Below, in pieces: positions 1-64,000 of a stretch of DNA of 64,000 nucleotides. Under the pieces are notes generated by a model. It saw nothing but the letters and a program-made list of their open reading frames with translations. It was not told the origin of the DNA and made no database searches. How positions within the stretch are numbered: position 1 is the stretch's first letter; the number at the start of each line of letters is the position of its first letter. The translations under genes were made by a program, and so were the position numbers. The stretch is from Echinicola soli (lineage in GTDB: Bacteria > Bacteroidota > Bacteroidia > Cytophagales > Cyclobacteriaceae): positions 1,121,501 through 1,185,500 of the forward strand of contig NZ_CP041253.1 in NCBI RefSeq assembly GCF_006575665.1, in the 5' to 3' direction.

Positions 1-1292
1 CCTATGTGCTTGCCGGCAATCAGAAAGTGAAGTGCCTCTTTTTTCAGCCGGTATCCCTCACAGTCTGGACATCCCCTGGTAGTGGTAAAGTCACTTACCC
101 ATTTTTGAATTTTCTCTGATCCTCCTTCCTGCTGTTTTAGGAGAAAGTTTACGATACCTTCGAAAGTAGTGCTCCACTTGGTACCTGGATACTTGACAGA
201 ATCCACTTCCACGGTTGTCTTGTCACCATAAAGCAAGACATCCAGGACCTCTTCTTTTAAGTCCTTGATAGGAGTGGACAGACTGGCCTTATGACGCTTG
301 AGAATCGCTTCTATTTTCTTGAAAATCCAGATATCCCGGTATTCACCGATCGGCACTATTCCTCCCCGAGAAATACTCAAATTGGGATCTGGAATGATAC
401 TTTCCTTTGTAATCTCTTCAATGACACCTAACCCGTTACAAGTGGGACAGGCTCCATAAGGACTGTTAAAAGAAAAAGTATTCGGTGCTGGCTCATCGTA
501 AGAAAGTCCAGTGGTAGGATCCATCAGGTACTTGGAAAAGTGATGGATACTACCTTCCTCATCCCGCAGCATAATGATGCCCTTTCCGTGCTGTAGGGCA
601 GTCTTTAGGGATTGGGTGATGCGGTAGCGGTCGTCCTCTTCGGCAATAATCCTGTCCACGACGATTTCGATGTCGTGGATTTTGTAGCGGTCCACCTGCA
701 TCTTGGGTATCATTTCCATGACCACGCCATCCACGCGGACTTTTGAAAATCCCATCTTTCTGATCTGCTCAAAAAGCTCCCGATAATGTCCTTTACGGCC
801 TTTTACCACGGGTGCAAGGATATAAAGCTTTTTACCGGCAAAGTGCTCTAACAGCTGGTCGATGATCTGATCCTCCGTCTGGCGGATCATTTTTTTGCCA
901 GAAAGATAACTATAAGCTTCCCCTGACCGGGCATACAGCAAACGCATAAAGTCATAAATCTCCGTAACGGTGCCTACCGTGGAGCGGGGATTTTTGCTGG
1001 TGGTCTTTTGCTCAATAGAGATCACCGGTGAAAGCCCATTGATCTTATCCACGTCAGGACGCTCCATACCACCAAGAAATGTCCTGGCATAGGCGGAAAA
1101 GCTCTCCATATAACGACGCTGCCCTTCGGCATAGATGGTGTCAAATGCCAACGAACTTTTACCACTTCCACTGAGGCCAGTGATGACCACTAGCTGATTC
1201 CGGGGAATGGATATATCTATGTTTTTGAGATTGTGCTCACGAGCACCGTAAATCTCTATTTTTTCTTCTACTGCTGCTACTGTTTTTGACAT
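1..1292 (-). CDS. uvrA: UvrABC excinuclease subunit A, N-terminal part (runs off the left edge)
   Basis: About 430 N-terminal residues of UvrA, the damage-recognition ATPase of nucleotide excision repair; the family is about 940 aa, so over half lies outside the window. The reading frame opens at the ATG at 1292-1290 with MSKTVAAVEEKIEIYGARE. The first Walker A, GLSGSGKSS, is at residues 39-47 and is followed by the UvrA signature SLAFDTIYAEGQRRYMESFS. Two cysteine pairs, CPTC near residue 280 and CPDC near residue 405, fit the zinc finger inside the first ATPase domain. The open frame continues to base 1 without a stop. It is a single gene with a 377-bp gap to its upstream neighbour. Identification is by direct translation and is very secure. 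Confidence 0.97.
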   Translation of the reverse strand, partial: MSKTVAAVEEKIEIYGAREHNLKNIDISIPRNQLVVITGLSGSGKSSLAFDTIYAEGQRRYMESFSAYARTFLGGMERPDVDKINGLSPVISIEQKTTSKNPRSTVGTVTEIYDFMRLLYARSGEAYSYLSGKKMIRQTEDQIIDQLLEHFAGKKLYILAPVVKGRKGHYRELFEQIRKMGFSKVRVDGVVMEMIPKMQVDRYKIHDIEIVVDRIIAEEDDRYRITQSLKTALQHGKGIIMLRDEEGSIHHFSKYLMDPTTGLSYDEPAPNTFSFNSPYGACPTCNGLGVIEEITKESIIPDPNLSISRGGIVPIGEYRDIWIFKKIEAILKRHKASLSTPIKDLKEEVLDVLLYGDKTTVEVDSVKYPGTKWSTTFEGIVNFLLKQQEGGSEKIQKWVSDFTTTRGCPDCEGYRLKKEALHFLIAGKHI

Positions 1293-1669
1293 GAAGGGAT
1301 CGGACCTTTAATTAGGTTTACAATTTCACAAAAATATGGATTATTCACGGAATACCCTTACCGTCTTCTAAAACCGTTTTTGCATCAGAATAGTTTGATT
1401 GTAAATTCTTTATTACGGGCGGCCGAGAAAACAATCGTCAAATTGAAAAAATCAACTGTTTTCACGCCTAAATCCCCTAAAGGGGACTTTCCAAAGCTCC
1501 CCTTTAGGGGATGGGGTCATTTTGGGGATTGGAATAAAAACCCTCAAATTTCTATTTAAAGACAGTTTTTGATCATATTTGAAATTTAGTCTGACGCCAG
1601 TAATTTTTAATAAGAAAAATCGTAATTATAAAGGAAACTTCCAACGCCCATGCGATTCAGACATTGTTA
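1293..1669. other. intergenic region between uvrA and the AsmA-like gene
   Basis: No coding frame is seen. The stretch holds the uvrA upstream region and, at about 1463-1521, a palindromic repeat built on CCCCTAAAGGGG / CCCCTTTAGGGG. No clear promoter with TAnnTTTG was found. Confidence 0.6.
1463..1521. repeat. CCCCTWWAGGGG palindromic dispersed repeat (family R3)
   Basis: Two inverted copies of the core TCCCCTAAAGGGGA sit about 20 bp apart, so the site can fold into nested hairpins. Related cores occur at about 13945-13974, 43548-43576 and 48599-48631, always between genes. Confidence 0.7.
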
Positions 1670-3349
1670 TTAGTCCTGCTTTTGGCTTCTTTTTCGTAGG
1701 GCTTCTTCATCTTCACCTGTCAGCGTGGATCGCATCCCACTGAGTGTGAGCTTCCACCAGTAGTTAAAAATAAATTTGCTTTGGTCCCGCTTAAAATAGA
1801 CCACTCCTTTTTTAAGCTCGCCTTTTGGACCGGGATTTTCTGAGCGTATCACCAGCTTATTGGTGAGGAATGAACCGATCTTCTGGAAAATGTTCTGCCC
1901 GTCGCCATAGGTTTTTCCACGGATGTCAATGGCCAGGTCATGATATTTCATGATCAACTCCCCGGATCCATCGATGTCATCAGCCGTGATATCAAAAGTC
2001 AATTCATCAATCTCACCACTACGGGCTTCCACTTGGGTCGCAGGCCTGAGCATGGGATTGATGGCCGTAAGTTCCATATCACGAATACTTCCATCCATGG
2101 TAAACTTCCCTGTGCTGTCTTGTAGGAAATAGGTAACGTTTAAATCGACATTCCCTTTACCCATTATCCTTGCAGTAGCTTCCAAGGTAAGCTCATTGTG
2201 CATTTCGAGCATTTCTGGAACATTGGTGATGTTCATGATTTTTGCGTTGATCTGGTCAAAAAATATGGTGCCTGCCTTTGGGCCCTCATTATCGGGACGC
2301 TCTTCATAAGAAACATATCCGTTCTCCAACTGGATCAAATCCACATGAAGGTCTTTGGGAATACTACTGATGATTTCGTTGATCATTTTTGGCCTTTTCC
2401 GCGTGTCATCGGGCTTTCTTTTGTCCCTGAAGACATTGATCACCATGTCCGAGATCATTAATTTTTCGGACTCAATCAGGTTTTTGCGGAAGTAGGCATC
2501 ATAGTTCATATTGACCAGCTTGACCTTTCCCTCCACCAATTCTATCCAATCGGTTTCCTTCGTAAAACTCCTTGTATAGGCATACTTATCCAGCTTGTTG
2601 TCCAGCTGGACATGCTGTACTTCCAGGGATTTTTTTCCTTTGTCAAACTGGATTTCCTCCGCATGGAGGACATTGCGGTAATTATTAAAATGGATAAATG
2701 ATTGCGCGATCCTTCCATTAATTTCCTCCACAGAAAACAAGGCGTCAGGTTCCTCAAGGTCCTTTTTGGTAAGGTTAAAATTCGTAGCGACCACATTAAG
2801 GTCCTCTAGCTCAAGCCGGGCAGAATCGGTTACTACATCCCTGTTTTCGATCGAAAAGTCACTGATGTCAATATGGGCCACTTGGATGGATTTATAATCT
2901 TTGCCAGACGTTGGTTGGCGCTGTTGTTTATCTTTAAGCTCCAGCGAATCCAGTGAAGGCGATCGGGAGCTGATGCGGACATGTCTGAGCTCTGCAGAAT
3001 CGAGAACGATCGAGTTGTTTAGCCATAGACTCTTCCATAAAAATCCCGAAAGCAATATCCTTTCGGCGAGCAGATTGATCTTTACATTGCTTTCAGCGAC
3101 ATCTTCTGCAGGAAAGATGGCTACCGAATCCAGCTCCAAATAGGTACCTCTGTAATCGTAATCCAACTTGATATTTCCGAACTTCACTTGATGACCGCTA
3201 AAATCATTGGTCCGGGTGATCAGGTCACTGACTATCCTGTCAGCATTCTTGTTCAGGTACAGGTTTACCAAAAAAGGCACCCCCTCCAATACAAAAACAA
3301 TGACGAGCACCACTATTCCCAAAAAAATTAGCCACTTTTTATTTTTCAT
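1670..3349 (-). CDS. AsmA-like membrane-anchored protein (function unknown)
   Basis: A 559-aa protein with one N-terminal membrane segment (residues about 6-28, rich in Ile, Val and Leu) and a long hydrophilic, beta-rich region. The pattern after the anchor (a GHQVKFGNIKLDY segment, then repeated short strands with LDSAELRHV and IDISDFSIENR) resembles AsmA/TamB/DUF748-type proteins, which form a hydrophobic groove in the periplasm and are linked to lipid transport or outer-membrane homeostasis. No catalytic motif is visible. It ends in a basic, charged tail (RKRSQKQD). The ATG at 3349 is used, directly before the anchor. It is transcribed alone, with about 100 bp to the Rieske gene upstream. 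The family call is by overall pattern, not by a diagnostic motif, so only moderate confidence is given. Confidence 0.55.
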   Translation of the reverse strand: MKNKKWLIFLGIVVLVIVFVLEGVPFLVNLYLNKNADRIVSDLITRTNDFSGHQVKFGNIKLDYDYRGTYLELDSVAIFPAEDVAESNVKINLLAERILLSGFLWKSLWLNNSIVLDSAELRHVRISSRSPSLDSLELKDKQQRQPTSGKDYKSIQVAHIDISDFSIENRDVVTDSARLELEDLNVVATNFNLTKKDLEEPDALFSVEEINGRIAQSFIHFNNYRNVLHAEEIQFDKGKKSLEVQHVQLDNKLDKYAYTRSFTKETDWIELVEGKVKLVNMNYDAYFRKNLIESEKLMISDMVINVFRDKRKPDDTRKRPKMINEIISSIPKDLHVDLIQLENGYVSYEERPDNEGPKAGTIFFDQINAKIMNITNVPEMLEMHNELTLEATARIMGKGNVDLNVTYFLQDSTGKFTMDGSIRDMELTAINPMLRPATQVEARSGEIDELTFDITADDIDGSGELIMKYHDLAIDIRGKTYGDGQNIFQKIGSFLTNKLVIRSENPGPKGELKKGVVYFKRDQSKFIFNYWWKLTLSGMRSTLTGEDEEALRKRSQKQD

Positions 3350-3449
3350 ATATCTTCTCTAAATAATACAATCAATATAACTAAAAATTGGCGGTTTTGT
3401 TCATTTTTTGAACAGAATATGGTAGAAAAACACTTACCTATCGCGCTGA

Positions 3450-3773
3450 CTACACATAAATTTCCAGGCCTTCTTCCGTCAATGCACTTTTGTAAACTTT
3501 CAAGTCTCCACAGCTGCCTCCTGAAGCCAACATTCCCGTCTTCAAATCAAAACGGTAAGCATGCAACGGGCAAATGATCTCCCCCTGACCATTAATATGG
3601 CCATCTTTCAGCATGGCTCCTCGATGGGGACAGTGTTGCTCAAAGGCGTAAACACTTTCTCCCGAGCGTACCACGCACACCTTTTTGGCTCCTAGCTGCG
3701 TCACTTTGATCTTACCTTCTGGTAACATGCCTTTTACATCGTCTTTGGATTTGCCCAATGTGAATTTTCCCAT
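3450..3773 (-). CDS. Rieske [2Fe-2S] domain protein
   Basis: A 107-aa protein made of one Rieske domain. The cluster ligands are plain: Cys48-x-His50 in HCPHRG and Cys68-x2-His71 in CPLHAYRF, 17 residues apart, which is the spacing of the soluble ferredoxin type (NirD-like or BphF-like). No signal peptide or membrane anchor is present, so it should be cytoplasmic and act as an electron-transfer subunit or regulator. Neither neighbour is an oxidoreductase, so its partner is unknown. The start ATG at 3773 leaves a family-typical N-terminus. Confidence in the domain is high; its physiological role is open. Confidence 0.9.
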   Translation of the reverse strand: MGKFTLGKSKDDVKGMLPEGKIKVTQLGAKKVCVVRSGESVYAFEQHCPHRGAMLKDGHINGQGEIICPLHAYRFDLKTGMLASGGSCGDLKVYKSALTEEGLEIYV

Positions 3774-3980
3774 AATGCCCCATTTACTTTTCCTAATTGT
3801 ACTGATAGTTCACCTTCCTACCTGAAAGATCTCCCCTTTAAATTAAAATTACGCGTAATCCCGCCAATAATCAGCCTCATCATCTCACCATTTGTATAAA
3901 AAGTATCAAACTTTTCCAAAACAGGAAAGGGTACTAGTGGATTTTTGTAAATTAGTGGAACAACGAAAAAGTCCCTACTC

Positions 3981-4739
3981 ATGAAAAATCTATGCTTAAT
4001 TCCTTTACTGTTATTGGTGTTCAATGTTTTTGGACAGGACCTGGAAGGTGCCTGGAAATTAACTTACCTAAATGGTGACAAGGTCACTGAAGAAGAAAGT
4101 GTCAAGATCTTCCAGGATGGTTATTTTGCCTTTGGCACAAAAAAGGCCGATACCACCAATCACTTCATCGGTGCGGGAGGGGGTACTTACGCATTAGAGG
4201 GCGAGCAGGCGTATTCGGAGACGTTTGATTTTTACACCACTGATCCCGAAAAGGTAGGCACTTCCGTAGGTTATAACCTGGACTTCGTGGATGCCAAAAT
4301 GGTGCTTTCCTACACTAAGAAAGGCCATAACGTAATCGAGATTTGGGAAAAAATCTCCGACAGGGATGATGAGTTAAATGGTACTTGGGTGATCACAGGC
4401 CGCAAAAGGGACGGGGAGCTGCACACCATGACGCCGGGTGCACGACGAACCATCAAAATTCTCGGTGGTGGCCGCTTCCAGTGGATTGCTTTCAATTCCG
4501 AGACCAAGGAATTTAGCGGTACCGGAGGTGGTAACTATACCGCCCAAAACGGTAAGTACACAGAATACATCGAATTTTTCAGCAGGGATGATAGCCGCGT
4601 GGGCGCCTCCCTTGGATTTGACTATGCGGTGAAGGACGGTGCCTGGCACCACAGCGGGCTTAGCTCCAAGGGTGACCCTATTTATGAAATCTGGTCAAAC
4701 TACCGGGAAGCCTATCTCGAGAAACAAGAAGAACAATAG
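3981..4739 (+). CDS. secreted protein with a duplicated beta-rich domain
   Basis: A 252-aa protein with an N-terminal signal peptide (hydrophobic core LCLIPLLLLVFNVFG, then Q-D). The mature part is two copies of one domain of about 110 residues. Repeat 1 starts LEGAWKLTYLNGD, passes through GAGGGTY and ends TSVGYNLDF; repeat 2 starts LNGTWVITGRKRDGE, passes through GTGGGNY and ends ASLGFDYAV. Each carries the same order of motifs: L-x-G-x-W, a K-I-x-x-x-G-x-F strand, a GxGGGxY turn, then a phenylalanine-rich strand. This resembles lipocalin-like or DUF4488-type periplasmic proteins of Bacteroidota, but no exact family is certain. The gene stands alone. No catalytic residues could be assigned. 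Confidence 0.75.
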   Translation: MKNLCLIPLLLLVFNVFGQDLEGAWKLTYLNGDKVTEEESVKIFQDGYFAFGTKKADTTNHFIGAGGGTYALEGEQAYSETFDFYTTDPEKVGTSVGYNLDFVDAKMVLSYTKKGHNVIEIWEKISDRDDELNGTWVITGRKRDGELHTMTPGARRTIKILGGGRFQWIAFNSETKEFSGTGGGNYTAQNGKYTEYIEFFSRDDSRVGASLGFDYAVKDGAWHHSGLSSKGDPIYEIWSNYREAYLEKQEEQ

Positions 4740-4796
4740 CGGATAAGTATGAGTTATATAAGCTTCTGTCTTGATAATACCAAAATGTAAAAAACC

Positions 4797-5552
4797 TTAC
4801 TCTTCATCGGACTCCTTTATCCTTGGATGAAGTTCGACAGGTTTTTGGGACGTTTTTTTGCGCATCCGTAAATTCACTAGCTCCACTGCCAAAGAGAAGA
4901 ATACCGCAAAATAAATATAGCCTTTCGGGACCTCCACATGAAACCCCTCTACCAGCAGCATCACACCTATCAAAATAAGAAAGCTCAGGGCCAAAATCTG
5001 GAGCGTCGGATGCTGATTGATAAAAGTACTGATCTTACCCGCAAAGATCATCATGATGATCAGGGAGATGACCACGGCAATAATCATGATGCTTACATGA
5101 TCCACTAAGCCCACTGCTGTAAGGATGCTGTCAAAGGAAAAAATCAAGTCGAGCAGTAGAATCTGGACGATTACGTTTCCAAATGATGCGCTTGTTTTAG
5201 CCTTTACCTCTTCCGCTTCGCCTTCCATTTTATGGTGGATCTCCATAGTAGATTTGAAAAGAAGAAACAATCCTCCTCCTGCCAATATCAAGTCCCTGCC
5301 ACTAAATCCATGGTCAAAAACCGTAAAAAGCGGCGTTGTAAACTGAATGATATAGGATATCCCCAGCAACAGTCCTATCCTGAAAAACATGGCCAGTAGC
5401 AGGCCCAGATTTCTGGCCTTTGGCTGCTGATGTTCGGGAAGTTTATTAGAGACAATAGAGATAAAAATGATATTGTCCACCCCCAGTACAATTTCCAAAA
5501 AGGTAAGTGTCAGCAAGGCTATCCACGTTTCACTCTGCAAGAATATTTCCAT
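4797..5552 (-). CDS. TerC family integral membrane protein
   Basis: A TerC-type multi-pass membrane protein, 251 aa from the ATG at 5552 (MEIFLQSETWIALLTL). The frame is open for 41 more codons upstream, but that extension is polar and unlike the family, so the internal ATG was chosen. The two family signatures, each with an Asp buried in a membrane helix, are present: LEIVLGVDNIIFISI near the N-terminus and LDLIFSFDSILTAVG in the middle. Seven or so hydrophobic segments can be counted. Bacterial TerC proteins are tied to tellurite resistance or, in better studied cases, to manganese export and metal loading of exported proteins; the substrate here is not visible. It is convergent with the gene ending at 4739. 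Confidence 0.9.
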   Translation of the reverse strand: MEIFLQSETWIALLTLTFLEIVLGVDNIIFISIVSNKLPEHQQPKARNLGLLLAMFFRIGLLLGISYIIQFTTPLFTVFDHGFSGRDLILAGGGLFLLFKSTMEIHHKMEGEAEEVKAKTSASFGNVIVQILLLDLIFSFDSILTAVGLVDHVSIMIIAVVISLIIMMIFAGKISTFINQHPTLQILALSFLILIGVMLLVEGFHVEVPKGYIYFAVFFSLAVELVNLRMRKKTSQKPVELHPRIKESDEE

Positions 5553-5775
5553 AACGCAAAAGGTAAATTTTTGCATGAATTTACCAAAGGTTTTGATTTC
5601 TTGGTCATCGGTGAAAATAATTTTTAATATTTTTGAGGACCTGAAGGTCATCAAAGTCCCTCTTAGTAATATCATTAATTAAAAACACATTGGAGCATAG
5701 ACACTTAGGCTTATTTACTACACTATGTATCTAACGATACCTGGTGTGGTTCTCCAAGTATACATCACTAAAATC

Positions 5776-6288
5776 ATGATTGCAGAAAAGAACAAAGTAG
5801 TTAGCGTGGCCTATGAACTTCATGTAGATGATGGTGAAAATGGCAAGGAATTCAAGGAAAAGGTCACAAAAGAGCAAGCCTTTGCATTCTTATTTGGGGC
5901 TGGCAATACCTTACCGGCATTGGAAGAAGTCATTGCCGGCAAGAAAGTAGGGGATACCTTCGAAGTATTTATAGATTTTGAAAATGCGTATGGTGACTAT
6001 GACGAAAGCAAAGTCGCCATCGTTCCAACATCCAACTTCAAAGAAGACGGCAAGAAAAATAAAGCGTTATTGAAAGTGGGCAGGGTCATCCCGATGCAAG
6101 ATGATCAGGGGAACCACCTTCGCGGAGAAATCACTAAAGTTGATTATAAAGGCGTCCACATGGATTTCAATTCTCCTTTGGCAGGATATGACCTGTACTT
6201 CACGGGAGAAATTGTGGGCATTCGGGATGCTGATCCAGAAGAAATTGACCATGGTCATGTCCATGGCCCAGGTGGGCACCAGCACTGA
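5776..6288 (+). CDS. SlyD-type FKBP peptidyl-prolyl isomerase
   Basis: A 170-aa protein (start ATG at 5776, MIAEKNKVVSVAYELH). The layout is that of SlyD: an FKBP half-domain with FLFGAGNTLPALEEVIAGKKVGD, an inserted 'IF' chaperone domain around FENAYGDYDESKVAIVP, then a return to the FKBP fold with MDFNSPLAGYDLYFTGEIVG. The C-terminus is rich in His and Gly (HGHVHGPGGHQH), like the metal-binding tail of SlyD. It should be a cytosolic prolyl isomerase and folding chaperone, possibly with nickel or zinc binding. Seventeen in-frame codons upstream are not family-like and were left out. The gene ends at a strong hairpin terminator 15 bp downstream. Confidence 0.93.
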   Translation: MIAEKNKVVSVAYELHVDDGENGKEFKEKVTKEQAFAFLFGAGNTLPALEEVIAGKKVGDTFEVFIDFENAYGDYDESKVAIVPTSNFKEDGKKNKALLKVGRVIPMQDDQGNHLRGEITKVDYKGVHMDFNSPLAGYDLYFTGEIVGIRDADPEEIDHGHVHGPGGHQH

Positions 6289-6302
6289 TCAGCTAATTTA
6301 AG

Positions 6303-6338
6303 CCAGGCACCAGATCCAGCATGGTGCCTGGTGTTTTT
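6303..6338 (+). terminator. intrinsic terminator after the SlyD-type gene
   Basis: A perfect 10-bp stem, CCAGGCACCA pairing with TGGTGCCTGG across a 9-nt loop, is followed by GTGTTTTTCT. It lies 15 bp after the stop codon. Confidence 0.85.
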
Positions 6339-6390
6339 CTGTTTGGACACGGACATTATTACGGCACAAGCAGAAATGTGGGGGATTTGT

Positions 6391-6543
6391 GGTTGGTTCC
6401 TATAAAACACAGTTGGCGCAGATTATTAAGGTTTGCAATGATTTTTTTTATGGAGCATACACTCCCATTGCTACATTAAAGAGAAATGCGCTTATCTAAA
6501 CCACCTTGAAACCTCTCATCCACCAGAATTATTGCTTGAACCT
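6391..6543 (+). repeat. dispersed intergenic repeat, family R1 (diverged copy)
   Basis: Starts GGTTGGTTCC, passes a GGCGCAGATTATTAAGG block and ends CAGAATTATTGCTTGAACC. The same order of blocks is found at 12509-12693 and, inverted and split, at 57768-58126. This copy is the most diverged. Confidence 0.7.
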
Positions 6544-6546
6544 GTA

Positions 6547-6852
6547 TTACGCATGGGAGCGAGCGTCAAATTCCCTGTTGACTACTTTGCGCAGGTATTT
6601 TAGCACAAAAAACACCACTACACTGGCCATGAAAAGTACCAAAAGCACTATTCCCGCAAAAAACGTTTCTACTAGATCTACATGACCAGGCGCTTCTACT
6701 AATTCCAAGACCATATTGATCATAGCATGGCCATTAAACGCCATGATGCTCAGCCACAGAAATAGCCCACCGAAAAAAGCCGCTGTTACTTGCAGAATAC
6801 TTACAAAAATCCCCGACAATTCTATTATCGGATCCTTAATGATAGGAGTCAT
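6547..6852 (-). CDS. small two-helix membrane protein of unknown function
   Basis: A 101-aa protein with two clear membrane segments (roughly residues 18-40, FVSILQVTAAFFGGLFLWLS, and 66-86, GIVLLVLFMASVVVFFVLKY), ending in a basic, charged tail. The ATG at 6852 (MTPIIKDPIIELSG) is preferred; a TTG eight codons upstream is also possible. No known family was recognised. It stands alone, with an R1 repeat directly downstream. Confidence 0.7.
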   Translation of the reverse strand: MTPIIKDPIIELSGIFVSILQVTAAFFGGLFLWLSIMAFNGHAMINMVLELVEAPGHVDLVETFFAGIVLLVLFMASVVVFFVLKYLRKVVNREFDARSHA

Positions 6853-6967
6853 GATCAAATTTTTTGATGTCGACAAGCCGACATTGCTACACTTCTCAAA
6901 AATTTCACTTGCATAAATTTAACGATAATCAATTAAATTCTGTATAAATAATGCTGTTATATTGGCC

Positions 6968-7639
6968 TTATTCTATCTTCACTGAATCTGATTCCAAGGG
7001 ATTTTTCCAAAGTGGCCGGGTTTTGCCTGGATCTACCGGATCCCGGGACAGGTTCGGCATTTGGCCTTTACCACTAAACAAGCGCTTGAACGTCGATATT
7101 AAGCCCATGGATGGATTACTGGAAAATAACGTAACACCACCTTCCTGATTGATGTTCTTTAACAGCATATCGTAGCTGCTATAATCATGAAAGTAACTTA
7201 GGTCTTTGATTATCATGATCATATTGACATTGCGCTGCATCATATTCATTTCCATAGCATGATCAGCCGTGGTATTCAAGATGGCCTCCTTAAACGTCTG
7301 CTCAGAAGGCATCCCGGTTACTTCAAACTCACGCATCTCCAAGGTTCTTTCTTCCAATTGGATCAACTGAAACTGGTTATCGTCGCCATTGGCCACCATG
7401 GTGAGCGGCTGGTAAGTTAGATGAACGAAAGTGAGCGAATCTCCCACCTTGGCCCTAATGGTAAACTTCCCGTGATCATCGGTAGATATCCGCTCAAGTG
7501 AACTGCTGATCCTCACCACCGAAACAGGTTCCAAGGTAGATTTGTCCACCACTTTTCCCGTGATCTCTTTTTCCTCTTGTGCCACCGCCCAAATAGGCAA
7601 AAATAATAATAAAAAGAATACAGTAGAAGATTTTCCCAT
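6968..7639 (-). CDS. secreted carboxypeptidase-regulatory-like domain protein
   Basis: A 223-aa protein with a signal peptide (residues 1-20, ending AVAQ). Residues about 25-95 form a CarboxypepD_reg-like beta sandwich: EITGKVVDKSTLEPVSVVRI, then STDDHGKFTIRAKVGDSLTFVHLTY. The remainder (EFEVTGMPSEQTFKEAILNT onward) has no recognised domain. In Bacteroidota this domain precedes TonB-dependent receptors or stands alone on small periplasmic or outer-membrane proteins; here it is stand-alone with no receptor gene next to it. Function unknown. Confidence 0.8.
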   Translation of the reverse strand: MGKSSTVFFLLLFLPIWAVAQEEKEITGKVVDKSTLEPVSVVRISSSLERISTDDHGKFTIRAKVGDSLTFVHLTYQPLTMVANGDDNQFQLIQLEERTLEMREFEVTGMPSEQTFKEAILNTTADHAMEMNMMQRNVNMIMIIKDLSYFHDYSSYDMLLKNINQEGGVTLFSSNPSMGLISTFKRLFSGKGQMPNLSRDPVDPGKTRPLWKNPLESDSVKIE

Positions 7640-7846
7640 AGTAAGCTTATCCAGAACTCACCGGCAATCTATAGGATAGTTTTGATGAAAAGCAGCATTT
7701 AATTTTATTTAACAGCCTGATTAACAATAATTAATAATTTTCAAAAAGAGATACTATTTTCGCATTAATTGAAATTAATGGAAAGCATGCTTTCAATAAT
7801 AGGGACTGGCCAATATCTTTGGCCAATTCACCTAGAGTAACTATTT

Positions 7847-9319
7847 ATGAGAAACCTGATCCATGTTTTGTTTTTTGCCCTTGTCGTTTCTTTTTCCTTT
7901 TCTTGTAAAGAAGAACCCAGGACTCCGCCTAACATTCTATTTATTGCCGTGGATGATCTACGACCTGAGTTGGGCTGCTATGGAAAGTCCTATGTCCATT
8001 CCCCCAATTTGGACCAGCTGGCAGCCGAGAGCAGTTTGTTTGAAAACCACTATGTGACCGTGCCCACCTGCGGGGCTTCTCGCTATAATCTGATCACTGG
8101 TCAACTTCCCAAAAATCCCGGTGACCTTAGCAATCAAGCCTCCGTCTCCAATATTGCGAATAAGCCTGCGGGGGAACGGCCTACCACCTTCATGCAAGAG
8201 CTAAAGCAAAATGGCTATTACACCGTGGGAATCGGAAAAATCTCCCATCATCCGGATGGTTATGTCTATGGCTATCATGAACCAAAAAGTGATAAAATCG
8301 AATTGCCCGGCAGCTGGGATGAAATGCTGCTCAAGGCGGGCAAATGGGGCACCGGACATAATGCCTTTTTTGGCTACGCCGACGGTACCAACCGCAACGG
8401 TATGGCAAAGGAAGTAAAGCCCTATGAAGCAGGAGAAGTAGGTGATGATGGATACCCAGATGGACTTACAGCAGAGCTGGCCATCGAAAAGCTAAAATCA
8501 CTAAAGCAACAGGATAAGCCCTTCTTCTTGGGAGTGGGCTTTTTCAAACCACACTTGCCCTTCACTGCCCCCAAAGGCTATTGGGATTTATATGATGAAG
8601 AGAACATTCCACTGGCACCATTTGCCGAAATCCCAGAAAACAGCTCCAAGGCCAGTTTACAGAACAGTGGAGAGCTAAACCAATACAAGCTCGGGGAAGA
8701 AAAACCCCATTTGGACAGAGTCGCCTCTGATGCTTATGCCAGAAAGCTGCGACATGGCTATTTGGCCGCAGTAAGTTATATCGATGCGCAAATAGGAAAG
8801 TTATTGGATGAACTTGAGGAACAGGAATTGGCCGAAAACACCATTGTGGTGGTGTGGGGGGATCACGGCTGGCATTTGGGAGACCAAAAAACCTGGGGCA
8901 AACATACTGTCTTCGACAATGCCCTGCACAGTGTACTGATGATCAAACGTCCAGGGGAAAGTGGCCAGCGCATATCGCAGGTCGTAAGCACCACAGATAT
9001 CTACCCGACTATCATGGAACTCACAAATGTACCTTCCCAAGCGACCTTGGATGGAGAAAGCATGGTGTCCCTTATGGAAAATCCAGCGGCAAAGCATTGG
9101 AGGAATACTGCCTACAGCTACTTCAGAAGGGGAATTTCCTTGCGAACACCACAGTATAGATTGACCAAATATTTCCGCGACCAGCCACCGGCCATGGAGC
9201 TATACAATCATCAAAACGACCCTTACGAAAGTAAAAACGTGGCCAATGAGAAGCCAAAAGTTGTGAAGCAGCTTATGCCCATCTGGAAAAAAGGCAATAC
9301 AGGGATTTTTAAGGAATAA
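7847..9319 (+). CDS. sulfatase, iduronate-2-sulfatase-like lipoprotein
   Basis: A 490-aa type I sulfatase that removes sulfate esters. The N-terminus is a lipoprotein signal with lipid Cys20 (FSFSC). Metal-binding AVDD lies at residues 35-37, and the catalytic motif CGASR (Cys75 to Arg79) fits C-x-A-x-R, where Cys is converted to formylglycine. Later motifs FFLGVGFFKPHLPF and WGDHGWHLGDQKTWGKHT are typical of the iduronate-2-sulfatase-like subgroup (S1_7 by resemblance). It should act at the periplasmic or outer face on a sulfated polysaccharide, which suits a marine bacterium. No glycoside hydrolase or SusCD pair lies beside it, and no formylglycine-generating enzyme is in the window. Confidence 0.93.
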   Translation: MRNLIHVLFFALVVSFSFSCKEEPRTPPNILFIAVDDLRPELGCYGKSYVHSPNLDQLAAESSLFENHYVTVPTCGASRYNLITGQLPKNPGDLSNQASVSNIANKPAGERPTTFMQELKQNGYYTVGIGKISHHPDGYVYGYHEPKSDKIELPGSWDEMLLKAGKWGTGHNAFFGYADGTNRNGMAKEVKPYEAGEVGDDGYPDGLTAELAIEKLKSLKQQDKPFFLGVGFFKPHLPFTAPKGYWDLYDEENIPLAPFAEIPENSSKASLQNSGELNQYKLGEEKPHLDRVASDAYARKLRHGYLAAVSYIDAQIGKLLDELEEQELAENTIVVVWGDHGWHLGDQKTWGKHTVFDNALHSVLMIKRPGESGQRISQVVSTTDIYPTIMELTNVPSQATLDGESMVSLMENPAAKHWRNTAYSYFRRGISLRTPQYRLTKYFRDQPPAMELYNHQNDPYESKNVANEKPKVVKQLMPIWKKGNTGIFKE

Positions 9320-9420
9320 GTGAAAGATTAGGCCATTCGGCTACACTCAGGGACCATCATTGTTCATTGCTTTGTGGCGGTGACTCGATACAGCTGTTCT
9401 TGTCCTTTGCTCCAAAACAA

Positions 9421-9452
9421 TCCCACCTAACCTCCCCTACAAGGAGAGGAAC
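9421..9452. repeat. CCCACCTAACCTCCCCT-type dispersed repeat (family R4)
   Basis: The core CCCACCTAACCTCCCCT, then ACAAGGAGAGGAAC, recurs at 14132-14166 and, with a GC-richer loop, at 25292-25330. Each copy is intergenic and palindromic around the CTCCCC/GGGGAG centre. Confidence 0.7.
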
Positions 9453-9526
9453 ATTCTGTCTCAATGCTCACGTCTCATATCTAACATATTGCTACTTAAT
9501 TCTTTGTGCTATAATTACATTATGGC

Positions 9527-10459
9527 TCAGTCAGTCACCTTGGTTTTCATATTGATTTCCATGGGCATGGACATACCATCAGGAAGCTGTTCGTTCTTTT
9601 CGATTTCTACAAAGCCCTCCATAGTCTGGTCCAGATCAATGGTCTTGATCCAGCCTGTTTTGGCATCCAGCGTAATGGTGGCGTTTAAGGTTCCGCCCAT
9701 GTCATACGTCATAGGAAATGGCATTAATGCTGGATCTACTTTTTCACTCTGGGCCATTTTGGTATTGCCATTGGCTTTCAAATAATACTGGTCACCTTCC
9801 TTTTTCACATAAGTATAGGTAATTTGGTGATCGGCATCCACCCCGTTCATGGAAGAAGTGATCGCAACATCCCAGGTATCTCCTGGCTCGACCTTGTTCT
9901 CCGGAAAAACCGGGCTGGTAAGCTGTAGATTTCCCAGCATGCCATTTTTGCCAAAATTCTGCTTCATTTGGGACTTGACCTTGTCCAGTTGGTCATCTTC
10001 ATGCTCTCCTGCAATCTCGTCAACAGCTGAAGAAAAAGCCTGCTCCATTCCAGTTACTTCAAGGATTTTACCTTTTTTGCTCATCTTAATTCTAAAAGGC
10101 TTTTCAGCCATTCTTCCAAACATCTTGCTGAGCGGATTGCTGCCTTCTTTGTCCGCATCCTCAGAGCTGAAAGCCATGTTCATCATGGGCATTTTCATTT
10201 CCATTCCCATCTTGTCAAACTTGGCTTCCATCAGGTAAGATTCATTATCTACCTCGAGGACTTTTAGCGACATATCGCCCACAATATTCATATCAATATC
10301 GATGTTGTTCCCACCAAACTCTTGACTAATGTGAGATGCCATCGTCGATTTTTGGTAATAGGTTTCGCCTTCCGCCAAATCCAGTCGTAGTAGGACTTTT
10401 TTGGATTGGCAAGAAGCCATCAAGGCGCATATAAGCAGTAAAAGGCTTAGATTTTTCAT
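9527..10459 (-). CDS. DUF6263-like lipoprotein
   Basis: A 310-aa lipoprotein starting at the ATG at 10459 (MKNLSLLLLICALMASC, lipid Cys after the lipobox MASC); seven upstream in-frame codons were dropped because they precede a complete signal peptide. The mature part begins with KKVLLRLDLAEGETYYQKS and is rich in Met and acidic residues, with a strand pattern typical of DUF6263 proteins of Bacteroidota (PFRIKMSKKGKILEVTGME; PVFPENKVEPGDTWD). No enzyme motif is visible. It is probably exported to the outer-membrane periphery. Function unknown; the family call is by resemblance. Confidence 0.75.
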   Translation of the reverse strand: MKNLSLLLLICALMASCQSKKVLLRLDLAEGETYYQKSTMASHISQEFGGNNIDIDMNIVGDMSLKVLEVDNESYLMEAKFDKMGMEMKMPMMNMAFSSEDADKEGSNPLSKMFGRMAEKPFRIKMSKKGKILEVTGMEQAFSSAVDEIAGEHEDDQLDKVKSQMKQNFGKNGMLGNLQLTSPVFPENKVEPGDTWDVAITSSMNGVDADHQITYTYVKKEGDQYYLKANGNTKMAQSEKVDPALMPFPMTYDMGGTLNATITLDAKTGWIKTIDLDQTMEGFVEIEKNEQLPDGMSMPMEINMKTKVTD

Positions 10460-10588
10460 AAAGGTCAAAAATGATATCAATTAAAAATTATTTATGCCAA
10501 TTTAAGCATTCTTTTTCCGCTGCGGCAGGCCTTTACCGACTTTCTATAGTATTGCCATGAAATTCAGGAGCCGCTACGTTGATTACTT

Positions 10589-11104
10589 TTAGCGTTCATT
10601 TTTTTTGTTCAGATCCATTCCTGCATAAAATCCCAGGTCTTTTCTTCGAAGGATTTTGGTCCAAAAGGCGATTTGTCCGGTGTGGTAGGAAAAATGCTCC
10701 ACAGCATGGATAATATTTCCAATACCTGAGTAGTGATAGCCCTGGACGGTATATTTACTTTCCAAGCTGTTTTGATCCAGGCTTTGCAATAAATCCGTGC
10801 ATTGGTTAACCGTGGTATTCAATTTATCTATCAATGCTTGTTTGTCCATGGTCTTACTGGCACTAAACTCTGCGTCCCGGTCACGCTTGTCTTCGACTTT
10901 TCCAAGGGAGGACAGCAAGTACTGTGTCAGGTTTCCGCATAGGTGTAAGACCAAGTTCCCCATGCTGTTAGAGGATTCGTTTGGCTTTTCCCATATTTCA
11001 TCTTCTGACAACCACTCCAGGCAACTTAAAATTTTGGAATTGTTTTCCTCCAAACGAAATACGGAATGCTTGATCGTCTCTTTTACTAATATGTTATTTT
11101 GCAT
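10589..11104 (-). CDS. DinB-fold protein (DUF1572-like)
   Basis: A 171-aa four-helix-bundle protein of the DinB/YfiT superfamily. The metal-binding histidines expected in this fold are visible: His54 in LVLHLCGN and His137/His141 in HAVEHFSYHTGQ. The closing AFWTKILRRKDLGFY is also family-like. Such proteins bind a divalent metal; some are thiol transferases (bacillithiol, mycothiol), many have no known reaction. It is cytoplasmic with no signal peptide. It is divergent from the PHP-domain gene that starts 95 bp away, so a shared promoter region is possible. Confidence 0.82.
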   Translation of the reverse strand: MQNNILVKETIKHSVFRLEENNSKILSCLEWLSEDEIWEKPNESSNSMGNLVLHLCGNLTQYLLSSLGKVEDKRDRDAEFSASKTMDKQALIDKLNTTVNQCTDLLQSLDQNSLESKYTVQGYHYSGIGNIIHAVEHFSYHTGQIAFWTKILRRKDLGFYAGMDLNKKNER

Positions 11105-11198
11105 GGTTTGTGATTTTTTAAGTTGTTTAAACTATTATTTTATAGTAGCTTATATTCTGTTCTCATAAACGATGTATCACATTAGGATCACCAAAGTC

Positions 11199-12398
11199 AT
11201 GCGAAAGTTATCGCTTCTCATTTGTTTTTTGCTTTTAGTGTTTTCATGTACCGAAAAAACATCCAAGACCAAAGAAAAACAATGGTACAAAGGCAACCTA
11301 CATACCCACAGTTACTGGAGTGATGGTGACGATTACCCTGAAATGATCATGGACTGGTATAAGTCACACGACTATGATTTTATTGTCCTTTCTGATCACA
11401 ATGTACTGGCAAAAGGTGAGAAGTGGAAACTGATCCCAAAGTCTCCTGTACACAAAAAGGCCTTTGATAAGTATTTGGCAAAATATGGAGAAGAATGGGT
11501 AGAGCACAGGGAAGATTCTACTGGGCGAAAAGAAGTGCGGCTAAAAACCCTGGAAGAGTACAGGACGATTTTTGAGGAAGAAGGGGAATTTCTCATTATC
11601 CAATCCGAAGAGATCAGTGACAGTTATGACAAGAAACCGCTTCACATGAATGTCACCAATATCCAAAAAATGATCGAGCCGCAAGGAGGTAATTCTGTTG
11701 CAGAAGTCCTGCAAAACAACCTGGACAAGGTAAAAGAACAGCGGGAAATCACCGGTGTGCCGATGTTTATGCATATTAATCACCCCAACTTTGTCTGGGC
11801 CATCACCCCGGAGGACATCATCCAGCTGGATGGTGAGCGTTTTTTTGAAGTGTACAATGGCCATCCGCTGGTCCACAATTACGGGGATTCACTGCGCCCC
11901 AGTATGGAAGCACTGTGGGACAAGGTCCAGGCGGCTTATCTACAGGCCGGCAAGCCACCACTCTATGGATTGGCAGTCGATGACGCACACAATTACCATG
12001 TGTTTAATGAAAACAGCAGTAATCCCGGCAGGGGCTGGGTCATGGTAAAAGCCAAAGACCTCTCGCCAAGCTCACTGATCGAAGCCATGGAAGCAGGGCA
12101 GTTTTATGCCTCCACCGGCGTTACCTTGCAGGACATCCACTTTGATGGTAAAGAGCTGACGGTATCAGTGTCCGAAGAAGAAGGTGTTGATTATGCCATC
12201 CAGTTTTTTGGTACCAAAAAATCATCTCCTGAAAGGAGCGGGGAGCTACTGCACGAAATAAATGGTGCCGAAGCCACCTATAGGTTACAGGAAGATGACA
12301 TGTATGTCAGGGCAAAAGTGATTTCATCCAAGACCAAGGAAAACCCCTACCAAACCGGTGACAAAGAGGTGGCCTGGACGCAGCCGGTGTTGAAATAA
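11199..12398 (+). CDS. PHP-domain lipoprotein (putative metal-dependent phosphoesterase)
   Basis: A 399-aa protein from the ATG at 11199 (MRKLSLLICFLLLVFSC, lipid Cys17). The PHP domain opens with NLHTHSYWSDGDD (His35, His37) and continues with FIVLSDHN (Asp66, His67), the metal ligands of the PHP fold; FMHINHPNF and DDAHNYHVF supply later ligands. PHP proteins hydrolyse phosphoesters with two or three bound metals. The lipoprotein signal puts this one outside the cytoplasm, so it probably acts on an exported phosphoester. The C-terminal 90 residues look like a beta domain. Nine upstream in-frame codons were rejected because they precede the signal peptide. Confidence 0.88.
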   Translation: MRKLSLLICFLLLVFSCTEKTSKTKEKQWYKGNLHTHSYWSDGDDYPEMIMDWYKSHDYDFIVLSDHNVLAKGEKWKLIPKSPVHKKAFDKYLAKYGEEWVEHREDSTGRKEVRLKTLEEYRTIFEEEGEFLIIQSEEISDSYDKKPLHMNVTNIQKMIEPQGGNSVAEVLQNNLDKVKEQREITGVPMFMHINHPNFVWAITPEDIIQLDGERFFEVYNGHPLVHNYGDSLRPSMEALWDKVQAAYLQAGKPPLYGLAVDDAHNYHVFNENSSNPGRGWVMVKAKDLSPSSLIEAMEAGQFYASTGVTLQDIHFDGKELTVSVSEEEGVDYAIQFFGTKKSSPERSGELLHEINGAEATYRLQEDDMYVRAKVISSKTKENPYQTGDKEVAWTQPVLK

Positions 12399-12785
12399 GT
12401 TTATTTTAGCGTTATAGTAGAGTTGTTTTTATGGAACGCTGAGCACGCAGATAGGGCTGATGTTCACAGATAATTTTGATAGTATGTATTGGTCAAAGTC
12501 ACTGGGCCAAGGGAAAAAGTTGGAGGGATTAGGGTTGGTTCCGATAGCACGCAGATGCCGCAGATTAATAAGATTTACGCTGATTTTTTATACTGGAGCA
12601 CGCATTCCCATTACTAAATAAAAAAGAGAAATATGCTTACCATAACCACCTGGAAATCTCTCATCCCCCAGAAATATTGCTTGGTCCGAAGTCAATGGAA
12701 TGCGACAGGTTTTGAAGTAATGCCGTTCAGTCACCTTGATAAAAATAGCATCTAAACCTTTAAATGTTCAAACCTGCCTTAGCCA
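12399..12785. other. gene-free stretch with R1 repeat
   Basis: Between the convergent PHP and glycosyltransferase genes. It contains an R1 repeat (12509-12693) and, at about 12430-12470, a shorter related block with GAGCACGCAGATAGG. No coding frame is supported. Confidence 0.65.
12509..12693 (+). repeat. dispersed intergenic repeat, family R1 (fullest copy)
   Basis: Ordered blocks: GGGAAAAAGTTGGAGGGATT, AGGGTTGGTTCCGATAGC, ACGCAGATGCCGCAG, ATTAATAAGATTTACGCTGA, then CATTCCCATTACTAAAT, CCACCTGGAAATCTCTCAT and CAGAAATATTGCTTGGTCC. Matching blocks are at 6391-6543, 57768-57893, 58022-58126 and in part at 43853-43911, 48634-48682 and 63917-64000. Confidence 0.75.
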
Positions 12786-13904
12786 CTACCTGCTGGCCAA
12801 TTCCTTAAACACCTCGATATACTGATCCGTCACATGGTCCCAATCGTACTTTTTGGTTAGGCCTTCACGTGAAGTTTGGCGGAATTGCTGCATGGCTTCT
12901 GGAGATTGCTCGGCTTTCTCTATCACCGTGGAGATGGCTTTTTGCCCCTTCTGAAAGTACCAGCCGTGCTTGCCATTTTGGAGCATCTCTTGGTTAAATG
13001 GCGTGTCCAGGGCAAGGATGGCACAGTCATAGCCCAATGCCTTTAGCATGGCCGGGTTGGTGCCGCCATACTCATGTCCATGGAAATATGCATAGCAGTT
13101 TCTGTACAGCGCGGCCAGTTCCTGCTGGTCTTTGACATAACCCGTGAAGAGCAACCTGTCATCGGGGATGTTTTTTAGCCGTTCGGCAAATTCGTCCTTG
13201 TAAGGAACATCTCCCACTACGACAAGTTTTCGGGTACTGCTGGACCGGGTAAAACCTTCGATGATCAGGTCGGCATTATTATCAGGAATCAGCCTCCCTA
13301 CGATCAGGTAATAGTCTTCCCTTTCCAGTTGCCATTTTTGGATCAGCGTAGGATCCGCTTGCAACCCCGGATTGGAGCCATAGGCAATGACTTTGGAAGG
13401 CGCATTGAAAAGCTCTAGATAGATGCGCTGCATTTCATCGGAATCATTGATGAGCTGGTCATAGAATTTGGTGGCCATTTTGGAGGCCCAATAAAAATAC
13501 TTGCCACCGATACCTTTCCACTTTGGGCGGAGCCATTCCAGGCCATCCACATTGATGGCAGTAGGTTTCCGCATGATACGAGAGATCAGGCCAAAAGGGC
13601 CATTGCCACTGTTGACCACAAAAATCACATTTGCACTGGAAAAACAGGCATGGATCATGGAAAAAAAAGAGTGGGTCAGCTGCGTAAAGGACTTGGACTC
13701 AATGGCCGGCATATAGACCAAATCGATGCCATTGACCTGCTTAGGCCGCTCCTTGAACAAGGAGCGGTGACAGTACACAGTTACACGAATATTCTTTTTT
13801 ACCAATCTTTCGCACAGCTCCTTTACCATGGTATCGTATCCTCCATATACATAGGGATAACCTTTGGCTCCAAAGATGGCGACGTGAAGTGGTTTTTCTT
13901 TCAT
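12786..13904 (-). CDS. glycosyltransferase, DUF1972/rhamnosyltransferase-like
   Basis: A 372-aa GT-B glycosyltransferase. The N-terminus HVAIFGAKGYPYVYGGYDT followed by VKELCERLVKKNIRVTVYC is the signature of the DUF1972 group, which transfers rhamnose or related sugars in cell-surface polysaccharides. The sugar-nucleotide side holds YYLIVGRLIPDNNADLIIEG and HGHEYGGTNPAMLKALGY, where the usual second Glu is replaced by Lys. It is cytoplasmic and is the last gene of the minus-strand polysaccharide locus. A gap of 280 bp with R3/R4 repeats separates it from the preceding GT, so it may have its own transcript. Confidence 0.88.
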   Translation of the reverse strand: MKEKPLHVAIFGAKGYPYVYGGYDTMVKELCERLVKKNIRVTVYCHRSLFKERPKQVNGIDLVYMPAIESKSFTQLTHSFFSMIHACFSSANVIFVVNSGNGPFGLISRIMRKPTAINVDGLEWLRPKWKGIGGKYFYWASKMATKFYDQLINDSDEMQRIYLELFNAPSKVIAYGSNPGLQADPTLIQKWQLEREDYYLIVGRLIPDNNADLIIEGFTRSSSTRKLVVVGDVPYKDEFAERLKNIPDDRLLFTGYVKDQQELAALYRNCYAYFHGHEYGGTNPAMLKALGYDCAILALDTPFNQEMLQNGKHGWYFQKGQKAISTVIEKAEQSPEAMQQFRQTSREGLTKKYDWDHVTDQYIEVFKELASR

Positions 13905-13944
13905 ATTGGTGTGGAATTGTCAAACTGCTTGATAGAGGGAAACT

Positions 13945-13974
13945 GCCCCCTAGCCCCCTAAAGGGGAATTTTCA
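13945..13974. repeat. CCCCTWWAGGGG palindromic dispersed repeat (R3)
   Basis: GCCCCCTAGCCCCCTAAAGG then GGAATTTTC; same core as at 1463-1521. Confidence 0.65.
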
Positions 13975-14131
13975 AATGATGGGCGACAGTATATGGTTTT
14001 GTCACAACCTGAATGTATGGGACATTTCCTTCCTCATCCTTCCAACTTGGGGCCTGGGAGTAGCCGAAGGCCACCCACGGTTATCCCATGCTTGTCCTTG
14101 CCCGGGCAGAGCCCCGGTACAACCCGGTTTT

Positions 14132-14166
14132 ACCCCACCTAACCTCCCCTGCAAGGGGAGGAACTT
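14132..14166. repeat. R4 dispersed repeat
   Basis: CCCCACCTAACCTCCCCTGC then AAGGGGAGGAACTT, a near-perfect match to the copy at 9421-9452. Confidence 0.7.
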
Positions 14167-14184
14167 GTTCATGATACACACATC

Positions 14185-15345
14185 TCACTTCTCACTACTT
14201 TTTCCCATAAATTCCTGAAACACCTTTCCCATATTCTCCATATAAGCTTCTATGGAAAAGTGCTGGATCACCCTTTCCTGGCCTGATTGGCCCATGGACA
14301 ACCTTTTGGAGGGGGCTTCGATCAGTGTATCAAAGGCAAGGGAGGCTTTTGCGGCATCATCCCAAGGCACCAAGTACCCTGTCTCTCCATCCAGCACCAT
14401 CTCAGTGGCACCGCCGTGGGCAGTGGCGATCACCGGTTTGCCGGCCGCCATGGCTTCCAGGACGGTGGTGGGCAAAGGGTCGGGCAAAATAGAGGGCAGC
14501 ATAAAGATGTCCAGGCCGCTCATGATATTGGGGATATCGGTACGGTAACCAAGGTTACTGACTTTTCCAGTTAAGCCATTTTCGTTGATTTTGGCATCAA
14601 TCTCGTCATAGAGGTATTCGTATCCCTCAAAGGCGTCGCCTACCATGACAAAATGAAGATGATCGTGCCTTGCGGCCAATGCTTTTGCCACATCCAGAAA
14701 ATAGGGCTGGCCTTTCCAGAAATGCACCCTGGCGATCATCCCGATCAGGATGGTGTCTTGGGAAATGCCGATTTCGGACTTCAGGTCATAGCTTGCCTCC
14801 TTAAAGGGAAGGTAGTCGATGCCGTTGTAGAGCAACCTTAGTTTATAATCAGGGACATTTGGCTTCATATTTTCCAAAACAGCTTTAGAGACACAAAGAG
14901 ACAACTCTCCCGTGTAAAGGATATACTTTTCCAGAAAATTTTTAAACCATTTTGGATTTTGGATAATCTCATGAATGTGCCAAATATGCTTAATCCCGGT
15001 AAGCATACTGACAATACCGCCTACTACATTTGCATTGCTATTGGTGTATATCAATGTCACACCCTTTTCTCTCACCAATCTGCGCAATTTCCAGCTTGAC
15101 TGGATGAGCTGACTGGACAATTTCAAAAGACCTAAAGGAGAAAGGTTCTTCCTTCTCAATACACCGTGATCCAATATATTCACTACTACACCCAAGCTTC
15201 GGATTTCGTCGACCAATGGTCCCTCATAGGGCAAAATAACGATCGGCTCCATTCCAAGCTGCTGAATGGCCATGACCGACCTCACAAGGTTTCTGCTGGC
15301 GCCATACAAGTCCGCTGCACTGTGGATTACTAATACGCTTTGCAC
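14185..15345 (-). CDS. GT4-family glycosyltransferase
   Basis: A 386-aa GT-B glycosyltransferase. The donor site shows LIGMIARVHFWKGQPYFLDV and, further on, LPSILPDPLPTTVLEAMAAG, with a catalytic-type Glu before the GKPVIATAHGGATE loop. The acceptor half begins MQSVLVIHSAADLYGASRNL, common in GT4 enzymes of exopolysaccharide loci. The start codon is GTG at 15345; no better ATG lies near. It sits 13 bp after the 2OG-oxygenase gene, so the two are probably co-transcribed. The sugar and linkage cannot be read from the sequence. Confidence 0.9.
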   Translation of the reverse strand: MQSVLVIHSAADLYGASRNLVRSVMAIQQLGMEPIVILPYEGPLVDEIRSLGVVVNILDHGVLRRKNLSPLGLLKLSSQLIQSSWKLRRLVREKGVTLIYTNSNANVVGGIVSMLTGIKHIWHIHEIIQNPKWFKNFLEKYILYTGELSLCVSKAVLENMKPNVPDYKLRLLYNGIDYLPFKEASYDLKSEIGISQDTILIGMIARVHFWKGQPYFLDVAKALAARHDHLHFVMVGDAFEGYEYLYDEIDAKINENGLTGKVSNLGYRTDIPNIMSGLDIFMLPSILPDPLPTTVLEAMAAGKPVIATAHGGATEMVLDGETGYLVPWDDAAKASLAFDTLIEAPSKRLSMGQSGQERVIQHFSIEAYMENMGKVFQEFMGKSSEK

Positions 15346-15358
15346 GATCTTCCTTCAC

Positions 15359-16135
15359 TTATTGGTTCTTGGCCGTCCCACTGCCAAAAAATTTGTTTTT
15401 TGTCTGTACCAGGAAATTGTAGTTTTTGGCAAACAATTTCTTAAAGGTGGAGCTCTCTTCTTTGGGAAACCAGTCCGTTGTACGTGGTTTTTCGATCAAC
15501 ATCTTGTGCTCTTGGTAAGCATAAGTGGCAATGGACGTCCGGTATTTTCCTTCTGGGAAATTGGTCATATCATAGCCATGAAGTGTATATGGTCCACATT
15601 GCTGAATGATCAACCTATTGAAGGGCACATCCAGCTCCGTTTCTTCGTCGGTGCGAAGATCCCTGATTTTAAGTCCTCCCTTGTATGCTGGTTTCCAATC
15701 CTTATTGAGATACAAGAGCAGGTTTAATTCACGGTACCAATTTTTGTGGATAGGGTGGTAGTTAAAATCCAAGTGCATGTCCAAAAAGCTGTTCTTTTTA
15801 CCTTGGTGAAGCCCTCCTCCGTGATTTTTAGGATCCACAAATACCTTCTTGGCCGTGATAAAAGATAGGATTTTGTTAAACCTTTCGGAGCTTAAATCCT
15901 CATAGAGTGACCTCAGTTCAGGACATATTTCCTTATAATTTGACTTTTCAAACTTGTTGTTGGCAAAGACATAATCACGGCTCTTATTGTCCAGTTCGGG
16001 AATGGCCTCATAAGCTGCTTCCAACTGGGCTTTGTCACAAAAATCATCTATGACCAGATGCGGAAAGGGATGAGCAGCCAAATAGCTGACCCTCAGTTTC
16101 TCTAAGTTGTTTTCCAGTTGCTCAAAATTGATCAT
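15359..16135 (-). CDS. 2OG-Fe(II) oxygenase-like protein in the polysaccharide locus
   Basis: A 258-aa protein with the facial triad of 2-oxoglutarate/Fe(II) dioxygenases: His121-x-Asp123 in DMHLDFNYHP and His186 in YTLHGYDM, followed by Arg199 in GKYRTSIATY, which fits the 2OG carboxylate anchor. The opening FPHLVIDDFCDKAQLEAAYEAIPE is like the start of 2OG-FeII_Oxy_3 or prolyl-hydroxylase-type proteins found in glycan loci. The substrate may be a sugar nucleotide, a lipid carrier or a protein; none is visible. It lies between a hexapeptide acetyltransferase (17 bp) and a glycosyltransferase (13 bp), which argues for a part in polysaccharide modification. Confidence 0.8.
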   Translation of the reverse strand: MINFEQLENNLEKLRVSYLAAHPFPHLVIDDFCDKAQLEAAYEAIPELDNKSRDYVFANNKFEKSNYKEICPELRSLYEDLSSERFNKILSFITAKKVFVDPKNHGGGLHQGKKNSFLDMHLDFNYHPIHKNWYRELNLLLYLNKDWKPAYKGGLKIRDLRTDEETELDVPFNRLIIQQCGPYTLHGYDMTNFPEGKYRTSIATYAYQEHKMLIEKPRTTDWFPKEESSTFKKLFAKNYNFLVQTKNKFFGSGTAKNQ

Positions 16136-16152
16136 TTTTCTTTTCGTTTGCT

Positions 16153-16884
16153 TTATACTTGGCTGGTCGATGCTGGGTTTATTTTCCGGCTTTTGATGAT
16201 ACGGGCAGGGTTTCCTCCTACAATGGAGTAAGGCGGCACATCTTTGGTCACCACACTTCCGGCAGCCACCACCGATCCTTTACCGACCGTTACTCCTGCC
16301 AAAATTATGGAATTACTGGCAATCCAGCAATCATCCTCGATTTTAGCAAAAGACCTGGTCACTCCCTGCTCGATCATCGGGGTTTCGGTATCACCAAAGT
16401 TATGGTTTTCGGAGTAAATACTTACCCGTGGAGACATCATCACATTATTGCCGATTTCGATATAGCCAGAGCAGCCGATATAGGCGTAAGGGCCGATGCT
16501 GGAATTATTGCCCACTTTCAGCCCTACTCCTGGCTCTCCGCCGTAGAGATTGGTGGGGCGGATGATGGCATAGCTGCCTACAGTCACCTTATCACCAAAG
16601 ACAATGCCCTTTTGGGAAAGGCAGTTGATCTCGCAATTGTCCTGTGCGATAAAGTTCTTGCCCACAGACAGATAGCGGGCTTGGCGGATCGTCACTCTTT
16701 TGCCGATCAACAGCATTCCCTCGGAGGACTTGAACCACCATCTGCGGAAGCTGCCCCGGACAAACCACACACTCATGCGCAGTAGAACCCCAAGCGTGGA
16801 TAGACTGTCCCAATTCTCGTCAAACCTATCGGACAAGTCCATCCCGGTGATGTTATTGATGGTGCGTTGGATAAAATTCGCCAT
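16153..16884 (-). CDS. hexapeptide-repeat acyltransferase (WcaF-like)
   Basis: A 243-aa left-handed beta-helix acyltransferase. Isoleucine/valine-rich hexapeptide turns run through IGKRVTIRQARYLSVGKNFI, IGPYAYIGCSGYIEIGNNV and ILAGVTVGKGSVVAAGSVVT. The catalytic His is in SENHNFGD, and the C-terminal block DVPPYSIVGGNPARIIKSR is characteristic of the colanic-acid/maltose O-acetyltransferase group. It should O-acetylate a sugar of the surface polysaccharide with acetyl-CoA. It heads a short minus-strand set with the 2OG oxygenase and the GT4. Confidence 0.92.
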   Translation of the reverse strand: MANFIQRTINNITGMDLSDRFDENWDSLSTLGVLLRMSVWFVRGSFRRWWFKSSEGMLLIGKRVTIRQARYLSVGKNFIAQDNCEINCLSQKGIVFGDKVTVGSYAIIRPTNLYGGEPGVGLKVGNNSSIGPYAYIGCSGYIEIGNNVMMSPRVSIYSENHNFGDTETPMIEQGVTRSFAKIEDDCWIASNSIILAGVTVGKGSVVAAGSVVTKDVPPYSIVGGNPARIIKSRKINPASTSQV

Positions 16885-16999
16885 GGTGCATTATACGATT
16901 TTTCCATTTAAGGAAACAGGTATTTTATCTTTCAAATAAACGTAAAAATGGCTATTTTCAATAAACTATTTGTGGATAACCTTTAAACTCATTCAATTG

Positions 17000-17290
17000 A
17001 TGAAAAAAATGGGACTAATCATGATGGCCTGCATAGTCATTTTGAGTTGCAATACCAATGATGATGACCCGGACTTGATGGAAGTGCGGGAAATAGCTTG
17101 GAACAGCATTGATGAAGGAGAGTATGGTCGTGAATCGGTCGTTACGCCTTGGCCAGAAGCCGAGGTAAGAACCAATGATGGAAGTTATGCCGTAACCTTC
17201 TATACCGAGCAAGATCCGTTACTTGGCCCTATCGTGGTGTATGTCAATGTGGAAACGTTGGAAGTTACAGGTCAGGCACCAAGGTATTAA
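17000..17290 (+). CDS. small lipoprotein of unknown function
   Basis: A 96-aa lipoprotein with signal peptide MKKMGLIMMACIVILSC (lipobox ILSC), then an acidic NTNDDDPD stretch. The mature domain has AWNSIDEGEYGRESV and VVYVNVETLEVTGQAPRY, a short alpha/beta domain of unknown family. The ATG at 17000 is chosen over one ten codons upstream because it begins the signal peptide. It is the only plus-strand gene within the polysaccharide locus and probably has no role in it. Confidence 0.75.
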   Translation: MKKMGLIMMACIVILSCNTNDDDPDLMEVREIAWNSIDEGEYGRESVVTPWPEAEVRTNDGSYAVTFYTEQDPLLGPIVVYVNVETLEVTGQAPRY

Positions 17291-17408
17291 GTAAATGCAA
17301 GAGAATTAAATATAAAACAGGAATGTCTTCGTCCGAAGACATTCCCGTTGCTGTTTGGTATGGTCAGATTTAGAAGATCAATTCACTTTGGTTTAGGTTT
17401 ACCTGCCC

Positions 17409-17508
17409 TCATGCGGAATTGACCTTTTTCATGCCGCTAGGTATGCCAGCTTGGTAACATGAGGCCGGCAAGCTGATCCACTTCTGTGCCGGAGGTACAA
17501 AACTATAC
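17409..17508 (+). repeat. dispersed repeat family R2, copy 1
   Basis: Begins ATGCGGAATTGACC, passes ATGCCGCTAGGTATG and AGCTTGGTAACATGAG, and ends TGTGCCGGAGGTACAAAAC, directly at the stop codon of the next minus-strand gene. Copy 2 (18134-18233) has the same order and the same position behind a gene. Confidence 0.8.
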
Positions 17509-17515
17509 TAGCTGC

Positions 17516-17887
17516 TTACTCCTCAAAATTGCACTGGTTTTCTTCAGATTTCCATACCAATTCGATATCGGTCATTTCACTTATAGAGATATCCAAATCC
17601 TCCTGAGATTCCCCTTGGCAATTGAAAATTGTAGGCACATAAAAACAATTAGGACAGCAAGAAGAGTCAAAATAATAGAAATCTCCTTCATAATATCCGC
17701 TTTGAATAGTAGTATAATGTCTACCCATTTCCGTGGATTCAATCTCAGCAATAAGTTCCTGCATCCATTCCAGTTCTTCAGTGGGATTTTCCACGCCGCA
17801 TGACATGATAACAGGTTCTTCCTCTTCTTTACATGACAAGGACAAAACCAAGAAGCAAGCAAATAACAAATAGGATAATTTTTTCAT
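17516..17887 (-). CDS. small cysteine-rich lipoprotein of unknown function
   Basis: A 123-aa lipoprotein, ATG at 17887 (MKKLSYLLFACFLVLSLSC, lipobox SLSC), then a run of Glu (KEEEEP). The mature part has five more cysteines: one in MSCGVE, three in YYFDSSCCPNCFYVPTIFNC and one near the end (NQCNF). That pattern could bind metal or form disulfides. No known domain was recognised. An ATG nine codons upstream precedes the signal peptide and was not used. R2 repeats flank the gene on both sides. Confidence 0.72.
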   Translation of the reverse strand: MKKLSYLLFACFLVLSLSCKEEEEPVIMSCGVENPTEELEWMQELIAEIESTEMGRHYTTIQSGYYEGDFYYFDSSCCPNCFYVPTIFNCQGESQEDLDISISEMTDIELVWKSEENQCNFEE

Positions 17888-17989
17888 GGTGTTAAAGGTT
17901 AAAAGATAAAACATTACATTCCCTGTACGAGGATGTGACGAATAATGCTACAGGATATGAAGGTTTTTTAACATTTTGGCCAGTTAAGT

Positions 17990-18060
17990 AATGTACCTAC
18001 GGCACATCGGCGACTTATACTTTATTATGCAGTTACCAAGCTTTTCCACCTACGGTGGAG
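17990..18060 (-). repeat. dispersed repeat family R2, copy 2 (inverted)
   Basis: On the minus strand it reads CCGTAGGTGGAAAAGCTTGG then TAACTGCATAATAAAG and ends GATGTGCCGTAGGTACAT: the same blocks as the other two copies, inverted and diverged. Confidence 0.65.
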
Positions 18061-18133
18061 GGTTGGCAGACAAGGTATTCTATGGGGAAGAAGTACAGCT
18101 TTTTTTATAACCTAGCTTTCCTCAATCTTGTCC

Positions 18134-18233
18134 AAATGCGGAATCAGTCCTTTTCATGCCGCTAGGTATGAAAGCTTGGTAACTTGAGTACTGCAGACTT
18201 ATCAACATTTGTGCCGGAGGTACAACACTATCC
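18134..18233 (+). repeat. dispersed repeat family R2, copy 3
   Basis: AAATGCGGAATCAG, ATGCCGCTAGGTATGAAAGC, TTGGTAACTTGAG and TTGTGCCGGAGGTACAAC. It runs into the stop codon of the minus-strand GT4 gene that ends at 18228. Confidence 0.8.
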
Positions 18234-19367
18234 TCGCAGTACCTTACTAAAACAAGCCTCTAAATCCACTAAAAATTGCTTTCCGCTAAAACAAGTGAGT
18301 CGTTTGTTCCCTTTCTCGATCAGTGTTTTGCGTAGCTTTGGATCCTCTACGACCCGCTGCATTTCTTTAGAAAAGGCCTTTGGTGAATTATCCACAGGAC
18401 AACTGACGGCATCACCGCCCACTTCCATCAAGGCACCTTGTCGTGATACGATTACGGGAAGTTTATAGGAAAAAGCCTCCAGCACCGGCATCCCAAATCC
18501 TTCATTCAAAGATGGAAAAATATAGACAAAGGCGTGCTGATAGTAGCTTTCCAGTGCTCCCCTGCTTACAAAACCCGGAAGAACCACTTGATCCCTTAAC
18601 CCTAACCGATCGACTTCCTGACTGACATTGTCATAGTCATCCAATTCCTTCCGAGGCCCCCGCTGCCCCACCAAAACGAGTTTATATTCATCATGGCTTG
18701 ATGTTTTCAGAAAGTGGTCAAATGCCTTGATAAGGGTGACCAGGTTTTTACGTTTTTCCATAACGCCCACATGCAGGAAGTAAGGAGCTGAAAGTAGGCT
18801 TTTGGAAGGAGTGGCTGGCTTGGCGACCACATTGGTAGCAGGATAGACCACATGGATGGGCAAGCCAGAGATATTCAGGTACTTTTGGAGTTGTTTTTTG
18901 GAGTGTTGGGTGATGGTTACCACCTGGGCATTCTTGCGCAGTGAAACCTTAAGCAATGCCAAGAAATATTTGCGCCAGCGGGGATTATAGTGGTCGGGGT
19001 TCTCCCAAAAAAAAGCATCGTGCAAGACCGACACCTTCATTCCCTTCGCCCAAAGTGGCGAAAGTATATCAGGGGAAAAGACCAGGTCACTACGATGCCA
19101 ATAGGTCAAAATAGGCAGCACCACTGCTTTTCTCAAAAAATAGAGCAGTTGAAAAAGCAGGTTTTTCCATTTTGGAGTTTTGCCTTTAAAGAAGGTGTTC
19201 GATTTTAGCGATGAATACTCCGGGCTGATGATGTATTCAAAATCCCCCCCACCTTTTAAAGATTCCACGGCCTCCAAGAGCGATTCGGTATAGGTCCGGA
19301 TTCCCGTCTGAGCCACATGGAGGTAATAGATGTCGATAATAACTATTTTCCGACTATCTCCTATCAT
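18228..19367 (-). CDS. GT4-family glycosyltransferase
   Basis: A 379-aa GT-B glycosyltransferase. Donor-site motifs are clear: YFLHVGVMEKRKNLVTLIKA and FPSLNEGFGMPVLEAFSYKL, the second holding the E-x7-E motif of GT4 retaining enzymes. The N-terminal part IVIIDIYYLHVAQTGIRTYT resembles mannosyltransferases of O-antigen loci. It overlaps the upstream acyltransferase gene by 14 bp, so the two are translationally close. Cytoplasmic; the sugar is unknown. Its last codons are part of an R2 repeat. Confidence 0.92.
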   Translation of the reverse strand: MIGDSRKIVIIDIYYLHVAQTGIRTYTESLLEAVESLKGGGDFEYIISPEYSSLKSNTFFKGKTPKWKNLLFQLLYFLRKAVVLPILTYWHRSDLVFSPDILSPLWAKGMKVSVLHDAFFWENPDHYNPRWRKYFLALLKVSLRKNAQVVTITQHSKKQLQKYLNISGLPIHVVYPATNVVAKPATPSKSLLSAPYFLHVGVMEKRKNLVTLIKAFDHFLKTSSHDEYKLVLVGQRGPRKELDDYDNVSQEVDRLGLRDQVVLPGFVSRGALESYYQHAFVYIFPSLNEGFGMPVLEAFSYKLPVIVSRQGALMEVGGDAVSCPVDNSPKAFSKEMQRVVEDPKLRKTLIEKGNKRLTCFSGKQFLVDLEACFSKVLRG

Positions 19368-20478
19368 ACTTAGAATTGACTAACCTTGGTATTGACTTCC
19401 ATTTTGAGAGTCTATTTTTCGATATAATCTCAATATATTTATACGTAAAATCTGAATAGATCAATGTGGCAAAAAGAGAAATACAAAGGCAAATCACAGT
19501 AGTAACTACATTGTACGGAAAATTTAGTATTCTAAACTCTAAAAAATAAACTACCCAAAGAATCAAATAATGATTAAGATAGATTGAATAGGATCTTTCA
19601 CCTAAAAATTTAAAAAAATTGTTCTTCAAAAAATTCACTCCCTGACTATCATTGGCAAATATATATACCCCAAAACCAAAAATATATGGCAATATAAGTT
19701 TATATATATCTGGAACATTATCAAATACAAAAAGTAAGATCACAAGGAAAAGAATATAAATCCCTTGTAAAATAGATGTATTTAGGGCTTTAATTAAAAA
19801 TAAACTATAAACCATTACCCCAATTGAAAAATTCAGTATCCCACGAACAAAACCAAAATTGCCCGAAACGGAATAGCTTCCATCCAAAAACAGAAATCCA
19901 AAACAAAAAATATGAACAAACAAAAAGAGATAGTTAAACCTATTTTTACCTATCACGAGTACAACTCCAAACAAAAAATAACAAATCATCTCGGCGGATA
20001 TTGTCCATGTAACAGGATTCATTCCCAACGATGATCCAAAAATGGGATTGGAATTCATTAATGTTAGAGCTTCCAAAATTTCCATACCCCAAGTGCCCCA
20101 ACTATAGTTAGGATCACTAAATCCGTGTTGGTTAATCAATCCATATAATTTCAATATAGAATACATTAAAACGGAATAAACTAACAAAGGATAGAGTCTT
20201 ATAAATCGCTTTTTCATGAATGTAGCAAAGGATTTGGTATCATTAAGCTTATCGGAATATCTATGGCAAATAACAAAACCACTTAATACAAAAAAGAAAT
20301 CAACAAAAATATAAGATTGACTAAAAATAAAGTTACTGAGATAATTTTCTGGATCGAATATATCATATGTAAAATGATAAAAAACAACTAAAATAGCAAA
20401 ACAGCCTCTCAAAGCATCTAACTTTTCAAATCTACTGACATTACCATCGATACTATATGGCCTAATTTTATTTATCAC
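19354..20478 (-). CDS. acyltransferase family 3 (OafA-like) membrane protein
   Basis: A 374-aa integral membrane protein with about ten hydrophobic helices. The N-terminal FEKLDALRGCFAILVVFYHF carries the R-G and the catalytic-type His of acyltransferase_3 proteins, and FVDFFFVLSGFVICHRY is the second family motif. These enzymes acetylate or acylate sugars of O-antigen or capsule at the inner membrane. The start is GTG at 20478. The gene is visibly AT-rich (long ATATA and AAAA runs) compared with its neighbours, which suggests separate acquisition. It overlaps the downstream GT4 by 14 bp. Confidence 0.9.
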   Translation of the reverse strand: MINKIRPYSIDGNVSRFEKLDALRGCFAILVVFYHFTYDIFDPENYLSNFIFSQSYIFVDFFFVLSGFVICHRYSDKLNDTKSFATFMKKRFIRLYPLLVYSVLMYSILKLYGLINQHGFSDPNYSWGTWGMEILEALTLMNSNPIFGSSLGMNPVTWTISAEMICYFLFGVVLVIGKNRFNYLFLFVHIFCFGFLFLDGSYSVSGNFGFVRGILNFSIGVMVYSLFLIKALNTSILQGIYILFLVILLFVFDNVPDIYKLILPYIFGFGVYIFANDSQGVNFLKNNFFKFLGERSYSIYLNHYLILWVVYFLEFRILNFPYNVVTTVICLCISLFATLIYSDFTYKYIEIISKNRLSKWKSIPRLVNSKYDRR

Positions 20479-20506
20479 CCTACAATTGAGTTTATTTTTT
20501 TATATT

Positions 20507-21892
20507 TTATCTAGCTAAAACAGTACGTTTACTTTCTCCATATGTCTTTACACTAATTCCAATCATCCACCAACTTACCCAAGATACAAAACCATATAAT
20601 TCAGCATTAGCAGTAAACAGTGGGAGCAATAGGCCCACTTTTACGGTAGCTGCCACGAAGGCTATCCTGGCCAAATGGGTGTCATGTGATTTTCGAAATG
20701 CTTTTACGGCTGTCCAAATTCCAGTCGCCAAGATGGAAATGTAAAGTAACATCCCCAACACCCCTAGCTGGACACCAAATATCAAAAACTGGTTTTCACC
20801 GCCAATTCTTAAATCGTCCGTAACGCCAGAAGCATTACCACTGGTCGCCAGCCCGGATCCCAAAGGAGCAATCACCATTTGATTGAAAGCTTCAATCCAC
20901 GCAAGAAGGTGTCCCATACTGGAGGCATTCTCGAAAGTAAGGGTGTCCACCACGAAATAATAAAAGTCATCGGAGGCAAAATAAACCACATAGATCACAA
21001 AACCCAGCAGGAGCATTATGCCTAGTTTGATCAATCCATAGAGCCGAAAAATCATCGCTATAAAGCACAGCATGATAAAAAAAGAAGCAAAAGAAGCCCT
21101 TGATGCTGCAAAAAACAAGCTGCCCAAAGAACAAAGCATGATCGTGATAAACAGCCAGGATTGCTCCCGCTTGGAAGTCAAATATCCAATCAGCCCCACC
21201 GAAAAGCCAATTAAGCATGAACTGGCCAAATCCAATGGGTCAGAAAAAAACGATGCCAAGCGCATTCCCGTGGTCTGGGTTTCAAAAGTCCAGGTCAATC
21301 CATAATTCCCCGAGGGCTCCACATCATTAATGACCCGATTATATAGGGCATATCCCGAAATATTCTGAAAGTGCATGTGGGTGATTTTTTCAAAAATATT
21401 TAAGCCAAATGCACCCACAAAGATGACCATCATCATTAAAAACATAATGCGGAATTCTCCGTCTTTCAGGGATGTGTTCCTACCAAAGAAATACATCAAT
21501 CCCATTATCACCACATTCTTAAAATATACCGCTTTGGTCGTAAAATCAGCCGTTCCTATCGGAAGGATCAAGAAAATCGCACATAACAGGTAAAAGAACA
21601 GAAACAGTTTGTCCGTCATCCTTAGCCGATATCCGTCATCAAAAATATTCTTCCTGTAAAGGACAAAGGACAGCAACGCCAAAAGAAGGACCAGTTCTTT
21701 TAAATACTTAAATATATTGGTAAGCAAAACCGAAGAGGTGGCCTGATAGGTAATACTCAAAATTGCCGTGTATGCAGGAAGAAAAAGGATCATAAAAAAT
21801 ATCACCCACTCCCACTTGCCCTTGAAGACGATTTGGTAAACCGTCACCATAAGCAAGGGAATTATATAGATCATTACCAGTAAAAAAAGCAC
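20507..21892 (-). CDS. O-antigen polymerase/ligase-like membrane protein (Wzy-like)
   Basis: A 461-aa protein with 10-12 membrane segments and a large loop between late helices (around FENASSMGHLLAWIEAFNQM and the Gly-rich APLGSGLATSGNASG). That is the layout of Wzy/WaaL-type proteins, in which an Arg and a Gly-rich loop act in glycan transfer in the periplasm. Sequence conservation in this group is low, so the call rests on topology and on its place between the GT2 and acyltransferase genes. The start may be GTG at 21892 or the ATG at 21874. Confidence 0.8.
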   Translation of the reverse strand: MLFLLVMIYIIPLLMVTVYQIVFKGKWEWVIFFMILFLPAYTAILSITYQATSSVLLTNIFKYLKELVLLLALLSFVLYRKNIFDDGYRLRMTDKLFLFFYLLCAIFLILPIGTADFTTKAVYFKNVVIMGLMYFFGRNTSLKDGEFRIMFLMMMVIFVGAFGLNIFEKITHMHFQNISGYALYNRVINDVEPSGNYGLTWTFETQTTGMRLASFFSDPLDLASSCLIGFSVGLIGYLTSKREQSWLFITIMLCSLGSLFFAASRASFASFFIMLCFIAMIFRLYGLIKLGIMLLLGFVIYVVYFASDDFYYFVVDTLTFENASSMGHLLAWIEAFNQMVIAPLGSGLATSGNASGVTDDLRIGGENQFLIFGVQLGVLGMLLYISILATGIWTAVKAFRKSHDTHLARIAFVAATVKVGLLLPLFTANAELYGFVSWVSWWMIGISVKTYGESKRTVLAR

Positions 21893-21908
21893 AACAGGTA
21901 CGTATAAA

Positions 21909-22817
21909 TTAAGATTTACATTCCAACTTTAGGCCATCTCTAAGGCCCTTTAGCAAGGCACGGAATTTTTCCCTCCGTCGACGGACCAGAAAATAAACAC
22001 CAAACAGCCCCAATTTGACCAGTTGGACGGGCCAAGCAACCAGTCTGTGGGGAAAATCCACGTGGTTTCTTAGCTGAAACAGCTGATTTCTGGTGTTAAG
22101 GTAATGGACTTTAGGGCTTAAAACCCCCTCTTTCCCTTTCTTTTTGGCCTTGGAAGAGGCACCAGCCTCATGGTAAATGACCGCTGCGGGAGCCACGGCC
22201 AGGCCATGCCCTCGCTCCCGCATTCTCAGTGACCAGTCCACGTCTTCGAAATACGCAAAATAGTGGTCATTTAGCAGTCCTACTTCCCTGATCACCTCGG
22301 ACCTTACCAAGATGCAGCAACCCGTGATCCAGTCGGTGGGATAAGGTAAGGAATGGTTTTTTTTTTGTGTAATGGAGGTCGATCCTCCCGTCCAAGGATT
22401 AAACTTGCCTCCGGCATTCCATACTTTGTGCTTATCATGTAGATAGTACATCAGGGGCTGAACGGCTGCCAGTCTTGCATGGCTTTTGAGTTCATGCAGC
22501 AAGTGGCCCAAAAACCCCGGGACTACTTCGGTATCATTGTTCAGCAGCATTATATAAGGGATTTCCCTTTCCAGTGCATGCTTAATGCCCACATTATTTC
22601 CCCCGGTAAAGCCAAGGTTTTGTTCATTTTGGAGATACGTGTGCTGTGGGAATTCCGATTTCAGCTTGGCCACAGCGCCATCCTCAGAAGCATTGTCCAC
22701 CAAGATCACTTCGACATCCTCCATCTTGGCTGCCTGCAGTGATTTCAGGCAGGCGCTGGTATGTGCATAGCCATTCCAGTTTAGGATGATAATGGCCACG
22801 GAAGGTGTCTCTTTCAC
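21909..22817 (-). CDS. GT2-family glycosyltransferase
   Basis: A 302-aa GT-A enzyme. PSVAIIILNWNGYAHTSACL opens the nucleotide-binding fold, EVILVDNASEDGAV follows, and IMLLNNDTEV carries the D-x-D-like metal site. The acceptor region has FAYFEDVDWSLRMRERGHGL with the ED pair of GT2 rhamnosyltransferases (WbbL-like). A C-terminal amphipathic or membrane-near segment (LVKLGLFGVYFLVRRRREKF) may hold it at the inner membrane. The start is GTG at 22817. It lies 13 bp from the methyltransferase gene. Confidence 0.93.
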   Translation of the reverse strand: MKETPSVAIIILNWNGYAHTSACLKSLQAAKMEDVEVILVDNASEDGAVAKLKSEFPQHTYLQNEQNLGFTGGNNVGIKHALEREIPYIMLLNNDTEVVPGFLGHLLHELKSHARLAAVQPLMYYLHDKHKVWNAGGKFNPWTGGSTSITQKKNHSLPYPTDWITGCCILVRSEVIREVGLLNDHYFAYFEDVDWSLRMRERGHGLAVAPAAVIYHEAGASSKAKKKGKEGVLSPKVHYLNTRNQLFQLRNHVDFPHRLVAWPVQLVKLGLFGVYFLVRRRREKFRALLKGLRDGLKLECKS

Positions 22818-22830
22818 GACAGCGATTACC

Positions 22831-23673
22831 TTAATAGTTTGGCGTAGTCAATTTCCAGGTGTGCTGCTTGTTTACAGTGACCACTGCCTCAAGGTCCTCC
22901 GCAAAAAAACCAAGGCTATTGCCCAGATTGGCCAGCAGCCTGTACCCTTTATGCGGGCCGGAGAGATCGTACTTTCGATAGCTGTACTTTTTTACCTTTA
23001 CCTCAAAATCATCACTCAGCATCTGAAAATAAGCTTTAATCTCTCCTGCGCTATATTCTTTCCAGTGATGCCCATAAGTCACACTATGGTGGATCATCTC
23101 CACGCCGATTCCCACTCCTCGAAAACCCAACAGGTTTTTTAGTGTCCTTACAAATCCCGGGAGGCTTAGGCTATTTGGGGTGGATATATAAATCAAGCCA
23201 CCATCTTTTACCATTCCGTGAATGGCCTTCCAGAAGTTTATGGGATTAAAGGTAATGTGCTCCAGGATCTCTGTAAAAAGAATGATATCATAGTGCCCCT
23301 TTTTTCCTTCGGGAACCGCCAATGTGCTCAAGTCATCCTCGATGACGGGATTAAGGTTATACTTAGCGGCACGTTCTCTCACAAATGGCAGCGACCAAAA
23401 CGCAGACACATCCATGCTGTCCACTTCGCATCCCATTTCTTTGGCCATAATGGATGTATGAAGATAATGACTGCCTATATCGAGCACTTTTAATCGCTTA
23501 TTTCCTATCCTATTTTGAAGAAAATCGTACACATGGCCAAACCGCTTATGATGCACTTCAAAATAGGAGATGTCCCCTTCATTGCCCGTGGCGGTAATTT
23601 CACTTTTCAGTGCTGCAATAAGGGCATCTTTTTCAATCAAACTCATGTTTAGATTATTATCGGTAATCGGCAT
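22831..23673 (-). CDS. class I SAM-dependent methyltransferase
   Basis: A 280-aa protein with a Rossmann-type methyltransferase core. Motif I reads KVLDIGSHYLHTSIMAKEMG (Gly-x-Gly slightly modified), motif II VDSMDVS, and the later YDIILFTEILEHITFNPINF is the acidic/E-x-LEH motif of Methyltransf_23/11 proteins. It probably methylates a sugar or a sugar-lipid intermediate of the polysaccharide. It is placed between the flippase and GT2 genes. The substrate is inferred from context only. Confidence 0.88.
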   Translation of the reverse strand: MPITDNNLNMSLIEKDALIAALKSEITATGNEGDISYFEVHHKRFGHVYDFLQNRIGNKRLKVLDIGSHYLHTSIMAKEMGCEVDSMDVSAFWSLPFVRERAAKYNLNPVIEDDLSTLAVPEGKKGHYDIILFTEILEHITFNPINFWKAIHGMVKDGGLIYISTPNSLSLPGFVRTLKNLLGFRGVGIGVEMIHHSVTYGHHWKEYSAGEIKAYFQMLSDDFEVKVKKYSYRKYDLSGPHKGYRLLANLGNSLGFFAEDLEAVVTVNKQHTWKLTTPNY

Positions 23674-23765
23674 TACCGTATTGTACTATAATTTATTTCT
23701 ATCCCTTCTGTGGTACGGTTTAATCCAAAATATTACACGTAACCATATTTATTACTGTTTTTGCC

Positions 23766-25073
23766 CTATTGACCATTCCTGCTTTTTCCATAGAAGCCTC
23801 TTATCAGTTCCGGGCATTTCTTTAGGATGATCCAAAACGTTAACAAAAATACAAAAAGCTCACTCATCACCATGGCCGTACATAATCCGACCGTGCCGAA
23901 TAGCGTAGTAGCTGTTACCGCACTCACCAACATCGCTAGCAGCATGATCCAGGATGCGTTGAACAAAAGGTATTTTTTGTCGGCTATTAACAGCAAAACG
24001 GTATTGCCGGCATTTAAGCTTGCGATCATTGGTACAAAGACCAATATCCGCAAATATAAAACACTTTCCGGTAAAGGTTCCTTTGCCAAAAGCCGGATGA
24101 TAAATGGTGCCAGCAAAGAAATGATCCCTACCATAAGCCCACAAAGGATAAGCGTGGAGGCATACACTTTCTTCATAAACCGATAAAACCCCTGAATGTC
24201 TGATTCATATAGTTTCGCTGCGTTTGGATATATCGCCTGTGCGATCAATGCCGGGACTATCCGCAATACCAAACTTACCCGCTCTGCCAAACTGTACATG
24301 CCCAGCATCTCGGCACTGGCAAAAAAGCTTAGCACTACTATTCCACCATTCACTGCGATGTGGTTAGCGAAAGCTGACAAAAAGAGGTAAATATTATCCT
24401 TTAATGAGCTAATGATGCTTCGCCAGTTGGAAAATACCAATGCGATGCGAAATTGGAAATGCACATAAGCGAGCAGGAGAAGATTGATCAGCACCGCCGA
24501 TCCCCCAAAGAAAAAATTCACCCACTTGGCATCGTCAGGCCCTTGGATAAAAAGCACAATGCCTGTGAGATAAAGAAGCTTGCTGAAGACATTGGCCGCT
24601 GACACCAATTTCATCTTTTCCATTCCCTGAAAAAACCACACCGGTAGGGTCGCTTCCGAAAACAGCATCAGCAAAGAATAGAGCAGTATGACCTGATATT
24701 CTGGAAAAAGCCCAAATCCCTTTACTGCCACCAACAGGGAAACAGCCGCCAATACCGCCAATACCAATTTGCTGGAAATGACAGTGGATAGGATTTCGGA
24801 AAGGCTATTTTTATCTTTTTGGTTTAGGGCGACCTCACGGGGACCACTCAGGTTATAGCCGAAGCCGATAAATACATTGGCAATCAATATCACGGACAAC
24901 GCCAAGCTCACCAGCCCAAACTGGTCCACACCGATAGACTGGATCAGCAATGGCATGACGATCAGTGAAATCAGGATATTGGAGGACTGGATGATCAGTA
25001 AAAAAATAAAGTTCTGTACTGACTTATGGCGGATAAGCTGAAAAAACGGTACAGAAATGAGTTTTTCGATCAT
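23766..25073 (-). CDS. polysaccharide flippase (Wzx-like)
   Basis: A 435-aa membrane protein with about twelve helices and no other domain, typical of the MOP/MATE-related polysaccharide transporters. The N-terminal FIFLLIIQSSNILISLIVMP and the following GVDQFGLVSLALSVILIANV agree with Wzx and PST family starts. It should flip undecaprenyl-linked repeat units across the inner membrane. Its place between the chain-length and methyltransferase genes supports this. The sequence is poorly conserved in this family, so assignment is by topology and context. Confidence 0.9.
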   Translation of the reverse strand: MIEKLISVPFFQLIRHKSVQNFIFLLIIQSSNILISLIVMPLLIQSIGVDQFGLVSLALSVILIANVFIGFGYNLSGPREVALNQKDKNSLSEILSTVISSKLVLAVLAAVSLLVAVKGFGLFPEYQVILLYSLLMLFSEATLPVWFFQGMEKMKLVSAANVFSKLLYLTGIVLFIQGPDDAKWVNFFFGGSAVLINLLLLAYVHFQFRIALVFSNWRSIISSLKDNIYLFLSAFANHIAVNGGIVVLSFFASAEMLGMYSLAERVSLVLRIVPALIAQAIYPNAAKLYESDIQGFYRFMKKVYASTLILCGLMVGIISLLAPFIIRLLAKEPLPESVLYLRILVFVPMIASLNAGNTVLLLIADKKYLLFNASWIMLLAMLVSAVTATTLFGTVGLCTAMVMSELFVFLLTFWIILKKCPELIRGFYGKSRNGQ

Positions 25074-25162
25074 TATTGGATGTTGGAAGGTTTTAAGGGT
25101 TGGGTTTCTTGTACGTCATTGTAAACCTGCCTGGGCAGGGAAGTATAGCTTGTCCCGGTAGC

Positions 25163-25330
25163 TATTGGAAACGAAGCAATTTCGCTTTCAAAACGAACGA
25201 TTGCTTCGTCGCTTACTCCTCGCAATGACATTACCGACAAGACAATATTGTCACTTTACTCTTTGCTATTTACTCTCTTCTCGATACTGAATCACCCCAC
25301 CTAACCTTCCCCGCCGCGGCGGGAAGGAAT
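25163..25330. repeat. intergenic repeats: MITE-like hairpin (R5) and R4 copy
   Basis: At 25163-25250 the words GAAGCAATTTCGC and GATTGCTTCGTCGCTTACTC, then CTCGCAATGACA, form the widespread 'gtcattgcgag' hairpin type. At 25292-25330 follows an R4 copy, CACCCCACCTAACCTTCCCC. The 299 bp between the flippase and Wzz genes contain no coding frame. Confidence 0.65.
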
Positions 25331-25372
25331 TAATCTCGATACTTGCGTCTTGTTACTTGATAATGCTCCATT

Positions 25373-26446
25373 TTACTCTTCCCTAATATTGGCTTGATAT
25401 AGGCGGGTGATGTAGAGGTAAAACAGGGCCAGGATAAAAGCCACGACTCCTCCTATAATGATGCCAACATACCATTTCAGCTTGCTCTCTTCCAATGGAA
25501 ATCGGGGTTTATCGATGATCTGGATCAGTGGGGAGCTGTTCCGGTGGTTGATTTTGGCGACTTCCAGGTTCTTGACGATTTCCTCATACGCACTACTGGA
25601 TACACGGATGTCCACTTGCTTGCGCTCGGCATCCACGACGGTACGTTGCATAAGGGGATTGGGATTGGGGCGTTTGTCCTGCAGCTGGGCATATTCCTTC
25701 AGATCTTCATCCAGCACTCTGCGGACACTGTCTGCTTGGGATTGCAGGATTTGAAGGTTTTCGGCAGTCTTTTTGGTTTTGGTTTCGAAGTAAAACTGGT
25801 TGACATTTTCGACCAACTTTTCATTATAGGCTTTGGCAAAAGGTTCATCTTTGGAGGTATTGGACACCTTGATGATGCTCAGTTTACGATCAGGTTTATC
25901 CACACCAAGTTCATTTTCGCGGATCAGCTTGGCCAGTTCTTTCATCACACTATCCTGTTCCACAGAAAAATCCTCCCTGGGAAGGCTAAAGTCCAGCTTT
26001 CCAAAATCCACCTGTCCGCCCCACTTGTCCTCAAGCTCATGAAACTGGATATAGCGATCTACCAACAGCTGTCCATCAATGTCCTTTGCTGGTGTCAGAA
26101 AGGTCTTGATCAGCATATTGTCAGAGCGGTAAAGTTCCATGATATTGTCCCCCTGAAACAGGCCACTGCTGCTGCCCAGCGAGCCCAAGTTGATGCCTGC
26201 CAAGCTGGCCAGTCCAGATAAGCTTCCCATGCTACTCCCGCTGGATTCTTCCAGCACAAAAGAAGTGGCTGCCGTATATTTGGGCTTCTTTAGCCAAGAA
26301 GCGGCCAACCCAAGCACAGCACCCACCACTATAGCTATGACAATAAACCTCGTCTTACTTCTAAAAAACGTGAGCCAGCCCTTGCCCCGAAGGATAAGTT
26401 CACGGAAAGTAATCTTGTCGTCGATAATGTGTTTTTGATCTGCCAT
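25373..26446 (-). CDS. polysaccharide chain-length determinant (Wzz-like)
   Basis: A 357-aa co-polymerase with one membrane helix near residues 31-50 (FIVIAIVVGAVLGLAASWL) and one at the C-terminus (WYVGIIIGGVVAFILALFYL), enclosing a large coiled-coil-rich periplasmic domain. The PFAKAYNEKLVENVNQFYFE and Pro-rich SSPLIQIIDKPRFPLEESKL segments are typical of Wzz. No kinase domain is fused to it. Its ATG overlaps the stop codon of the exporter gene as TAATG, so translation is probably coupled. It should set the chain length of the surface glycan. Confidence 0.93.
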   Translation of the reverse strand: MADQKHIIDDKITFRELILRGKGWLTFFRSKTRFIVIAIVVGAVLGLAASWLKKPKYTAATSFVLEESSGSSMGSLSGLASLAGINLGSLGSSSGLFQGDNIMELYRSDNMLIKTFLTPAKDIDGQLLVDRYIQFHELEDKWGGQVDFGKLDFSLPREDFSVEQDSVMKELAKLIRENELGVDKPDRKLSIIKVSNTSKDEPFAKAYNEKLVENVNQFYFETKTKKTAENLQILQSQADSVRRVLDEDLKEYAQLQDKRPNPNPLMQRTVVDAERKQVDIRVSSSAYEEIVKNLEVAKINHRNSSPLIQIIDKPRFPLEESKLKWYVGIIIGGVVAFILALFYLYITRLYQANIREE

Positions 26447-29055
26447 TAGTTTCCTGATCCGTTATTAAAGTTGATCTGAGAGATGACCAATGCCACCGTA
26501 GCCAAGCCACTTGTCAAGCCTACGATTTCCCCGATCCTGAGCGGTACTCTTGGGCCTTTGGAAGGCACGATTACCTCTGCACCAGGTTCCACTTTAGGAT
26601 AGGATTTAAGGCCCAGAAAGGTCTTGGTACGGGCCACCTCTCCATTGGCATAAACGACATAGGTGCGTTTTCGCTTGGCCCTATTGTCAAAACCACCTGC
26701 CCTGTCTATATAATACTTCATCGTACGGCCACTTTCATACCTTACAGTAGTAGGGTAAATGACATCGCCACGCATTCTCACTGTCTGTAGCTGCTTTGGC
26801 ACACTAATGATATCACCCTCTTCCAAGATCAAATCATACTTCGATCCCGGCTGCTGAAGGATGGCCTCCAAGTCAATGGCGATGGCTTCCGTTTCTTTAA
26901 TCTTGATGGCCGTACCTTCTCCTTGCCCAATATCATAAAGGGTCTCCTGCCGGGTTTGGGCGATAAAATCCCGTTTATCCTGCTCACTCAGGCTGTCCCC
27001 TGTCTGTGCTTGCAAGCGTCTCATTTGGCTGGCCTGTGCTTCAGAAGGATCTCCTTTGTCAATGCGGTCAAGCAGCTTTTCCAGGTTTTTCTGCTTTCTG
27101 AGCTTTTCAGACTCGGTATTGTAGTATTCCGTTCTTCGGATGAGTGTAGCCCCCGCTGGATAAGCATATCCGGTCAGGCCTCCTGCTCTCCTGATGACAT
27201 CAGAGACTCTTTCTTCGGTGTTTCTAAGGGCAAATTCCCCTGGTGCATTCACTTGTCCCTCCACTTTGATAATCCGCTCCAGGGCAAAATTGGGTTTGCG
27301 GCGGACAATGATATTATCATAAGGTACCAAGGTCTGGGGGCTTCCTTTGACACTCAGGTCACTGTTTAATGCTACTGGGATGAGTTCGGCAATCTCCCCG
27401 CTCTCGCCATTCTCCTGCACTCTTCGCGCTATTTCTACATCAGCCTTGGAGGCCGATTCAGTAAAGCCGCCTGCACGCTGTATCAAATCTTCCACGGTCA
27501 TCCCTTCTGCATAAGGATAGATGCCGGGATCCCTCACTTCTCCGGAAATCTTGAGGTAATACTCGTCTTTCAGGTCATAAATGGAAGAGATCCGAATGAT
27601 ATCATCCTCTTCCAGGGTGACCTCTTCCGTTCCGTCCATAACATCTTTTAAATCCACCTGGATGATTGATGTGGAAAGATCATCATTGGTTCTCAGGATA
27701 TTGGCCCGGTCAAGGTAGGCATCTCCGCGGAGGCCATCGGCACGCCGGATAAGCTGGGAAAGGGTAAGGCCATCCGAAAGGGCGTAGTTTCCTTCCCTAA
27801 ACACCGCTCCTTTGATCTGCACCCGGTTGTTATAGCGATCAAGGACTGTTCCTACCGTGTATTGGTCGCCGGCCTTGACGCTAAAAATATCAAACTGGCC
27901 TTTATAAACGTCAGAGACGGACTTTTCTTTATCGGTAAATCGGGTGACGCTGATTTTGTCTTTATAGGCATCGTCCGTAAATCCTCCTGCGTATGCCAGC
28001 ACCTCTCCAAGTGTCTCTCCATCCTTCACTTCAAATACCATTGGCCGCTTCACGGCACCTTGGAGGGTCACCCTGGACTGATAAGGCTCCACCAAAATCA
28101 CATCTTGGTCTTGGAGCTGTAGGCCCATATTGGCCTTGCCGTTGACCAGAAAGTCATAGGCATCCACGGTGGCTACTTGCTTATTGTTGCGCATCACTTT
28201 GATGTTTCGCATGGTACCGTTTTTATTGGGACCTCCTGCGGCGTACAGCGCATTGAACACGGTGCTGAATGCGCTGAGGGTAAAGGTACCGGGCAGTCTC
28301 AATTCACCCACCAAGTGTACTTTTATACTACGTACATTGCCAAGGGAAATTTGCATAAAAGTGCTTGGGCTATCCCCTTGCATATCAGCATAGAAGCGCG
28401 AAAGTCTGTTTTTGATCACCCTAGTGGCTTCTGTGATGGATAGCCCCGACACACCGATGGGGCCGATGTTTTCCAGCAGCAGGTTACCTTCTGGGGTAAC
28501 GGTGGATTCATAATAATTTTCGGAAGCCCCATAAACATCCACATAAACAAGATCACCGGGCCCCAGGACATAGCTATTCGGAGTGGCCATGTTAAGATTG
28601 GGCTCAAAGGTCAGCTGTCGCTCCTTTTGATAGAAAAGGTCCAACCCAAAATACACTTCTGTGCCTTTCACCTGTTCGGGTTGCTTTTGATTGGCATATA
28701 CGCCTTGAAGAATTTCATGCTGGTTATTTTGCTGTCGGGGTTTGCGATCAGCCAACGTAGCACTACTTCTACTGGTTGTGGAGCCAGTTTCTAACTGCTC
28801 GATCCGTTCTGAGAGTTTTTCGACTTCTGCATCGGCCATGCCCCTCGAACGTGCCATTTCAAGTAATTCCGCATTGCTAAGTCCTGCGTCTTTGGCTTTT
28901 TGGAGCAATGTCCTTACCTGATCATCCGACAATTCGTCTACCTTGATCGTAGAGACATCTGTCATGGATTGGGCAGCTATCTCTTGCGGTACCGCTAACA
29001 GCAGCGCAAACCCAACGAAGGCTCGTATGAGCACCAAGTTCAAAAATTTTATCAT
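26446..29055 (-). CDS. polysaccharide export outer-membrane protein (Wza-like, multi-SLBB)
   Basis: An 869-aa exporter, much longer than E. coli Wza (about 380 aa) but usual for Bacteroidota. The signal peptide ends near residue 28 (EIAAQ). The polysaccharide-export domain holds NSYVLGPGDLVYVDVYGASE. Repeated SLBB domains follow, recognisable by VHLVGELRLPGTFTLSAFST, LKISGEVRDPGIYPYAEGMT, IKVEGQVNAPGEFALRN and VRMRGDVIYPTTVRYESG. The C-terminus ends in a hydrophobic segment that could be the outer-membrane helix (GEIVGLTSGLATVALVISQI). It is the first gene of the minus-strand polysaccharide operon, so a promoter should lie within 29056-29270; no perfect consensus was seen. Confidence 0.95.
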   Translation of the reverse strand: MIKFLNLVLIRAFVGFALLLAVPQEIAAQSMTDVSTIKVDELSDDQVRTLLQKAKDAGLSNAELLEMARSRGMADAEVEKLSERIEQLETGSTTSRSSATLADRKPRQQNNQHEILQGVYANQKQPEQVKGTEVYFGLDLFYQKERQLTFEPNLNMATPNSYVLGPGDLVYVDVYGASENYYESTVTPEGNLLLENIGPIGVSGLSITEATRVIKNRLSRFYADMQGDSPSTFMQISLGNVRSIKVHLVGELRLPGTFTLSAFSTVFNALYAAGGPNKNGTMRNIKVMRNNKQVATVDAYDFLVNGKANMGLQLQDQDVILVEPYQSRVTLQGAVKRPMVFEVKDGETLGEVLAYAGGFTDDAYKDKISVTRFTDKEKSVSDVYKGQFDIFSVKAGDQYTVGTVLDRYNNRVQIKGAVFREGNYALSDGLTLSQLIRRADGLRGDAYLDRANILRTNDDLSTSIIQVDLKDVMDGTEEVTLEEDDIIRISSIYDLKDEYYLKISGEVRDPGIYPYAEGMTVEDLIQRAGGFTESASKADVEIARRVQENGESGEIAELIPVALNSDLSVKGSPQTLVPYDNIIVRRKPNFALERIIKVEGQVNAPGEFALRNTEERVSDVIRRAGGLTGYAYPAGATLIRRTEYYNTESEKLRKQKNLEKLLDRIDKGDPSEAQASQMRRLQAQTGDSLSEQDKRDFIAQTRQETLYDIGQGEGTAIKIKETEAIAIDLEAILQQPGSKYDLILEEGDIISVPKQLQTVRMRGDVIYPTTVRYESGRTMKYYIDRAGGFDNRAKRKRTYVVYANGEVARTKTFLGLKSYPKVEPGAEVIVPSKGPRVPLRIGEIVGLTSGLATVALVISQINFNNGSGN

Positions 29056-29274
29056 TATTCCTGATTTGTTTTAATTATCGTAGGAAGTGGACACAGCTTC
29101 GCCACGTCACTCCCACATTTAGTGACCAATGAATTGATTTTCATTATCTAGCCACGAAAATAGAAAACCACCGTAAAGATAATTATTCCGACTGATTGAG
29201 GGCAATGTTTGTAATTAAATGCCCTCCTTATGCTAATCAAATAAAATCAGCACCACTCCAGGCAAAAAAGAAAC

Positions 29275-29306
29275 CAAAAAAAGCCCGGATGATATGTCCG
29301 GGCTTT
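29275..29306 (-). terminator. intrinsic terminator after susD
   Basis: Stem AAGCCCGGA/TCCGGGCTT with a 7-nt loop. Read on the minus strand it is followed by a run of T, 30 bp after the SusD stop codon. Confidence 0.85.
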
Positions 29307-29335
29307 GCATTAATTTAGCAATGATAATAATCTCC

Positions 29336-30829
29336 TTATTCAATAGGATTTTGGATTATATTATCATTGGCGTTACGTTCATCCACAGGGATTTGCCACT
29401 GCCAATTGGCTGTTCCCGCTTCTTCAAAGAACTTGCTGTTGATGACAATGCCTACATGGTTACCGCCGTTTCTGTCCAGGGGCAAGTCCAAACGCTTAAG
29501 GTCATAGAACCTAAAACCTTCTCCCCACAGCTCCACACGACGCTGGATCATGATCTCATCGATCAAGGCCTGGCCGGTATTGGTGCTTTGAGTATATTCT
29601 GGATCCCTTGCGGAGGCCAGCTCAAATAAGGCAGCGGACGCTCCCACATCATCACCAGCCCTGGCGAGGGCTTCCGCTTCGATCAGGATCATTTCTGCTG
29701 CTCTCATATAAGGTACGTCTCCTACTGAGCTACCATTCGCTTGGGCCAAGAACTTGCGGTTCATATAATCGACTTTAGCAAAAGATTCTAACGTCACTTC
29801 ATCGATAAACGGATCTCTCAATTCAGGATCGGAAGCATTGGGATCCCACAGTCTCTTACGGTAATCCGTTTCACTGATCTGGTCATAAAGCGGCTGGAAA
29901 ATGGCTTTAGGATTACCGCGGATATTGGTAGAGCTAAAGTTCAGCGACATATACGCAAAGAAAGAAGCAAAATACGTTTGCTGAATATCAACTTGATGAA
30001 ATCCCCACATCCATTCTGGATTGGTATAATCATTAAAGCCACCAAACAATTGCGACTCATTCATTAAATCGAAACCATCCCTGGCAGCATTGGCTACCGT
30101 AGCCGCTTCGGAAAATTGCCCTTGAGTAAGCAATACCCTTGCTTTGATGCCTCTGGCTACATTGATGTTGAAGTGAGAAGCATTGTTTCTGCTTTCATCC
30201 AAAAGGGCAATGGCATCATCCAGGTCCTGATGGATTTGAGCATATACTTCCTCTACGGTATTTCGTGGACCACCTACGGTAATAGGCTCCGATACTATCG
30301 GCACACCCATTTGGTCATTGCCACCATTTGCATCATAGCGTTTTGCAAAGATCTGCACCAAATTAAAGTGTCCCCAAGCACGGTAAGCCAGTGCCTGACC
30401 TTTGATCTCATCCCGCTCTTCTTGGGGCCCCTCAGCACCATCAATATTAGCAATGATCATATTGGCATTGCCAATAATCTTATAGTAAAATTTCCAGACA
30501 AACTCCACGTCGGACTTTGTTTCATTATTATGCCTCTGCCAAGTGGACATTTCCACAAACCAACCGTTAGCTTGATCAGTCATTACGACATCTTCCGCAA
30601 GTACTTCACGCATGATCATTACGCCGTGCTCTCCCGGTTGCCCTTGGGAATCGTAGCGGAGACCCATGGCACGGTGAATACCATTTAATGCTGCCATGGC
30701 ATTGCCTGTAGTTGTAAATACTACTGTTTCGGAAACGGCATCAGTCGGGGCTGTATCTAAGTAATCACTGGCACAGCCAATGTTTACCATCAAGCCCAAT
30801 AGAAATATTTTATGGATTAATTTTTTCAT
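29336..30829 (-). CDS. susD-like: SusD/RagB-type nutrient-binding lipoprotein
   Basis: A 497-aa surface lipoprotein (ATG at 30829; a second ATG four codons upstream is possible). The signal MKKLIHKIFLLGLMVNIGC ends in a lipid Cys. The body shows the SusD helical core: MAALNGIHRAMGLRYDSQG, ANMIIANIDGAEGPQEERDE, then IKGQALAYRAWGHFNLVQIF and the C-terminal GFRFYDLKRLDLPLDRNGG. SusD proteins capture oligosaccharides or other ligands and hand them to the SusC pore. It follows susC by 12 bp and ends at a strong terminator, so the two form a simple operon. No glycoside hydrolase is next to it. Confidence 0.96.
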   Translation of the reverse strand: MKKLIHKIFLLGLMVNIGCASDYLDTAPTDAVSETVVFTTTGNAMAALNGIHRAMGLRYDSQGQPGEHGVMIMREVLAEDVVMTDQANGWFVEMSTWQRHNNETKSDVEFVWKFYYKIIGNANMIIANIDGAEGPQEERDEIKGQALAYRAWGHFNLVQIFAKRYDANGGNDQMGVPIVSEPITVGGPRNTVEEVYAQIHQDLDDAIALLDESRNNASHFNINVARGIKARVLLTQGQFSEAATVANAARDGFDLMNESQLFGGFNDYTNPEWMWGFHQVDIQQTYFASFFAYMSLNFSSTNIRGNPKAIFQPLYDQISETDYRKRLWDPNASDPELRDPFIDEVTLESFAKVDYMNRKFLAQANGSSVGDVPYMRAAEMILIEAEALARAGDDVGASAALFELASARDPEYTQSTNTGQALIDEIMIQRRVELWGEGFRFYDLKRLDLPLDRNGGNHVGIVINSKFFEEAGTANWQWQIPVDERNANDNIIQNPIE

Positions 30830-30841
30830 GTTAATTCTCAT

Positions 30842-33800
30842 TTAGAAGCTTACATTAAGACCCAACGTGAACGTCCTGGCAGGTGTGTAGGTATTTGAAG
30901 TCGTTCCATTGAAACTCTCCGATACAAACATTCCCTTTCTTTTTGAAAGCCAACCAAGGTTTTCCCCGGCAATAAATACCGTGGCCTGGGAAGCATCTAC
31001 CTTGCCTAGGATGTCTTTTGGTAATCGGTAGCTCAGGTTAATAGACCTTAGGTTCAGGTAAGAACGATCGATGAGCCACCGGTCTGAAGTACCATTGGTT
31101 TCGGCCGAATTGATATTATCCATCCTGGGCACATCGGTAATGTCACCAGGCTGCTGCCATCTACCCAGCGCATCGGTATGGAGGGCATCCCCATCAGGGC
31201 TGGAGCTCATTAGGCTGGCATACAGCCCGTCGTAGATTTCACCTCCCACCGCGAAGCTGACCAAAACACTTAATTCAAAGTTTTTGTAAGAGAAGGTATT
31301 CGCCAATCCACCAGAAAAATCTGGAATCGCTGTACCGGCAAAATGCTGCCTGGCATTGTTATATTCGGTCGTCAGTGTATCCGTTCCGACGATTTTCACA
31401 TCTTCACGTACCTCGCCATCCTCATTAAGGTATTCATCCGCCGTATATAGCCCATACCCTGTCTCTGGATCCACACCTCTCCAGTCTCTCAACCAGTAGT
31501 CGTAAATCGATCCGCCCACCACATATTTTTTGGTGCCGTTGATCTGCTCATCAAATGGCAGCTTTTTGAATTTATTGGTAAAGGTCGAAACGTTCAAGTT
31601 AGCATTCCAAGTGAAATCCTGATTTCGGATGATGTCCCCTTGGATCTGGAATTCCACGCCGCTATTGGCCATGGTACCGATATTGATCGGCCTGCTTTCC
31701 AAACCAGTCGTAAGGGACAATGGTACATCAAACAACAAGTTTTCAGAAACTCGGTAGTAATACTCCAAGGTACCGGAGAAACGTTTTGCGAAAGCAAAGT
31801 CCAAACCGACATCAAAGGTATTGTTAGATTCCCATAGTAAGCTACGTGCTGAAAGGCTTCCTTGTAAAATACCTGGCTCATTCGCATTGTTATAATCAAG
31901 ATCATATAATGCCTGCCACGGATAATAGTTTGGGGTTCCATCATCCTTTAATAATCCATCATTACCCACTTCTCCATAGGAAGCTCTAAGCTTCAGCATG
32001 TCGAAGAAATCGGCATTGAAGAATGCTTCTTTCTCGATGTTCCATGCACCGGCCACAGACCAGAAGGTCCCCCAGCGTACATCTTCAAAGAACCTGGAAG
32101 ATCCATCCGTCCTGATGGATGCAGAAAGGGAATACTTATCATCATAGACGTAGTTAAACCGAGAAAAATAAGATTCGATTCTGTAAGTATCCACACGGCC
32201 ATTCGCAGCACTGGTTACCACAAAGTTGCCCGGTTCGATATTACCATCCAAAACTTGATCTTGCTTAGCCAGATATTGGTAATTGTACTTAAAGTCATAA
32301 TTCTCGTGCGCCACTAATCCTTCAAAGTAATGCTTGCTGTTAAAGGTATTGGCATAGCTTAGGATCTGGTTAAATGTAACGGCATTTCTTCGGGTATTGG
32401 TTCTGTTGGTTCTACCAGCAGGAGCACCATCACCGACGATTTTATTGTCATATTCGATTCCCAAATAGGAAATCATATCCGTCGAAACGTTGGTTCGGAA
32501 GGTGAAATCTTTCAGGAAGTTTACTTCCGCATAAGCCCTGGCACTGATTACATCCCGGTCATACAGGTCTTCATTTAATTTGGTCTCCTGGGTCACATGA
32601 CGACCGACTGATGCTCCTGGCCCACGTCTTACGGAACCAAGGTCAATCATATCACCGGTATCATAGATCCGCTGACCATTGGCATCAAGGATATAACCAC
32701 CTGTTTGTTGGTTTTGAAGGTACACTGGATAGATCGGACCCATATTTCTCGCAAAGAAGAATGGGTTTACATAGCTGGAGCTGTTATTAACAGTTCGTGA
32801 ACTGTTGCCATCTGCCATCGTAGCAGACAGGTTAATGCCGGTCTTGAACCAATCCGTAGCTTGTGTATTTACATTGATTCGGCCCGTAAAACGCTCCATA
32901 TCCGATTTTAGCAGGAAGCCTTTTTCATTAAGGTAACCTACTGAGGTATAGAAATCGGTTTTTTCGGTTCCTCCTGAATAGGTCATGTTATATTCGCCAC
33001 GGTTACCGGTACCGATCAATTCATCGTACCAGTCAAGATCGGTAAAGTTGTTTACAGCAGCGGAGTTTAGGCTACCGTCCAGTCCTACTACTTCTCCGTT
33101 AGGAACATTGTAAACATTGTATCCTAGTAATTCGATCAGGTTTTCAGAAGCATATTGGCTAGCCGCGCCATCTTCCAGGCCGTTTGAAGTCATTTGGCCA
33201 TGTTTGAGAGATTCCCAAACGAGCGGGTAGTACTGACCGGCATTTACCCGGTCGTATTCAGGCAATGCCCTGGAAGAAACACCCTGCCTTACCGAGAGGT
33301 TAAAGGTGGATTTTTTAGCTCCTCCTTTTTTAGTGGTGATCATGATGACACCATTGGCAGCACGAGCACCATAAAGGGCTGAAGAAGATGCATCTTTCAG
33401 CACGGTCACGTCAGCGATGTCATTCGGATTAAGGTTAGAGATATCTCCAGAGTAAGGTACTCCATCTACTACATAAAGTGGATTCTGGGAGGCATTTACG
33501 GAGCCAATACCACGAATACGAATTGTTGGGCTTTCGCCTGGCTGACCGCTGGCAGAGGTGGTGATCACACCGGCCGCCTGTCCTTCCAGTACGTTGGTCA
33601 CACTGTTGATGGGACGATTCGCAATTTGGGCTTCTTTGATGGCTACTGCCGAGCCGGCAAAATTGCCCTTTTCAGCTGATCCATATGCCACAACGATCAC
33701 CTCTTCCAGGTTTTGGGTGTCTGGCATCAAGGTGACATTGACAGTGCTTTGGTTGCCAATGTTAATTTCTTGGCTGCTATAGCCAATAAAGCTAACTACC

Positions 33801-34012
33801 AAGGTATTTTTTCCTTCAGGTACCTCTATGGTGTACACACCATCCAAGTCGGTGATGCCACCCACTGTGGTTCCTTTTACCAGCACGTTTACGCCTGGCA
33901 TTCCATTCGGCTCCTCTTCGGAAGTTACTTTCCCCGTTACGGTCCGGCTTTGCGCCCAAACCGAGGAAATAGTAAAGAGGGCTAAGATAAGACTTAGTAA
34001 ACTTTTCCTCAT
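30842..34012 (-). CDS. susC-like: SusC/RagA-type TonB-dependent outer-membrane transporter
   Basis: A 1056-aa transporter. After the signal peptide (ending VWAQ) comes a CarboxypepD_reg-like domain (RTVTGKVTSEEEPNGMPGVN, then VEVPEG-type strands), the plug with the SusC hallmark ALYGARAANGVIMITTKKG, and a beta barrel ending in ARTFTLGLNVSF with a terminal Phe. It imports a ligand through the outer membrane using TonB energy, with SusD as lid. It heads the susCD operon. No hybrid two-component, anti-sigma or AraC-type regulator adjoins. The ligand cannot be predicted. Confidence 0.97.
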   Translation of the reverse strand: MRKSLLSLILALFTISSVWAQSRTVTGKVTSEEEPNGMPGVNVLVKGTTVGGITDLDGVYTIEVPEGKNTLVVSFIGYSSQEINIGNQSTVNVTLMPDTQNLEEVIVVAYGSAEKGNFAGSAVAIKEAQIANRPINSVTNVLEGQAAGVITTSASGQPGESPTIRIRGIGSVNASQNPLYVVDGVPYSGDISNLNPNDIADVTVLKDASSSALYGARAANGVIMITTKKGGAKKSTFNLSVRQGVSSRALPEYDRVNAGQYYPLVWESLKHGQMTSNGLEDGAASQYASENLIELLGYNVYNVPNGEVVGLDGSLNSAAVNNFTDLDWYDELIGTGNRGEYNMTYSGGTEKTDFYTSVGYLNEKGFLLKSDMERFTGRINVNTQATDWFKTGINLSATMADGNSSRTVNNSSSYVNPFFFARNMGPIYPVYLQNQQTGGYILDANGQRIYDTGDMIDLGSVRRGPGASVGRHVTQETKLNEDLYDRDVISARAYAEVNFLKDFTFRTNVSTDMISYLGIEYDNKIVGDGAPAGRTNRTNTRRNAVTFNQILSYANTFNSKHYFEGLVAHENYDFKYNYQYLAKQDQVLDGNIEPGNFVVTSAANGRVDTYRIESYFSRFNYVYDDKYSLSASIRTDGSSRFFEDVRWGTFWSVAGAWNIEKEAFFNADFFDMLKLRASYGEVGNDGLLKDDGTPNYYPWQALYDLDYNNANEPGILQGSLSARSLLWESNNTFDVGLDFAFAKRFSGTLEYYYRVSENLLFDVPLSLTTGLESRPINIGTMANSGVEFQIQGDIIRNQDFTWNANLNVSTFTNKFKKLPFDEQINGTKKYVVGGSIYDYWLRDWRGVDPETGYGLYTADEYLNEDGEVREDVKIVGTDTLTTEYNNARQHFAGTAIPDFSGGLANTFSYKNFELSVLVSFAVGGEIYDGLYASLMSSSPDGDALHTDALGRWQQPGDITDVPRMDNINSAETNGTSDRWLIDRSYLNLRSINLSYRLPKDILGKVDASQATVFIAGENLGWLSKRKGMFVSESFNGTTSNTYTPARTFTLGLNVSF

Positions 34013-34365
34013 GCGATTGATTTTAAATATTTAATGTTGTTTTTATCGGATAATCATAAAAACTATAGTTGTTGGCATCAATTATCCAATTGAAAGATAT
34101 AATAGATTTTATTAATTTTTTACCAAAAATTAACATTTATTAAGAAAAACTGGTGATTACCACCTTTAAATAAAACTACAAATTTGAAATAATTTAATAT
34201 AATGACGATATCATTGGATTTAAAAAGTACTTTTTCTTTGGTGTTTTTACAAGATCATATTATAAAATTCCTATGCTAATCACAGGATTAAAATTGATTA
34301 CGGAAAAAGCCTAGTTACCAGCTTCATTGCCTTTTCTTTACTAACCCTATCTTCAAAAAAATTGG
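34013..34365. other. AT-rich upstream region of susC
   Basis: A 353-bp stretch with no gene. It should hold the susC promoter on the minus strand, but no exact TTTG-N19-TAnnTTTG pair was found. There are no repeats of the families seen elsewhere in the window. Confidence 0.5.
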
Positions 34366-35385
34366 TTACTCCGAACAATTTTTGCAAATCTCAATTTGAC
34401 TCCTATCTCGTAACAATTGCTTTCTAAAGGTTTGGTACTTTGCCGTCTGCCAAATATGGCTAAATCCATGTGTGGCCAGATTGCCCATTTTATGGCTGGC
34501 ATCCTTATCAAAGCAGCAAGGCACCACATCGCCATCCCAAGTCACCACGGTTCCTTGCCACATTCGCCAGCATTTGTTGCGGATGGGCTTTTTTAGCTTC
34601 CATTTACCATTTTGCTGGGGCAAGTACCTGGAGTATCTGAGGTTCTTGGGGATCAATTCAGAACCATTTTCATATTCATAAATTTGGGCTGTTTTGAGCT
34701 GGAGCTCATCCACTTGGAGAGCGCCGGCCATTTCCTTGATGGCGGGAAGCTCATGTTCATTTTTTCCCGTGACCAGAAACTGGAAGATCACTTGGGGAAA
34801 TTGCTTTCCGGCAGCATTCCGCTCCGCAATAAGCAATTCGATCCCCACCTTCACACGCTCCAGGTTTCCCCCAATGCGGTACTGCTCATAGACGCCCTGC
34901 GATGCACCATCCACCGACACGATGAGTTGCTTCAGCCCAGAAGCGAGCACTTTGGGAACGGTCTTGCTATTGAGAAAATGGGCATTAGTGGAGGTAGCTG
35001 TAAAAATCTTCCGATCATCGGCATACTTCACCAACTCCAACAGTGCGGGATGCAAAAAAGGCTCCCCCTGAAAATAAAGATGAAGGTAAGAGAGATGGCC
35101 AGCACTTTCCCGGATGATCTTTTGGTACAGTGATTTGTCCAACATTCCAGTTGGCCGCGTAAAGCTTCTCAGCCCGGAAGGGCACTCTGGGCACCGCAGA
35201 TTGCAGCCTGTAGTAGGCTCTACGGACAGGGCTGTCGGAAGTCCACGCATATGGGGTACCTTCACCAGCCTGGACCAATGAAAAGAACCGTATAATAAAA
35301 ATACATTTACTATCTTTTTCCACGTCAAGTAGCGTAGAAATGCTTTCGCTAATATAAACTTGCTTTTTACCGTCACTGCTGTCAT
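34366..35385 (-). CDS. radical SAM/SPASM-type protein
   Basis: A 339-aa enzyme from the ATG at 35385. The [4Fe-4S] radical SAM motif C-x3-C-x2-C is in TGCNLRCPECPSG. The loop FQGEPFLHPALLELVKYADD is the usual GEP motif. The C-terminal cysteines CCFDKDASHKMGNL and EICKNCSE are SPASM-type auxiliary cluster ligands. Such proteins modify peptides, sugars or cofactors, or act as sulfatase-maturation-like enzymes. Upstream of the SAM domain lies a basic N-terminal extension of about 50 residues (FILAKAFLRYLTWKKIVNVF). No peptide substrate gene was seen nearby. A TTG three codons upstream is an alternative start. Confidence 0.9.
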   Translation of the reverse strand: MTAVTVKSKFILAKAFLRYLTWKKIVNVFLLYGSFHWSRLVKVPHMRGLPTALSVEPTTGCNLRCPECPSGLRSFTRPTGMLDKSLYQKIIRESAGHLSYLHLYFQGEPFLHPALLELVKYADDRKIFTATSTNAHFLNSKTVPKVLASGLKQLIVSVDGASQGVYEQYRIGGNLERVKVGIELLIAERNAAGKQFPQVIFQFLVTGKNEHELPAIKEMAGALQVDELQLKTAQIYEYENGSELIPKNLRYSRYLPQQNGKWKLKKPIRNKCWRMWQGTVVTWDGDVVPCCFDKDASHKMGNLATHGFSHIWQTAKYQTFRKQLLRDRSQIEICKNCSE

Positions 35386-35541
35386 GGCCTTCAAATGTAT
35401 TAAAAAAGGCGCAATTTAGGAGGATAGACAAGGGTAATGTCCCTGACAATTGGAAATAGACATTATTTACCGTAGATACCGCGAAGCTATGTAGAATGTC
35501 TTCTGACTGCTGATTTTACTAATCGAACCAAGGCTTATAAC

Positions 35542-36075
35542 CTACCTCTTCTTGGCTTCAAAGGTTTGGATCATTTCTTCAAATTCCTTTTGGATAGTGT
35601 CAGCAGAAAGGGCAGGGACTGTGGTGGTTATTTTGAAGTTTTGGCCCAGCTTAGGGTACATATAAAAGTAATTGACTGATTTTTGCCCGTCGTTTAGGGA
35701 CTGGAATTGTGCCCAGAGGGCCGTGGTTCCGTCTATTTGGGTCTTTCCCTGCTCGATCACTTCGAAGCCCTCCACGCCATCGGCCACATTGTACATCAGC
35801 TCAAAATCGAAATCCTCCTTAAAAGCCGGCTTATCACCGAGGGATTCTATATAATCATCTCCTTGGGGCCGCTGCACATACGTGAACGATACATACGCCC
35901 CATCTATACTGGGAACGTGGACCTCATAAGTATAGCCATCATCCTTTACTTCCCAGCCACTCGGTTTGACGTAGCTAAACTGGATGCTGGGGTCGTTTAC
36001 CACTACGCGGTCCTGGGCGGATACCACCAAAGGCAACATGCCGAGAAAAAAAAGGACTATCGATCTGAATATCAT
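35542..36075 (-). CDS. secreted protein of unknown function
   Basis: A 177-aa protein with a signal peptide (SIVLFFLGMLPLVVSAQD). The mature domain, SIQFSYVKPSGWEVKDDGY then VSFTYVQRPQGDDYIESLGD and MYPKLGQNFKITTTVPALSA, resembles PsbP/DUF1795-type alpha-beta domains, but the match is weak. It stands alone, 53 bp below the stop of the broken DUF4221-like gene, and could be read from the same transcript. Confidence 0.7.
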   Translation of the reverse strand: MIFRSIVLFFLGMLPLVVSAQDRVVVNDPSIQFSYVKPSGWEVKDDGYTYEVHVPSIDGAYVSFTYVQRPQGDDYIESLGDKPAFKEDFDFELMYNVADGVEGFEVIEQGKTQIDGTTALWAQFQSLNDGQKSVNYFYMYPKLGQNFKITTTVPALSADTIQKEFEEMIQTFEAKKR

Positions 36076-36128
36076 AAAATTACTTGGTCTGGTTTATATA
36101 ATTAGAAAGAGCAAAAAAAGTGCCCAGC

Positions 36129-37279
36129 TTATTCTTCTTTTATTTTAAAACGTACAAATCCCATTTCATCATTTACATTTTGAAATATATAAATCAAGCC
36201 ATTTTTCACAAAGCACTTTCCAGGATGCCTGTTAAGCGGTATGTCTTTGGTTTCAAAAAGTGGATTCATTTTATGGTCAAAAACTGTTAAGACATAGTCT
36301 GCTTCCAATTCACCATCTCCCACCTCCCGGGCCACTCCTTTGGTAAACCGATAATACAACTCGTTTTCAGGATCAAATAGCGGCATTTCGAAACGGACTT
36401 CCATCGTTCTTTTCTTGGATATTTCTCTAAATTCTTCCTGAGAGGACACCTCCGATTTTGGATTATCCGTTTGCCTATCAGGTGTGATTTCACTATGAAA
36501 ATGGTAGCTTGATAGGCTATCTGCTGACAAATCATATATATAAACTGCATTAATTCCTTTGGGAGCAATCATTAAGCTATCATCCTGCATGGCGATATCC
36601 ACTCCTGGGTAAGAGGCGGAACTACCGTATTCGGTTTTGTGAAAAACCCGAAACTTTTTCATTTCATCCAATCCCGAAATGGGAATCCTATTAAGGGATT
36701 TATTCTGGACATCGATGACGCCAACCCACGAGGGTCTCCGAATGCCGCCTCATACAACACCAGAAAGTATTGTCCCGAGGGATCCATCATTCCCCTGGTC
36801 TTAGGGTATATATCCTGCTCCAGTGAATCTCCCGAAAATTCCAGTTCATCTATGTTTATCTGAAAAATTCGTTGGGAAGTACTGCCAAATGCATTGATTT
36901 TATTAAATGTCGAAAGTAAAAATTTCCCTCTGAAAAAATCAAAACTCTGGATATGATCTTCAGTGCCATTAGGCCCCTCTTTTTCCAGTTGAAATTTTTC
37001 CTGTAGTGACAAATCGTCGAGATCGATTACTTCAATGGAATTATCATGGCCATTATAGTTATACAGCTTTGAAAGATCACTGCTCCAATCAGCCCTGTAC
37101 AATCCATATTGGGTATAGATAATTTCCTCCCCGGGATCCACTAGGACAGTATCCACGATTTCCATAGTGAATTCTCGATCTGAAATTATTTCATTACCTG
37201 ATGCTACCGTCTCAGATTTGTGTTTCTGAGAGCAAGCTAAAATCAAAAATGGTATCGCAACAAAAAATAGCTTGTTCAT
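36129..37279 (-). pseudogene. DUF4221-like lipoprotein, frameshifted
   Basis: Two overlapping frames make one gene. The N-terminal part (206 codons from the ATG at 37279, MNKLFFVAIPFLILACS, lipobox LLAC-like) runs to EAAFGDPRG and then into a spurious tail. The next frame picks up exactly there with VGVIDVQNKSLNRIPISGLD and continues to a normal C-terminus at 36129. The paralogue at 37358-38497 aligns across the joint (EGAKEPLGIAKLNV and PIPELGRIKAF), and adding one G to the GGG at 36725-36727 restores the frame. The rebuilt protein is about 380 aa, the paralogue's length. It is either a real loss or a base-calling error in a homopolymer. Confidence 0.85.
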
Positions 37280-37357
37280 CCTATCAATTTCTTTAAATGT
37301 TACATTTCTAAAATTATTGTTTCGTGAGGATTACGAAGGGATCAATTTATCAAAAAT

Positions 37358-38497
37358 TCACCTTTTTTCAGCTACCTCTCCGCGAATAAAAGCCAACTCA
37401 TCACCAATTGCGGTCTTCCAATGGATTTTTCCATCGTTTGCATGGCTGATATTGGGGATAAAATCCTGAATAAGGTTTTCCCCAATTTGCTTGAAGTCTC
37501 TATCAAAAACAGTAATGACTCGAATTACTTTTCCATCTTGAGAAGCGATCGAAAACCGATAGAAGTGCTGGCGCTTGGCATCGAAAACCGGCTTTTGAAA
37601 AGAAACAGAATTTAACATTTCCAGGTAGAGTGTGTTAAATTCTTCCAAATCCTTCGTCCTCTTCTTTTCAGGCTCGATTTGCTGATTTGGAGTGAACTGA
37701 CTCTTATAGCTAACATGGGATACTGCCTCTTTTTCAACCTGGTACACAAACAGTTCATTGATTGCGCTATTGGACATCAAAATCTTATCCCCAACCAATT
37801 GGAAGTAAAAACTGTTGCCTACACTCATTTTGTTACCATTTTGATTTAACGATACGCTGAACGCTTTTATCCTCCCCAATTCTGGAATGGGAGTTTTATC
37901 AAACTGCCCAGTTGACACATTTAACTTGGCGATTCCTAAAGGCTCCTTGGCGCCTTCTATATTATGGTAGTAGGAATAATAGGTGTCTTCATCATACATA
38001 ACGCCTTTTGTGCTTATGGCTTCGTTTCCTTCCAAAATAGCCCCCTTTAAGTTTTTGTTATCCAACTGTAACGCATACAGTTTTTCTCCTGATGGATCGA
38101 AAAGTTTAATATGATCATCCGAATCGTTGATCAACATATTACCATTCCCACAACTTGAAATGTAACCAATCCGGGCTCCTGTTCCATTTGGGCCATTTTC
38201 TTCTAGACGAATCCGTCCTTTCAGTTGCATCTGATCAAGGTCTACCTCATCAATGCGGTCTCGGACGTGATCGTAACTGTAAAAGTATTTGAGATCGCCA
38301 CTAATAGAGGAAGGGCTGCTCGAATTGTTACCTAACATTATAAAATCATCTCCTGAATCCACCACTATGGTATCTGTTATATTCAGGTCAAATTTTCTAT
38401 CATGCGAAATTCCTTTTTCGGCTACTTCTGAATCCCTGTCTTTTTGGGAACAGGAAAAAATCATAAACAGTAAAGCGATAAAAAATAGCTTGTTCAT
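37358..38497 (-). CDS. DUF4221-like lipoprotein
   Basis: A 379-aa lipoprotein (MNKLFFIALLFMIFSC, lipid Cys16). The mature protein is a beta-propeller-like repeat of strands (KYFYSYDHVRDRIDEVDLDQ, SGEKLYALQLDN, NELFVYQVEKEA, HFYRFSIASQDGKVIRVITV), resembling the DUF4221/6-bladed TolB-like proteins of Cyclobacteriaceae. No catalytic site is apparent. It is followed 78 bp downstream by its frameshifted paralogue in the same orientation, so the pair arose by tandem duplication and has since diverged. Function unknown. Confidence 0.75.
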   Translation of the reverse strand: MNKLFFIALLFMIFSCSQKDRDSEVAEKGISHDRKFDLNITDTIVVDSGDDFIMLGNNSSSPSSISGDLKYFYSYDHVRDRIDEVDLDQMQLKGRIRLEENGPNGTGARIGYISSCGNGNMLINDSDDHIKLFDPSGEKLYALQLDNKNLKGAILEGNEAISTKGVMYDEDTYYSYYHNIEGAKEPLGIAKLNVSTGQFDKTPIPELGRIKAFSVSLNQNGNKMSVGNSFYFQLVGDKILMSNSAINELFVYQVEKEAVSHVSYKSQFTPNQQIEPEKKRTKDLEEFNTLYLEMLNSVSFQKPVFDAKRQHFYRFSIASQDGKVIRVITVFDRDFKQIGENLIQDFIPNISHANDGKIHWKTAIGDELAFIRGEVAEKR

Positions 38498-38800
38498 AAA
38501 AATAAGATTAGTTGAAAATTCTTTAGAATAAAGTAATGGTTTTTATCATTATTTACCAAGCATCCAAGGGTTTAGGTATCCTACGTGACGATGGCACTTT
38601 TGATCAGATATCCTTTGAATCATTTAAGGACAATCCTAACGGAGGCCACCGTAGAAAGTGAAGGTGTAGAGTACCACGGGACAGTTAGTTCCTTAGGAAC
38701 GGCATATATATATTGCCCCAAAGGGTGTGGGCAGCCCTAAACTGGATAGATATTTTCTATATGCTCACCATGATCCTTGACACAAAACGGTCAATGCCAT
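38498..38800. other. intergenic region with a possible ORF remnant
   Basis: About 300 bp between two minus-strand genes. A 41-codon plus-strand frame (38536-38661, starting MVFIIIYQASKGLGILRDDG) has fairly coding-like residues but no known domain, so it may be a remnant. No repeat family was recognised. Confidence 0.4.
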
Positions 38801-39358
38801 CTACTTGACATTATCCTGATCACTGTCCCAAACCCCTAGCTTAGACACAAAATCCCAAATAGCAATGCCCATGCTCACCGAGATGTTCAGGGAATGTTTG
38901 GTGCCCATCTGGGGGATTTCCAGGACATGGTCACTGGCCAAGATGACTTCTTCCTCCACGCCAAAGACCTCATTGCCGAATACCAATGCGTATTTACTGT
39001 CCTCTATCGGGCCGAACGCATTCAGCTTGGTACTGTTATCCACTTGTTCCAGTGAACAGATGGTAAAGTTTTGTTGCTTTAAATCGGCTATGGCATCCAA
39101 GGTGCTCCCGACATACTCCCACTCCACGGAATCGGTGGCGCCGAGGGCAGTCTTCTGGATGTCGCGATGCGGCGGGGTGCCGGTGATACCGCAGAGATAG
39201 ATTTTCTGAATCCTAAAGGCATCCGAAGTCCGAAATGCCGATCCCACATTGTTCAGGCTACGGATATTGTCCAGGACAATGACCAGGGGAATTTTATCGG
39301 ATGATTTAAACTCGTCGACGGACAGGCGGTTAAGCTCATCCATGCTTAATTTTTTCAT
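38801..39358 (-). CDS. SpoU/TrmH-type RNA 2'-O-methyltransferase
   Basis: A 185-aa SPOUT methyltransferase with all three SpoU motifs: NIRSLNNVGSAFRTSDAF (motif 1, with the catalytic-type Arg), LVFGNEVFGVEEEV (motif 2) and IPQMGTKHSLNISVSMGIAI (motif 3, the knot). It lacks the extra N-terminal RNA-binding domain of the longer TrmH/RlmB proteins. It should methylate a ribose in tRNA or rRNA. It is divergent from mutS, 89 bp away. The target nucleotide is not readable from the sequence. Confidence 0.93.
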   Translation of the reverse strand: MKKLSMDELNRLSVDEFKSSDKIPLVIVLDNIRSLNNVGSAFRTSDAFRIQKIYLCGITGTPPHRDIQKTALGATDSVEWEYVGSTLDAIADLKQQNFTICSLEQVDNSTKLNAFGPIEDSKYALVFGNEVFGVEEEVILASDHVLEIPQMGTKHSLNISVSMGIAIWDFVSKLGVWDSDQDNVK

Positions 39359-39447
39359 TCGGTTTTTGTTTACCTTCTTGAATCGATTAATTTCAGCCTT
39401 TGAATAATTACCAAAATTAACACGAAAGATTTAAAATCCGGTAAAAG

Positions 39448-42057
39448 ATGGCCAAAGCAAAGGCAAAAGCAGCGAAGGAAACGCCCTTGATGAAACAGTA
39501 TAACAGCATCAAAGCCAAACATCCAGGTGCCTTATTACTGTTCAGGGTGGGGGATTTCTACGAGACATTTGGGGAGGATGCCGTCAAAGCCAGCAAGGTC
39601 TTGGACATCGTCCTCACCAAGCGCGCCAATGGTGCCGCCAGTCATATCGAATTGGCGGGTTTTCCACACCATTCACTGGACAGCTACCTGCCCAAGCTGG
39701 TCCGAGCCGGAAATCGTGTGGCCATCTGTGACCAGCTGGAAGACCCAAAAGATGTCAAGGGCATCGTCAAAAGGGGCGTTACCGAACTGGTCACGCCTGG
39801 ACTGTCATTTAACGACAATGTCCTCGACAAACGTCGAAACAATTACCTGGCATCGGTATATTTTAACAAGCAAAGTTTAGGCATTGCTTTTCTGGACCTG
39901 TCCACAGGGGAATTTATGTGTGCCGAGGGCAATGCGTCGTACATCGAAAAACTCCTACAAAGTTTCAGCCCTTCCGAAATCATTTACTCCAAGGCCGATA
40001 AGGGCAGGGCTACAGAATTGCTGAAGGACGATTATACGACATTCCACTGTGAAGACTGGGTATTTCAATATGATTACACTTATGAAAAGCTGACCGAGCA
40101 CTTCCAGACAGCCAATCTGAAGGGCTTTGGCATCGAAAACTTAGAACAGGGCATCATCGCAGCTGGTGCCATTCTTTACTACCTGGAGGAAACCGAACAC
40201 AAAGAAGTAAAACACATTGCTGCGATTTCCCGGATTGCCGAGGAGAAATTTGTCTGGCTGGACAAATTCACCATTCGAAACCTAGAGCTGGTTTATTCAC
40301 AGCAGGAGGGTGGAGTGCCCTTGATCCAAATCCTGGACCAAACGGTAACCCCGATGGGCTCACGGATGATGAAAAAATGGATGGTACTGCCCCTAAAGGA
40401 AAAAGCCCCTATCGAAGAGCGGCTAAAAGTCGTCGACCATTTCCATGCTGAGCAGGAGCTGGCCGAAGAAATCCTCAGTCACCTGAAGCACATCGGAGAC
40501 CTGGAAAGGCTGATCTCTAAAGTGGCCGTAGGCAGGATCAATCCACGGGAAATGAACCAGCTGAAGAAAGCCCTTAAAAGTTCATTGCCCATCAGGGACC
40601 TGCTTAAAAAGCAAAAGAACCCTTCCCTCAAAAAACTTGGTGACCAGATCAACGCTTGCGAATTCCTTCTGGAAAAGATCGACAAAGAACTCAAGGAAGA
40701 TGCCCCCATGCTGACCCATCAGGGCAATATCATCTGTGACGGGGTGGACGCTGAACTGGACGAGTACCGCAAATTGTCCACTTCCGGAAAGGATTACCTG
40801 GTGCAGATCCAGCAACGTGAAATCCAACGTACAGGTATCAGCTCTTTGAAAATTGCTTATAACAAAGTCTTTGGTTATTACCTTGAAGTCTCCAATACCC
40901 ATAAGGACAAGGTACCTACCGAATGGATCAGAAAGCAGACCTTGGTCAATGCAGAAAGATACATCACCGAAGAGCTAAAAGAATATGAAGATAAAATCCT
41001 CTATGCGGAGGAAAAGCTCGTCGTGCTGGAACACAAATATTTTAACTTGCTTGTGCAAAGTGCCGGGGAATATGTCACCCAGATCCAGGAAAACGCCCGG
41101 ATCTTAGCCACCGTCGATTGCCTGCTCTCTTTTGCAGTCATCGCAGCCCAAAACGGCTACTGCCGTCCAAAAGTGTCGGATACAGATAGCCTGGAGATCA
41201 AAGATGGCCGCCATCCCGTGATCGAAAAGCAACTTCCCATTGGTGAAGATTATGTACCCAATGACATCTACCTGGACAATAGCACCCAACAGATCATCAT
41301 CATCACTGGCCCCAATATGGCCGGTAAGTCGGCATTGCTTCGCCAGACGGCGCTTATCGTGCTGATGGCACAGATGGGGAGCTTTGTGCCCGCTTCGTAT
41401 GCACGAATTGGCATTATCGATAAGGTGTTTACACGGGTAGGGGCTTCGGATAACCTTTCTAAGGGTGAGTCCACCTTTATGGTAGAAATGACCGAAACGG
41501 CCAGCATTCTGAACAACCTCTCCGACCGCAGCTTGGTGCTTATGGATGAAATCGGCCGTGGTACCTCCACCTATGATGGAATTTCCATTGCCTGGTCCAT
41601 CGTAGAGTTCCTGCACAACCACCCTAAGTTCAATGCCAAAACACTCTTTGCCACACACTATCATGAACTTAACCAGCTGGCAGAGGATTTCCCAAAGGTG
41701 AAAAACTTCAACGTTTCCGTAAAAGAGGTCGCCGATAAAGTGATCTTTATGCGTAAATTGAAGGAGGGAGGCAGCGAGCACAGCTTTGGGATCCACGTGG
41801 CACAGATGGCCGGTATGCCAAACCCTGTAGTCCTCCGTGCCGCAGAGATCATGGGACATTTGGAGAAAGACAAGGACATGAACCAGCAAAAGGAAAAGAT
41901 GAAGGATGTACCTAAAAACAACTTCCAGCTGAGCCTTTTTGAGATCGACCCAAAATTTAAAGAAGCGCAGGAACTATTGGACAGCATAGACATCAACACC
42001 ATCTCTCCGGTCGAGGCCTTGCTAAAACTCAATGAAATCAAGAAAAAACTGGACTAA
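39448..42057 (+). CDS. mutS: DNA mismatch repair protein MutS
   Basis: An 869-aa MutS. The mismatch-reading Phe-x-Glu is at residues 37-39 ([13 protein letters not shown]). The core/lever region lies between about 250 and 560. The ATPase has Walker A GPNMAGKS at 621-628, the TFMVEMTET signature and Walker [17 protein letters not shown] with Asp700 and Glu701. The C-terminus ends in the [13 protein letters not shown] helix of the tetramerisation or MutL-contact part. The length is normal for MutS1. It recognises mispairs and starts repair with MutL, which is not in the window. It is followed by the tRNA-Gly promoter. Confidence 0.98.
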
Positions 42058-42126
42058 AAAATCTCCTTGAAAATCAGCAGGGTAGCGAAACAAGGGGAGA
42101 AATCTAAAAAAATATTGAGTGTGATA

Positions 42127-42157
42127 TTTGTGGTTTTAAAAAAGCTGCGTACATTTG
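42127..42157 (+). promoter_or_regulatory. Bacteroidota-type promoter for the tRNA genes
   Basis: TTTG (42127-42130), a 19-nt spacer, then TACATTTG (42150-42157) match the sigma-ABfr consensus TTTG-N19-TAnnTTTG exactly. The transcription start should lie a few bases further on, about 45 bp before the tRNA-Gly gene. Confidence 0.8.
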
Positions 42158-42206
42158 CACTCACAATGACGGAGATAAAACGGTCAACGTCACGATTTCA
42201 TCACAA

Positions 42207-42279
<73 letters not shown>

Positions 42280-42285
42280 CTCAAG

Positions 42286-42312
42286 AGCCCTTAAACGAAA
42301 GGGCTTTCTTGT
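42286..42312 (+). terminator. hairpin after tRNA-Gly
   Basis: AGCCCTT/AAGGGCT with a 6-nt loop, then TTCTTGTTT. It may act as a terminator or as a processing signal in a tRNA-Gly/tRNA-Leu transcript. Confidence 0.65.
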
Positions 42313-42381
42313 TTCTGGGCATATTTTATAAGCTCAAACACTCAAACAAGAATGCACATTACTTCTATGCCAATAGAAGAA

Positions 42382-42465
42382 GCCGGGATGGTGGAATTGG
42401 TAGACACGCAAGACTTAAAATCTTGTGTCCATTAGGACGTGCGGGTTCAAGTCCCGCTCCTGGTA
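42382..42465 (+). tRNA. tRNA-Leu (anticodon TAA)
   Basis: An 84-nt class II tRNA. Acceptor 5' strand GCCGGGA, D arm through TGGAATTGGTAGACACGC, anticodon stem CAAGA/TCTTG with loop CTTAAAA (anticodon TAA), long variable arm TGTCCATTAGGACGT, and T arm GCGGG-TTCAAGT-CCCGC. The acceptor 3' strand is TCCTGGT, so two of seven pairs are G-U, including the first. The T-loop-to-3'-end segment is the same sequence that begins each unit of the GIY-YIG tandem array downstream. Confidence 0.95.
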
Positions 42466-42468
42466 CAG

Positions 42469-42494
42469 AAAAGCCGCTTTATTGCGGCTTTTTG
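42469..42494 (+). terminator. intrinsic terminator after tRNA-Leu
   Basis: AAAAGCCGC/GCGGCTTTTT hairpin with a short TTTATT loop and T run, directly behind the tRNA. The same hairpin, with TTTATC in the loop, recurs in units 2 and 3 of the tandem array. Confidence 0.85.
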
Positions 42495-42526
42495 TGGTTA
42501 ATATCATTTTTTGTATTTTCTCAGCC

Positions 42527-42766
42527 ATGTTTACTGTTTATGCAATCTCAAGTAAAATCAGGAATTACATTTATGTCGGGATGACATCAAACATAGAAAA
42601 CCGGATCAATAGACACAATTCCGGTTACGAACGAACTACTAAACCCTATAGGCCTTTCCTAATGATATATACTAAAGATTTTGCTACGCGGGCTGAGGCT
42701 CGCCAACATGAGAAATATCTTAAAACTCGGAATGGTAAGCGCTATTTAAGAGGTAAAATCCTTTAG
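42527..42766 (+). CDS. GIY-YIG nuclease family protein, copy 1
   Basis: A 79-aa single-domain protein, ATG at 42527. The GIY-YIG core reads FTVYAISSKIRNYIYVGMTS (VYAI for GIY, YVG for YIG); Arg26 in ENRINRH and Glu62 in RQHEKYLKTRNGK fit the catalytic Arg and metal-binding Glu. No DNA-binding domain is fused, as in the short UPF0213/YhbQ class. An open frame upstream (34 more codons) runs back into the tRNA tail and is not taken as coding. The stop TAG is the first part of the TTAGGACGTGCGGG repeat. It is identical in protein sequence to copy 2. Confidence 0.9.
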   Translation: MFTVYAISSKIRNYIYVGMTSNIENRINRHNSGYERTTKPYRPFLMIYTKDFATRAEARQHEKYLKTRNGKRYLRGKIL

Positions 42767-42868
42767 GACGTGCGGGCCTGTCTAGATGGCCAAACTGAAT
42801 AGCATGCATGCCCGTAAGATCTTTACAAACACCAAATAGAACGTATTGGCTTATGAAAGCCAGGTAGA

Positions 42869-43290
42869 TTCAAGTCCCGCTCCTGGTACAGAAAAGCCGC
42901 TTTATCGCGGCTTTTTGTGGTTAATATCATTTTTTGTATTTTCTCAGCCATGTTTACTGTTTATGCAATCTCAAGTAAAATCAGGAATTACATTTATGTC
43001 GGGATGACATCAAACATAGAAAACCGGATCAATAGACACAATTCCGGTTACGAACGAACTACTAAACCCTATAGGCCTTTCCTAATGATATATACTAAAG
43101 ATTTTGCTACGCGGGCTGAGGCTCGCCAACATGAGAAATATCTTAAAACTCGGAATGGTAAGCGCTATTTAAGAGGTAAAATCCTTTAGGACGTGCGGGC
43201 CTGTCTAGATGGCCAAACTGAATAGCATGCATGCCCGTAAGATCTTTACAAACACCAAATAGAACGTATTGGCTATGAAAGCCAGGTAGA
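42869..43290 (+). repeat. tRNA-tail/GIY-YIG tandem unit 2 (422 bp)
   Basis: Same order as unit 1: tRNA T-loop and 3' end, hairpin, GIY-YIG gene, TTAGGACGTGCGGG and spacer. The only differences seen are a C for T in the terminator loop and the loss of one T in the spacer (GGCTATG for GGCTTATG). Such identity points to recent duplication or gene conversion. Confidence 0.95.
42950..43189 (+). CDS. GIY-YIG nuclease family protein, copy 2
   Basis: 79 aa, the same protein as the gene at 42527-42766, with VYAI, YVG, Arg26 and Glu62 all intact. The DNA of the two genes also looks identical over the whole reading frame. No selection can be judged from two identical copies. It is followed by TTAGGACGTGCGGG and a spacer, then by a third tRNA tail without a gene. 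Confidence 0.9.
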   Translation: MFTVYAISSKIRNYIYVGMTSNIENRINRHNSGYERTTKPYRPFLMIYTKDFATRAEARQHEKYLKTRNGKRYLRGKIL

Positions 43291-43348
43291 TTCAAGTCCC
43301 GCTCCTGGTACAGAAAAGCCGCTTTATCGCGGCTTTTTGTGGTTAATA
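43291..43348 (+). repeat. tRNA-tail tandem unit 3 (partial, no gene)
   Basis: TTCAAGTCCCGCTCCTGGTA, the hairpin and GTGGTTAATA are repeated a third time; then the sequence departs from the other units (ACAGGGAG instead of TCATTTTTTG). This is the right border of the array. Confidence 0.9.
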
Positions 43349-43547
43349 CAGGGAGATCGCTTTGAAAAAAATGTTGTATAAATCACAATTTCTAATTCGT
43401 TGTCATCCCGACTTGAGGAGGGATCTCAATTTTAAATTACTGTCGACCGACTAAATTTCACATACGCTGAAAAGTAGGTTTAAACGGAAAGAGAAAAGAT
43501 TTTTTGGATTTCCTAAATCTACCCTGTCCTCTGAAGAAGTGATCAGA

Positions 43548-43576
43548 AAGTCCCCTTTAGGGGATTTAGGGGTAGA
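43548..43576. repeat. CCCCTWWAGGGG palindromic dispersed repeat (R3)
   Basis: AAGTCCCCTTTAGGGGATTT then AGGGGTAG; same core as the other R3 sites. Confidence 0.65.
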
Positions 43577-43759
43577 TTTTGACAAATTTCGTTCGAAAGT
43601 AAATTCTTTACTCATATGCCAATGCTTTTAAATAAGAGATTTCTTCCCGATGTATCGGGATCGGAATAGCCTGCCCCGGTGGAGGATATCGGGCACATAG
43701 GCATTGTTAGAATGGCGTAGCTAGTGGAATACGCAGTCGCTCATCTAAAAGCGATTGCC

Positions 43760-43836
43760 CTGGTGGTTAATACCATTTTTTATAATTTCTTAACCAGGTT
43801 TACTATTTATGGATCAAGCCGAAAAATTGGGGGCTA
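43760..43836 (+). pseudogene. decayed remnant of a tRNA-linked GIY-YIG unit
   Basis: GTGGTTAATACCATTTTTTA then TTTCTTAACCAGGTTTACTA and TTTATGGATCAAGCCGAAAA track GTGGTTAATATCATTTTTTG and ATGTTTACTGTTTATGCAAT of the intact units, and the frame reads FTIYGSSRKIGGY against FTVYAISSKIRNY. The ATG is lost (AGG) and the match ends after about 75 bp. It is a fragment of an older copy. Confidence 0.65.
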
Positions 43837-44212
43837 TGCAGGGTCGTTATTGGATAGCACGCAGGTGACGCAGATTGGGAAGGTTCTCGCTGATATGTTT
43901 TTTGCAGGTTTTCGGAGGATTTGGAAATGCAAAGTTGCCATAAGCAAAGCCCACAAATTCACGCTAAAAGCCGATCCATGTGGATAGCTGCAAATGCCTT
44001 TGGTGGCTTCGCGCCTTGGTGTCTTCCTTTGTTAGCGCCACAGGCGCTAAAGCACAAAGAGGTTTAGTTGAAAATTGTATATGGCTGAGATTACCAATTA
44101 ACTCGGTAAAGACTGCGTTTCCTTTCCATTATAATTTGTAATTTAGCCTTCCCTGTACTGGCCAAAAGAATGGCAAGCAGGCTAATTCATACATACTAAG
44201 CAGATTAAACCC

Positions 44213-47029
44213 ATGCCCAGTTCCGACAAGAAAAAACTCTTTCTTTTAGACGCCATGGCCCTAATTTACCGGGCCCATTTTGCATTTAGCAAAAACCCAA
44301 GGATCAATTCCAAGGGCCTCAATACCGGCATAATGCTTGGCTTCACCAATACACTTTTGGAGGTGATCGAAAAGCAAGCGCCCAGCCATGTTGCCGTGGC
44401 TTTTGATACGGCTGCACCGACATTTCGCCACGAGCAGTTTGAAGCCTATAAAGCCAACCGGCAAGAGCAGCCAGAAGATATTACTGTCGGTATTCCCTGG
44501 GTAAAGCAAATTGTGGATGGTTTTAACATCCCCATCTTGGAACTGGATGGTTATGAAGCGGATGACATTATCGGGACGATAGCCAAGAAGGCCGAATATA
44601 AAGATTTTGAGGTGTACATGATGACACCTGACAAGGATTACGGCCAGCTGGTGGAAGAGCACATCTTCCTGTACAAGCCCGCTTTTATGGGAAATGCAGT
44701 GGATGTGATGGGGCCGAAGGAAGTATGTGCCAAGTGGGAAATCGAAGATCCAGATCAGGTTCGGGATATTCTTGGCTTGATGGGAGATGCTGTGGATAAC
44801 ATTCCAGGAATCCCGGGAATAGGCGAAAAAACAGCCAAGAAGCTGCTAAAAGCCTATGGCACCATAGAAGGCTTATTAGAGCATGTCGATGACCTAAAAG
44901 GCAAGCAAAAGGAAAATGTGGAAAACTTTGGCCAGCAAGGCCTGCTTTCCAAAGAACTTGCCACGATCAAACAGGATGTTCCTATCGAATTTAATCCCAA
45001 GGACCTGGAATATGACGGGCCTGACGAAGAAAAGCTCAAGGCACTTTTTGCAGAAATGGAGTTTAGGACATTGACGCAACGGGTATTTGGCGAGAAGATG
45101 AAAAAGCCGGCGGTAAAAGTCAATGAACAATTGGGCCTGTTTACCGGACCAGAGGACCAAGCGGAGGAGGAAGAGGAAATAGAAGAAATCAACCCAATGC
45201 CGACACCGGAACAGACGAACTCAGTGGCTTCCATGGTGCATTCCTATCACAAGGTGGAAGGACTGGAAGCGATCAAAGAGCTCGTGGACTACCTGGAAAT
45301 ACAGGATGAACTTTGTTTTGATACCGAAACGACAGATCTGGATCCTAATAAAGCCGAGCTGGTAGGCTTGTCCTTTGCCTACTTGGCGGGTGAAGCATTT
45401 TACATTCCAGTTCCCGCAGACCAGGAAGAGACCAAAAAGCTCCTGGAACCACTGCGGGGTGTTTTTGAAAATGAAGCCATCACCAAGATTGGGCAAAACC
45501 TAAAATATGATGCGTTGGTGCTTAAGAACTACGGCATTGGGCTGAAGGGCAAACTTTATGATACCATGCTGGCCCATTACCTGATCGAACCAGAAGGTAA
45601 GCACAATATGGACTGGCTGGCGGAACATTATTTGAATTACCGGCCAGTGTCCATCGAAACACTTATTGGCAAGAAAGGAAAATCCCAAGGCAATATGCGT
45701 GATGCCGATGTGGATAAAGTGGTGGAATACGCTTCAGAGGATGCTGACATTACCTTGCAGCTGGCGCAAAAACTGAATCCTGACCTAAAAGAACGTGGTT
45801 TGGAGAAACTCTTTTATGAAGTGGAGACCCCACTGATCCCAGTGCTGACGGCCATGGAATATGAGGGTGTAAAGATCGATAAAGACAGTTTGGCCGAGTT
45901 ATCCACAGCCTTGGAGAAAGACATTATCCAGATAGAAGCCCGTGTTTATGAATTGGCAGGGGTTAAATTTAACCTGGCTTCTCCAAAGCAATTGGGCGAG
46001 GTGCTCTTCGTGAAGATGGAGCTGGATCCAAAAGCCAAGAAAACCAAAACGGGCCAATTTGCGACAGGTGAAGAAGTGCTCTCCAAGTTGGCTCCAAAGC
46101 ATGAAATTGCCCAGGCCATCCTAGATTATCGGGAATTGGTGAAGTTGAAAAACACCTATGTGGACACCTTACCTACTTTGATCAATCCTAAAACCAACAG
46201 AATACATACTACTTATAATCAGGTGGTTGCAGCCACCGGGAGACTATCCTCCATTAATCCAAACCTACAGAATATTCCCATTCGTACCGAACGAGGCAGG
46301 GAGATCCGAAAGGCTTTTGTACCGAGGGATGAGGACCATGTGATCTTGGCAGCAGATTACAGCCAGATCGAACTGCGTATCATGGCGGCTTTTTCGCAAG
46401 ACGAATCCATGATTGAGGCATTTAAAGAAGGACGGGATATCCACAGCACCACTGCGGCCAAGATCTTCCAGGTGCCTTTGGATGAAGTGACAAGTGATAT
46501 GCGTCGAAAGGCCAAAACAGCCAACTTTGGCATCATCTACGGGATTTCTGCTTTTGGACTGTCACAGCGCCTTAACATACCAAGGGGTGAAGCCAAGGAA
46601 ATCATCGATGCCTATTTCAAAGAATTTCCCGCTGTGAGTCAATACATGAATGATTGCATCGAGAAGGCCCGCAAAAACGAATATGTGGAAACCATCCTTG
46701 GCCGTCGACGCTATCTCAGGGATATCAACAGCCGAAACGCCACTATGCGCGGCTATTCCGAGCGAAACGCTATCAATGCCCCCATCCAGGGAAGTGCTGC
46801 TGATATGATAAAGGTAGCCATGATCCATGTGCATAAGTGGATGCAGGAAAAACAGCTGAAGTCCAAGATGATCCTACAGGTACACGACGAACTGGTATTC
46901 GACGCCCACAAGGATGAGGTGGATCTACTCAAGAAAGAAATTCCAAAACTCATGACCAAAGCCTTAGAGATCGAAGTACCCATGCAGGTGGAAGTCGGTG
47001 TCGGCAAGGATTGGTTGGAAGCACACTAA
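44213..47029 (+). CDS. polA: DNA polymerase I
   Basis: A 938-aa Pol I with three intact domains. Residues about 1-290 form the 5'-3' exonuclease (LLDAMALIYRAHFAF, then GYEADDIIGTIAKKAE and the helix-hairpin-helix NIPGIPGIGEKTAKKLL). Residues about 345-520 are the 3'-5' exonuclease with its DxE intact (Asp370-x-Glu372 in CFDTETTDLD), so proofreading is probably active. The polymerase has motif A AADYSQIELRIM with Asp715, the RRKAKTANFGIIYGISAFGL helix, and motif C QVHDELVFD with His891, Asp892 and Glu893. It fills gaps and removes RNA primers. It is a single gene. Confidence 0.98.
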   Translation: MPSSDKKKLFLLDAMALIYRAHFAFSKNPRINSKGLNTGIMLGFTNTLLEVIEKQAPSHVAVAFDTAAPTFRHEQFEAYKANRQEQPEDITVGIPWVKQIVDGFNIPILELDGYEADDIIGTIAKKAEYKDFEVYMMTPDKDYGQLVEEHIFLYKPAFMGNAVDVMGPKEVCAKWEIEDPDQVRDILGLMGDAVDNIPGIPGIGEKTAKKLLKAYGTIEGLLEHVDDLKGKQKENVENFGQQGLLSKELATIKQDVPIEFNPKDLEYDGPDEEKLKALFAEMEFRTLTQRVFGEKMKKPAVKVNEQLGLFTGPEDQAEEEEEIEEINPMPTPEQTNSVASMVHSYHKVEGLEAIKELVDYLEIQDELCFDTETTDLDPNKAELVGLSFAYLAGEAFYIPVPADQEETKKLLEPLRGVFENEAITKIGQNLKYDALVLKNYGIGLKGKLYDTMLAHYLIEPEGKHNMDWLAEHYLNYRPVSIETLIGKKGKSQGNMRDADVDKVVEYASEDADITLQLAQKLNPDLKERGLEKLFYEVETPLIPVLTAMEYEGVKIDKDSLAELSTALEKDIIQIEARVYELAGVKFNLASPKQLGEVLFVKMELDPKAKKTKTGQFATGEEVLSKLAPKHEIAQAILDYRELVKLKNTYVDTLPTLINPKTNRIHTTYNQVVAATGRLSSINPNLQNIPIRTERGREIRKAFVPRDEDHVILAADYSQIELRIMAAFSQDESMIEAFKEGRDIHSTTAAKIFQVPLDEVTSDMRRKAKTANFGIIYGISAFGLSQRLNIPRGEAKEIIDAYFKEFPAVSQYMNDCIEKARKNEYVETILGRRRYLRDINSRNATMRGYSERNAINAPIQGSAADMIKVAMIHVHKWMQEKQLKSKMILQVHDELVFDAHKDEVDLLKKEIPKLMTKALEIEVPMQVEVGVGKDWLEAH

Positions 47030-47208
47030 AGGGATTGGAAAACTATAGAATAGAAATTTTGGAAGATTTGTAATCCTGTTCATCTGACTTTGTTTTCAGG
47101 TTGCGATGCCAGCTTTTCACCAATTTATTTCGTGTTAATAAGTGAAATTCGTGGACATCATCTTCAATAGGAAATTTTCCACAAACACGTGTTAATTATC
47201 ATATCAAC

Positions 47209-48585
47209 ATGCCAAAAATAAAGACGGCTTATTTCTGCCAAAACTGCGGTGCCCAAAGTCCTAAGTGGGCGGGCAAGTGTCCCGCCTGTGGAGAGTGGAA
47301 CACCTATGTGGAAGAGGTTATCCACAAAGAAGAAACAGGCCGTGGAAGCTGGAAACAGGGTGCTGAAAAAACAAAACGCAGCAATTCGCCCAGAAAATTA
47401 CAAGAGATCAACTACGAAGAGCATCCTCGTTTGGTCACGCAGGATCCTGAATTGGACCGTGTTTTGGGAGGAGGAATCGTTCCAGGCTCCCTGACCCTGA
47501 TAGGGGGTGAGCCGGGCATTGGCAAATCCACCTTGATGCTGCAGATAGCACTGGTGCTGAACCAAACCAAAGTGCTGTATGTCTCCGGTGAAGAAAGCGA
47601 GAGCCAGATCAAGATGCGGGCGGACAGAATGCAGTTTCATTCAGACAACTGCTTCGTGCTTTCGGAGACCAATACTCAAACCATTTTCCAGCAGATAGAA
47701 ACGGTGAAACCTGAAGTGTTGGTCATCGACTCTATCCAAACCCTCCACAGCAAACACGTGGAGTCCGCCGCAGGAAGTGTTTCACAAGTAAGGGAATGCA
47801 CGGCAGAACTCATGAAATTTGCCAAAGAAACCGGTACTCCGGTTTTTCTAATTGGCCATATCACCAAGGACGGCTCCATCGCCGGACCAAAGATCCTGGA
47901 GCATATGGTGGACACCGTGTTGCAATTTGAGGGAGATCGACACCTGTCTTACCGGATACTGCGTACTTCAAAAAACCGTTTTGGCTCTACCAATGAGCTC
48001 GGCATCTATGAAATGCGTGCAGAAGGCCTCCGTGGCGTGGCCAATCCTTCAGAGATCCTCTTGAGCCAGCGAGAGGAAGTGCTCAATGGCGTGGCCATCG
48101 GTGCCATGCTGGAGGGAAACCGCCCACTGCTGATCGAGATCCAATCGCTGATCAGTCCCGCCACCTATGGCACTCCGCAGCGAAGCAGTACCGGCCATGA
48201 TGCCAAACGGCTGAACATGCTCTTGGCCGTATTGGAGAAACGCGGCGGAATGCGCTTGGGACAGCAGGATGTTTTCTTGAATGTGGCTGGAGGGATGCGC
48301 GTGGATGATCCGGGCTTGGATTTGGCCGTATGTGCTGCGTTGCTTTCTTCCTATGAAGATACACCGGTGTCACCAGACTTGTGCTTTGCGGGTGAAGTGG
48401 GGCTGGGCGGTGAAATCCGCGCCGTCAACCGCATCGAAAACCGTATTGCCGAAGCAGATAAGCTAGGCTTCAAAAAGATCATCGTTTCCAAATATGCCGT
48501 AAAAGGCGTTGACTTATCCACATTTGGCATTGAAGTAATCCCTGTCACCAAGCTGGATGAGATGTATCAGCGTTTGTTCAGCTAA
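47209..48585 (+). CDS. radA: DNA repair protein RadA
   Basis: A 458-aa RadA (Sms). The N-terminal C4 zinc motif is CQNCGAQSPKWAGKCPACGE. The RecA-like core has Walker A GGEPGIGKST and the Walker B-like VLVIDSIQT; the KNRFG motif is present in RTSKNRFGSTNELG. The C-terminal Lon-protease-like domain follows from about residue 290. RadA is a hexameric helicase that drives branch migration in recombination. It starts 179 bp after polA; separate transcription is likely. Confidence 0.97.
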   Translation: MPKIKTAYFCQNCGAQSPKWAGKCPACGEWNTYVEEVIHKEETGRGSWKQGAEKTKRSNSPRKLQEINYEEHPRLVTQDPELDRVLGGGIVPGSLTLIGGEPGIGKSTLMLQIALVLNQTKVLYVSGEESESQIKMRADRMQFHSDNCFVLSETNTQTIFQQIETVKPEVLVIDSIQTLHSKHVESAAGSVSQVRECTAELMKFAKETGTPVFLIGHITKDGSIAGPKILEHMVDTVLQFEGDRHLSYRILRTSKNRFGSTNELGIYEMRAEGLRGVANPSEILLSQREEVLNGVAIGAMLEGNRPLLIEIQSLISPATYGTPQRSSTGHDAKRLNMLLAVLEKRGGMRLGQQDVFLNVAGGMRVDDPGLDLAVCAALLSSYEDTPVSPDLCFAGEVGLGGEIRAVNRIENRIAEADKLGFKKIIVSKYAVKGVDLSTFGIEVIPVTKLDEMYQRLFS

Positions 48586-48598
48586 TCTGTGGATGTAT

Positions 48599-48682
48599 TG
48601 CCCCCTCGGTCCCCTAAAAGGGGAAGGGGAAAAATAGATCAGCGTAAATCCTAAATAATCAGCGGCATCAGCGTTCCGTATT
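48599..48682. repeat. R3 palindrome and partial R1 repeat after radA
   Basis: GCCCCCTCGGTCCCCTAAAA then GGGGAAGGGG at 48599-48631, followed by an inverted partial R1 block with ATCAGCGTAAATCC and ATCAGCGGCATCAGCG. Confidence 0.55.
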
Positions 48683-48701
48683 ATTTTAAACTATTCCACA
48701 T

Positions 48702-49124
48702 ATGAAATTCTTCCAGAAGCATACCACGTTAAGGCCTTATTCAAGAGGTTTTCACCTGATCACGCGAGAGGTGGAGGCTGCTATTCCAGCAATCAGGGAA
48801 ATCCAAACAGGCACTTTACAGGTGTTTATCCAACACACTTCTGCTGGTCTCACGATCAACGAAAATGCCGACCCAACAGTCCGAAAAGACTTCGAAACGT
48901 TCATTAATGACATGATTCCCGAAAGTTATCCACGGTTTATCCACACTTACGAAGGGCCAGATGATATGCCTGCCCATATCAAAAGCAGCTTGTTCGGCTG
49001 CTCCGTTTCAATTCCCATTTCTGGGGGAAAACTGGCTCTAGGGACTTGGCAGGGTATCTATTTAGGTGAATTTCGAGACCATGGTGGTTCAAGAAAGCTG
49101 GTGATCACTGCCATGGGGCAATAA
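48702..49124 (+). CDS. YjbQ/UPF0047 family protein
   Basis: A 140-aa single-domain protein of the YjbQ (UPF0047) family. The conserved block VFIQHTSAGLTINENADPTV and the closing LALGTWQGIYLGEFRDHGGS are diagnostic. A His in HTSAG and one in the YEGPDDMPAHIKSSL loop are the likely active-site residues. Members show thiamine-phosphate synthase activity in genetic tests, but the real role is uncertain. It ends 5 bp before a hairpin shared with the convergent HAD gene. Confidence 0.93.
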   Translation: MKFFQKHTTLRPYSRGFHLITREVEAAIPAIREIQTGTLQVFIQHTSAGLTINENADPTVRKDFETFINDMIPESYPRFIHTYEGPDDMPAHIKSSLFGCSVSIPISGGKLALGTWQGIYLGEFRDHGGSRKLVITAMGQ

Positions 49125-49128
49125 AAAA

Positions 49129-49172
49129 ACCGTGTAAAAGCCTGCCATTCACAGACTTTTCCACACGGCTTC
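49129..49172. terminator. bidirectional hairpin terminator
   Basis: CCGTGT (49130-49135) and ACACGG (49163-49168) pair, extended by AAAAG/CTTTT, with A and T runs on the flanks. It lies between two convergent genes. Confidence 0.6.
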
Positions 49173-49204
49173 ATCTTTTATATACAGAAAATTGTTTTTA
49201 AAAA

Positions 49205-49861
49205 TTATCGTAGCAATTCCTGTACTTTTTCCAAGGTGATTTCATTGTAGTCTTTTATGTAAATATCACATGGCGGCAGTTCCTCCTTGGTATGCGAGGT
49301 AAGGACACCGACCACCTTCATTCCTGCATTGATCCCAGCGGAAACGCCGGAGTAGGAATCCTCGAAAACCACACAATTGGCTGGTTTTGTGGATAAGTTT
49401 TCGGCTGATTTGAGGTAAACTTCTGGTTGGGGTTTGTGGGTGGTGACATCTTCGCTGGCCATGAGTGATTCCATGTTGGCGCGAATGCCAAGGGTGTCGA
49501 TGATCAGGTCCATATTGGCGCGGGGAGCCGAAGTGCCTACACCCGTCCTGAAGCCTTGCTCCTTCAGGCCCGCCAAGAACTCCATATATCCTGGCACCGG
49601 GGTTACTTGTGAGGCATAGATTTCACGGAAAAGCCCCTCCTTCTCATTTTCCAGATCGACCAGCTCCTCTGGCGTCACCTCTCTTTTCAGAAAATAGCTG
49701 AAAATATAGCTGTTAGGTTTCCCGTACATATGATCGGCATATTCTTCTTTGCTGGCTTTCATGCCACGTTTTTCAAAAAACCGGTCAAAGGCCTGAGAAT
49801 GGAACGGATTGGTATGACAGATCACCCCGTCCATATCAAATATCACTGCAAAATTTTCCAT
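49205..49861 (-). CDS. HAD-superfamily phosphatase (beta-phosphoglucomutase-like)
   Basis: A 218-aa HAD hydrolase of subfamily IA. Motif I FDMDGVICHTNPFH has the D-x-D nucleophile pair; motif II is VGTSAPRANM, and motif III/IV is VVFEDSYSGVSAGINAGMKV. A helical cap lies between residues about 15 and 80. The whole pattern is that of the PGMB/YcjU/phosphatase group that acts on sugar phosphates. Cytoplasmic. The exact substrate is not visible. Beyond it the sequence changes to an AT-rich region. Confidence 0.92.
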   Translation of the reverse strand: MENFAVIFDMDGVICHTNPFHSQAFDRFFEKRGMKASKEEYADHMYGKPNSYIFSYFLKREVTPEELVDLENEKEGLFREIYASQVTPVPGYMEFLAGLKEQGFRTGVGTSAPRANMDLIIDTLGIRANMESLMASEDVTTHKPQPEVYLKSAENLSTKPANCVVFEDSYSGVSAGINAGMKVVGVLTSHTKEELPPCDIYIKDYNEITLEKVQELLR

Positions 49862-50017
49862 GCCGCAAAATTAGGGCTTTTTATGGGATTGGGAAGGGAA
49901 GGGAGGTTATTGGTTTGTTAAGGGAAGACTTGAGACAATAGATTTGAGATTTTAGATGGAGGGTTTTTGGGAATGTATTATCTTGGAAAACAAATATATC
50001 CATAGACTATATTTTTT

Positions 50018-50401
50018 ATGATTACAGTGTCGTGTGCATTAATACAAAAAGGAAAATATATTTTAGCGGTTCAGCGAAGTGAAACCATGAAAATGCCCCT
50101 TAAGTGGGAATTTCCAGGTGGAAAAGTTGAATTGCATGAAACTGCTGAAGACTGTTTAGTTAGGGAAATTGAGGAAGAACTTCATCTAATGATAGAGCTA
50201 AAAAAGCGGTTAAAAGCTGTAATTTACCCTTATGATAATTTTACTATTAATTTAATTCCATTTACCGCAAAAATTAAGTCAGGTAAATTGAAACTAACCG
50301 AACACAAAACATACAAATGGTTATTAAAAGAAGATTTATTAAGGTTGGATTGGGCCGATGCTGATATACCTATTGTTAAAGACTTTTTAAATCAAAACTA
50401 A
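50018..50401 (+). CDS. Nudix hydrolase (MutT-like), first gene of an AT-rich pair
   Basis: A 127-aa Nudix protein. The Nudix box is GGKVELHETAEDCLVREIEEELHL: Gly, five residues, Glu, seven residues, then REIEEE, with His where the usual Gly stands near the end. The N-terminus ITVSCALIQKGKYILAVQRS and the substrate region KMPLKWEFPGGK are like (d)NTP pyrophosphohydrolases of the MutT/NudG type. It is AT-rich, unlike the HAD gene before it. Its stop codon overlaps the helicase start by one base (TAATG), so the two proteins should be made together. Its substrate could be a modified or ordinary nucleotide. Confidence 0.93.
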   Translation: MITVSCALIQKGKYILAVQRSETMKMPLKWEFPGGKVELHETAEDCLVREIEEELHLMIELKKRLKAVIYPYDNFTINLIPFTAKIKSGKLKLTEHKTYKWLLKEDLLRLDWADADIPIVKDFLNQN

Positions 50402-53400
50402 TGCAAGAAGGAATATACGAGTCTATAATTAATCAATTAACACAAGAAAAGCTGGATCAAATTAATGCTGATAAGTTTTACATTAAATCTGAATCTATTG
50501 ATAAAGCAGAAGCAGCAAGCCTATTAGCTCAATATATTTATTCAATCGTGAAAAAGGCATTGGTAATTATACCAAAAGAGAATGCTTTGGAATCACAATT
50601 GAAGCTAGCAAATCGACTAATCTTTACTATACGAGATGAGTTAGATGATATTGATTTTGAAAGTGACCTTCTAAAATTAGAAGGGAAGATTCTTAAAGCA
50701 ATTATTTCTAAGGTAGATGCGGATTTTACTGATATAAATCGTCATTTAGGAGAAATCACACCTCACTCTCGTTTAATTTATAGTGAATTATTTACAGGAG
50801 GTGGTAAAAATATTCCTCTTGATGGGGAGCTGAATAAAGAAATCTTATCCTCTAATAAAATTGATTTTCTGGTTTCTTTTATTAAATGGAGCGGTCTGAG
50901 GCTTCTATTACCAGCACTAAAAGTATTTACTGCGCGCGGGGGCAAACTTCGTATCATTACGACTACTTACGTAGGAGCAACAGATTTTAAAGCAATCAAA
51001 GAACTTTCCAATCTTCCAAACACGTGTATAAAAGTTTCATACAATACAAAGAATGAAAGAGTACACGCTAAAGCATATTTATTTAGAAGAAATACTGGCT
51101 TTCACACCGGGTACATTGGGTCGTCAAACTTCTCCAAATCTGCCCTAACTAAAGGCTTGGAATGGAACATCAAAATTACCACAAAAGAAATACCTCATGT
51201 AATAGATAAATTTCAGAAAACTTTTGAAAGCTACTGGAAAAGCTCTGATTTCGAAGTATTCGACAATCGTAAAGAGGAAGATCTCAATCGTCTTAAAATT
51301 GCTCTTCAGGAAGGGAAATTCAATGGTGAAAACACTAAGAATATTACTAGCTATTTTGATATTAGACCTTACAAGTTTCAAGAAGAAATACTGGAAAAAC
51401 TGCAGGTTGAGCGACAAATTCATCATCGTTCCCGTAATTTAGTTGTAGCTGCGACAGGCACGGGGAAAACAGTCGTGTCTGCATTTGATTTCAAAGCTTA
51501 CCTTTTAAAGAATCCAAAAGCTAATTTATTATATGTAGCTCATCGGAAAGAAATATTAATAAAGGCCAGAAAGACATTTCAGGAAATTTTAAAGGATCAA
51601 AATTTTGGTGAATTATGGGTAGATGGAATTCTTCCAACTGATCGTAGACATGTGTTTGGTTCGGTCCAAACTCTAAATACACAACTACCTGGATGGGAGA
51701 TAAAAGATGAATACTATGATTTTATTATCATTGATGAAGTTCATCATATTGCTGCTGAGAGCTACCGTTCTATTTTGAAACAGTTTAATCCTCAGATTCT
51801 TTTAGGTTTGACAGCAACTCCTGAAAGGATGGATGGAGCAAATATTTTGAAGGATTTCTCAAACAAAATAGCTGCTGAAATTCGTTTGCCTGAGGCAATA
51901 AATAAAAAATTAATTTGCCCTTTCCAATATTTTGGGATATCTGACAATACAAATCTTTCAAATCTTAATTGGAGAGGAAAGTATATTCCAAGTGAGCTGA
52001 GTAAAGTTTACACAGGAAATGATAAACGGGTCGGTCATATTATTGATAATCTAGAAAAATATGTAACGGATATACACCAAGTTAAGGCTATAGGTTTTTG
52101 TGTCACAAAAGAGCATGCCAAATATATGGCGGAAAAATTTTCACTTGCAGGATTAAAATCAAATTATTTAGTAAGTGGTTATAAAGAAAATAGAATAAAA
52201 ATTTTCAATCAATTTCAGACTAATTCAATAAACTATTTATTCGTTGTAGATATCTTTAATGAAGGTGTAGATATTCCAGAAATTGATACGGTTCTATTTT
52301 TACGACCCACAGAAAGTTTGACTATCTTTTTACAACAATTAGGTCGTGGTTTGAGATTGCATAAAGATAAAGAATGTTTGACTGTTTTAGATTTCGTGGG
52401 TAATGCTCGTCCTGAATATGATTTTGAAGGAAAATTTAGAGCTTTAATCGGGAAGTCACATAGTTCTATTAAAAATGAAATTGAAGATAACTTTCCACAT
52501 TTGCCATTAGGCTGTTCTATTGTTCTCGAAAAAAAGGCAAAGGAATCTATTTTGAAGAACATACAGGCAGCATTTAATCCATCAAGAAAAAAGCTCATTG
52601 AAAAAATTCAATTATTTGAGCATCAATTTACCTTAGAACTGACCTTATCAAATTTTATAGAGGTACATCATATACCTCTTGCAGTAATATACAAAAAAGG
52701 GGCTTGGAGTCGGTTATGCGAAGAAGCCGGAAAATTAGAAAGCTTTAATAATGTAAATGAAAAGAATTTTGTCAGTTGCGTACTAAAGAAATGGCTTTCT
52801 ACATCTGCACCTACTTATTTCAAATTCCTTCTAAAGTTAGCTAAAAAGAACTTCAATATTTCACTAAATGAACTAGTACCAGTAGAGAAGATAATGTGCA
52901 CTATGTTACATTATGATTTTTGGCAAAAAGAAGGAGGATTCAATTCGTTAGAAGAGAGCATAAAGGCTATTGGAAAAAATAACGTGATAGTAAAAGAGAT
53001 TATTGAAGTTTTAACTATTTTAGAGGATAAAGTATCTTTTCTTGAAATAGATATTAAACTACCATATATCCAACCTCTAAAAGTGCATGCTAGGTATACA
53101 AGAGATCAAATTCTAGCTGCATTCAAATTGAACACATTTGATAATAAAAGTCCAAATAGAGAAGGGGTAGCCGAAAATCCGAATATAAACTCAGAATTAT
53201 TGTTTGTGGATCTGAAAAAAACAGAAAAGGACTTTTCACCAACTACAATGTATGATGACTATGCTATAAACGAATCCTTATTTCACTGGCAATCTCAAAA
53301 TTCTGCGAGGCCTGATAAAGGAAAAGGTTTGAGTTACGTCAATCATAAGTCGAAAAAAAAGAGAGTTTTATTATTTGTTAGAGAACAAGCAAAAGATGAA

Positions 53401-53538
53401 TTTAATAATACCATGGGCTATGTGTTCATTGGAGAAGGAAATCTATCAGAACATTATGGCTCAAAGCCAATGAATATAAAATGGAAACTTGAAGAACCAA
53501 TTCCCTCTTATCTATGGAACGATGCTGCTAAGCTTTAA
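50401..53538 (+). CDS. PLD-nuclease/SF2-helicase fusion with DUF3427-like C-terminus
   Basis: A 1045-aa multidomain protein. Residues about 120-290 are a phospholipase-D-type nuclease: His222-x-Lys224 in VHAKAYLF and GSSN at 240-243; the usual Asp after HxK is absent. A Q-motif-like PYKFQEEIL (323-331) opens the helicase, with Walker A ATGTGKT (351-357), DEVH (445-448), TATPER (471-476), VDIFNEGVDIPEID and QQLGRGLRLHKD. The region from about 680 to the end resembles DUF3427. The architecture fits the PLDc-ResIII-Helicase_C-DUF3427 group. Together with the coupled Nudix gene it forms a two-gene cassette that could act in defence against foreign DNA; that role is inferred. Confidence 0.9.
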   Translation: MQEGIYESIINQLTQEKLDQINADKFYIKSESIDKAEAASLLAQYIYSIVKKALVIIPKENALESQLKLANRLIFTIRDELDDIDFESDLLKLEGKILKAIISKVDADFTDINRHLGEITPHSRLIYSELFTGGGKNIPLDGELNKEILSSNKIDFLVSFIKWSGLRLLLPALKVFTARGGKLRIITTTYVGATDFKAIKELSNLPNTCIKVSYNTKNERVHAKAYLFRRNTGFHTGYIGSSNFSKSALTKGLEWNIKITTKEIPHVIDKFQKTFESYWKSSDFEVFDNRKEEDLNRLKIALQEGKFNGENTKNITSYFDIRPYKFQEEILEKLQVERQIHHRSRNLVVAATGTGKTVVSAFDFKAYLLKNPKANLLYVAHRKEILIKARKTFQEILKDQNFGELWVDGILPTDRRHVFGSVQTLNTQLPGWEIKDEYYDFIIIDEVHHIAAESYRSILKQFNPQILLGLTATPERMDGANILKDFSNKIAAEIRLPEAINKKLICPFQYFGISDNTNLSNLNWRGKYIPSELSKVYTGNDKRVGHIIDNLEKYVTDIHQVKAIGFCVTKEHAKYMAEKFSLAGLKSNYLVSGYKENRIKIFNQFQTNSINYLFVVDIFNEGVDIPEIDTVLFLRPTESLTIFLQQLGRGLRLHKDKECLTVLDFVGNARPEYDFEGKFRALIGKSHSSIKNEIEDNFPHLPLGCSIVLEKKAKESILKNIQAAFNPSRKKLIEKIQLFEHQFTLELTLSNFIEVHHIPLAVIYKKGAWSRLCEEAGKLESFNNVNEKNFVSCVLKKWLSTSAPTYFKFLLKLAKKNFNISLNELVPVEKIMCTMLHYDFWQKEGGFNSLEESIKAIGKNNVIVKEIIEVLTILEDKVSFLEIDIKLPYIQPLKVHARYTRDQILAAFKLNTFDNKSPNREGVAENPNINSELLFVDLKKTEKDFSPTTMYDDYAINESLFHWQSQNSARPDKGKGLSYVNHKSKKKRVLLFVREQAKDEFNNTMGYVFIGEGNLSEHYGSKPMNIKWKLEEPIPSYLWNDAAKL

Positions 53539-53815
53539 ATTTACTCCCATTTCAAGTATTTTTCATTAAATGACCAGTTTTCAACATTTGATAGCCGAAT
53601 TCCAAGAAAGTCTTGATGACCATGCGCTCTCGCGGTCGGAGAAGCGGGAGATTAAGTCATACTTGACATCGCTAACGACGCATGATCGGCAGGTGTTGCT
53701 GTCGGATTTGTTTCAGATGGCACAATCCAAAGCACCGGACGTCCACACCGAAAACCTGATTGCTTGGTTTTATGAAGCGGTAAAGATCCTTCAGGAAAAG
53801 GAAAGCCCCCAGGCC

Positions 53816-53823
53816 AGTGCAGA
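53816..53823 (+). repeat. left target-site duplication of the IS66 element
   Basis: AGTGCAGA, identical to 56255-56262. Eight bases is the standard IS66 duplication length. Confidence 0.95.
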
Positions 53824-53835
53824 GTAACCGCCCTA

Positions 53836-55386
53836 TTAACCCCGTGTTGTGTGGTTGAAGTTTTGTGGGTATAAGTCCCGGATGTTTTTATGGTTGATGG
53901 TCATGATATTTCTCAGCGCATGTTCGAGCCACTGCTGGGGATTCACGTCATGTAGCTTACAGATACCGAAGAAGGAATAGATCATGGCCGCCCTTTGGGC
54001 CGCTTTATGGGAACCGGCAAACAGGTAGTTCTTCCGGCCGACCACCATGGATCTGATTTCTCGCTCTACGGGGTTGTTGTCGATCTCCAGTTCCCCGTCA
54101 TACAGGTAGTTGGACAGCTCGGCCCATCTGTTTGCCGAGTAGAACAGGGCTTTTCTCAGCTCGCTTTTGGGCAGGGCCTTGGGCAGCTGCTTCTTGATCC
54201 ATTCGGACATTTTGTTGATCACCGGCAATGCCTCATCCAAACGGAGCTTTTTACGGTCTTCGGCAGATAGGTTCAGCTTCTTGGCCTTTCTTTCCACATC
54301 GTAGAGCTTGCCGATAAAGCCCAGGGCTTCGGAAGCCAGCTTTTTGTTCTCCACCAAGGCCTCAAAGTACTTCCGCCTGGCATGCGCCCAGCAGGCCAGG
54401 TGGGTGACCTCCTTATTGTCGGCGTAGTGTTCATATACGGCATACCCGTCACTTTGCAGGTAGCCCTTAAAGTTTTCCAGGATGGCACTGGGGGCTTCCT
54501 TTCCCCGGGTAGGCCGGTAATCGAACAGTACGGTTTTTTCCAGGGGATTATGGTACACCCAATAGTAGCCTGTATGGCAGGCGCCCTTCTTGTCGCCGTC
54601 CAATACCCGTATGGTACTCTCGTCCACCATAAGATAGCCCATGGCCTTGGTGTCGGCCACCAGGCAATCGTACAGGGGCTCGAGTTTTTCCAGGCCCTGT
54701 TTCACCCATCCCTCAAGTGTGGTGGGTGCTATAGGGATCTTTTCCCGTTTGAATCGCTGCGCCTGCCGGTACAGCGGCATATGTTCCAGGTATTTCCTTG
54801 TAAGGATGTCGGTGAGCAGTCCGTAACCCGGGATGCCCTTCGGGATGGCCCTTTCCGGTAACAGGCCGATCTTTACCCCGGCACTGCTGTACTTGTCTTT
54901 TGGTGCATATTTGTAACGGATATACCTTCTGCGGATATATTGGGCAGGGATATAGTCCAGCTCTTCGGTCACTTCCTTGCCGATACACTCCATTCCGGTA
55001 AGATCGCCTTCCGGATGGATCTCGATCTCTTCTGTAGGGAGATGGTCGGGCAAGGGCTGTCTGCCCGTATGGGCGGGGCGTTTCCTGCGGATGTATTCCA
55101 CCTTGCGGGAGAACTCCTCCTGCTGTTGCCGCTCCTGCTCTTGGGTTGGCTCAAAGGGCAGGTCCATCTGGTCTTTGTTCCCCTCGAAGCGCTCCCGCTT
55201 CTGGGCAAAGGACATGCGCTTGAACTTCTCGATCATCGCCAACAGCTGCTTCTCATAAGCTTCTTTCTCGGCCAGGATACGTTCCTTCTCGGCTATCACC
55301 CGCTCACGGTCGGCCACCTGTTGCTCCCTTTGCTCCAAAAGGGCAAGCAGTTCGGCTTTGGTCAACTGATCGAGTGGCTTTGACAT
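53836..55386 (-). CDS. tnpC: IS66 transposase TnpC
   Basis: A 516-aa DDE transposase, ATG at 55386 (MSKPLDQLTKAELLALLEQR). It opens with a leucine-zipper-like coiled coil (REQQVADRERVIAEKERILA), then a zinc-finger/IS66-type domain with EIEIHPEGDLTGMECIGKEV, and a catalytic core: MVDESTIRVL (first Asp), YLQSDGYAVYEHY (second Asp) and LEIDNNPVEREIRSMVVGRK (Glu). The IS66 C-terminal domain YSFFGICKLHDVNPQQWLEH is present. Seventeen upstream in-frame codons were not used. The gene is complete. Confidence 0.96.
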   Translation of the reverse strand: MSKPLDQLTKAELLALLEQREQQVADRERVIAEKERILAEKEAYEKQLLAMIEKFKRMSFAQKRERFEGNKDQMDLPFEPTQEQERQQQEEFSRKVEYIRRKRPAHTGRQPLPDHLPTEEIEIHPEGDLTGMECIGKEVTEELDYIPAQYIRRRYIRYKYAPKDKYSSAGVKIGLLPERAIPKGIPGYGLLTDILTRKYLEHMPLYRQAQRFKREKIPIAPTTLEGWVKQGLEKLEPLYDCLVADTKAMGYLMVDESTIRVLDGDKKGACHTGYYWVYHNPLEKTVLFDYRPTRGKEAPSAILENFKGYLQSDGYAVYEHYADNKEVTHLACWAHARRKYFEALVENKKLASEALGFIGKLYDVERKAKKLNLSAEDRKKLRLDEALPVINKMSEWIKKQLPKALPKSELRKALFYSANRWAELSNYLYDGELEIDNNPVEREIRSMVVGRKNYLFAGSHKAAQRAAMIYSFFGICKLHDVNPQQWLEHALRNIMTINHKNIRDLYPQNFNHTTRG

Positions 55387-55554
55387 GCCCGAAAATAAAG
55401 CCTCCCGCTTATAAAACCATGAACTTTTTTTCCACATCCCCTGTGGAAAAAGCTCTCAAGGGATGGTTTCGGCCATTTCACTTCAAAAAACACCTGATGG
55501 AGCGAATAGGAGCGCATACGGCTCCAAAAAGCTGAACACCGGTCAGTAAAAAAA

Positions 55555-55896
55555 TCAACCGGGGGTGTAGCGGGGACGCTGCCGGTAGCCGTCCACCTGG
55601 ATGCCCTCGACCATCAGCACCAGTTCGGGCCATTCCAACACGCCGTCGTCCCGCTCCTCCGGGAGCAGGAAAGTGCCTTTTTCCAGGCGTTTATAATAGA
55701 CCACGAAACCGCCCTTCTCCCAGTGCAGGAGTTTGATCAGGTTGCGGTTGCGGTTGACAAAGACGAACACCTCCCCGGAAACCGGGTCCCGGTCCAGTTC
55801 ATTGATGACCATCCCGTAAAGCCCATTAAATCCTTTGCGCATGTCCACCGGGCTGCGGTACAGGAAATATTGGTGCTGGGAGCCCAGTGAAAACAT
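55555..55896 (-). CDS. tnpB: IS66 accessory protein TnpB
   Basis: A 113-aa IS66 Orf2 protein. The family motif YRSPVDMRKGFNGLYGMVIN and the later FVNRNRNLIKLLHWEKGGFV are diagnostic, and the length is normal. Its ATG overlaps the tnpA stop codon by one base (TGATG). It is needed for transposition in IS66 elements studied so far; its biochemical action is unclear. Confidence 0.96.
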   Translation of the reverse strand: MFSLGSQHQYFLYRSPVDMRKGFNGLYGMVINELDRDPVSGEVFVFVNRNRNLIKLLHWEKGGFVVYYKRLEKGTFLLPEERDDGVLEWPELVLMVEGIQVDGYRQRPRYTPG

Positions 55897-56183
55897 CAGT
55901 AGAGTTTGATCAGGTTCGACAACAGCGATAGGTCCCCGCCAGGCACCCGCAGCTTTACCCCGTTCGGATAGACCACTTCCACTGTCTCTGCTGAAAGGCT
56001 GCTGCCCTGGGTACGGACAGGCATAAAGCCGGTCGCTCCCCGGGACTGTTCATCCCTCAGCTTTCGGTACCAATAATTGAACTTGGGATAACCGATCCCC
56101 TTTTGTGCACTGAAGGTCTTCTGCGTTAGACCGGTCGTTTTAAACTCTTCGACCAGGGCGGCCATTTCTTCTTCTAGGTTCAT
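55896..56183 (-). CDS. tnpA: IS66 accessory protein TnpA
   Basis: A small IS66 Orf1 protein: 95 aa from the ATG at 56183 (MNLEEEMAALVEEFKTTGLT), or 101 aa from a GTG at 56201. It has a helix-turn-helix-like KTFSAQKGIGYPKFNYWYRK and a C-terminal VEVVYPNGVKLRVPGGDLSL block that matches the IS66 Orf1 group. It is translationally coupled to tnpB. Confidence 0.93.
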   Translation of the reverse strand: MNLEEEMAALVEEFKTTGLTQKTFSAQKGIGYPKFNYWYRKLRDEQSRGATGFMPVRTQGSSLSAETVEVVYPNGVKLRVPGGDLSLLSNLIKLY

Positions 56184-56254
56184 CACTTTTGCTTTTTCCA
56201 CAAAGCTATGCGATCAAACCCGTCAATGAAATATGTACTTTATAAGGAGGTTAC

Positions 56255-56262
56255 AGTGCAGA
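56255..56262 (+). repeat. right target-site duplication of the IS66 element
   Basis: AGTGCAGA, identical to 53816-53823. Confidence 0.95.
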
Positions 56263-56915
56263 GGTCTTTTTCAGCCCTGGAAATGCCTGCAGAGAGGCTA
56301 TAATCCGAGAAATCAGGTTGGCGCAGTCCGTTATCCACATCTGTGTCTTTACCATTAGCGATAATCAGATTACGGATGAATTGATCCATTCACATGAGCG
56401 GAATGTGGCCGTGAGGGTATTGACGGATGATGAAAAATGCTTTGATCTTGGCTCGGATATTGACCGGATCAGGCAATCTGGCATTTCTGTTCTGACCGAC
56501 CACAGTGCTGCCCACATGCACCACAAGTTTGCCATCTTTGACCAGAAAAAGGTACTTACCGGAAGTTACAACTGGACCAGGTCAGCTGCTGAATTTAACT
56601 ATGAAAACATCGTTTTGTTGGAAGATATCCACACGGTGAGGGCCTTCGAAAGGGAGTTTGAACGACTGTGGAAAAGTTTTGAAGGTGGCCTTTAGAACCA
56701 TTCAATGCAGAATTGAATAAACGTCCCCCGAAAGTCTATGATATTGATAAAAGCCTATGGTATAATGAGCTTGGGAAGCAAAAAATGCTTTTTTCCCATA
56801 TAACCTGTGCTATTGGCTTGTTATTTGTATTTTCAAGTGGAAAGTAATTAGTCTCTTCAAAATTTGCCGCTTCTGTTACTTTTCTACAGATTGAGAAACC
56901 TAAAATTTGTGTCCT

Positions 56916-57461
56916 ATGAACCCTCAAGAACTTGAAAAATTAAAATATCCCATTGGTCAGCACCACGAACACCTAAAATTCACCATGGAGGATGTGTCCA
57001 GCTGGATCAGGGATATCGCCCAATTTCCCCAGCAGATCACATCGCTTACCGAAAACCTCACCACAGAAGAACTCAACTGGCTCCATCGTCCCGACGGATG
57101 GACCATCAAGCAACTGGTGCATCACTGTGCAGACAGTCATATGAACAGTTTTATCCGTTTTAAATTAGCCCTGACAGAAGATACGCCAAGTATCAAACCG
57201 TATTATGAGGATCGCTGGGCGGAATTGCCGGATAGCACAATAGATGATGTTTCTGATTCATTGATGATTATTGCTGGTATCCATCGTCGGTGGACCGTTC
57301 TGCTCAATAGCCTTAGTGAAGAGCAGTTGCACCGGACTTTTTATCACCCAGAACACCGAAAGGAAACCAACTTGGGCGTGACCACAAGTATGTATAGCTG
57401 GCATTGCAAGCATCACTTGGCGCACATTGAGCAGGCTTTGGCCCATAAAGGAGCATTTTGA
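56916..57461 (+). CDS. YfiT-type DinB-superfamily protein (putative thiol transferase)
   Basis: A 181-aa protein of the YfiT/DinB group, ATG at 56916 (MNPQELEKLKYPIGQHHEHL). The family motif LKYPIG is near the start, and metal-binding histidines appear in HRPDGWTIKQLVHHCADSHM and YSWHCKHHLAHIEQALAHKG. In Firmicutes such proteins are bacillithiol transferases; Bacteroidota also make bacillithiol in part, so the same reaction is plausible. Cytoplasmic. A TTG three codons upstream is possible but less likely. Confidence 0.92.
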   Translation: MNPQELEKLKYPIGQHHEHLKFTMEDVSSWIRDIAQFPQQITSLTENLTTEELNWLHRPDGWTIKQLVHHCADSHMNSFIRFKLALTEDTPSIKPYYEDRWAELPDSTIDDVSDSLMIIAGIHRRWTVLLNSLSEEQLHRTFYHPEHRKETNLGVTTSMYSWHCKHHLAHIEQALAHKGAF

Positions 57462-57767
57462 CAGAGGTCTATTGAACTAACCTTCTCGTCTATGACATTC
57501 GTCGCTTATCAGTATGATGAGGGGAAATATATTTTACCCACTGTTAATGTTATGAGCTATGCTGCGGAATGGATTGTTTAGGATCAAGCAATATTTCTGG
57601 GGGCGGGAGAAGATTTATATTCATTTGGTATGTCGCCACGAAGTCGCCAAGACACGAAGTGTTTTGTAGGCGGATTCCAAATTTCATGGAAAACAAACAG
57701 CTTTGGGTCTTAGAATCTTTGTGGCAAAAAAACAAAAAAGAAATCCTGTTAAAATAAAGGGATTCAT

Positions 57768-57893
57768 GCCCCCAACTTTTTCGCTTGCCTCCTTTTTCGC
57801 ACATTTTGAGGACCAAGCAATATTTCTGGAAGATGAGAGATTTCCAGGTGGTTTTGGTAAGCATATTTCTCTTTCATTTAGCAATAGGAATGT
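57768..57893 (-). repeat. R1 repeat, second half, inverted
   Basis: On the minus strand: ACATTCCTATTGCTAAATGA, AGAGAAATATGCTTACC, CCACCTGGAAATCTCTCATC and CAGAAATATTGCTTGGTCC, in the same order as in the copy at 12509-12693. Confidence 0.75.
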
Positions 57894-57917
57894 GTAGATT
57901 ATAAAATCAGTATAAAT

Positions 57918-58019
57918 CCGTCATCGCGAACGGAGTGAAGCGATCCCGTATCTGAAAACGGGATTGCCACGTTCCCGATAGCTCGGGACAGGCTATACTT
58001 CCTCGCTATGACGGTATTT
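57918..58019. repeat. MITE-like hairpin R5 inside the R1 copy
   Basis: Begins CCGTCATCGCGAACGGAGTG and ends TCCTCGCTATGACGG, so its ends are inverted repeats. Inner words GATCCCG/CGGGATTG form further stems. It lies exactly between the two halves of an R1 repeat. A relative is at 25163-25250. Confidence 0.75.
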
Positions 58020-58021
58020 TA

Positions 58022-58126
58022 AATCGCGTTTATAATAAAAAAAATCAGCGCAAATCTTATTAATCTGCATCATCTGCGTGCTATCGAAACCAACCCTAAT
58101 CCCCCCAACTTTTCCGCTTGATCCAT
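58022..58126 (-). repeat. R1 repeat, first half, inverted
   Basis: Minus strand: GCGGAAAAGTTGGGGGGATT, AGGGTTGGTTTCGATAGC, ACGCAGATGATGCAG, ATTAATAAGATTTGCGCTGA. It matches the start of the copy at 12509. Confidence 0.8.
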
Positions 58127-58901
58127 TGTTTATAGGCGTTGTTGTGGAGATTACCAGTCTGTCTCATAAATCCGCGTCATTGTGATGGTAGCCATAGCGG
58201 AGAAAAGCAATTTCCCCATGCATGCATTAAGAATAGCTTGAGATCGTTTCACCTCGCTCGTGATAGCCCACCCCGCTATCGGAGACGTGCTTTTGGCTTT
58301 TGGGAAAGCCTGTCGTCCTGCGTCCGCCTTGCATTTCCAAATCTACCGGTTCATTGTACGGCTATCGGAACAACGGAGATTCAAAAAAATCGGTTAGTTT
58401 GTAGGTATGAGCGTAGCACCGCTACGGTATATCCTGTCTCGCCGCCAGGTAGAGCCGAAAACTAAAACATACCGGCTGATGTTGAAGCAATTTCAGGTTT
58501 AAAATCAATGCCGTGTAGTTAACGTATGTCCCCGATAGTCATGCGGGCCAGGCTATCCTGATCCTGACAGATCGGAAAAGAATCTTTTCAATCTGTGTTG
58601 TATGAGAGAGCTTCCCTCGCCGCAGCGAGATGACAGCTTTGTCACTGTCTGCTCCTATCTAAACGGCATTAAACCCGCAATATGCATTAGAAAATCTACT
58701 GTGGGTTTAAAATAGCACTGAAAGATCCACTTCGACAGCTAAGATGTTTTAAATCGAATGAGGTTAAAAGATTGGTAATCATCACGCATCAATACATGGA
58801 TTCTTTTCCTATTTTTAGGGATGAAAGTCTACCTGCGCACCCTCTAAAATGAATTTCGCCGACACGGAAATAATGTCATTGCAAAAGGCCAAAAGTCATA
58901 T

Positions 58902-59492
58902 ATGAAGGATCATTTTGAATTTATCGGCCTGAAGACACCCTTCAGAAGGAAACTTCAAAAGCCATTTTTGGAAAAAGCAGCCCTACCTGATAAGCAAGAA
59001 TTATCGGAGATGGTGGAGATCCTTTGGAATATGCCAGAAAGGGAATTCCAGCTTTTTGCACAGGAGCTAGTGCAGAAGTACTTCCGGAAACCGGAAAAGG
59101 CCGATATTGACCTGCTGGAGTATATGGTCGTGAATAAATCATGGTGGGATACGGTAGATTTTATAGCGGTAAAGCTAGTGGGTAATTATTTTTGGGTATA
59201 TCCTGAGCAAATAAAACCCTATGTGGATAAGTGGCTCGCATCGGATAATATCTGGCTGCAACGAACCGCCCTGCTCTTTCAGCACAATTATAAAGATAAA
59301 CTGGATACTGAGCTCCTTCAGGAGATTATCCACACGCTGCTGGGTTCGAAGGAATTTTTTATCAATAAAGCCATCGGCTGGATCCTCCGCCAATACAGCA
59401 AGACAAATCCTGATTGGGTAAAGCAGTTTGTGGATAACACTGAATTGGCCAATCTCAGTCGAAAGGAAGCGTTAAGAAATGTGGATAAGTGA
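58902..59492 (+). CDS. AlkD-like DNA alkylation repair protein, N-terminus short
   Basis: A 196-aa all-helical HEAT-repeat protein of the DNA alkylation repair (AlkD) group: FEFIGLKTPFRRKLQKPFLE, then MVVNKSWWDTVDFIAVKLVG, and NKAIGWILRQYSKTNPDWVK. Trp and Asp of SWWDTVD are the family's lesion-contact residues. Relatives begin about 25 residues earlier. Just before the ATG the same frame reads GNNVIAKGQKSY, which looks like the missing family segment, but a TAA closes it 31 bp or so upstream and no start codon is seen. It may be a 5'-damaged gene or begin at the ATG given. Confidence 0.85.
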   Translation: MKDHFEFIGLKTPFRRKLQKPFLEKAALPDKQELSEMVEILWNMPEREFQLFAQELVQKYFRKPEKADIDLLEYMVVNKSWWDTVDFIAVKLVGNYFWVYPEQIKPYVDKWLASDNIWLQRTALLFQHNYKDKLDTELLQEIIHTLLGSKEFFINKAIGWILRQYSKTNPDWVKQFVDNTELANLSRKEALRNVDK

Positions 59493-59817
59493 TTTCACCT
59501 ATGTCCATCCATTATTTTTATATCATTGATTTACAGCAATATACATAAATTCGTGTCAAGTACTTTCGGTACCTATACTTACCAATTAGTGATGGACGCG
59601 CCGTATTATGTTACATTTATTTGAACAGACAAAAGAATGCTCTTTGTTAACCGCATGATGATCCTTGGCAAGTACAGAATATCGATTCGTTATTACCAAG
59701 TTTTATCGATTGGGTTTAATTCTGATCAGTTTTCCCATCGGTTTAGGATGACTATTCAGAGAAATACCATTAAATTTATCCCAATAGGCCATTTATAACC
59801 CCAAAGCTTATATAAAA
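59493..59817. other. 325-bp intergenic region before the ABC ATPase
   Basis: Nothing recognised: no repeat family, no tRNA and no coding frame. It should hold the promoter of the ABC gene. Confidence 0.45.
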
Positions 59818-60855
59818 ATGAGTTTACTCCAGCTCCATGGAATCAGCAAGAAGTATCCACAGACCAAGCAGTTTGCGGTAAAAGATATCCACATGGATAT
59901 CGAGGAAGGCAGCATACAGGCCATTGTAGGGGAAAATGGATCTGGAAAGACCACATTGCTAAAGTTGATCGCTGGGTTAGAGCATCCTGATAAGGGAAAC
60001 ATTGTATTCTCAGGGCAGACTATTGTGAACGGGAAGTCATCCGTCCCGGCCAATCAGCGGGAGGTGGGGGTGATCTATCAGGAGTATGCCTTGTTTCCAC
60101 AGATGACTTTATTGGAAAATGTACGGGAAGCACTGCACCGCGAGCCCCGTAATGCCCGGCAGATAGCCATGGACAGTCTGGCTTTGGCGGGGCTGGAGGA
60201 TAGTTTTAATGCTTATCCACATCAGCTTTCCTCTGGCCAGCGGCAGCGTGCAGCGCTGGCCAGGGCATTGGCTTCACGTCCAAAGCTGCTGTTGCTGGAT
60301 GATCCTTTTCGTAGCTTGGACACCCGTTTCAAAAACGAAATAAGCGAAGATATCAGGGACATTGTCAAGTCTACTGGAATTACGGCGATCGTCGCCAGTC
60401 ACCATGCCAAAGACGCCCTTTCCCTGGCAGATAATATTGCCATTCTTCATAAAGGAACCCTCCAGCAAGAGGGTACTCCTATGGAAATCTATAAAAACCC
60501 TGCAAATGCCTACGTCGCCAACTTCTTTGGAAAGCGAAATGAGCTATTGGCCACACCTACCGAGGATGGTTTTTATGCGGGTTTTGGTTTTATCCCGCAT
60601 CCGGAATCGGCCAGCTTTACGGAAAAGGTAAAAATCCTCTTTCGGTCTGAGGATGCCAAAATCAAAAAAAATGCTGAGCAGCCCCTTAGTGGCATCGTGA
60701 CGAGGATCCTTTTTTATGGAGATCACCAAATCATAAAGCTGGAAGATGATGAGGGCATGCAAATCAGCATCAAGGCCGCACCTGGGAGAAATTTCGAAAT
60801 GGGTACGCGGATGTTTTTTACCATTGACAAGTTTGAGATCGAAGCTGCTTTTTGA
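59818..60855 (+). CDS. ABC transporter ATP-binding protein with TOBE-like C-terminus
   Basis: A 345-aa ATPase of the FbpC/PotA/CysA style. Walker A is VGENGSGKTTLL, the Q-loop VIYQEYALF, the signature QLSSGQRQRAALARAL, Walker B LLLLDDPFRSLD and the switch His in VASHHAKDA. Residues about 240-345 form a TOBE/MOP-like regulatory domain. These ATPases power iron, polyamine, sulfate or molybdate importers, but no permease or binding protein lies nearby, so its partner must be encoded elsewhere. Substrate unknown. Confidence 0.93.
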   Translation: MSLLQLHGISKKYPQTKQFAVKDIHMDIEEGSIQAIVGENGSGKTTLLKLIAGLEHPDKGNIVFSGQTIVNGKSSVPANQREVGVIYQEYALFPQMTLLENVREALHREPRNARQIAMDSLALAGLEDSFNAYPHQLSSGQRQRAALARALASRPKLLLLDDPFRSLDTRFKNEISEDIRDIVKSTGITAIVASHHAKDALSLADNIAILHKGTLQQEGTPMEIYKNPANAYVANFFGKRNELLATPTEDGFYAGFGFIPHPESASFTEKVKILFRSEDAKIKKNAEQPLSGIVTRILFYGDHQIIKLEDDEGMQISIKAAPGRNFEMGTRMFFTIDKFEIEAAF

Positions 60856-60953
60856 TTATCTCTCGAATTCCTCATTATTCTTGATAAATACAATGTATCG
60901 GTTTACTTTGGGTGTATTATTTTGTGAAATCTAATAAAAACCCGAAATATTCC

Positions 60954-62276
60954 ATGAAAAAGAAAAACAAGCCTGGTCTTTCCAGAAGAAAATTTATAGG
61001 TGCTTCGGCACTTAGTGCCGCAGGGCTTTCATTTTTGCCCCATCTTGGCTTTGGCAAACCGCAAACACTCACCAACTCCCCGCTAGGGATCAGCAAAGTC
61101 CGATTAGGATTTATCGGACTGGGCAGACAGTCTTATGGGATCATGAACGGCATGATGAACATCCCCAATGTAGAAATCATCGCTGGCTGTGATGTGTATG
61201 GCGTCAAGCGGCAGCGGTTTCAATATGCTGTGTCCGAGCGATATGGCAAGAAGCCCGCCGACGTCCCCGTTTATGAAAAGTATCAAGAGTTGCTCCAGCG
61301 GGATGATGTAGATGCAGTAGTCATTGCCACACCTGATTTTTGGCATGCATTGATGGCCATCGATGCCTGTAAAGCGAAAAAAGACGTATACCTCGAAAAA
61401 CCCCTTACCTACACCATTAAAGAAGGTCAGGCACTGGTAAAAGCTGTCCGTGATAATAGTGTGGTCTTGGCCGTGGGCAGTCAACAGCGCTCTGAAAACA
61501 ATTTCCAATATGCCGTCAGGATGGTTCAGAAAGGCCATATCGGAAAAGTACACCATGTCAAGGCCAACGTAGGTCAACCTACCTCTCCAAAACCATTTGA
61601 TTTGCCTGAGGAGAATATACCTTCAGATCTAAATTGGGACCTGTGGCTCGGGCCGATCAAACCTGTTCATTATAACCACGAGCTTAATCCGCCCATCAGC
61701 TTGGATCCAGCCCAAAACGAACAGATTTGGGGAGCATGGCGATGGTACTGGGAAACAGGTGGTGGATTGATGACTGACTGGGGCGCCCATATGTTTGACA
61801 TTGCTCAGTGGGGAATAGGCATGGATCGGCATGGCCCGGTGGAGATCGCGCCTGAAAAAGACAATAGTCCACTGACCTTTACGTATGATAACGGAATTGT
61901 CATGACCGCGGAGCCTTTTGACGGAAATACGCGCGGTGTCCGCTTTATTGGTGACAAAGGCTGGATTCAGGTCTCAAGAGGTGGATTTAAGTCATCTGAT
62001 CCTAATCTGTTAGTACCGGAAGCCGAAAAGTCATCGATAAATGCTCCGGCACACTATCTTGACTTTATAGAGAGTGTGATCAAACGAAAAGATCCTATTG
62101 TCCCCGTGGAGATCGGCCATAGCACCTGTACGGTCTGCACCTTGGGCAATATTGCCAATAAACTACAGCGAAAGCTTCGATGGGATCCTGCTTACCAGGT
62201 TTTTAAAAAGAAGGACAAAGAGGCTTCCAAGATGCTTCATTATAACTATGAAAACGGTTATTCACTTGATTATTAA
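60954..62276 (+). CDS. Gfo/Idh/MocA-family oxidoreductase with a Tat signal
   Basis: A 440-aa protein from the ATG at 60954. The N-terminus LSRRKFIGASALSAAGLSFL is a twin-arginine signal, so it is exported folded, with its NAD(P) cofactor. The Rossmann part starts VRLGFIGLGRQSYGIMNG; DVYLEKPLTYTIKEGQALVK carries the E-K-P motif of the family. The second half has WRWYWETGGGLMTDWGAHMF with the usual substrate-side His. Such Tat-exported members in Bacteroidota probably act on sugars or glycans in the periplasm. It ends at a perfect 18-bp stem terminator. Confidence 0.95.
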   Translation: MKKKNKPGLSRRKFIGASALSAAGLSFLPHLGFGKPQTLTNSPLGISKVRLGFIGLGRQSYGIMNGMMNIPNVEIIAGCDVYGVKRQRFQYAVSERYGKKPADVPVYEKYQELLQRDDVDAVVIATPDFWHALMAIDACKAKKDVYLEKPLTYTIKEGQALVKAVRDNSVVLAVGSQQRSENNFQYAVRMVQKGHIGKVHHVKANVGQPTSPKPFDLPEENIPSDLNWDLWLGPIKPVHYNHELNPPISLDPAQNEQIWGAWRWYWETGGGLMTDWGAHMFDIAQWGIGMDRHGPVEIAPEKDNSPLTFTYDNGIVMTAEPFDGNTRGVRFIGDKGWIQVSRGGFKSSDPNLLVPEAEKSSINAPAHYLDFIESVIKRKDPIVPVEIGHSTCTVCTLGNIANKLQRKLRWDPAYQVFKKKDKEASKMLHYNYENGYSLDY

Positions 62277-62289
62277 CTCACAATAGCCT

Positions 62290-62334
62290 TTATTCCCCGT
62301 GGATAACTAGGTTATCCACGGGGAATAAATTTTT
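62290..62334 (+). terminator. very strong hairpin terminator
   Basis: A perfect 18-bp stem, TTATTCCCCGTGGATAAC pairing with GTTATCCACGGGGAATAA across a 3-nt loop, then ATTTTTGG. The arm holds a DnaA-box-like TTATCCACG. It can stop transcription from either side. Confidence 0.85.
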
Positions 62335-62463
62335 GGTAATTTTCACCAATAATAATCTTCTGATGAAATCTTGTTTTGCGATATAAAAAGTGGTAGTTTG
62401 CTTGATTATAAAACACTGCGTGTTTCCCTTTGGGGAGCCGGGCGACTGATAAGGCAAATACCT

Positions 62464-63288
62464 ATGCAACAAAATCAAGAGGCCAAATTTTTTCATTGCT
62501 ATGCCACAGCCAATGATAATCGGCTTTTCATCAAAGATATCCTTAACCTTGTCCGCTTAAAGCACAGCGATCCAGGTGTGGAAAAAGTGATGCTCTATAT
62601 TGCAATCAGTAAGGTAAAACCTGTTGGGTTTATGGATCGCGTATTTGTAAACACGGTCAGGAAAATGTTTGCCGAACATCCCAGCATTGAGCTTCAGGAC
62701 ATCTGTTTTAAGGAGAATAAAGGGCGTGACTTTAGCAGTTACGCTACCCTTTATAGAAAGGTGAAGCAGCTTGCCTGCGCAGAAGATTATATTTTCTTCC
62801 AGAACAGGAGTGCTTTTGGGCCTTTTGAAAACAACTGGCTAAAAGCATTTGTAAAGCAGCTGAACCGTTTTCCCGACGTAGCCATGTGCGGTAGTACCAT
62901 CAATTTTCAGGACCATCATGAGCGGAGCAACAGCTTAATGCCACATGTGCAGACCTATGTCTTTATTACAAAGCAAAAGTTCCTCAAGATGTTTGGAGAC
63001 GCTTTTCCCGCTGAAAGCGAAGAAGAGCGTTTACAGATTATCCTAAAAGGTGAAATTGGCCTGAGTCAATTTTTTCTCCAAAAGGGCTATCGTGTCACCT
63101 GCATGGAATGGCCAGAAAAAAGTATTTCGGCAACTTGTTCCTCTCTATCAGGCACCGATATCAAAACCAATGTTTGTGCTAAACACCAATTTTACCATAG
63201 AAAATATTTCAGGAGAAATAAAAAACCACAGGTGCAAAATCCATTGTTTCCACCTGTGGTTACCTATATAAAAGCGATGTTTAAGTAA
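62464..63288 (+). CDS. RgpF-like (rhamnan synthesis F) glycan protein
   Basis: A 274-aa protein resembling the RgpF/rhamnan-synthesis domain: KENKGRDFSSYATLYRKVKQ, then YIFFQNRSAFGPFENNWLKA, MCGSTINFQDHHERSN and HVQTYVFITKQKFLKMF. These blocks (N-x-G-x-D, F-x-N-x-S-x-x-GP, G-S-T-I-N, H-V-Q) are the core of that group, which helps to build or modify polysaccharides. The first ATG is at 62464; the frame is open 31 more codons upstream with TTG codons at 62371 and 62398, and KTLRVSLWGAGRLIRQIP before the ATG may be coding. No polysaccharide genes adjoin. Confidence 0.75.
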   Translation: MQQNQEAKFFHCYATANDNRLFIKDILNLVRLKHSDPGVEKVMLYIAISKVKPVGFMDRVFVNTVRKMFAEHPSIELQDICFKENKGRDFSSYATLYRKVKQLACAEDYIFFQNRSAFGPFENNWLKAFVKQLNRFPDVAMCGSTINFQDHHERSNSLMPHVQTYVFITKQKFLKMFGDAFPAESEEERLQIILKGEIGLSQFFLQKGYRVTCMEWPEKSISATCSSLSGTDIKTNVCAKHQFYHRKYFRRNKKPQVQNPLFPPVVTYIKAMFK

Positions 63289-63298
63289 ATGCCTAGGC

Positions 63299-63769
63299 CT
63301 AAATAAGCCCTTTACGCTTTAGGATGGTTTCGATGAATTTCCGTTCGTTTTCAGTGTTGAAAATTCTAAATGGCAAGTACACGAACTGGGCTTTTGACAT
63401 GATGAGTACAAAAGCATCCTTGTTGATTTCTGCTTTTTTGATCATTCCCCAGTTGATCGGCATGCCCTGCTTGGTGTTGATCTTCATTAGGATCTGGCGA
63501 CTATCGATCTCATAGGCCAGCTTTTCAAACATCACCTTGTTTTGCTCCATTTGGCTGACGCCGGCAAATTGGATGACCCAAAACAGCACGTAAAGCAACA
63601 AGGCTACAAAGGCCATGCTGATCCACCACCAGGAAGCAATCCAGAAATACCCACAGCCAATGGCAATGGCAATCAAGACCACCCACCACTGTTCCCTGAG
63701 GACATTTTTCAATCCCAATTTGACATACGTTCCTGTTTCGAGTTTATATTTTTTTGTTTTTACGATCAT
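63299..63769 (-). CDS. YcxB-like membrane protein
   Basis: A 156-aa protein from the ATG at 63769 (MIVKTKKYKLETGTYVKLGL). Two membrane helices (WWVVLIAIAIGCGYFWIASW and ISMAFVALLLYVLFWVIQFA) are followed by a C-terminal soluble domain, YEIDSRQILMKINTKQGMPI then AFVLIMSKAQFVYLPFRIFN, which is the YcxB pattern. The 71-codon upstream extension is repeat-derived (R1) and not coding. The role of YcxB proteins is unknown. It is convergent with the RgpF-like gene, 10 bp away. Confidence 0.85.
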   Translation of the reverse strand: MIVKTKKYKLETGTYVKLGLKNVLREQWWVVLIAIAIGCGYFWIASWWWISMAFVALLLYVLFWVIQFAGVSQMEQNKVMFEKLAYEIDSRQILMKINTKQGMPINWGMIKKAEINKDAFVLIMSKAQFVYLPFRIFNTENERKFIETILKRKGLI

Positions 63770-63916
63770 GACACTAGTTTTTCGAACCGCAAATATCTGA
63801 TGATATGAGGTATTTAACAAATGGATAAGGAAATAGCCTTGAAAAATTTTGCTGTTTATATCGGAAATATGCAGTAGGAATCGTAGTAGCCTATCCTCCC
63901 GAAAGACTTGAAGCGG

Positions 63917-64000
63917 CAAGATAATCAGCCCTATCAGCGTAATCAGCGTTCCATCAAAAAAACACCTGCTCCAGGCCTCCAAACTTTTCCGCTTGACCCG
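63917..64000 (-). repeat. partial R1-type repeat at the right edge
   Basis: AATCAGCCCTATCAGCGTAA then CAAACTTTTCCGCTTGACCC matches, inverted, the start of R1 at 58090-58126. It continues beyond the window. Confidence 0.6.

Follow-up and report, generated by a model that had tools for sequence, protein, structure and literature searches.

The window, a stretch of 64,000 nt from the genome of Echinicola soli, which is assembled as a single contig of 5.55 Mb, carries two tandem units of 423 and 422 bp directly after an intact tRNA-Leu(UAA) gene (Table 1). Each unit consists, in this order, of the tRNA-Leu tail with its terminator, a 79-aa GIY-YIG gene, a 14-bp copy of tRNA sequence and an insert of 92 or 91 nt, and TRF delimits the tandem repeat at 42446-43348 with 99% matches. 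The closest named proteins for this genome come from Echinicola, with 81% to E. rosea and 71% to E. marina. A preliminary description of the window had placed three copies of the T-loop-to-3'-end segment at 42446, 42869 and 43291 with periods of 423 and 422 bp, and the same positions were found again. Its statements that every full unit encodes the same nuclease and that each of these genes ends inside a 14-bp tRNA copy also hold, as the coding sequences are identical (PF01541, E 1.3e-16) and the stop codons fall within 42763-42776 and 43186-43199. Because both nuclease genes are identical, the second unit is regarded as a recent local duplicate. The spare tRNA-Leu copy is broken by a palindrome at G^TTC, and the intact tRNA-Leu stays beside it.

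Table 1. Positions of tRNA genes, tRNA-derived segments, nuclease genes and palindromic inserts in the window.
Feature	Position	Strand	Evidence and remarks
tRNA-Gly(GCC)	42207..42280	+	ARAGORN; adjoins tRNA-Leu(UAA) in 11/11 genus genomes, with or without cassette
Intact tRNA-Leu(UAA), host gene of the cassette	42382..42466	+	ARAGORN; Rfam tRNA, 58.1 bits
Tail copy 1: T-loop to 3' end and terminator	42446..42505	+	Sequence reading, TRF
GIY-YIG nuclease gene of unit 1, 79 aa, stop included	42527..42766	+	PF01541, E 1.3e-16
14-bp copy of tRNA-Leu variable arm/5' strand of T-stem, TTAGGACGTGCGGG; contains stop codon of unit 1	42763..42776	+	Sequence reading
Type-1 palindromic insert, 92 nt, long loop, CCTGTCTA...CAGGTAGA, at T-loop G^TTC	42777..42868	+	Sequence reading; 19-20-nt forms at the equal site in relatives
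Tail copy 2: T-loop to 3' end and terminator	42869..42927	+	Sequence reading, TRF
GIY-YIG nuclease gene of unit 2, coding sequence identical to unit 1	42950..43189	+	Sequence comparison
Second 14-bp tRNA-Leu copy, TTAGGACGTGCGGG; contains stop codon of unit 2	43186..43199	+	Sequence reading
Second palindromic insert, 91 nt	43200..43290	+	Sequence reading
Tail copy 3: T-loop to 3' end and terminator; host flank from there on	43291..43348	+	Sequence reading, TRF

The GIY-YIG gene provided the only Pfam match of the unit: four other ORFs overlapping the array gave none, and Pfam searches detected neither a tyrosine or serine integrase nor an HUH tyrosine transposase beside the palindromes. Between 42100 and 44200, Rfam matched two tRNAs and, below threshold, two RefA9 elements over the terminator region; no intron was found there at E 0.1, and the 92-nt insert matched no known RNA at the same value. 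Inverted repeats at both unit ends in the style of IS or MITE elements are absent in the window, where the palindrome occurs once per unit, inside the tRNA copy. Two palindromes of a second type, TCCCGATGTATCGGGA and TCCCGATAGCTCGGGA, are located outside the array at 43645-43660 and 57973-57988.

The 79-aa protein is encoded by a stand-alone ORF. Five residues, Y5, G18, R26, H30 and E62, are invariant in 17 aligned sequences and presumably have catalytic roles. A profile of 17 sequences, compared with the PDB, retrieved the UPF0213 structures 1zg2 and 1ywl and SLX1 entries, with the intron-associated endonuclease domain 1mk0 in last place. The dN/dS values of 0.03-0.33 obtained for nine of 16 pairs, which share sequences and several of which have dS above 1, indicate that the nuclease is kept by purifying selection; the pairs left out were out of register (three) or saturated or identical (four).

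Related loci were gathered from the best 80 of 109 relatives in named genomes and from family- and class-level searches, with the best 30 or fewer matches taken per genome search. With 14 repeats merged and L001-L002, L026-L045 and L126-L142 left out, the set comprises 177 distinct loci, which are best-scoring matches and not a random sample. At 154 of the 177 loci, ARAGORN identified a tRNA gene no farther than 600 bp away, in 152 cases on the same strand, and the other 23 loci contain a tRNA fragment detectable by blastn in 12 cases and none in 11, although some of the latter show tRNA-like tails by eye. The unit is thus tied to tRNA genes elsewhere, and the second outcome that the preliminary description had named as contrary to its reading, units present only as local slippage duplications, was not found. 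An extra partial copy of the nearby same-strand tRNA, defined as 14 nt or more at 90% identity or better, was found near the nuclease gene in 137/177 loci. The copied tRNAs belong to at least 13 isotypes, with Leu (80) followed by Arg (13), Val (11), Ala (8), Ser and Glu (5 each), Pro (4), Lys (3), Asn and Met (2 each), Phe, His and Thr (1 each) and one unnamed. A label taken from the nearest tRNA refers in some cases to an adjacent gene that is not the one copied (e.g., L024), and relabelling by the copied tRNA reduced the isotypes from 15 to 13 and the isotype changes on the nuclease tree from 31 to 25 (134 rows, a count without shuffle control). Nucleases that are 74-80% alike occur at different tRNA types.

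Three parts make up the anatomy that recurs at these loci: an intact tRNA, the nuclease gene and an incomplete tRNA copy that is interrupted by a short palindrome. The nearest tRNA lies upstream, as in the window, at 106 of the 154 loci (type A) and downstream at the remaining 48 (type B); in the type B loci that were read, for example L008, L009 and L012, the copy upstream of the nuclease gene is a broken 5' part of the tRNA. A point absent from the preliminary description is that the intact tRNA can be found on either side of the cassette. The flank outside the tRNA was duplicated above every shuffle in 44/76 type A and 12/27 type B loci, the rest being without detected duplication. Of the proposed minimal cassette at the T arm of a tRNA gene, one part is well supported by these data, namely a cassette that has a GIY-YIG gene as its only gene and is positioned at tRNA genes (154/177) next to an intact tRNA. 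The T arm proved to be just one of several sites.

The genome of E. soli contains nine PF01541 places, four of which are of the cassette kind and lie at tRNA-Leu (two), tRNA-Ala and tRNA-Val; no tRNA gene was found in the loci of the other five (L236-L240). A far longer array than that of the window, ten GIY-YIG units with a period of 457 bp, is present in genome G231 (C9:906052-910392). Such arrays, the two identical genes of the window and the fact that the filled genomes compared within the genus are all filled at one tRNA could be explained by ordinary local tandem duplication, in which unequal crossing-over between tRNA fragments multiplies a nuclease gene that once landed close to a tRNA and is not itself mobile. 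This explanation is nevertheless quite improbable in view of the recurrence of the anatomy with at least 13 copied isotypes, the similar nucleases at different tRNA types and the isotype changes on the tree; moreover, slippage alone does not make a palindrome-broken copy. Recurrence of the anatomy at many tRNAs led to the rejection of slippage alone.

Three loci (L071, L090 and L173) deviate in that only a 3' tRNA part and unrelated DNA precede the nuclease gene, an arrangement that would be expected if cassette and intact tRNA had been separated by the later arrival of an integrative island. Close relatives in L102 and L123 lie on contigs labelled Patescibacteria and Moraniibacteriota, a placement that reflects either horizontal transfer or a binning error. 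Searches for carriage by phages or plasmids, which covered 50,697 phage and 72,556 plasmid records, were negative at E 1e-5. Among viral contigs, 27 pattern matches included one relative (L231), which shows tRNA-like fragments and palindromes by eye and in which no tRNA gene was found.

The tRNA-Leu site of the window was compared among 11 genomes of the genus by tRNA-region search, profile scan and ARAGORN over a 3.3-kb locus at this one tRNA site. All 11 genomes carry the intact tRNA-Leu according to ARAGORN, and five of them (the window genome, G121, G118, G123 and G047) have a nuclease within the locus. In the remaining six, no nuclease at tRNA-Leu and, by pattern search, neither palindrome type was found within the 3.3 kb. 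The comparison of empty and filled sites suggested in the preliminary description was thereby obtained, with alleles with and without the nuclease gene at one tRNA-Leu site, and the outcome named there as contrary to its reading, relatives that lack the cassette and keep the spacer in place, was not found among the six empty genomes. In L128, the two target copies agree over 18 bp ahead of the palindrome and 68 bp behind it (86 bp); this repeat extends past the terminator into the flank, and L127, which has no nuclease gene, contains a similar flank once. No tail copy was found in the 815 bp examined in G123. The palindrome of G047 contains an IS that encodes a DDE transposase (PF01609, E 1.1e-19; L142:1053-2267), and the tRNA tail was not found again within the 4.5 kb examined. 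The pattern within the genus at this one tRNA site also fits descent and loss.

The insert was originally described as a 92-nt spacer between the 14-mer and the T-loop segment. Its location was confirmed (92 nt in the first unit, 91 nt in the second), but it is not neutral filler, as its two end octamers are those of the 20-nt palindrome found in relatives. Palindromes at the equal T-loop position read CCTGTCTACCGCCAGGTAGA in L047 and L051 and CCTGTCTACCGACAGGTAGA in L053, L069, L078, L088, L094 and L114. The insert of the window starts with CCTGTCTA and ends with CAGGTAGA, with 76 bases between them, compared to four in the short forms, and longer inserts of 93, 28 and 35 nt exist in L128, L230 and L058, respectively. 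Because its ends and its site match the short forms and longer relatives exist, the 92-nt spacer is considered a long-looped member of the palindrome family.

The precision of the insertions was analysed in the Leu and Arg branches of the nuclease (99 loci with tRNA), with a tolerance of 8 bases doubled to 15 bases lost. A total of 77 palindrome insertions was found in 65 of the 99 loci; 74 are clean, one doubles a single base, one loses one base and one loses eight. In type A loci, 42/50 insertions lie beyond tRNA position 50, whereas all 27 insertions in type B loci are situated at position 32 or less. A second search, which by design returned only clean insertions and allowed slightly freer ends, yielded 85 insertions in 70 loci, with 19-20 nt as the commonest length, and placed 40/51 type A insertions at the T-loop G^TTC. 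In the second nuclease branch, a hairpin, mostly TCCCGA...TCGGGA or kin, is present in the tRNA copy at 18/35 loci and replaces the anticodon arm within 2 nt at 13 of these 18; two of the 18 (L157 and L185) have hairpins that resemble ordinary tRNA-arm hairpins. Insertion and replacement sites beyond the T arm include the D arm and the anticodon arm.

Two further loci of the window genome contain broken tRNA copies. A row of three pseudo tRNA-Val genes, in which TCCCGATGTAGATCGGGA or a very similar sequence takes the place of the anticodon arm, lies at L004:1770-2335 (C1, ~519.6 kb), flanked by two intact tRNA-Val genes and with a second-branch GIY-YIG gene beyond. At L003:1200-1850, broken tRNA-Ala copies with the TCCCGA palindrome are found on both sides of an intact tRNA-Ala and a GIY-YIG gene.

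Replacement of the anticodon arm, together with the finding that ARAGORN still calls the three arm-replaced copies in L004 tRNA-like and with purifying selection on the nuclease, could point to a function that serves the host, in which the nuclease and a palindrome-bearing tRNA transcript would form a defence or tRNA-related system with the broken copy as an RNA decoy or guide. However, the nuclease had no match in the PADLOC defence library, the copies in the branch of the window are fragments of either tRNA end with a varying palindrome site, and presence within the genus is patchy, which makes a host-serving role very improbable.

Palindrome type tracks nuclease branch better than it tracks tRNA type. 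On a tree of 171 proteins (75 columns, many weak forks, 53 rows not counted and 6 loci with a profile score of 50 or less dropped), 92 type-1 and 26 type-2 loci need 6 changes; shuffled labels need 23.8 on average and were as low as 6 in 0/500 cases, a test inflated by relatedness. By copied tRNA, type 1 was found in the Leu branch at 64/77 loci with tRNA-Leu, at 3/3 with tRNA-Ser and at 3/3 with others, and in the Arg branch at 3/5. Type 2 alone occurs at 2/83 loci of the Leu branch, and these counts keep the type-2 labels of L015 and L093, where a CCTGCC palindrome in the tRNA copy is missed by the type-1 pattern. The second branch (n=32 by copied tRNA) has type 1 alone at no locus, type 2 alone at 14, both at 5 and neither at 13. 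The sole second-branch locus at tRNA-Leu carries type 2, and the three Leu-branch loci at tRNA-Ser carry type 1. Loci between the branches show type 1 in three, type 2 in four and neither in seven cases by copied tRNA, and three, six and ten when all 19 are counted. Neither motif was detected at 45/177 loci, and both at 11/177; among the 43 second-branch loci, 20 show neither. Within the window genome, type 1 is found at Leu and type 2 at Ala and Val.

Both motifs are concentrated around the nuclease gene. The type-1 pattern matched 205 times in the 153 kb within 450 bp of the gene and 7 times in the 313 kb beyond 950 bp, so that it is ~60 times denser near the nuclease than farther off in those loci. 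The corresponding numbers for type 2 are 69 and 7. Reversed control patterns matched 0 (near) and 4 (far) times for type 1 and 34 and 4 times for type 2, the near type-2 control matches being, we think, terminators.

Across 295 genomes, type 1 has a median of 10 copies in the 22 genomes with the first branch versus 1 in the 273 others (p 2.5e-12, kinship ignored), and no difference was seen in second-branch-only genomes (median 1 vs 1, p 0.14). Type 2 is raised in genomes with the second branch (median 13 vs 4, p 1.1e-5, kinship ignored) and also in first-branch-only genomes (17 vs 4, p 0.02, n=12). Branch presence was called at E up to 5e-16 for the first branch (272 genomes covered) and up to 1e-13 for the second, and the genome-wide counts include the copies at nuclease loci. 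By pattern, the window genome contains 37 type-1 (reversed control 1) and 125 type-2 palindromes (reversed control 6), and many palindromes also occur in some genomes without a listed nuclease, with 40 in G399.

Such dispersal would be expected if the palindromes formed a scattered repeat family in its own right, which accumulates in tRNA copies because these are dead and tolerate insertion, with the GIY-YIG gene as a mere neighbour. The 20 palindrome loci examined away from nuclease genes all lacked a tRNA gene or fragment, and the IS inside the palindrome of G047 resembles insertions into ordinary repeats. For one dispersed palindrome (L043), a position inside a repeat found no support, with 0 uninterrupted copies in the DNA examined. 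An independent repeat family is nonetheless unlikely, as it leaves unexplained the density of type 1 around the nuclease, the correspondence of palindrome type and nuclease branch even within the window genome, and the association of genome-wide type-1 abundance with the first branch only (kinship ignored).

The reading that we favour, and consider somewhat better than an even proposition, is a minimal selfish cassette of the homing type, composed of a free-standing GIY-YIG gene and a cognate palindrome and residing at tRNA genes; cutting, the cut site and movement of the cassette are what we infer from the arrangement of its parts. In this model, the nuclease would cut or nick a conserved arm of a tRNA gene, which in the branch of the window is most often the T-loop at G^TTC. 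Recombination repair would then copy in the unit, whose ends are tRNA sequence, and thereby double the target stretch (86 bp in L128), with the nuclease gene between the two copies. One copy would remain a complete tRNA gene, and the host would therefore be unharmed, while the spare copy, no longer a tRNA, would hold the palindrome at the presumed cut site, where it may mark or block cutting. Further cutting and recombination might generate tandem arrays (two units in the window, ten in G231), or the direct repeats might delete the unit and yield empty sites. Types A and B could both result from a single crossover of a circle, containing the broken copy and the gene, with the intact tRNA; neither excision nor a circle was observed.

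The palindrome would serve as the recognition or immunity site of its own nuclease. The expectation that a donor is immune is not plainly borne out, because the intact tRNA beside the nuclease should remain a target. As the hairpin of the second branch replaces an arm, one mechanism may not cover both branches; loop insertion and arm replacement would both be consistent with a structure-selective enzyme that acts on hairpins. More tentatively, and with a probability that we place a little under one half, the GIY-YIG branches, each with its own palindrome, may represent a new class of mobile element that inserts or swaps tRNA-arm hairpins, spreads palindromes through the genome in trans and parks between an intact and a broken tRNA. 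Such a pairing would be a GIY-YIG counterpart of REP/RAYT with tRNA genes as home.

If the proposed model is true, the cassette would be among the smallest self-spreading elements, made up of a single 79-aa enzyme, a single palindrome and sequence borrowed from tRNA. The model would also account for the repeated occurrence in Bacteroidota of small GIY-YIG genes close to tRNA genes and fragments of them, and provide a source for palindromic repeats in these genomes. In such a system, the cognate palindrome might reveal the specificity of the nuclease.

The closest analogue, and the best precedent for such a mechanism, is the phage protein SegB. SegB (T6; T-even phages) is a free-standing GIY-YIG homing endonuclease whose purified form cuts inside tRNA genes, the motif RAWTSGAAC being present in 23/83 cut sites, and whose nuclease activity is required for tandem amplification of tRNA-Tyr and segB (PMC13096335). 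The complement of this motif, GTTCSAWTY, reads like a T-loop: it is fully fitted by GTTCGATTC loops, the T-loop at the window's tRNA-Leu, GTTCAAGTC, agrees at only 7/9 positions, and in this motif the type-1 palindrome separates G from TTC. A cut at G^TTC is proposed on these grounds. Both systems comprise a free-standing GIY-YIG enzyme among tRNA genes. However, SegB is phage-borne, whereas the cassette enzyme is a single 79-aa domain, is chromosomal and occurs at many tRNA types, and its cutting activity is predicted. Palindrome-broken spare tRNA copies are a feature of the cassette which is not mentioned for SegB in the accessible part of that source (PMC13096335).

The nearest solved structures by profile are those of UPF0213 and SLX1, the latter being named structure-specific in the PDB entries matched. 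To our knowledge, GIY-YIG domains of the UPF0213/SLX1 type are not known as mobile or tRNA-associated. In REP/RAYT systems, short dispersed palindromes are linked with a nuclease-type gene family, the RAYTs, which are HUH tyrosine transposases. The cassette likewise combines short dispersed palindromes with a nuclease-type gene, but its protein is of the GIY-YIG family and its palindromes occur both inside tRNA copies and at other places. Integrase islands at tRNA 3' ends are tRNA-targeted and, like the cassette, leave behind an intact tRNA together with a partial direct repeat. In the cassette, however, no integrase was found in the unit of the window, which measures ~0.4 kb, the palindrome lies inside the partial repeat and the intact tRNA can be on either side. 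By the features tested, the cassette is not a REP/RAYT, integrase or IS element. No GIY-YIG cassette with tRNA copies or palindromes in Bacteroidota was found described among the matches listed, which covered open-access literature and few subscription papers or bioRxiv preprints. The working of the cassette, with cutting as a presumed step, resembles that of a homing endonuclease, of which it is possibly a variant. In its overall form, the cassette has the appearance of a minimal mobile element, as yet undescribed, that spares its host one functional tRNA.
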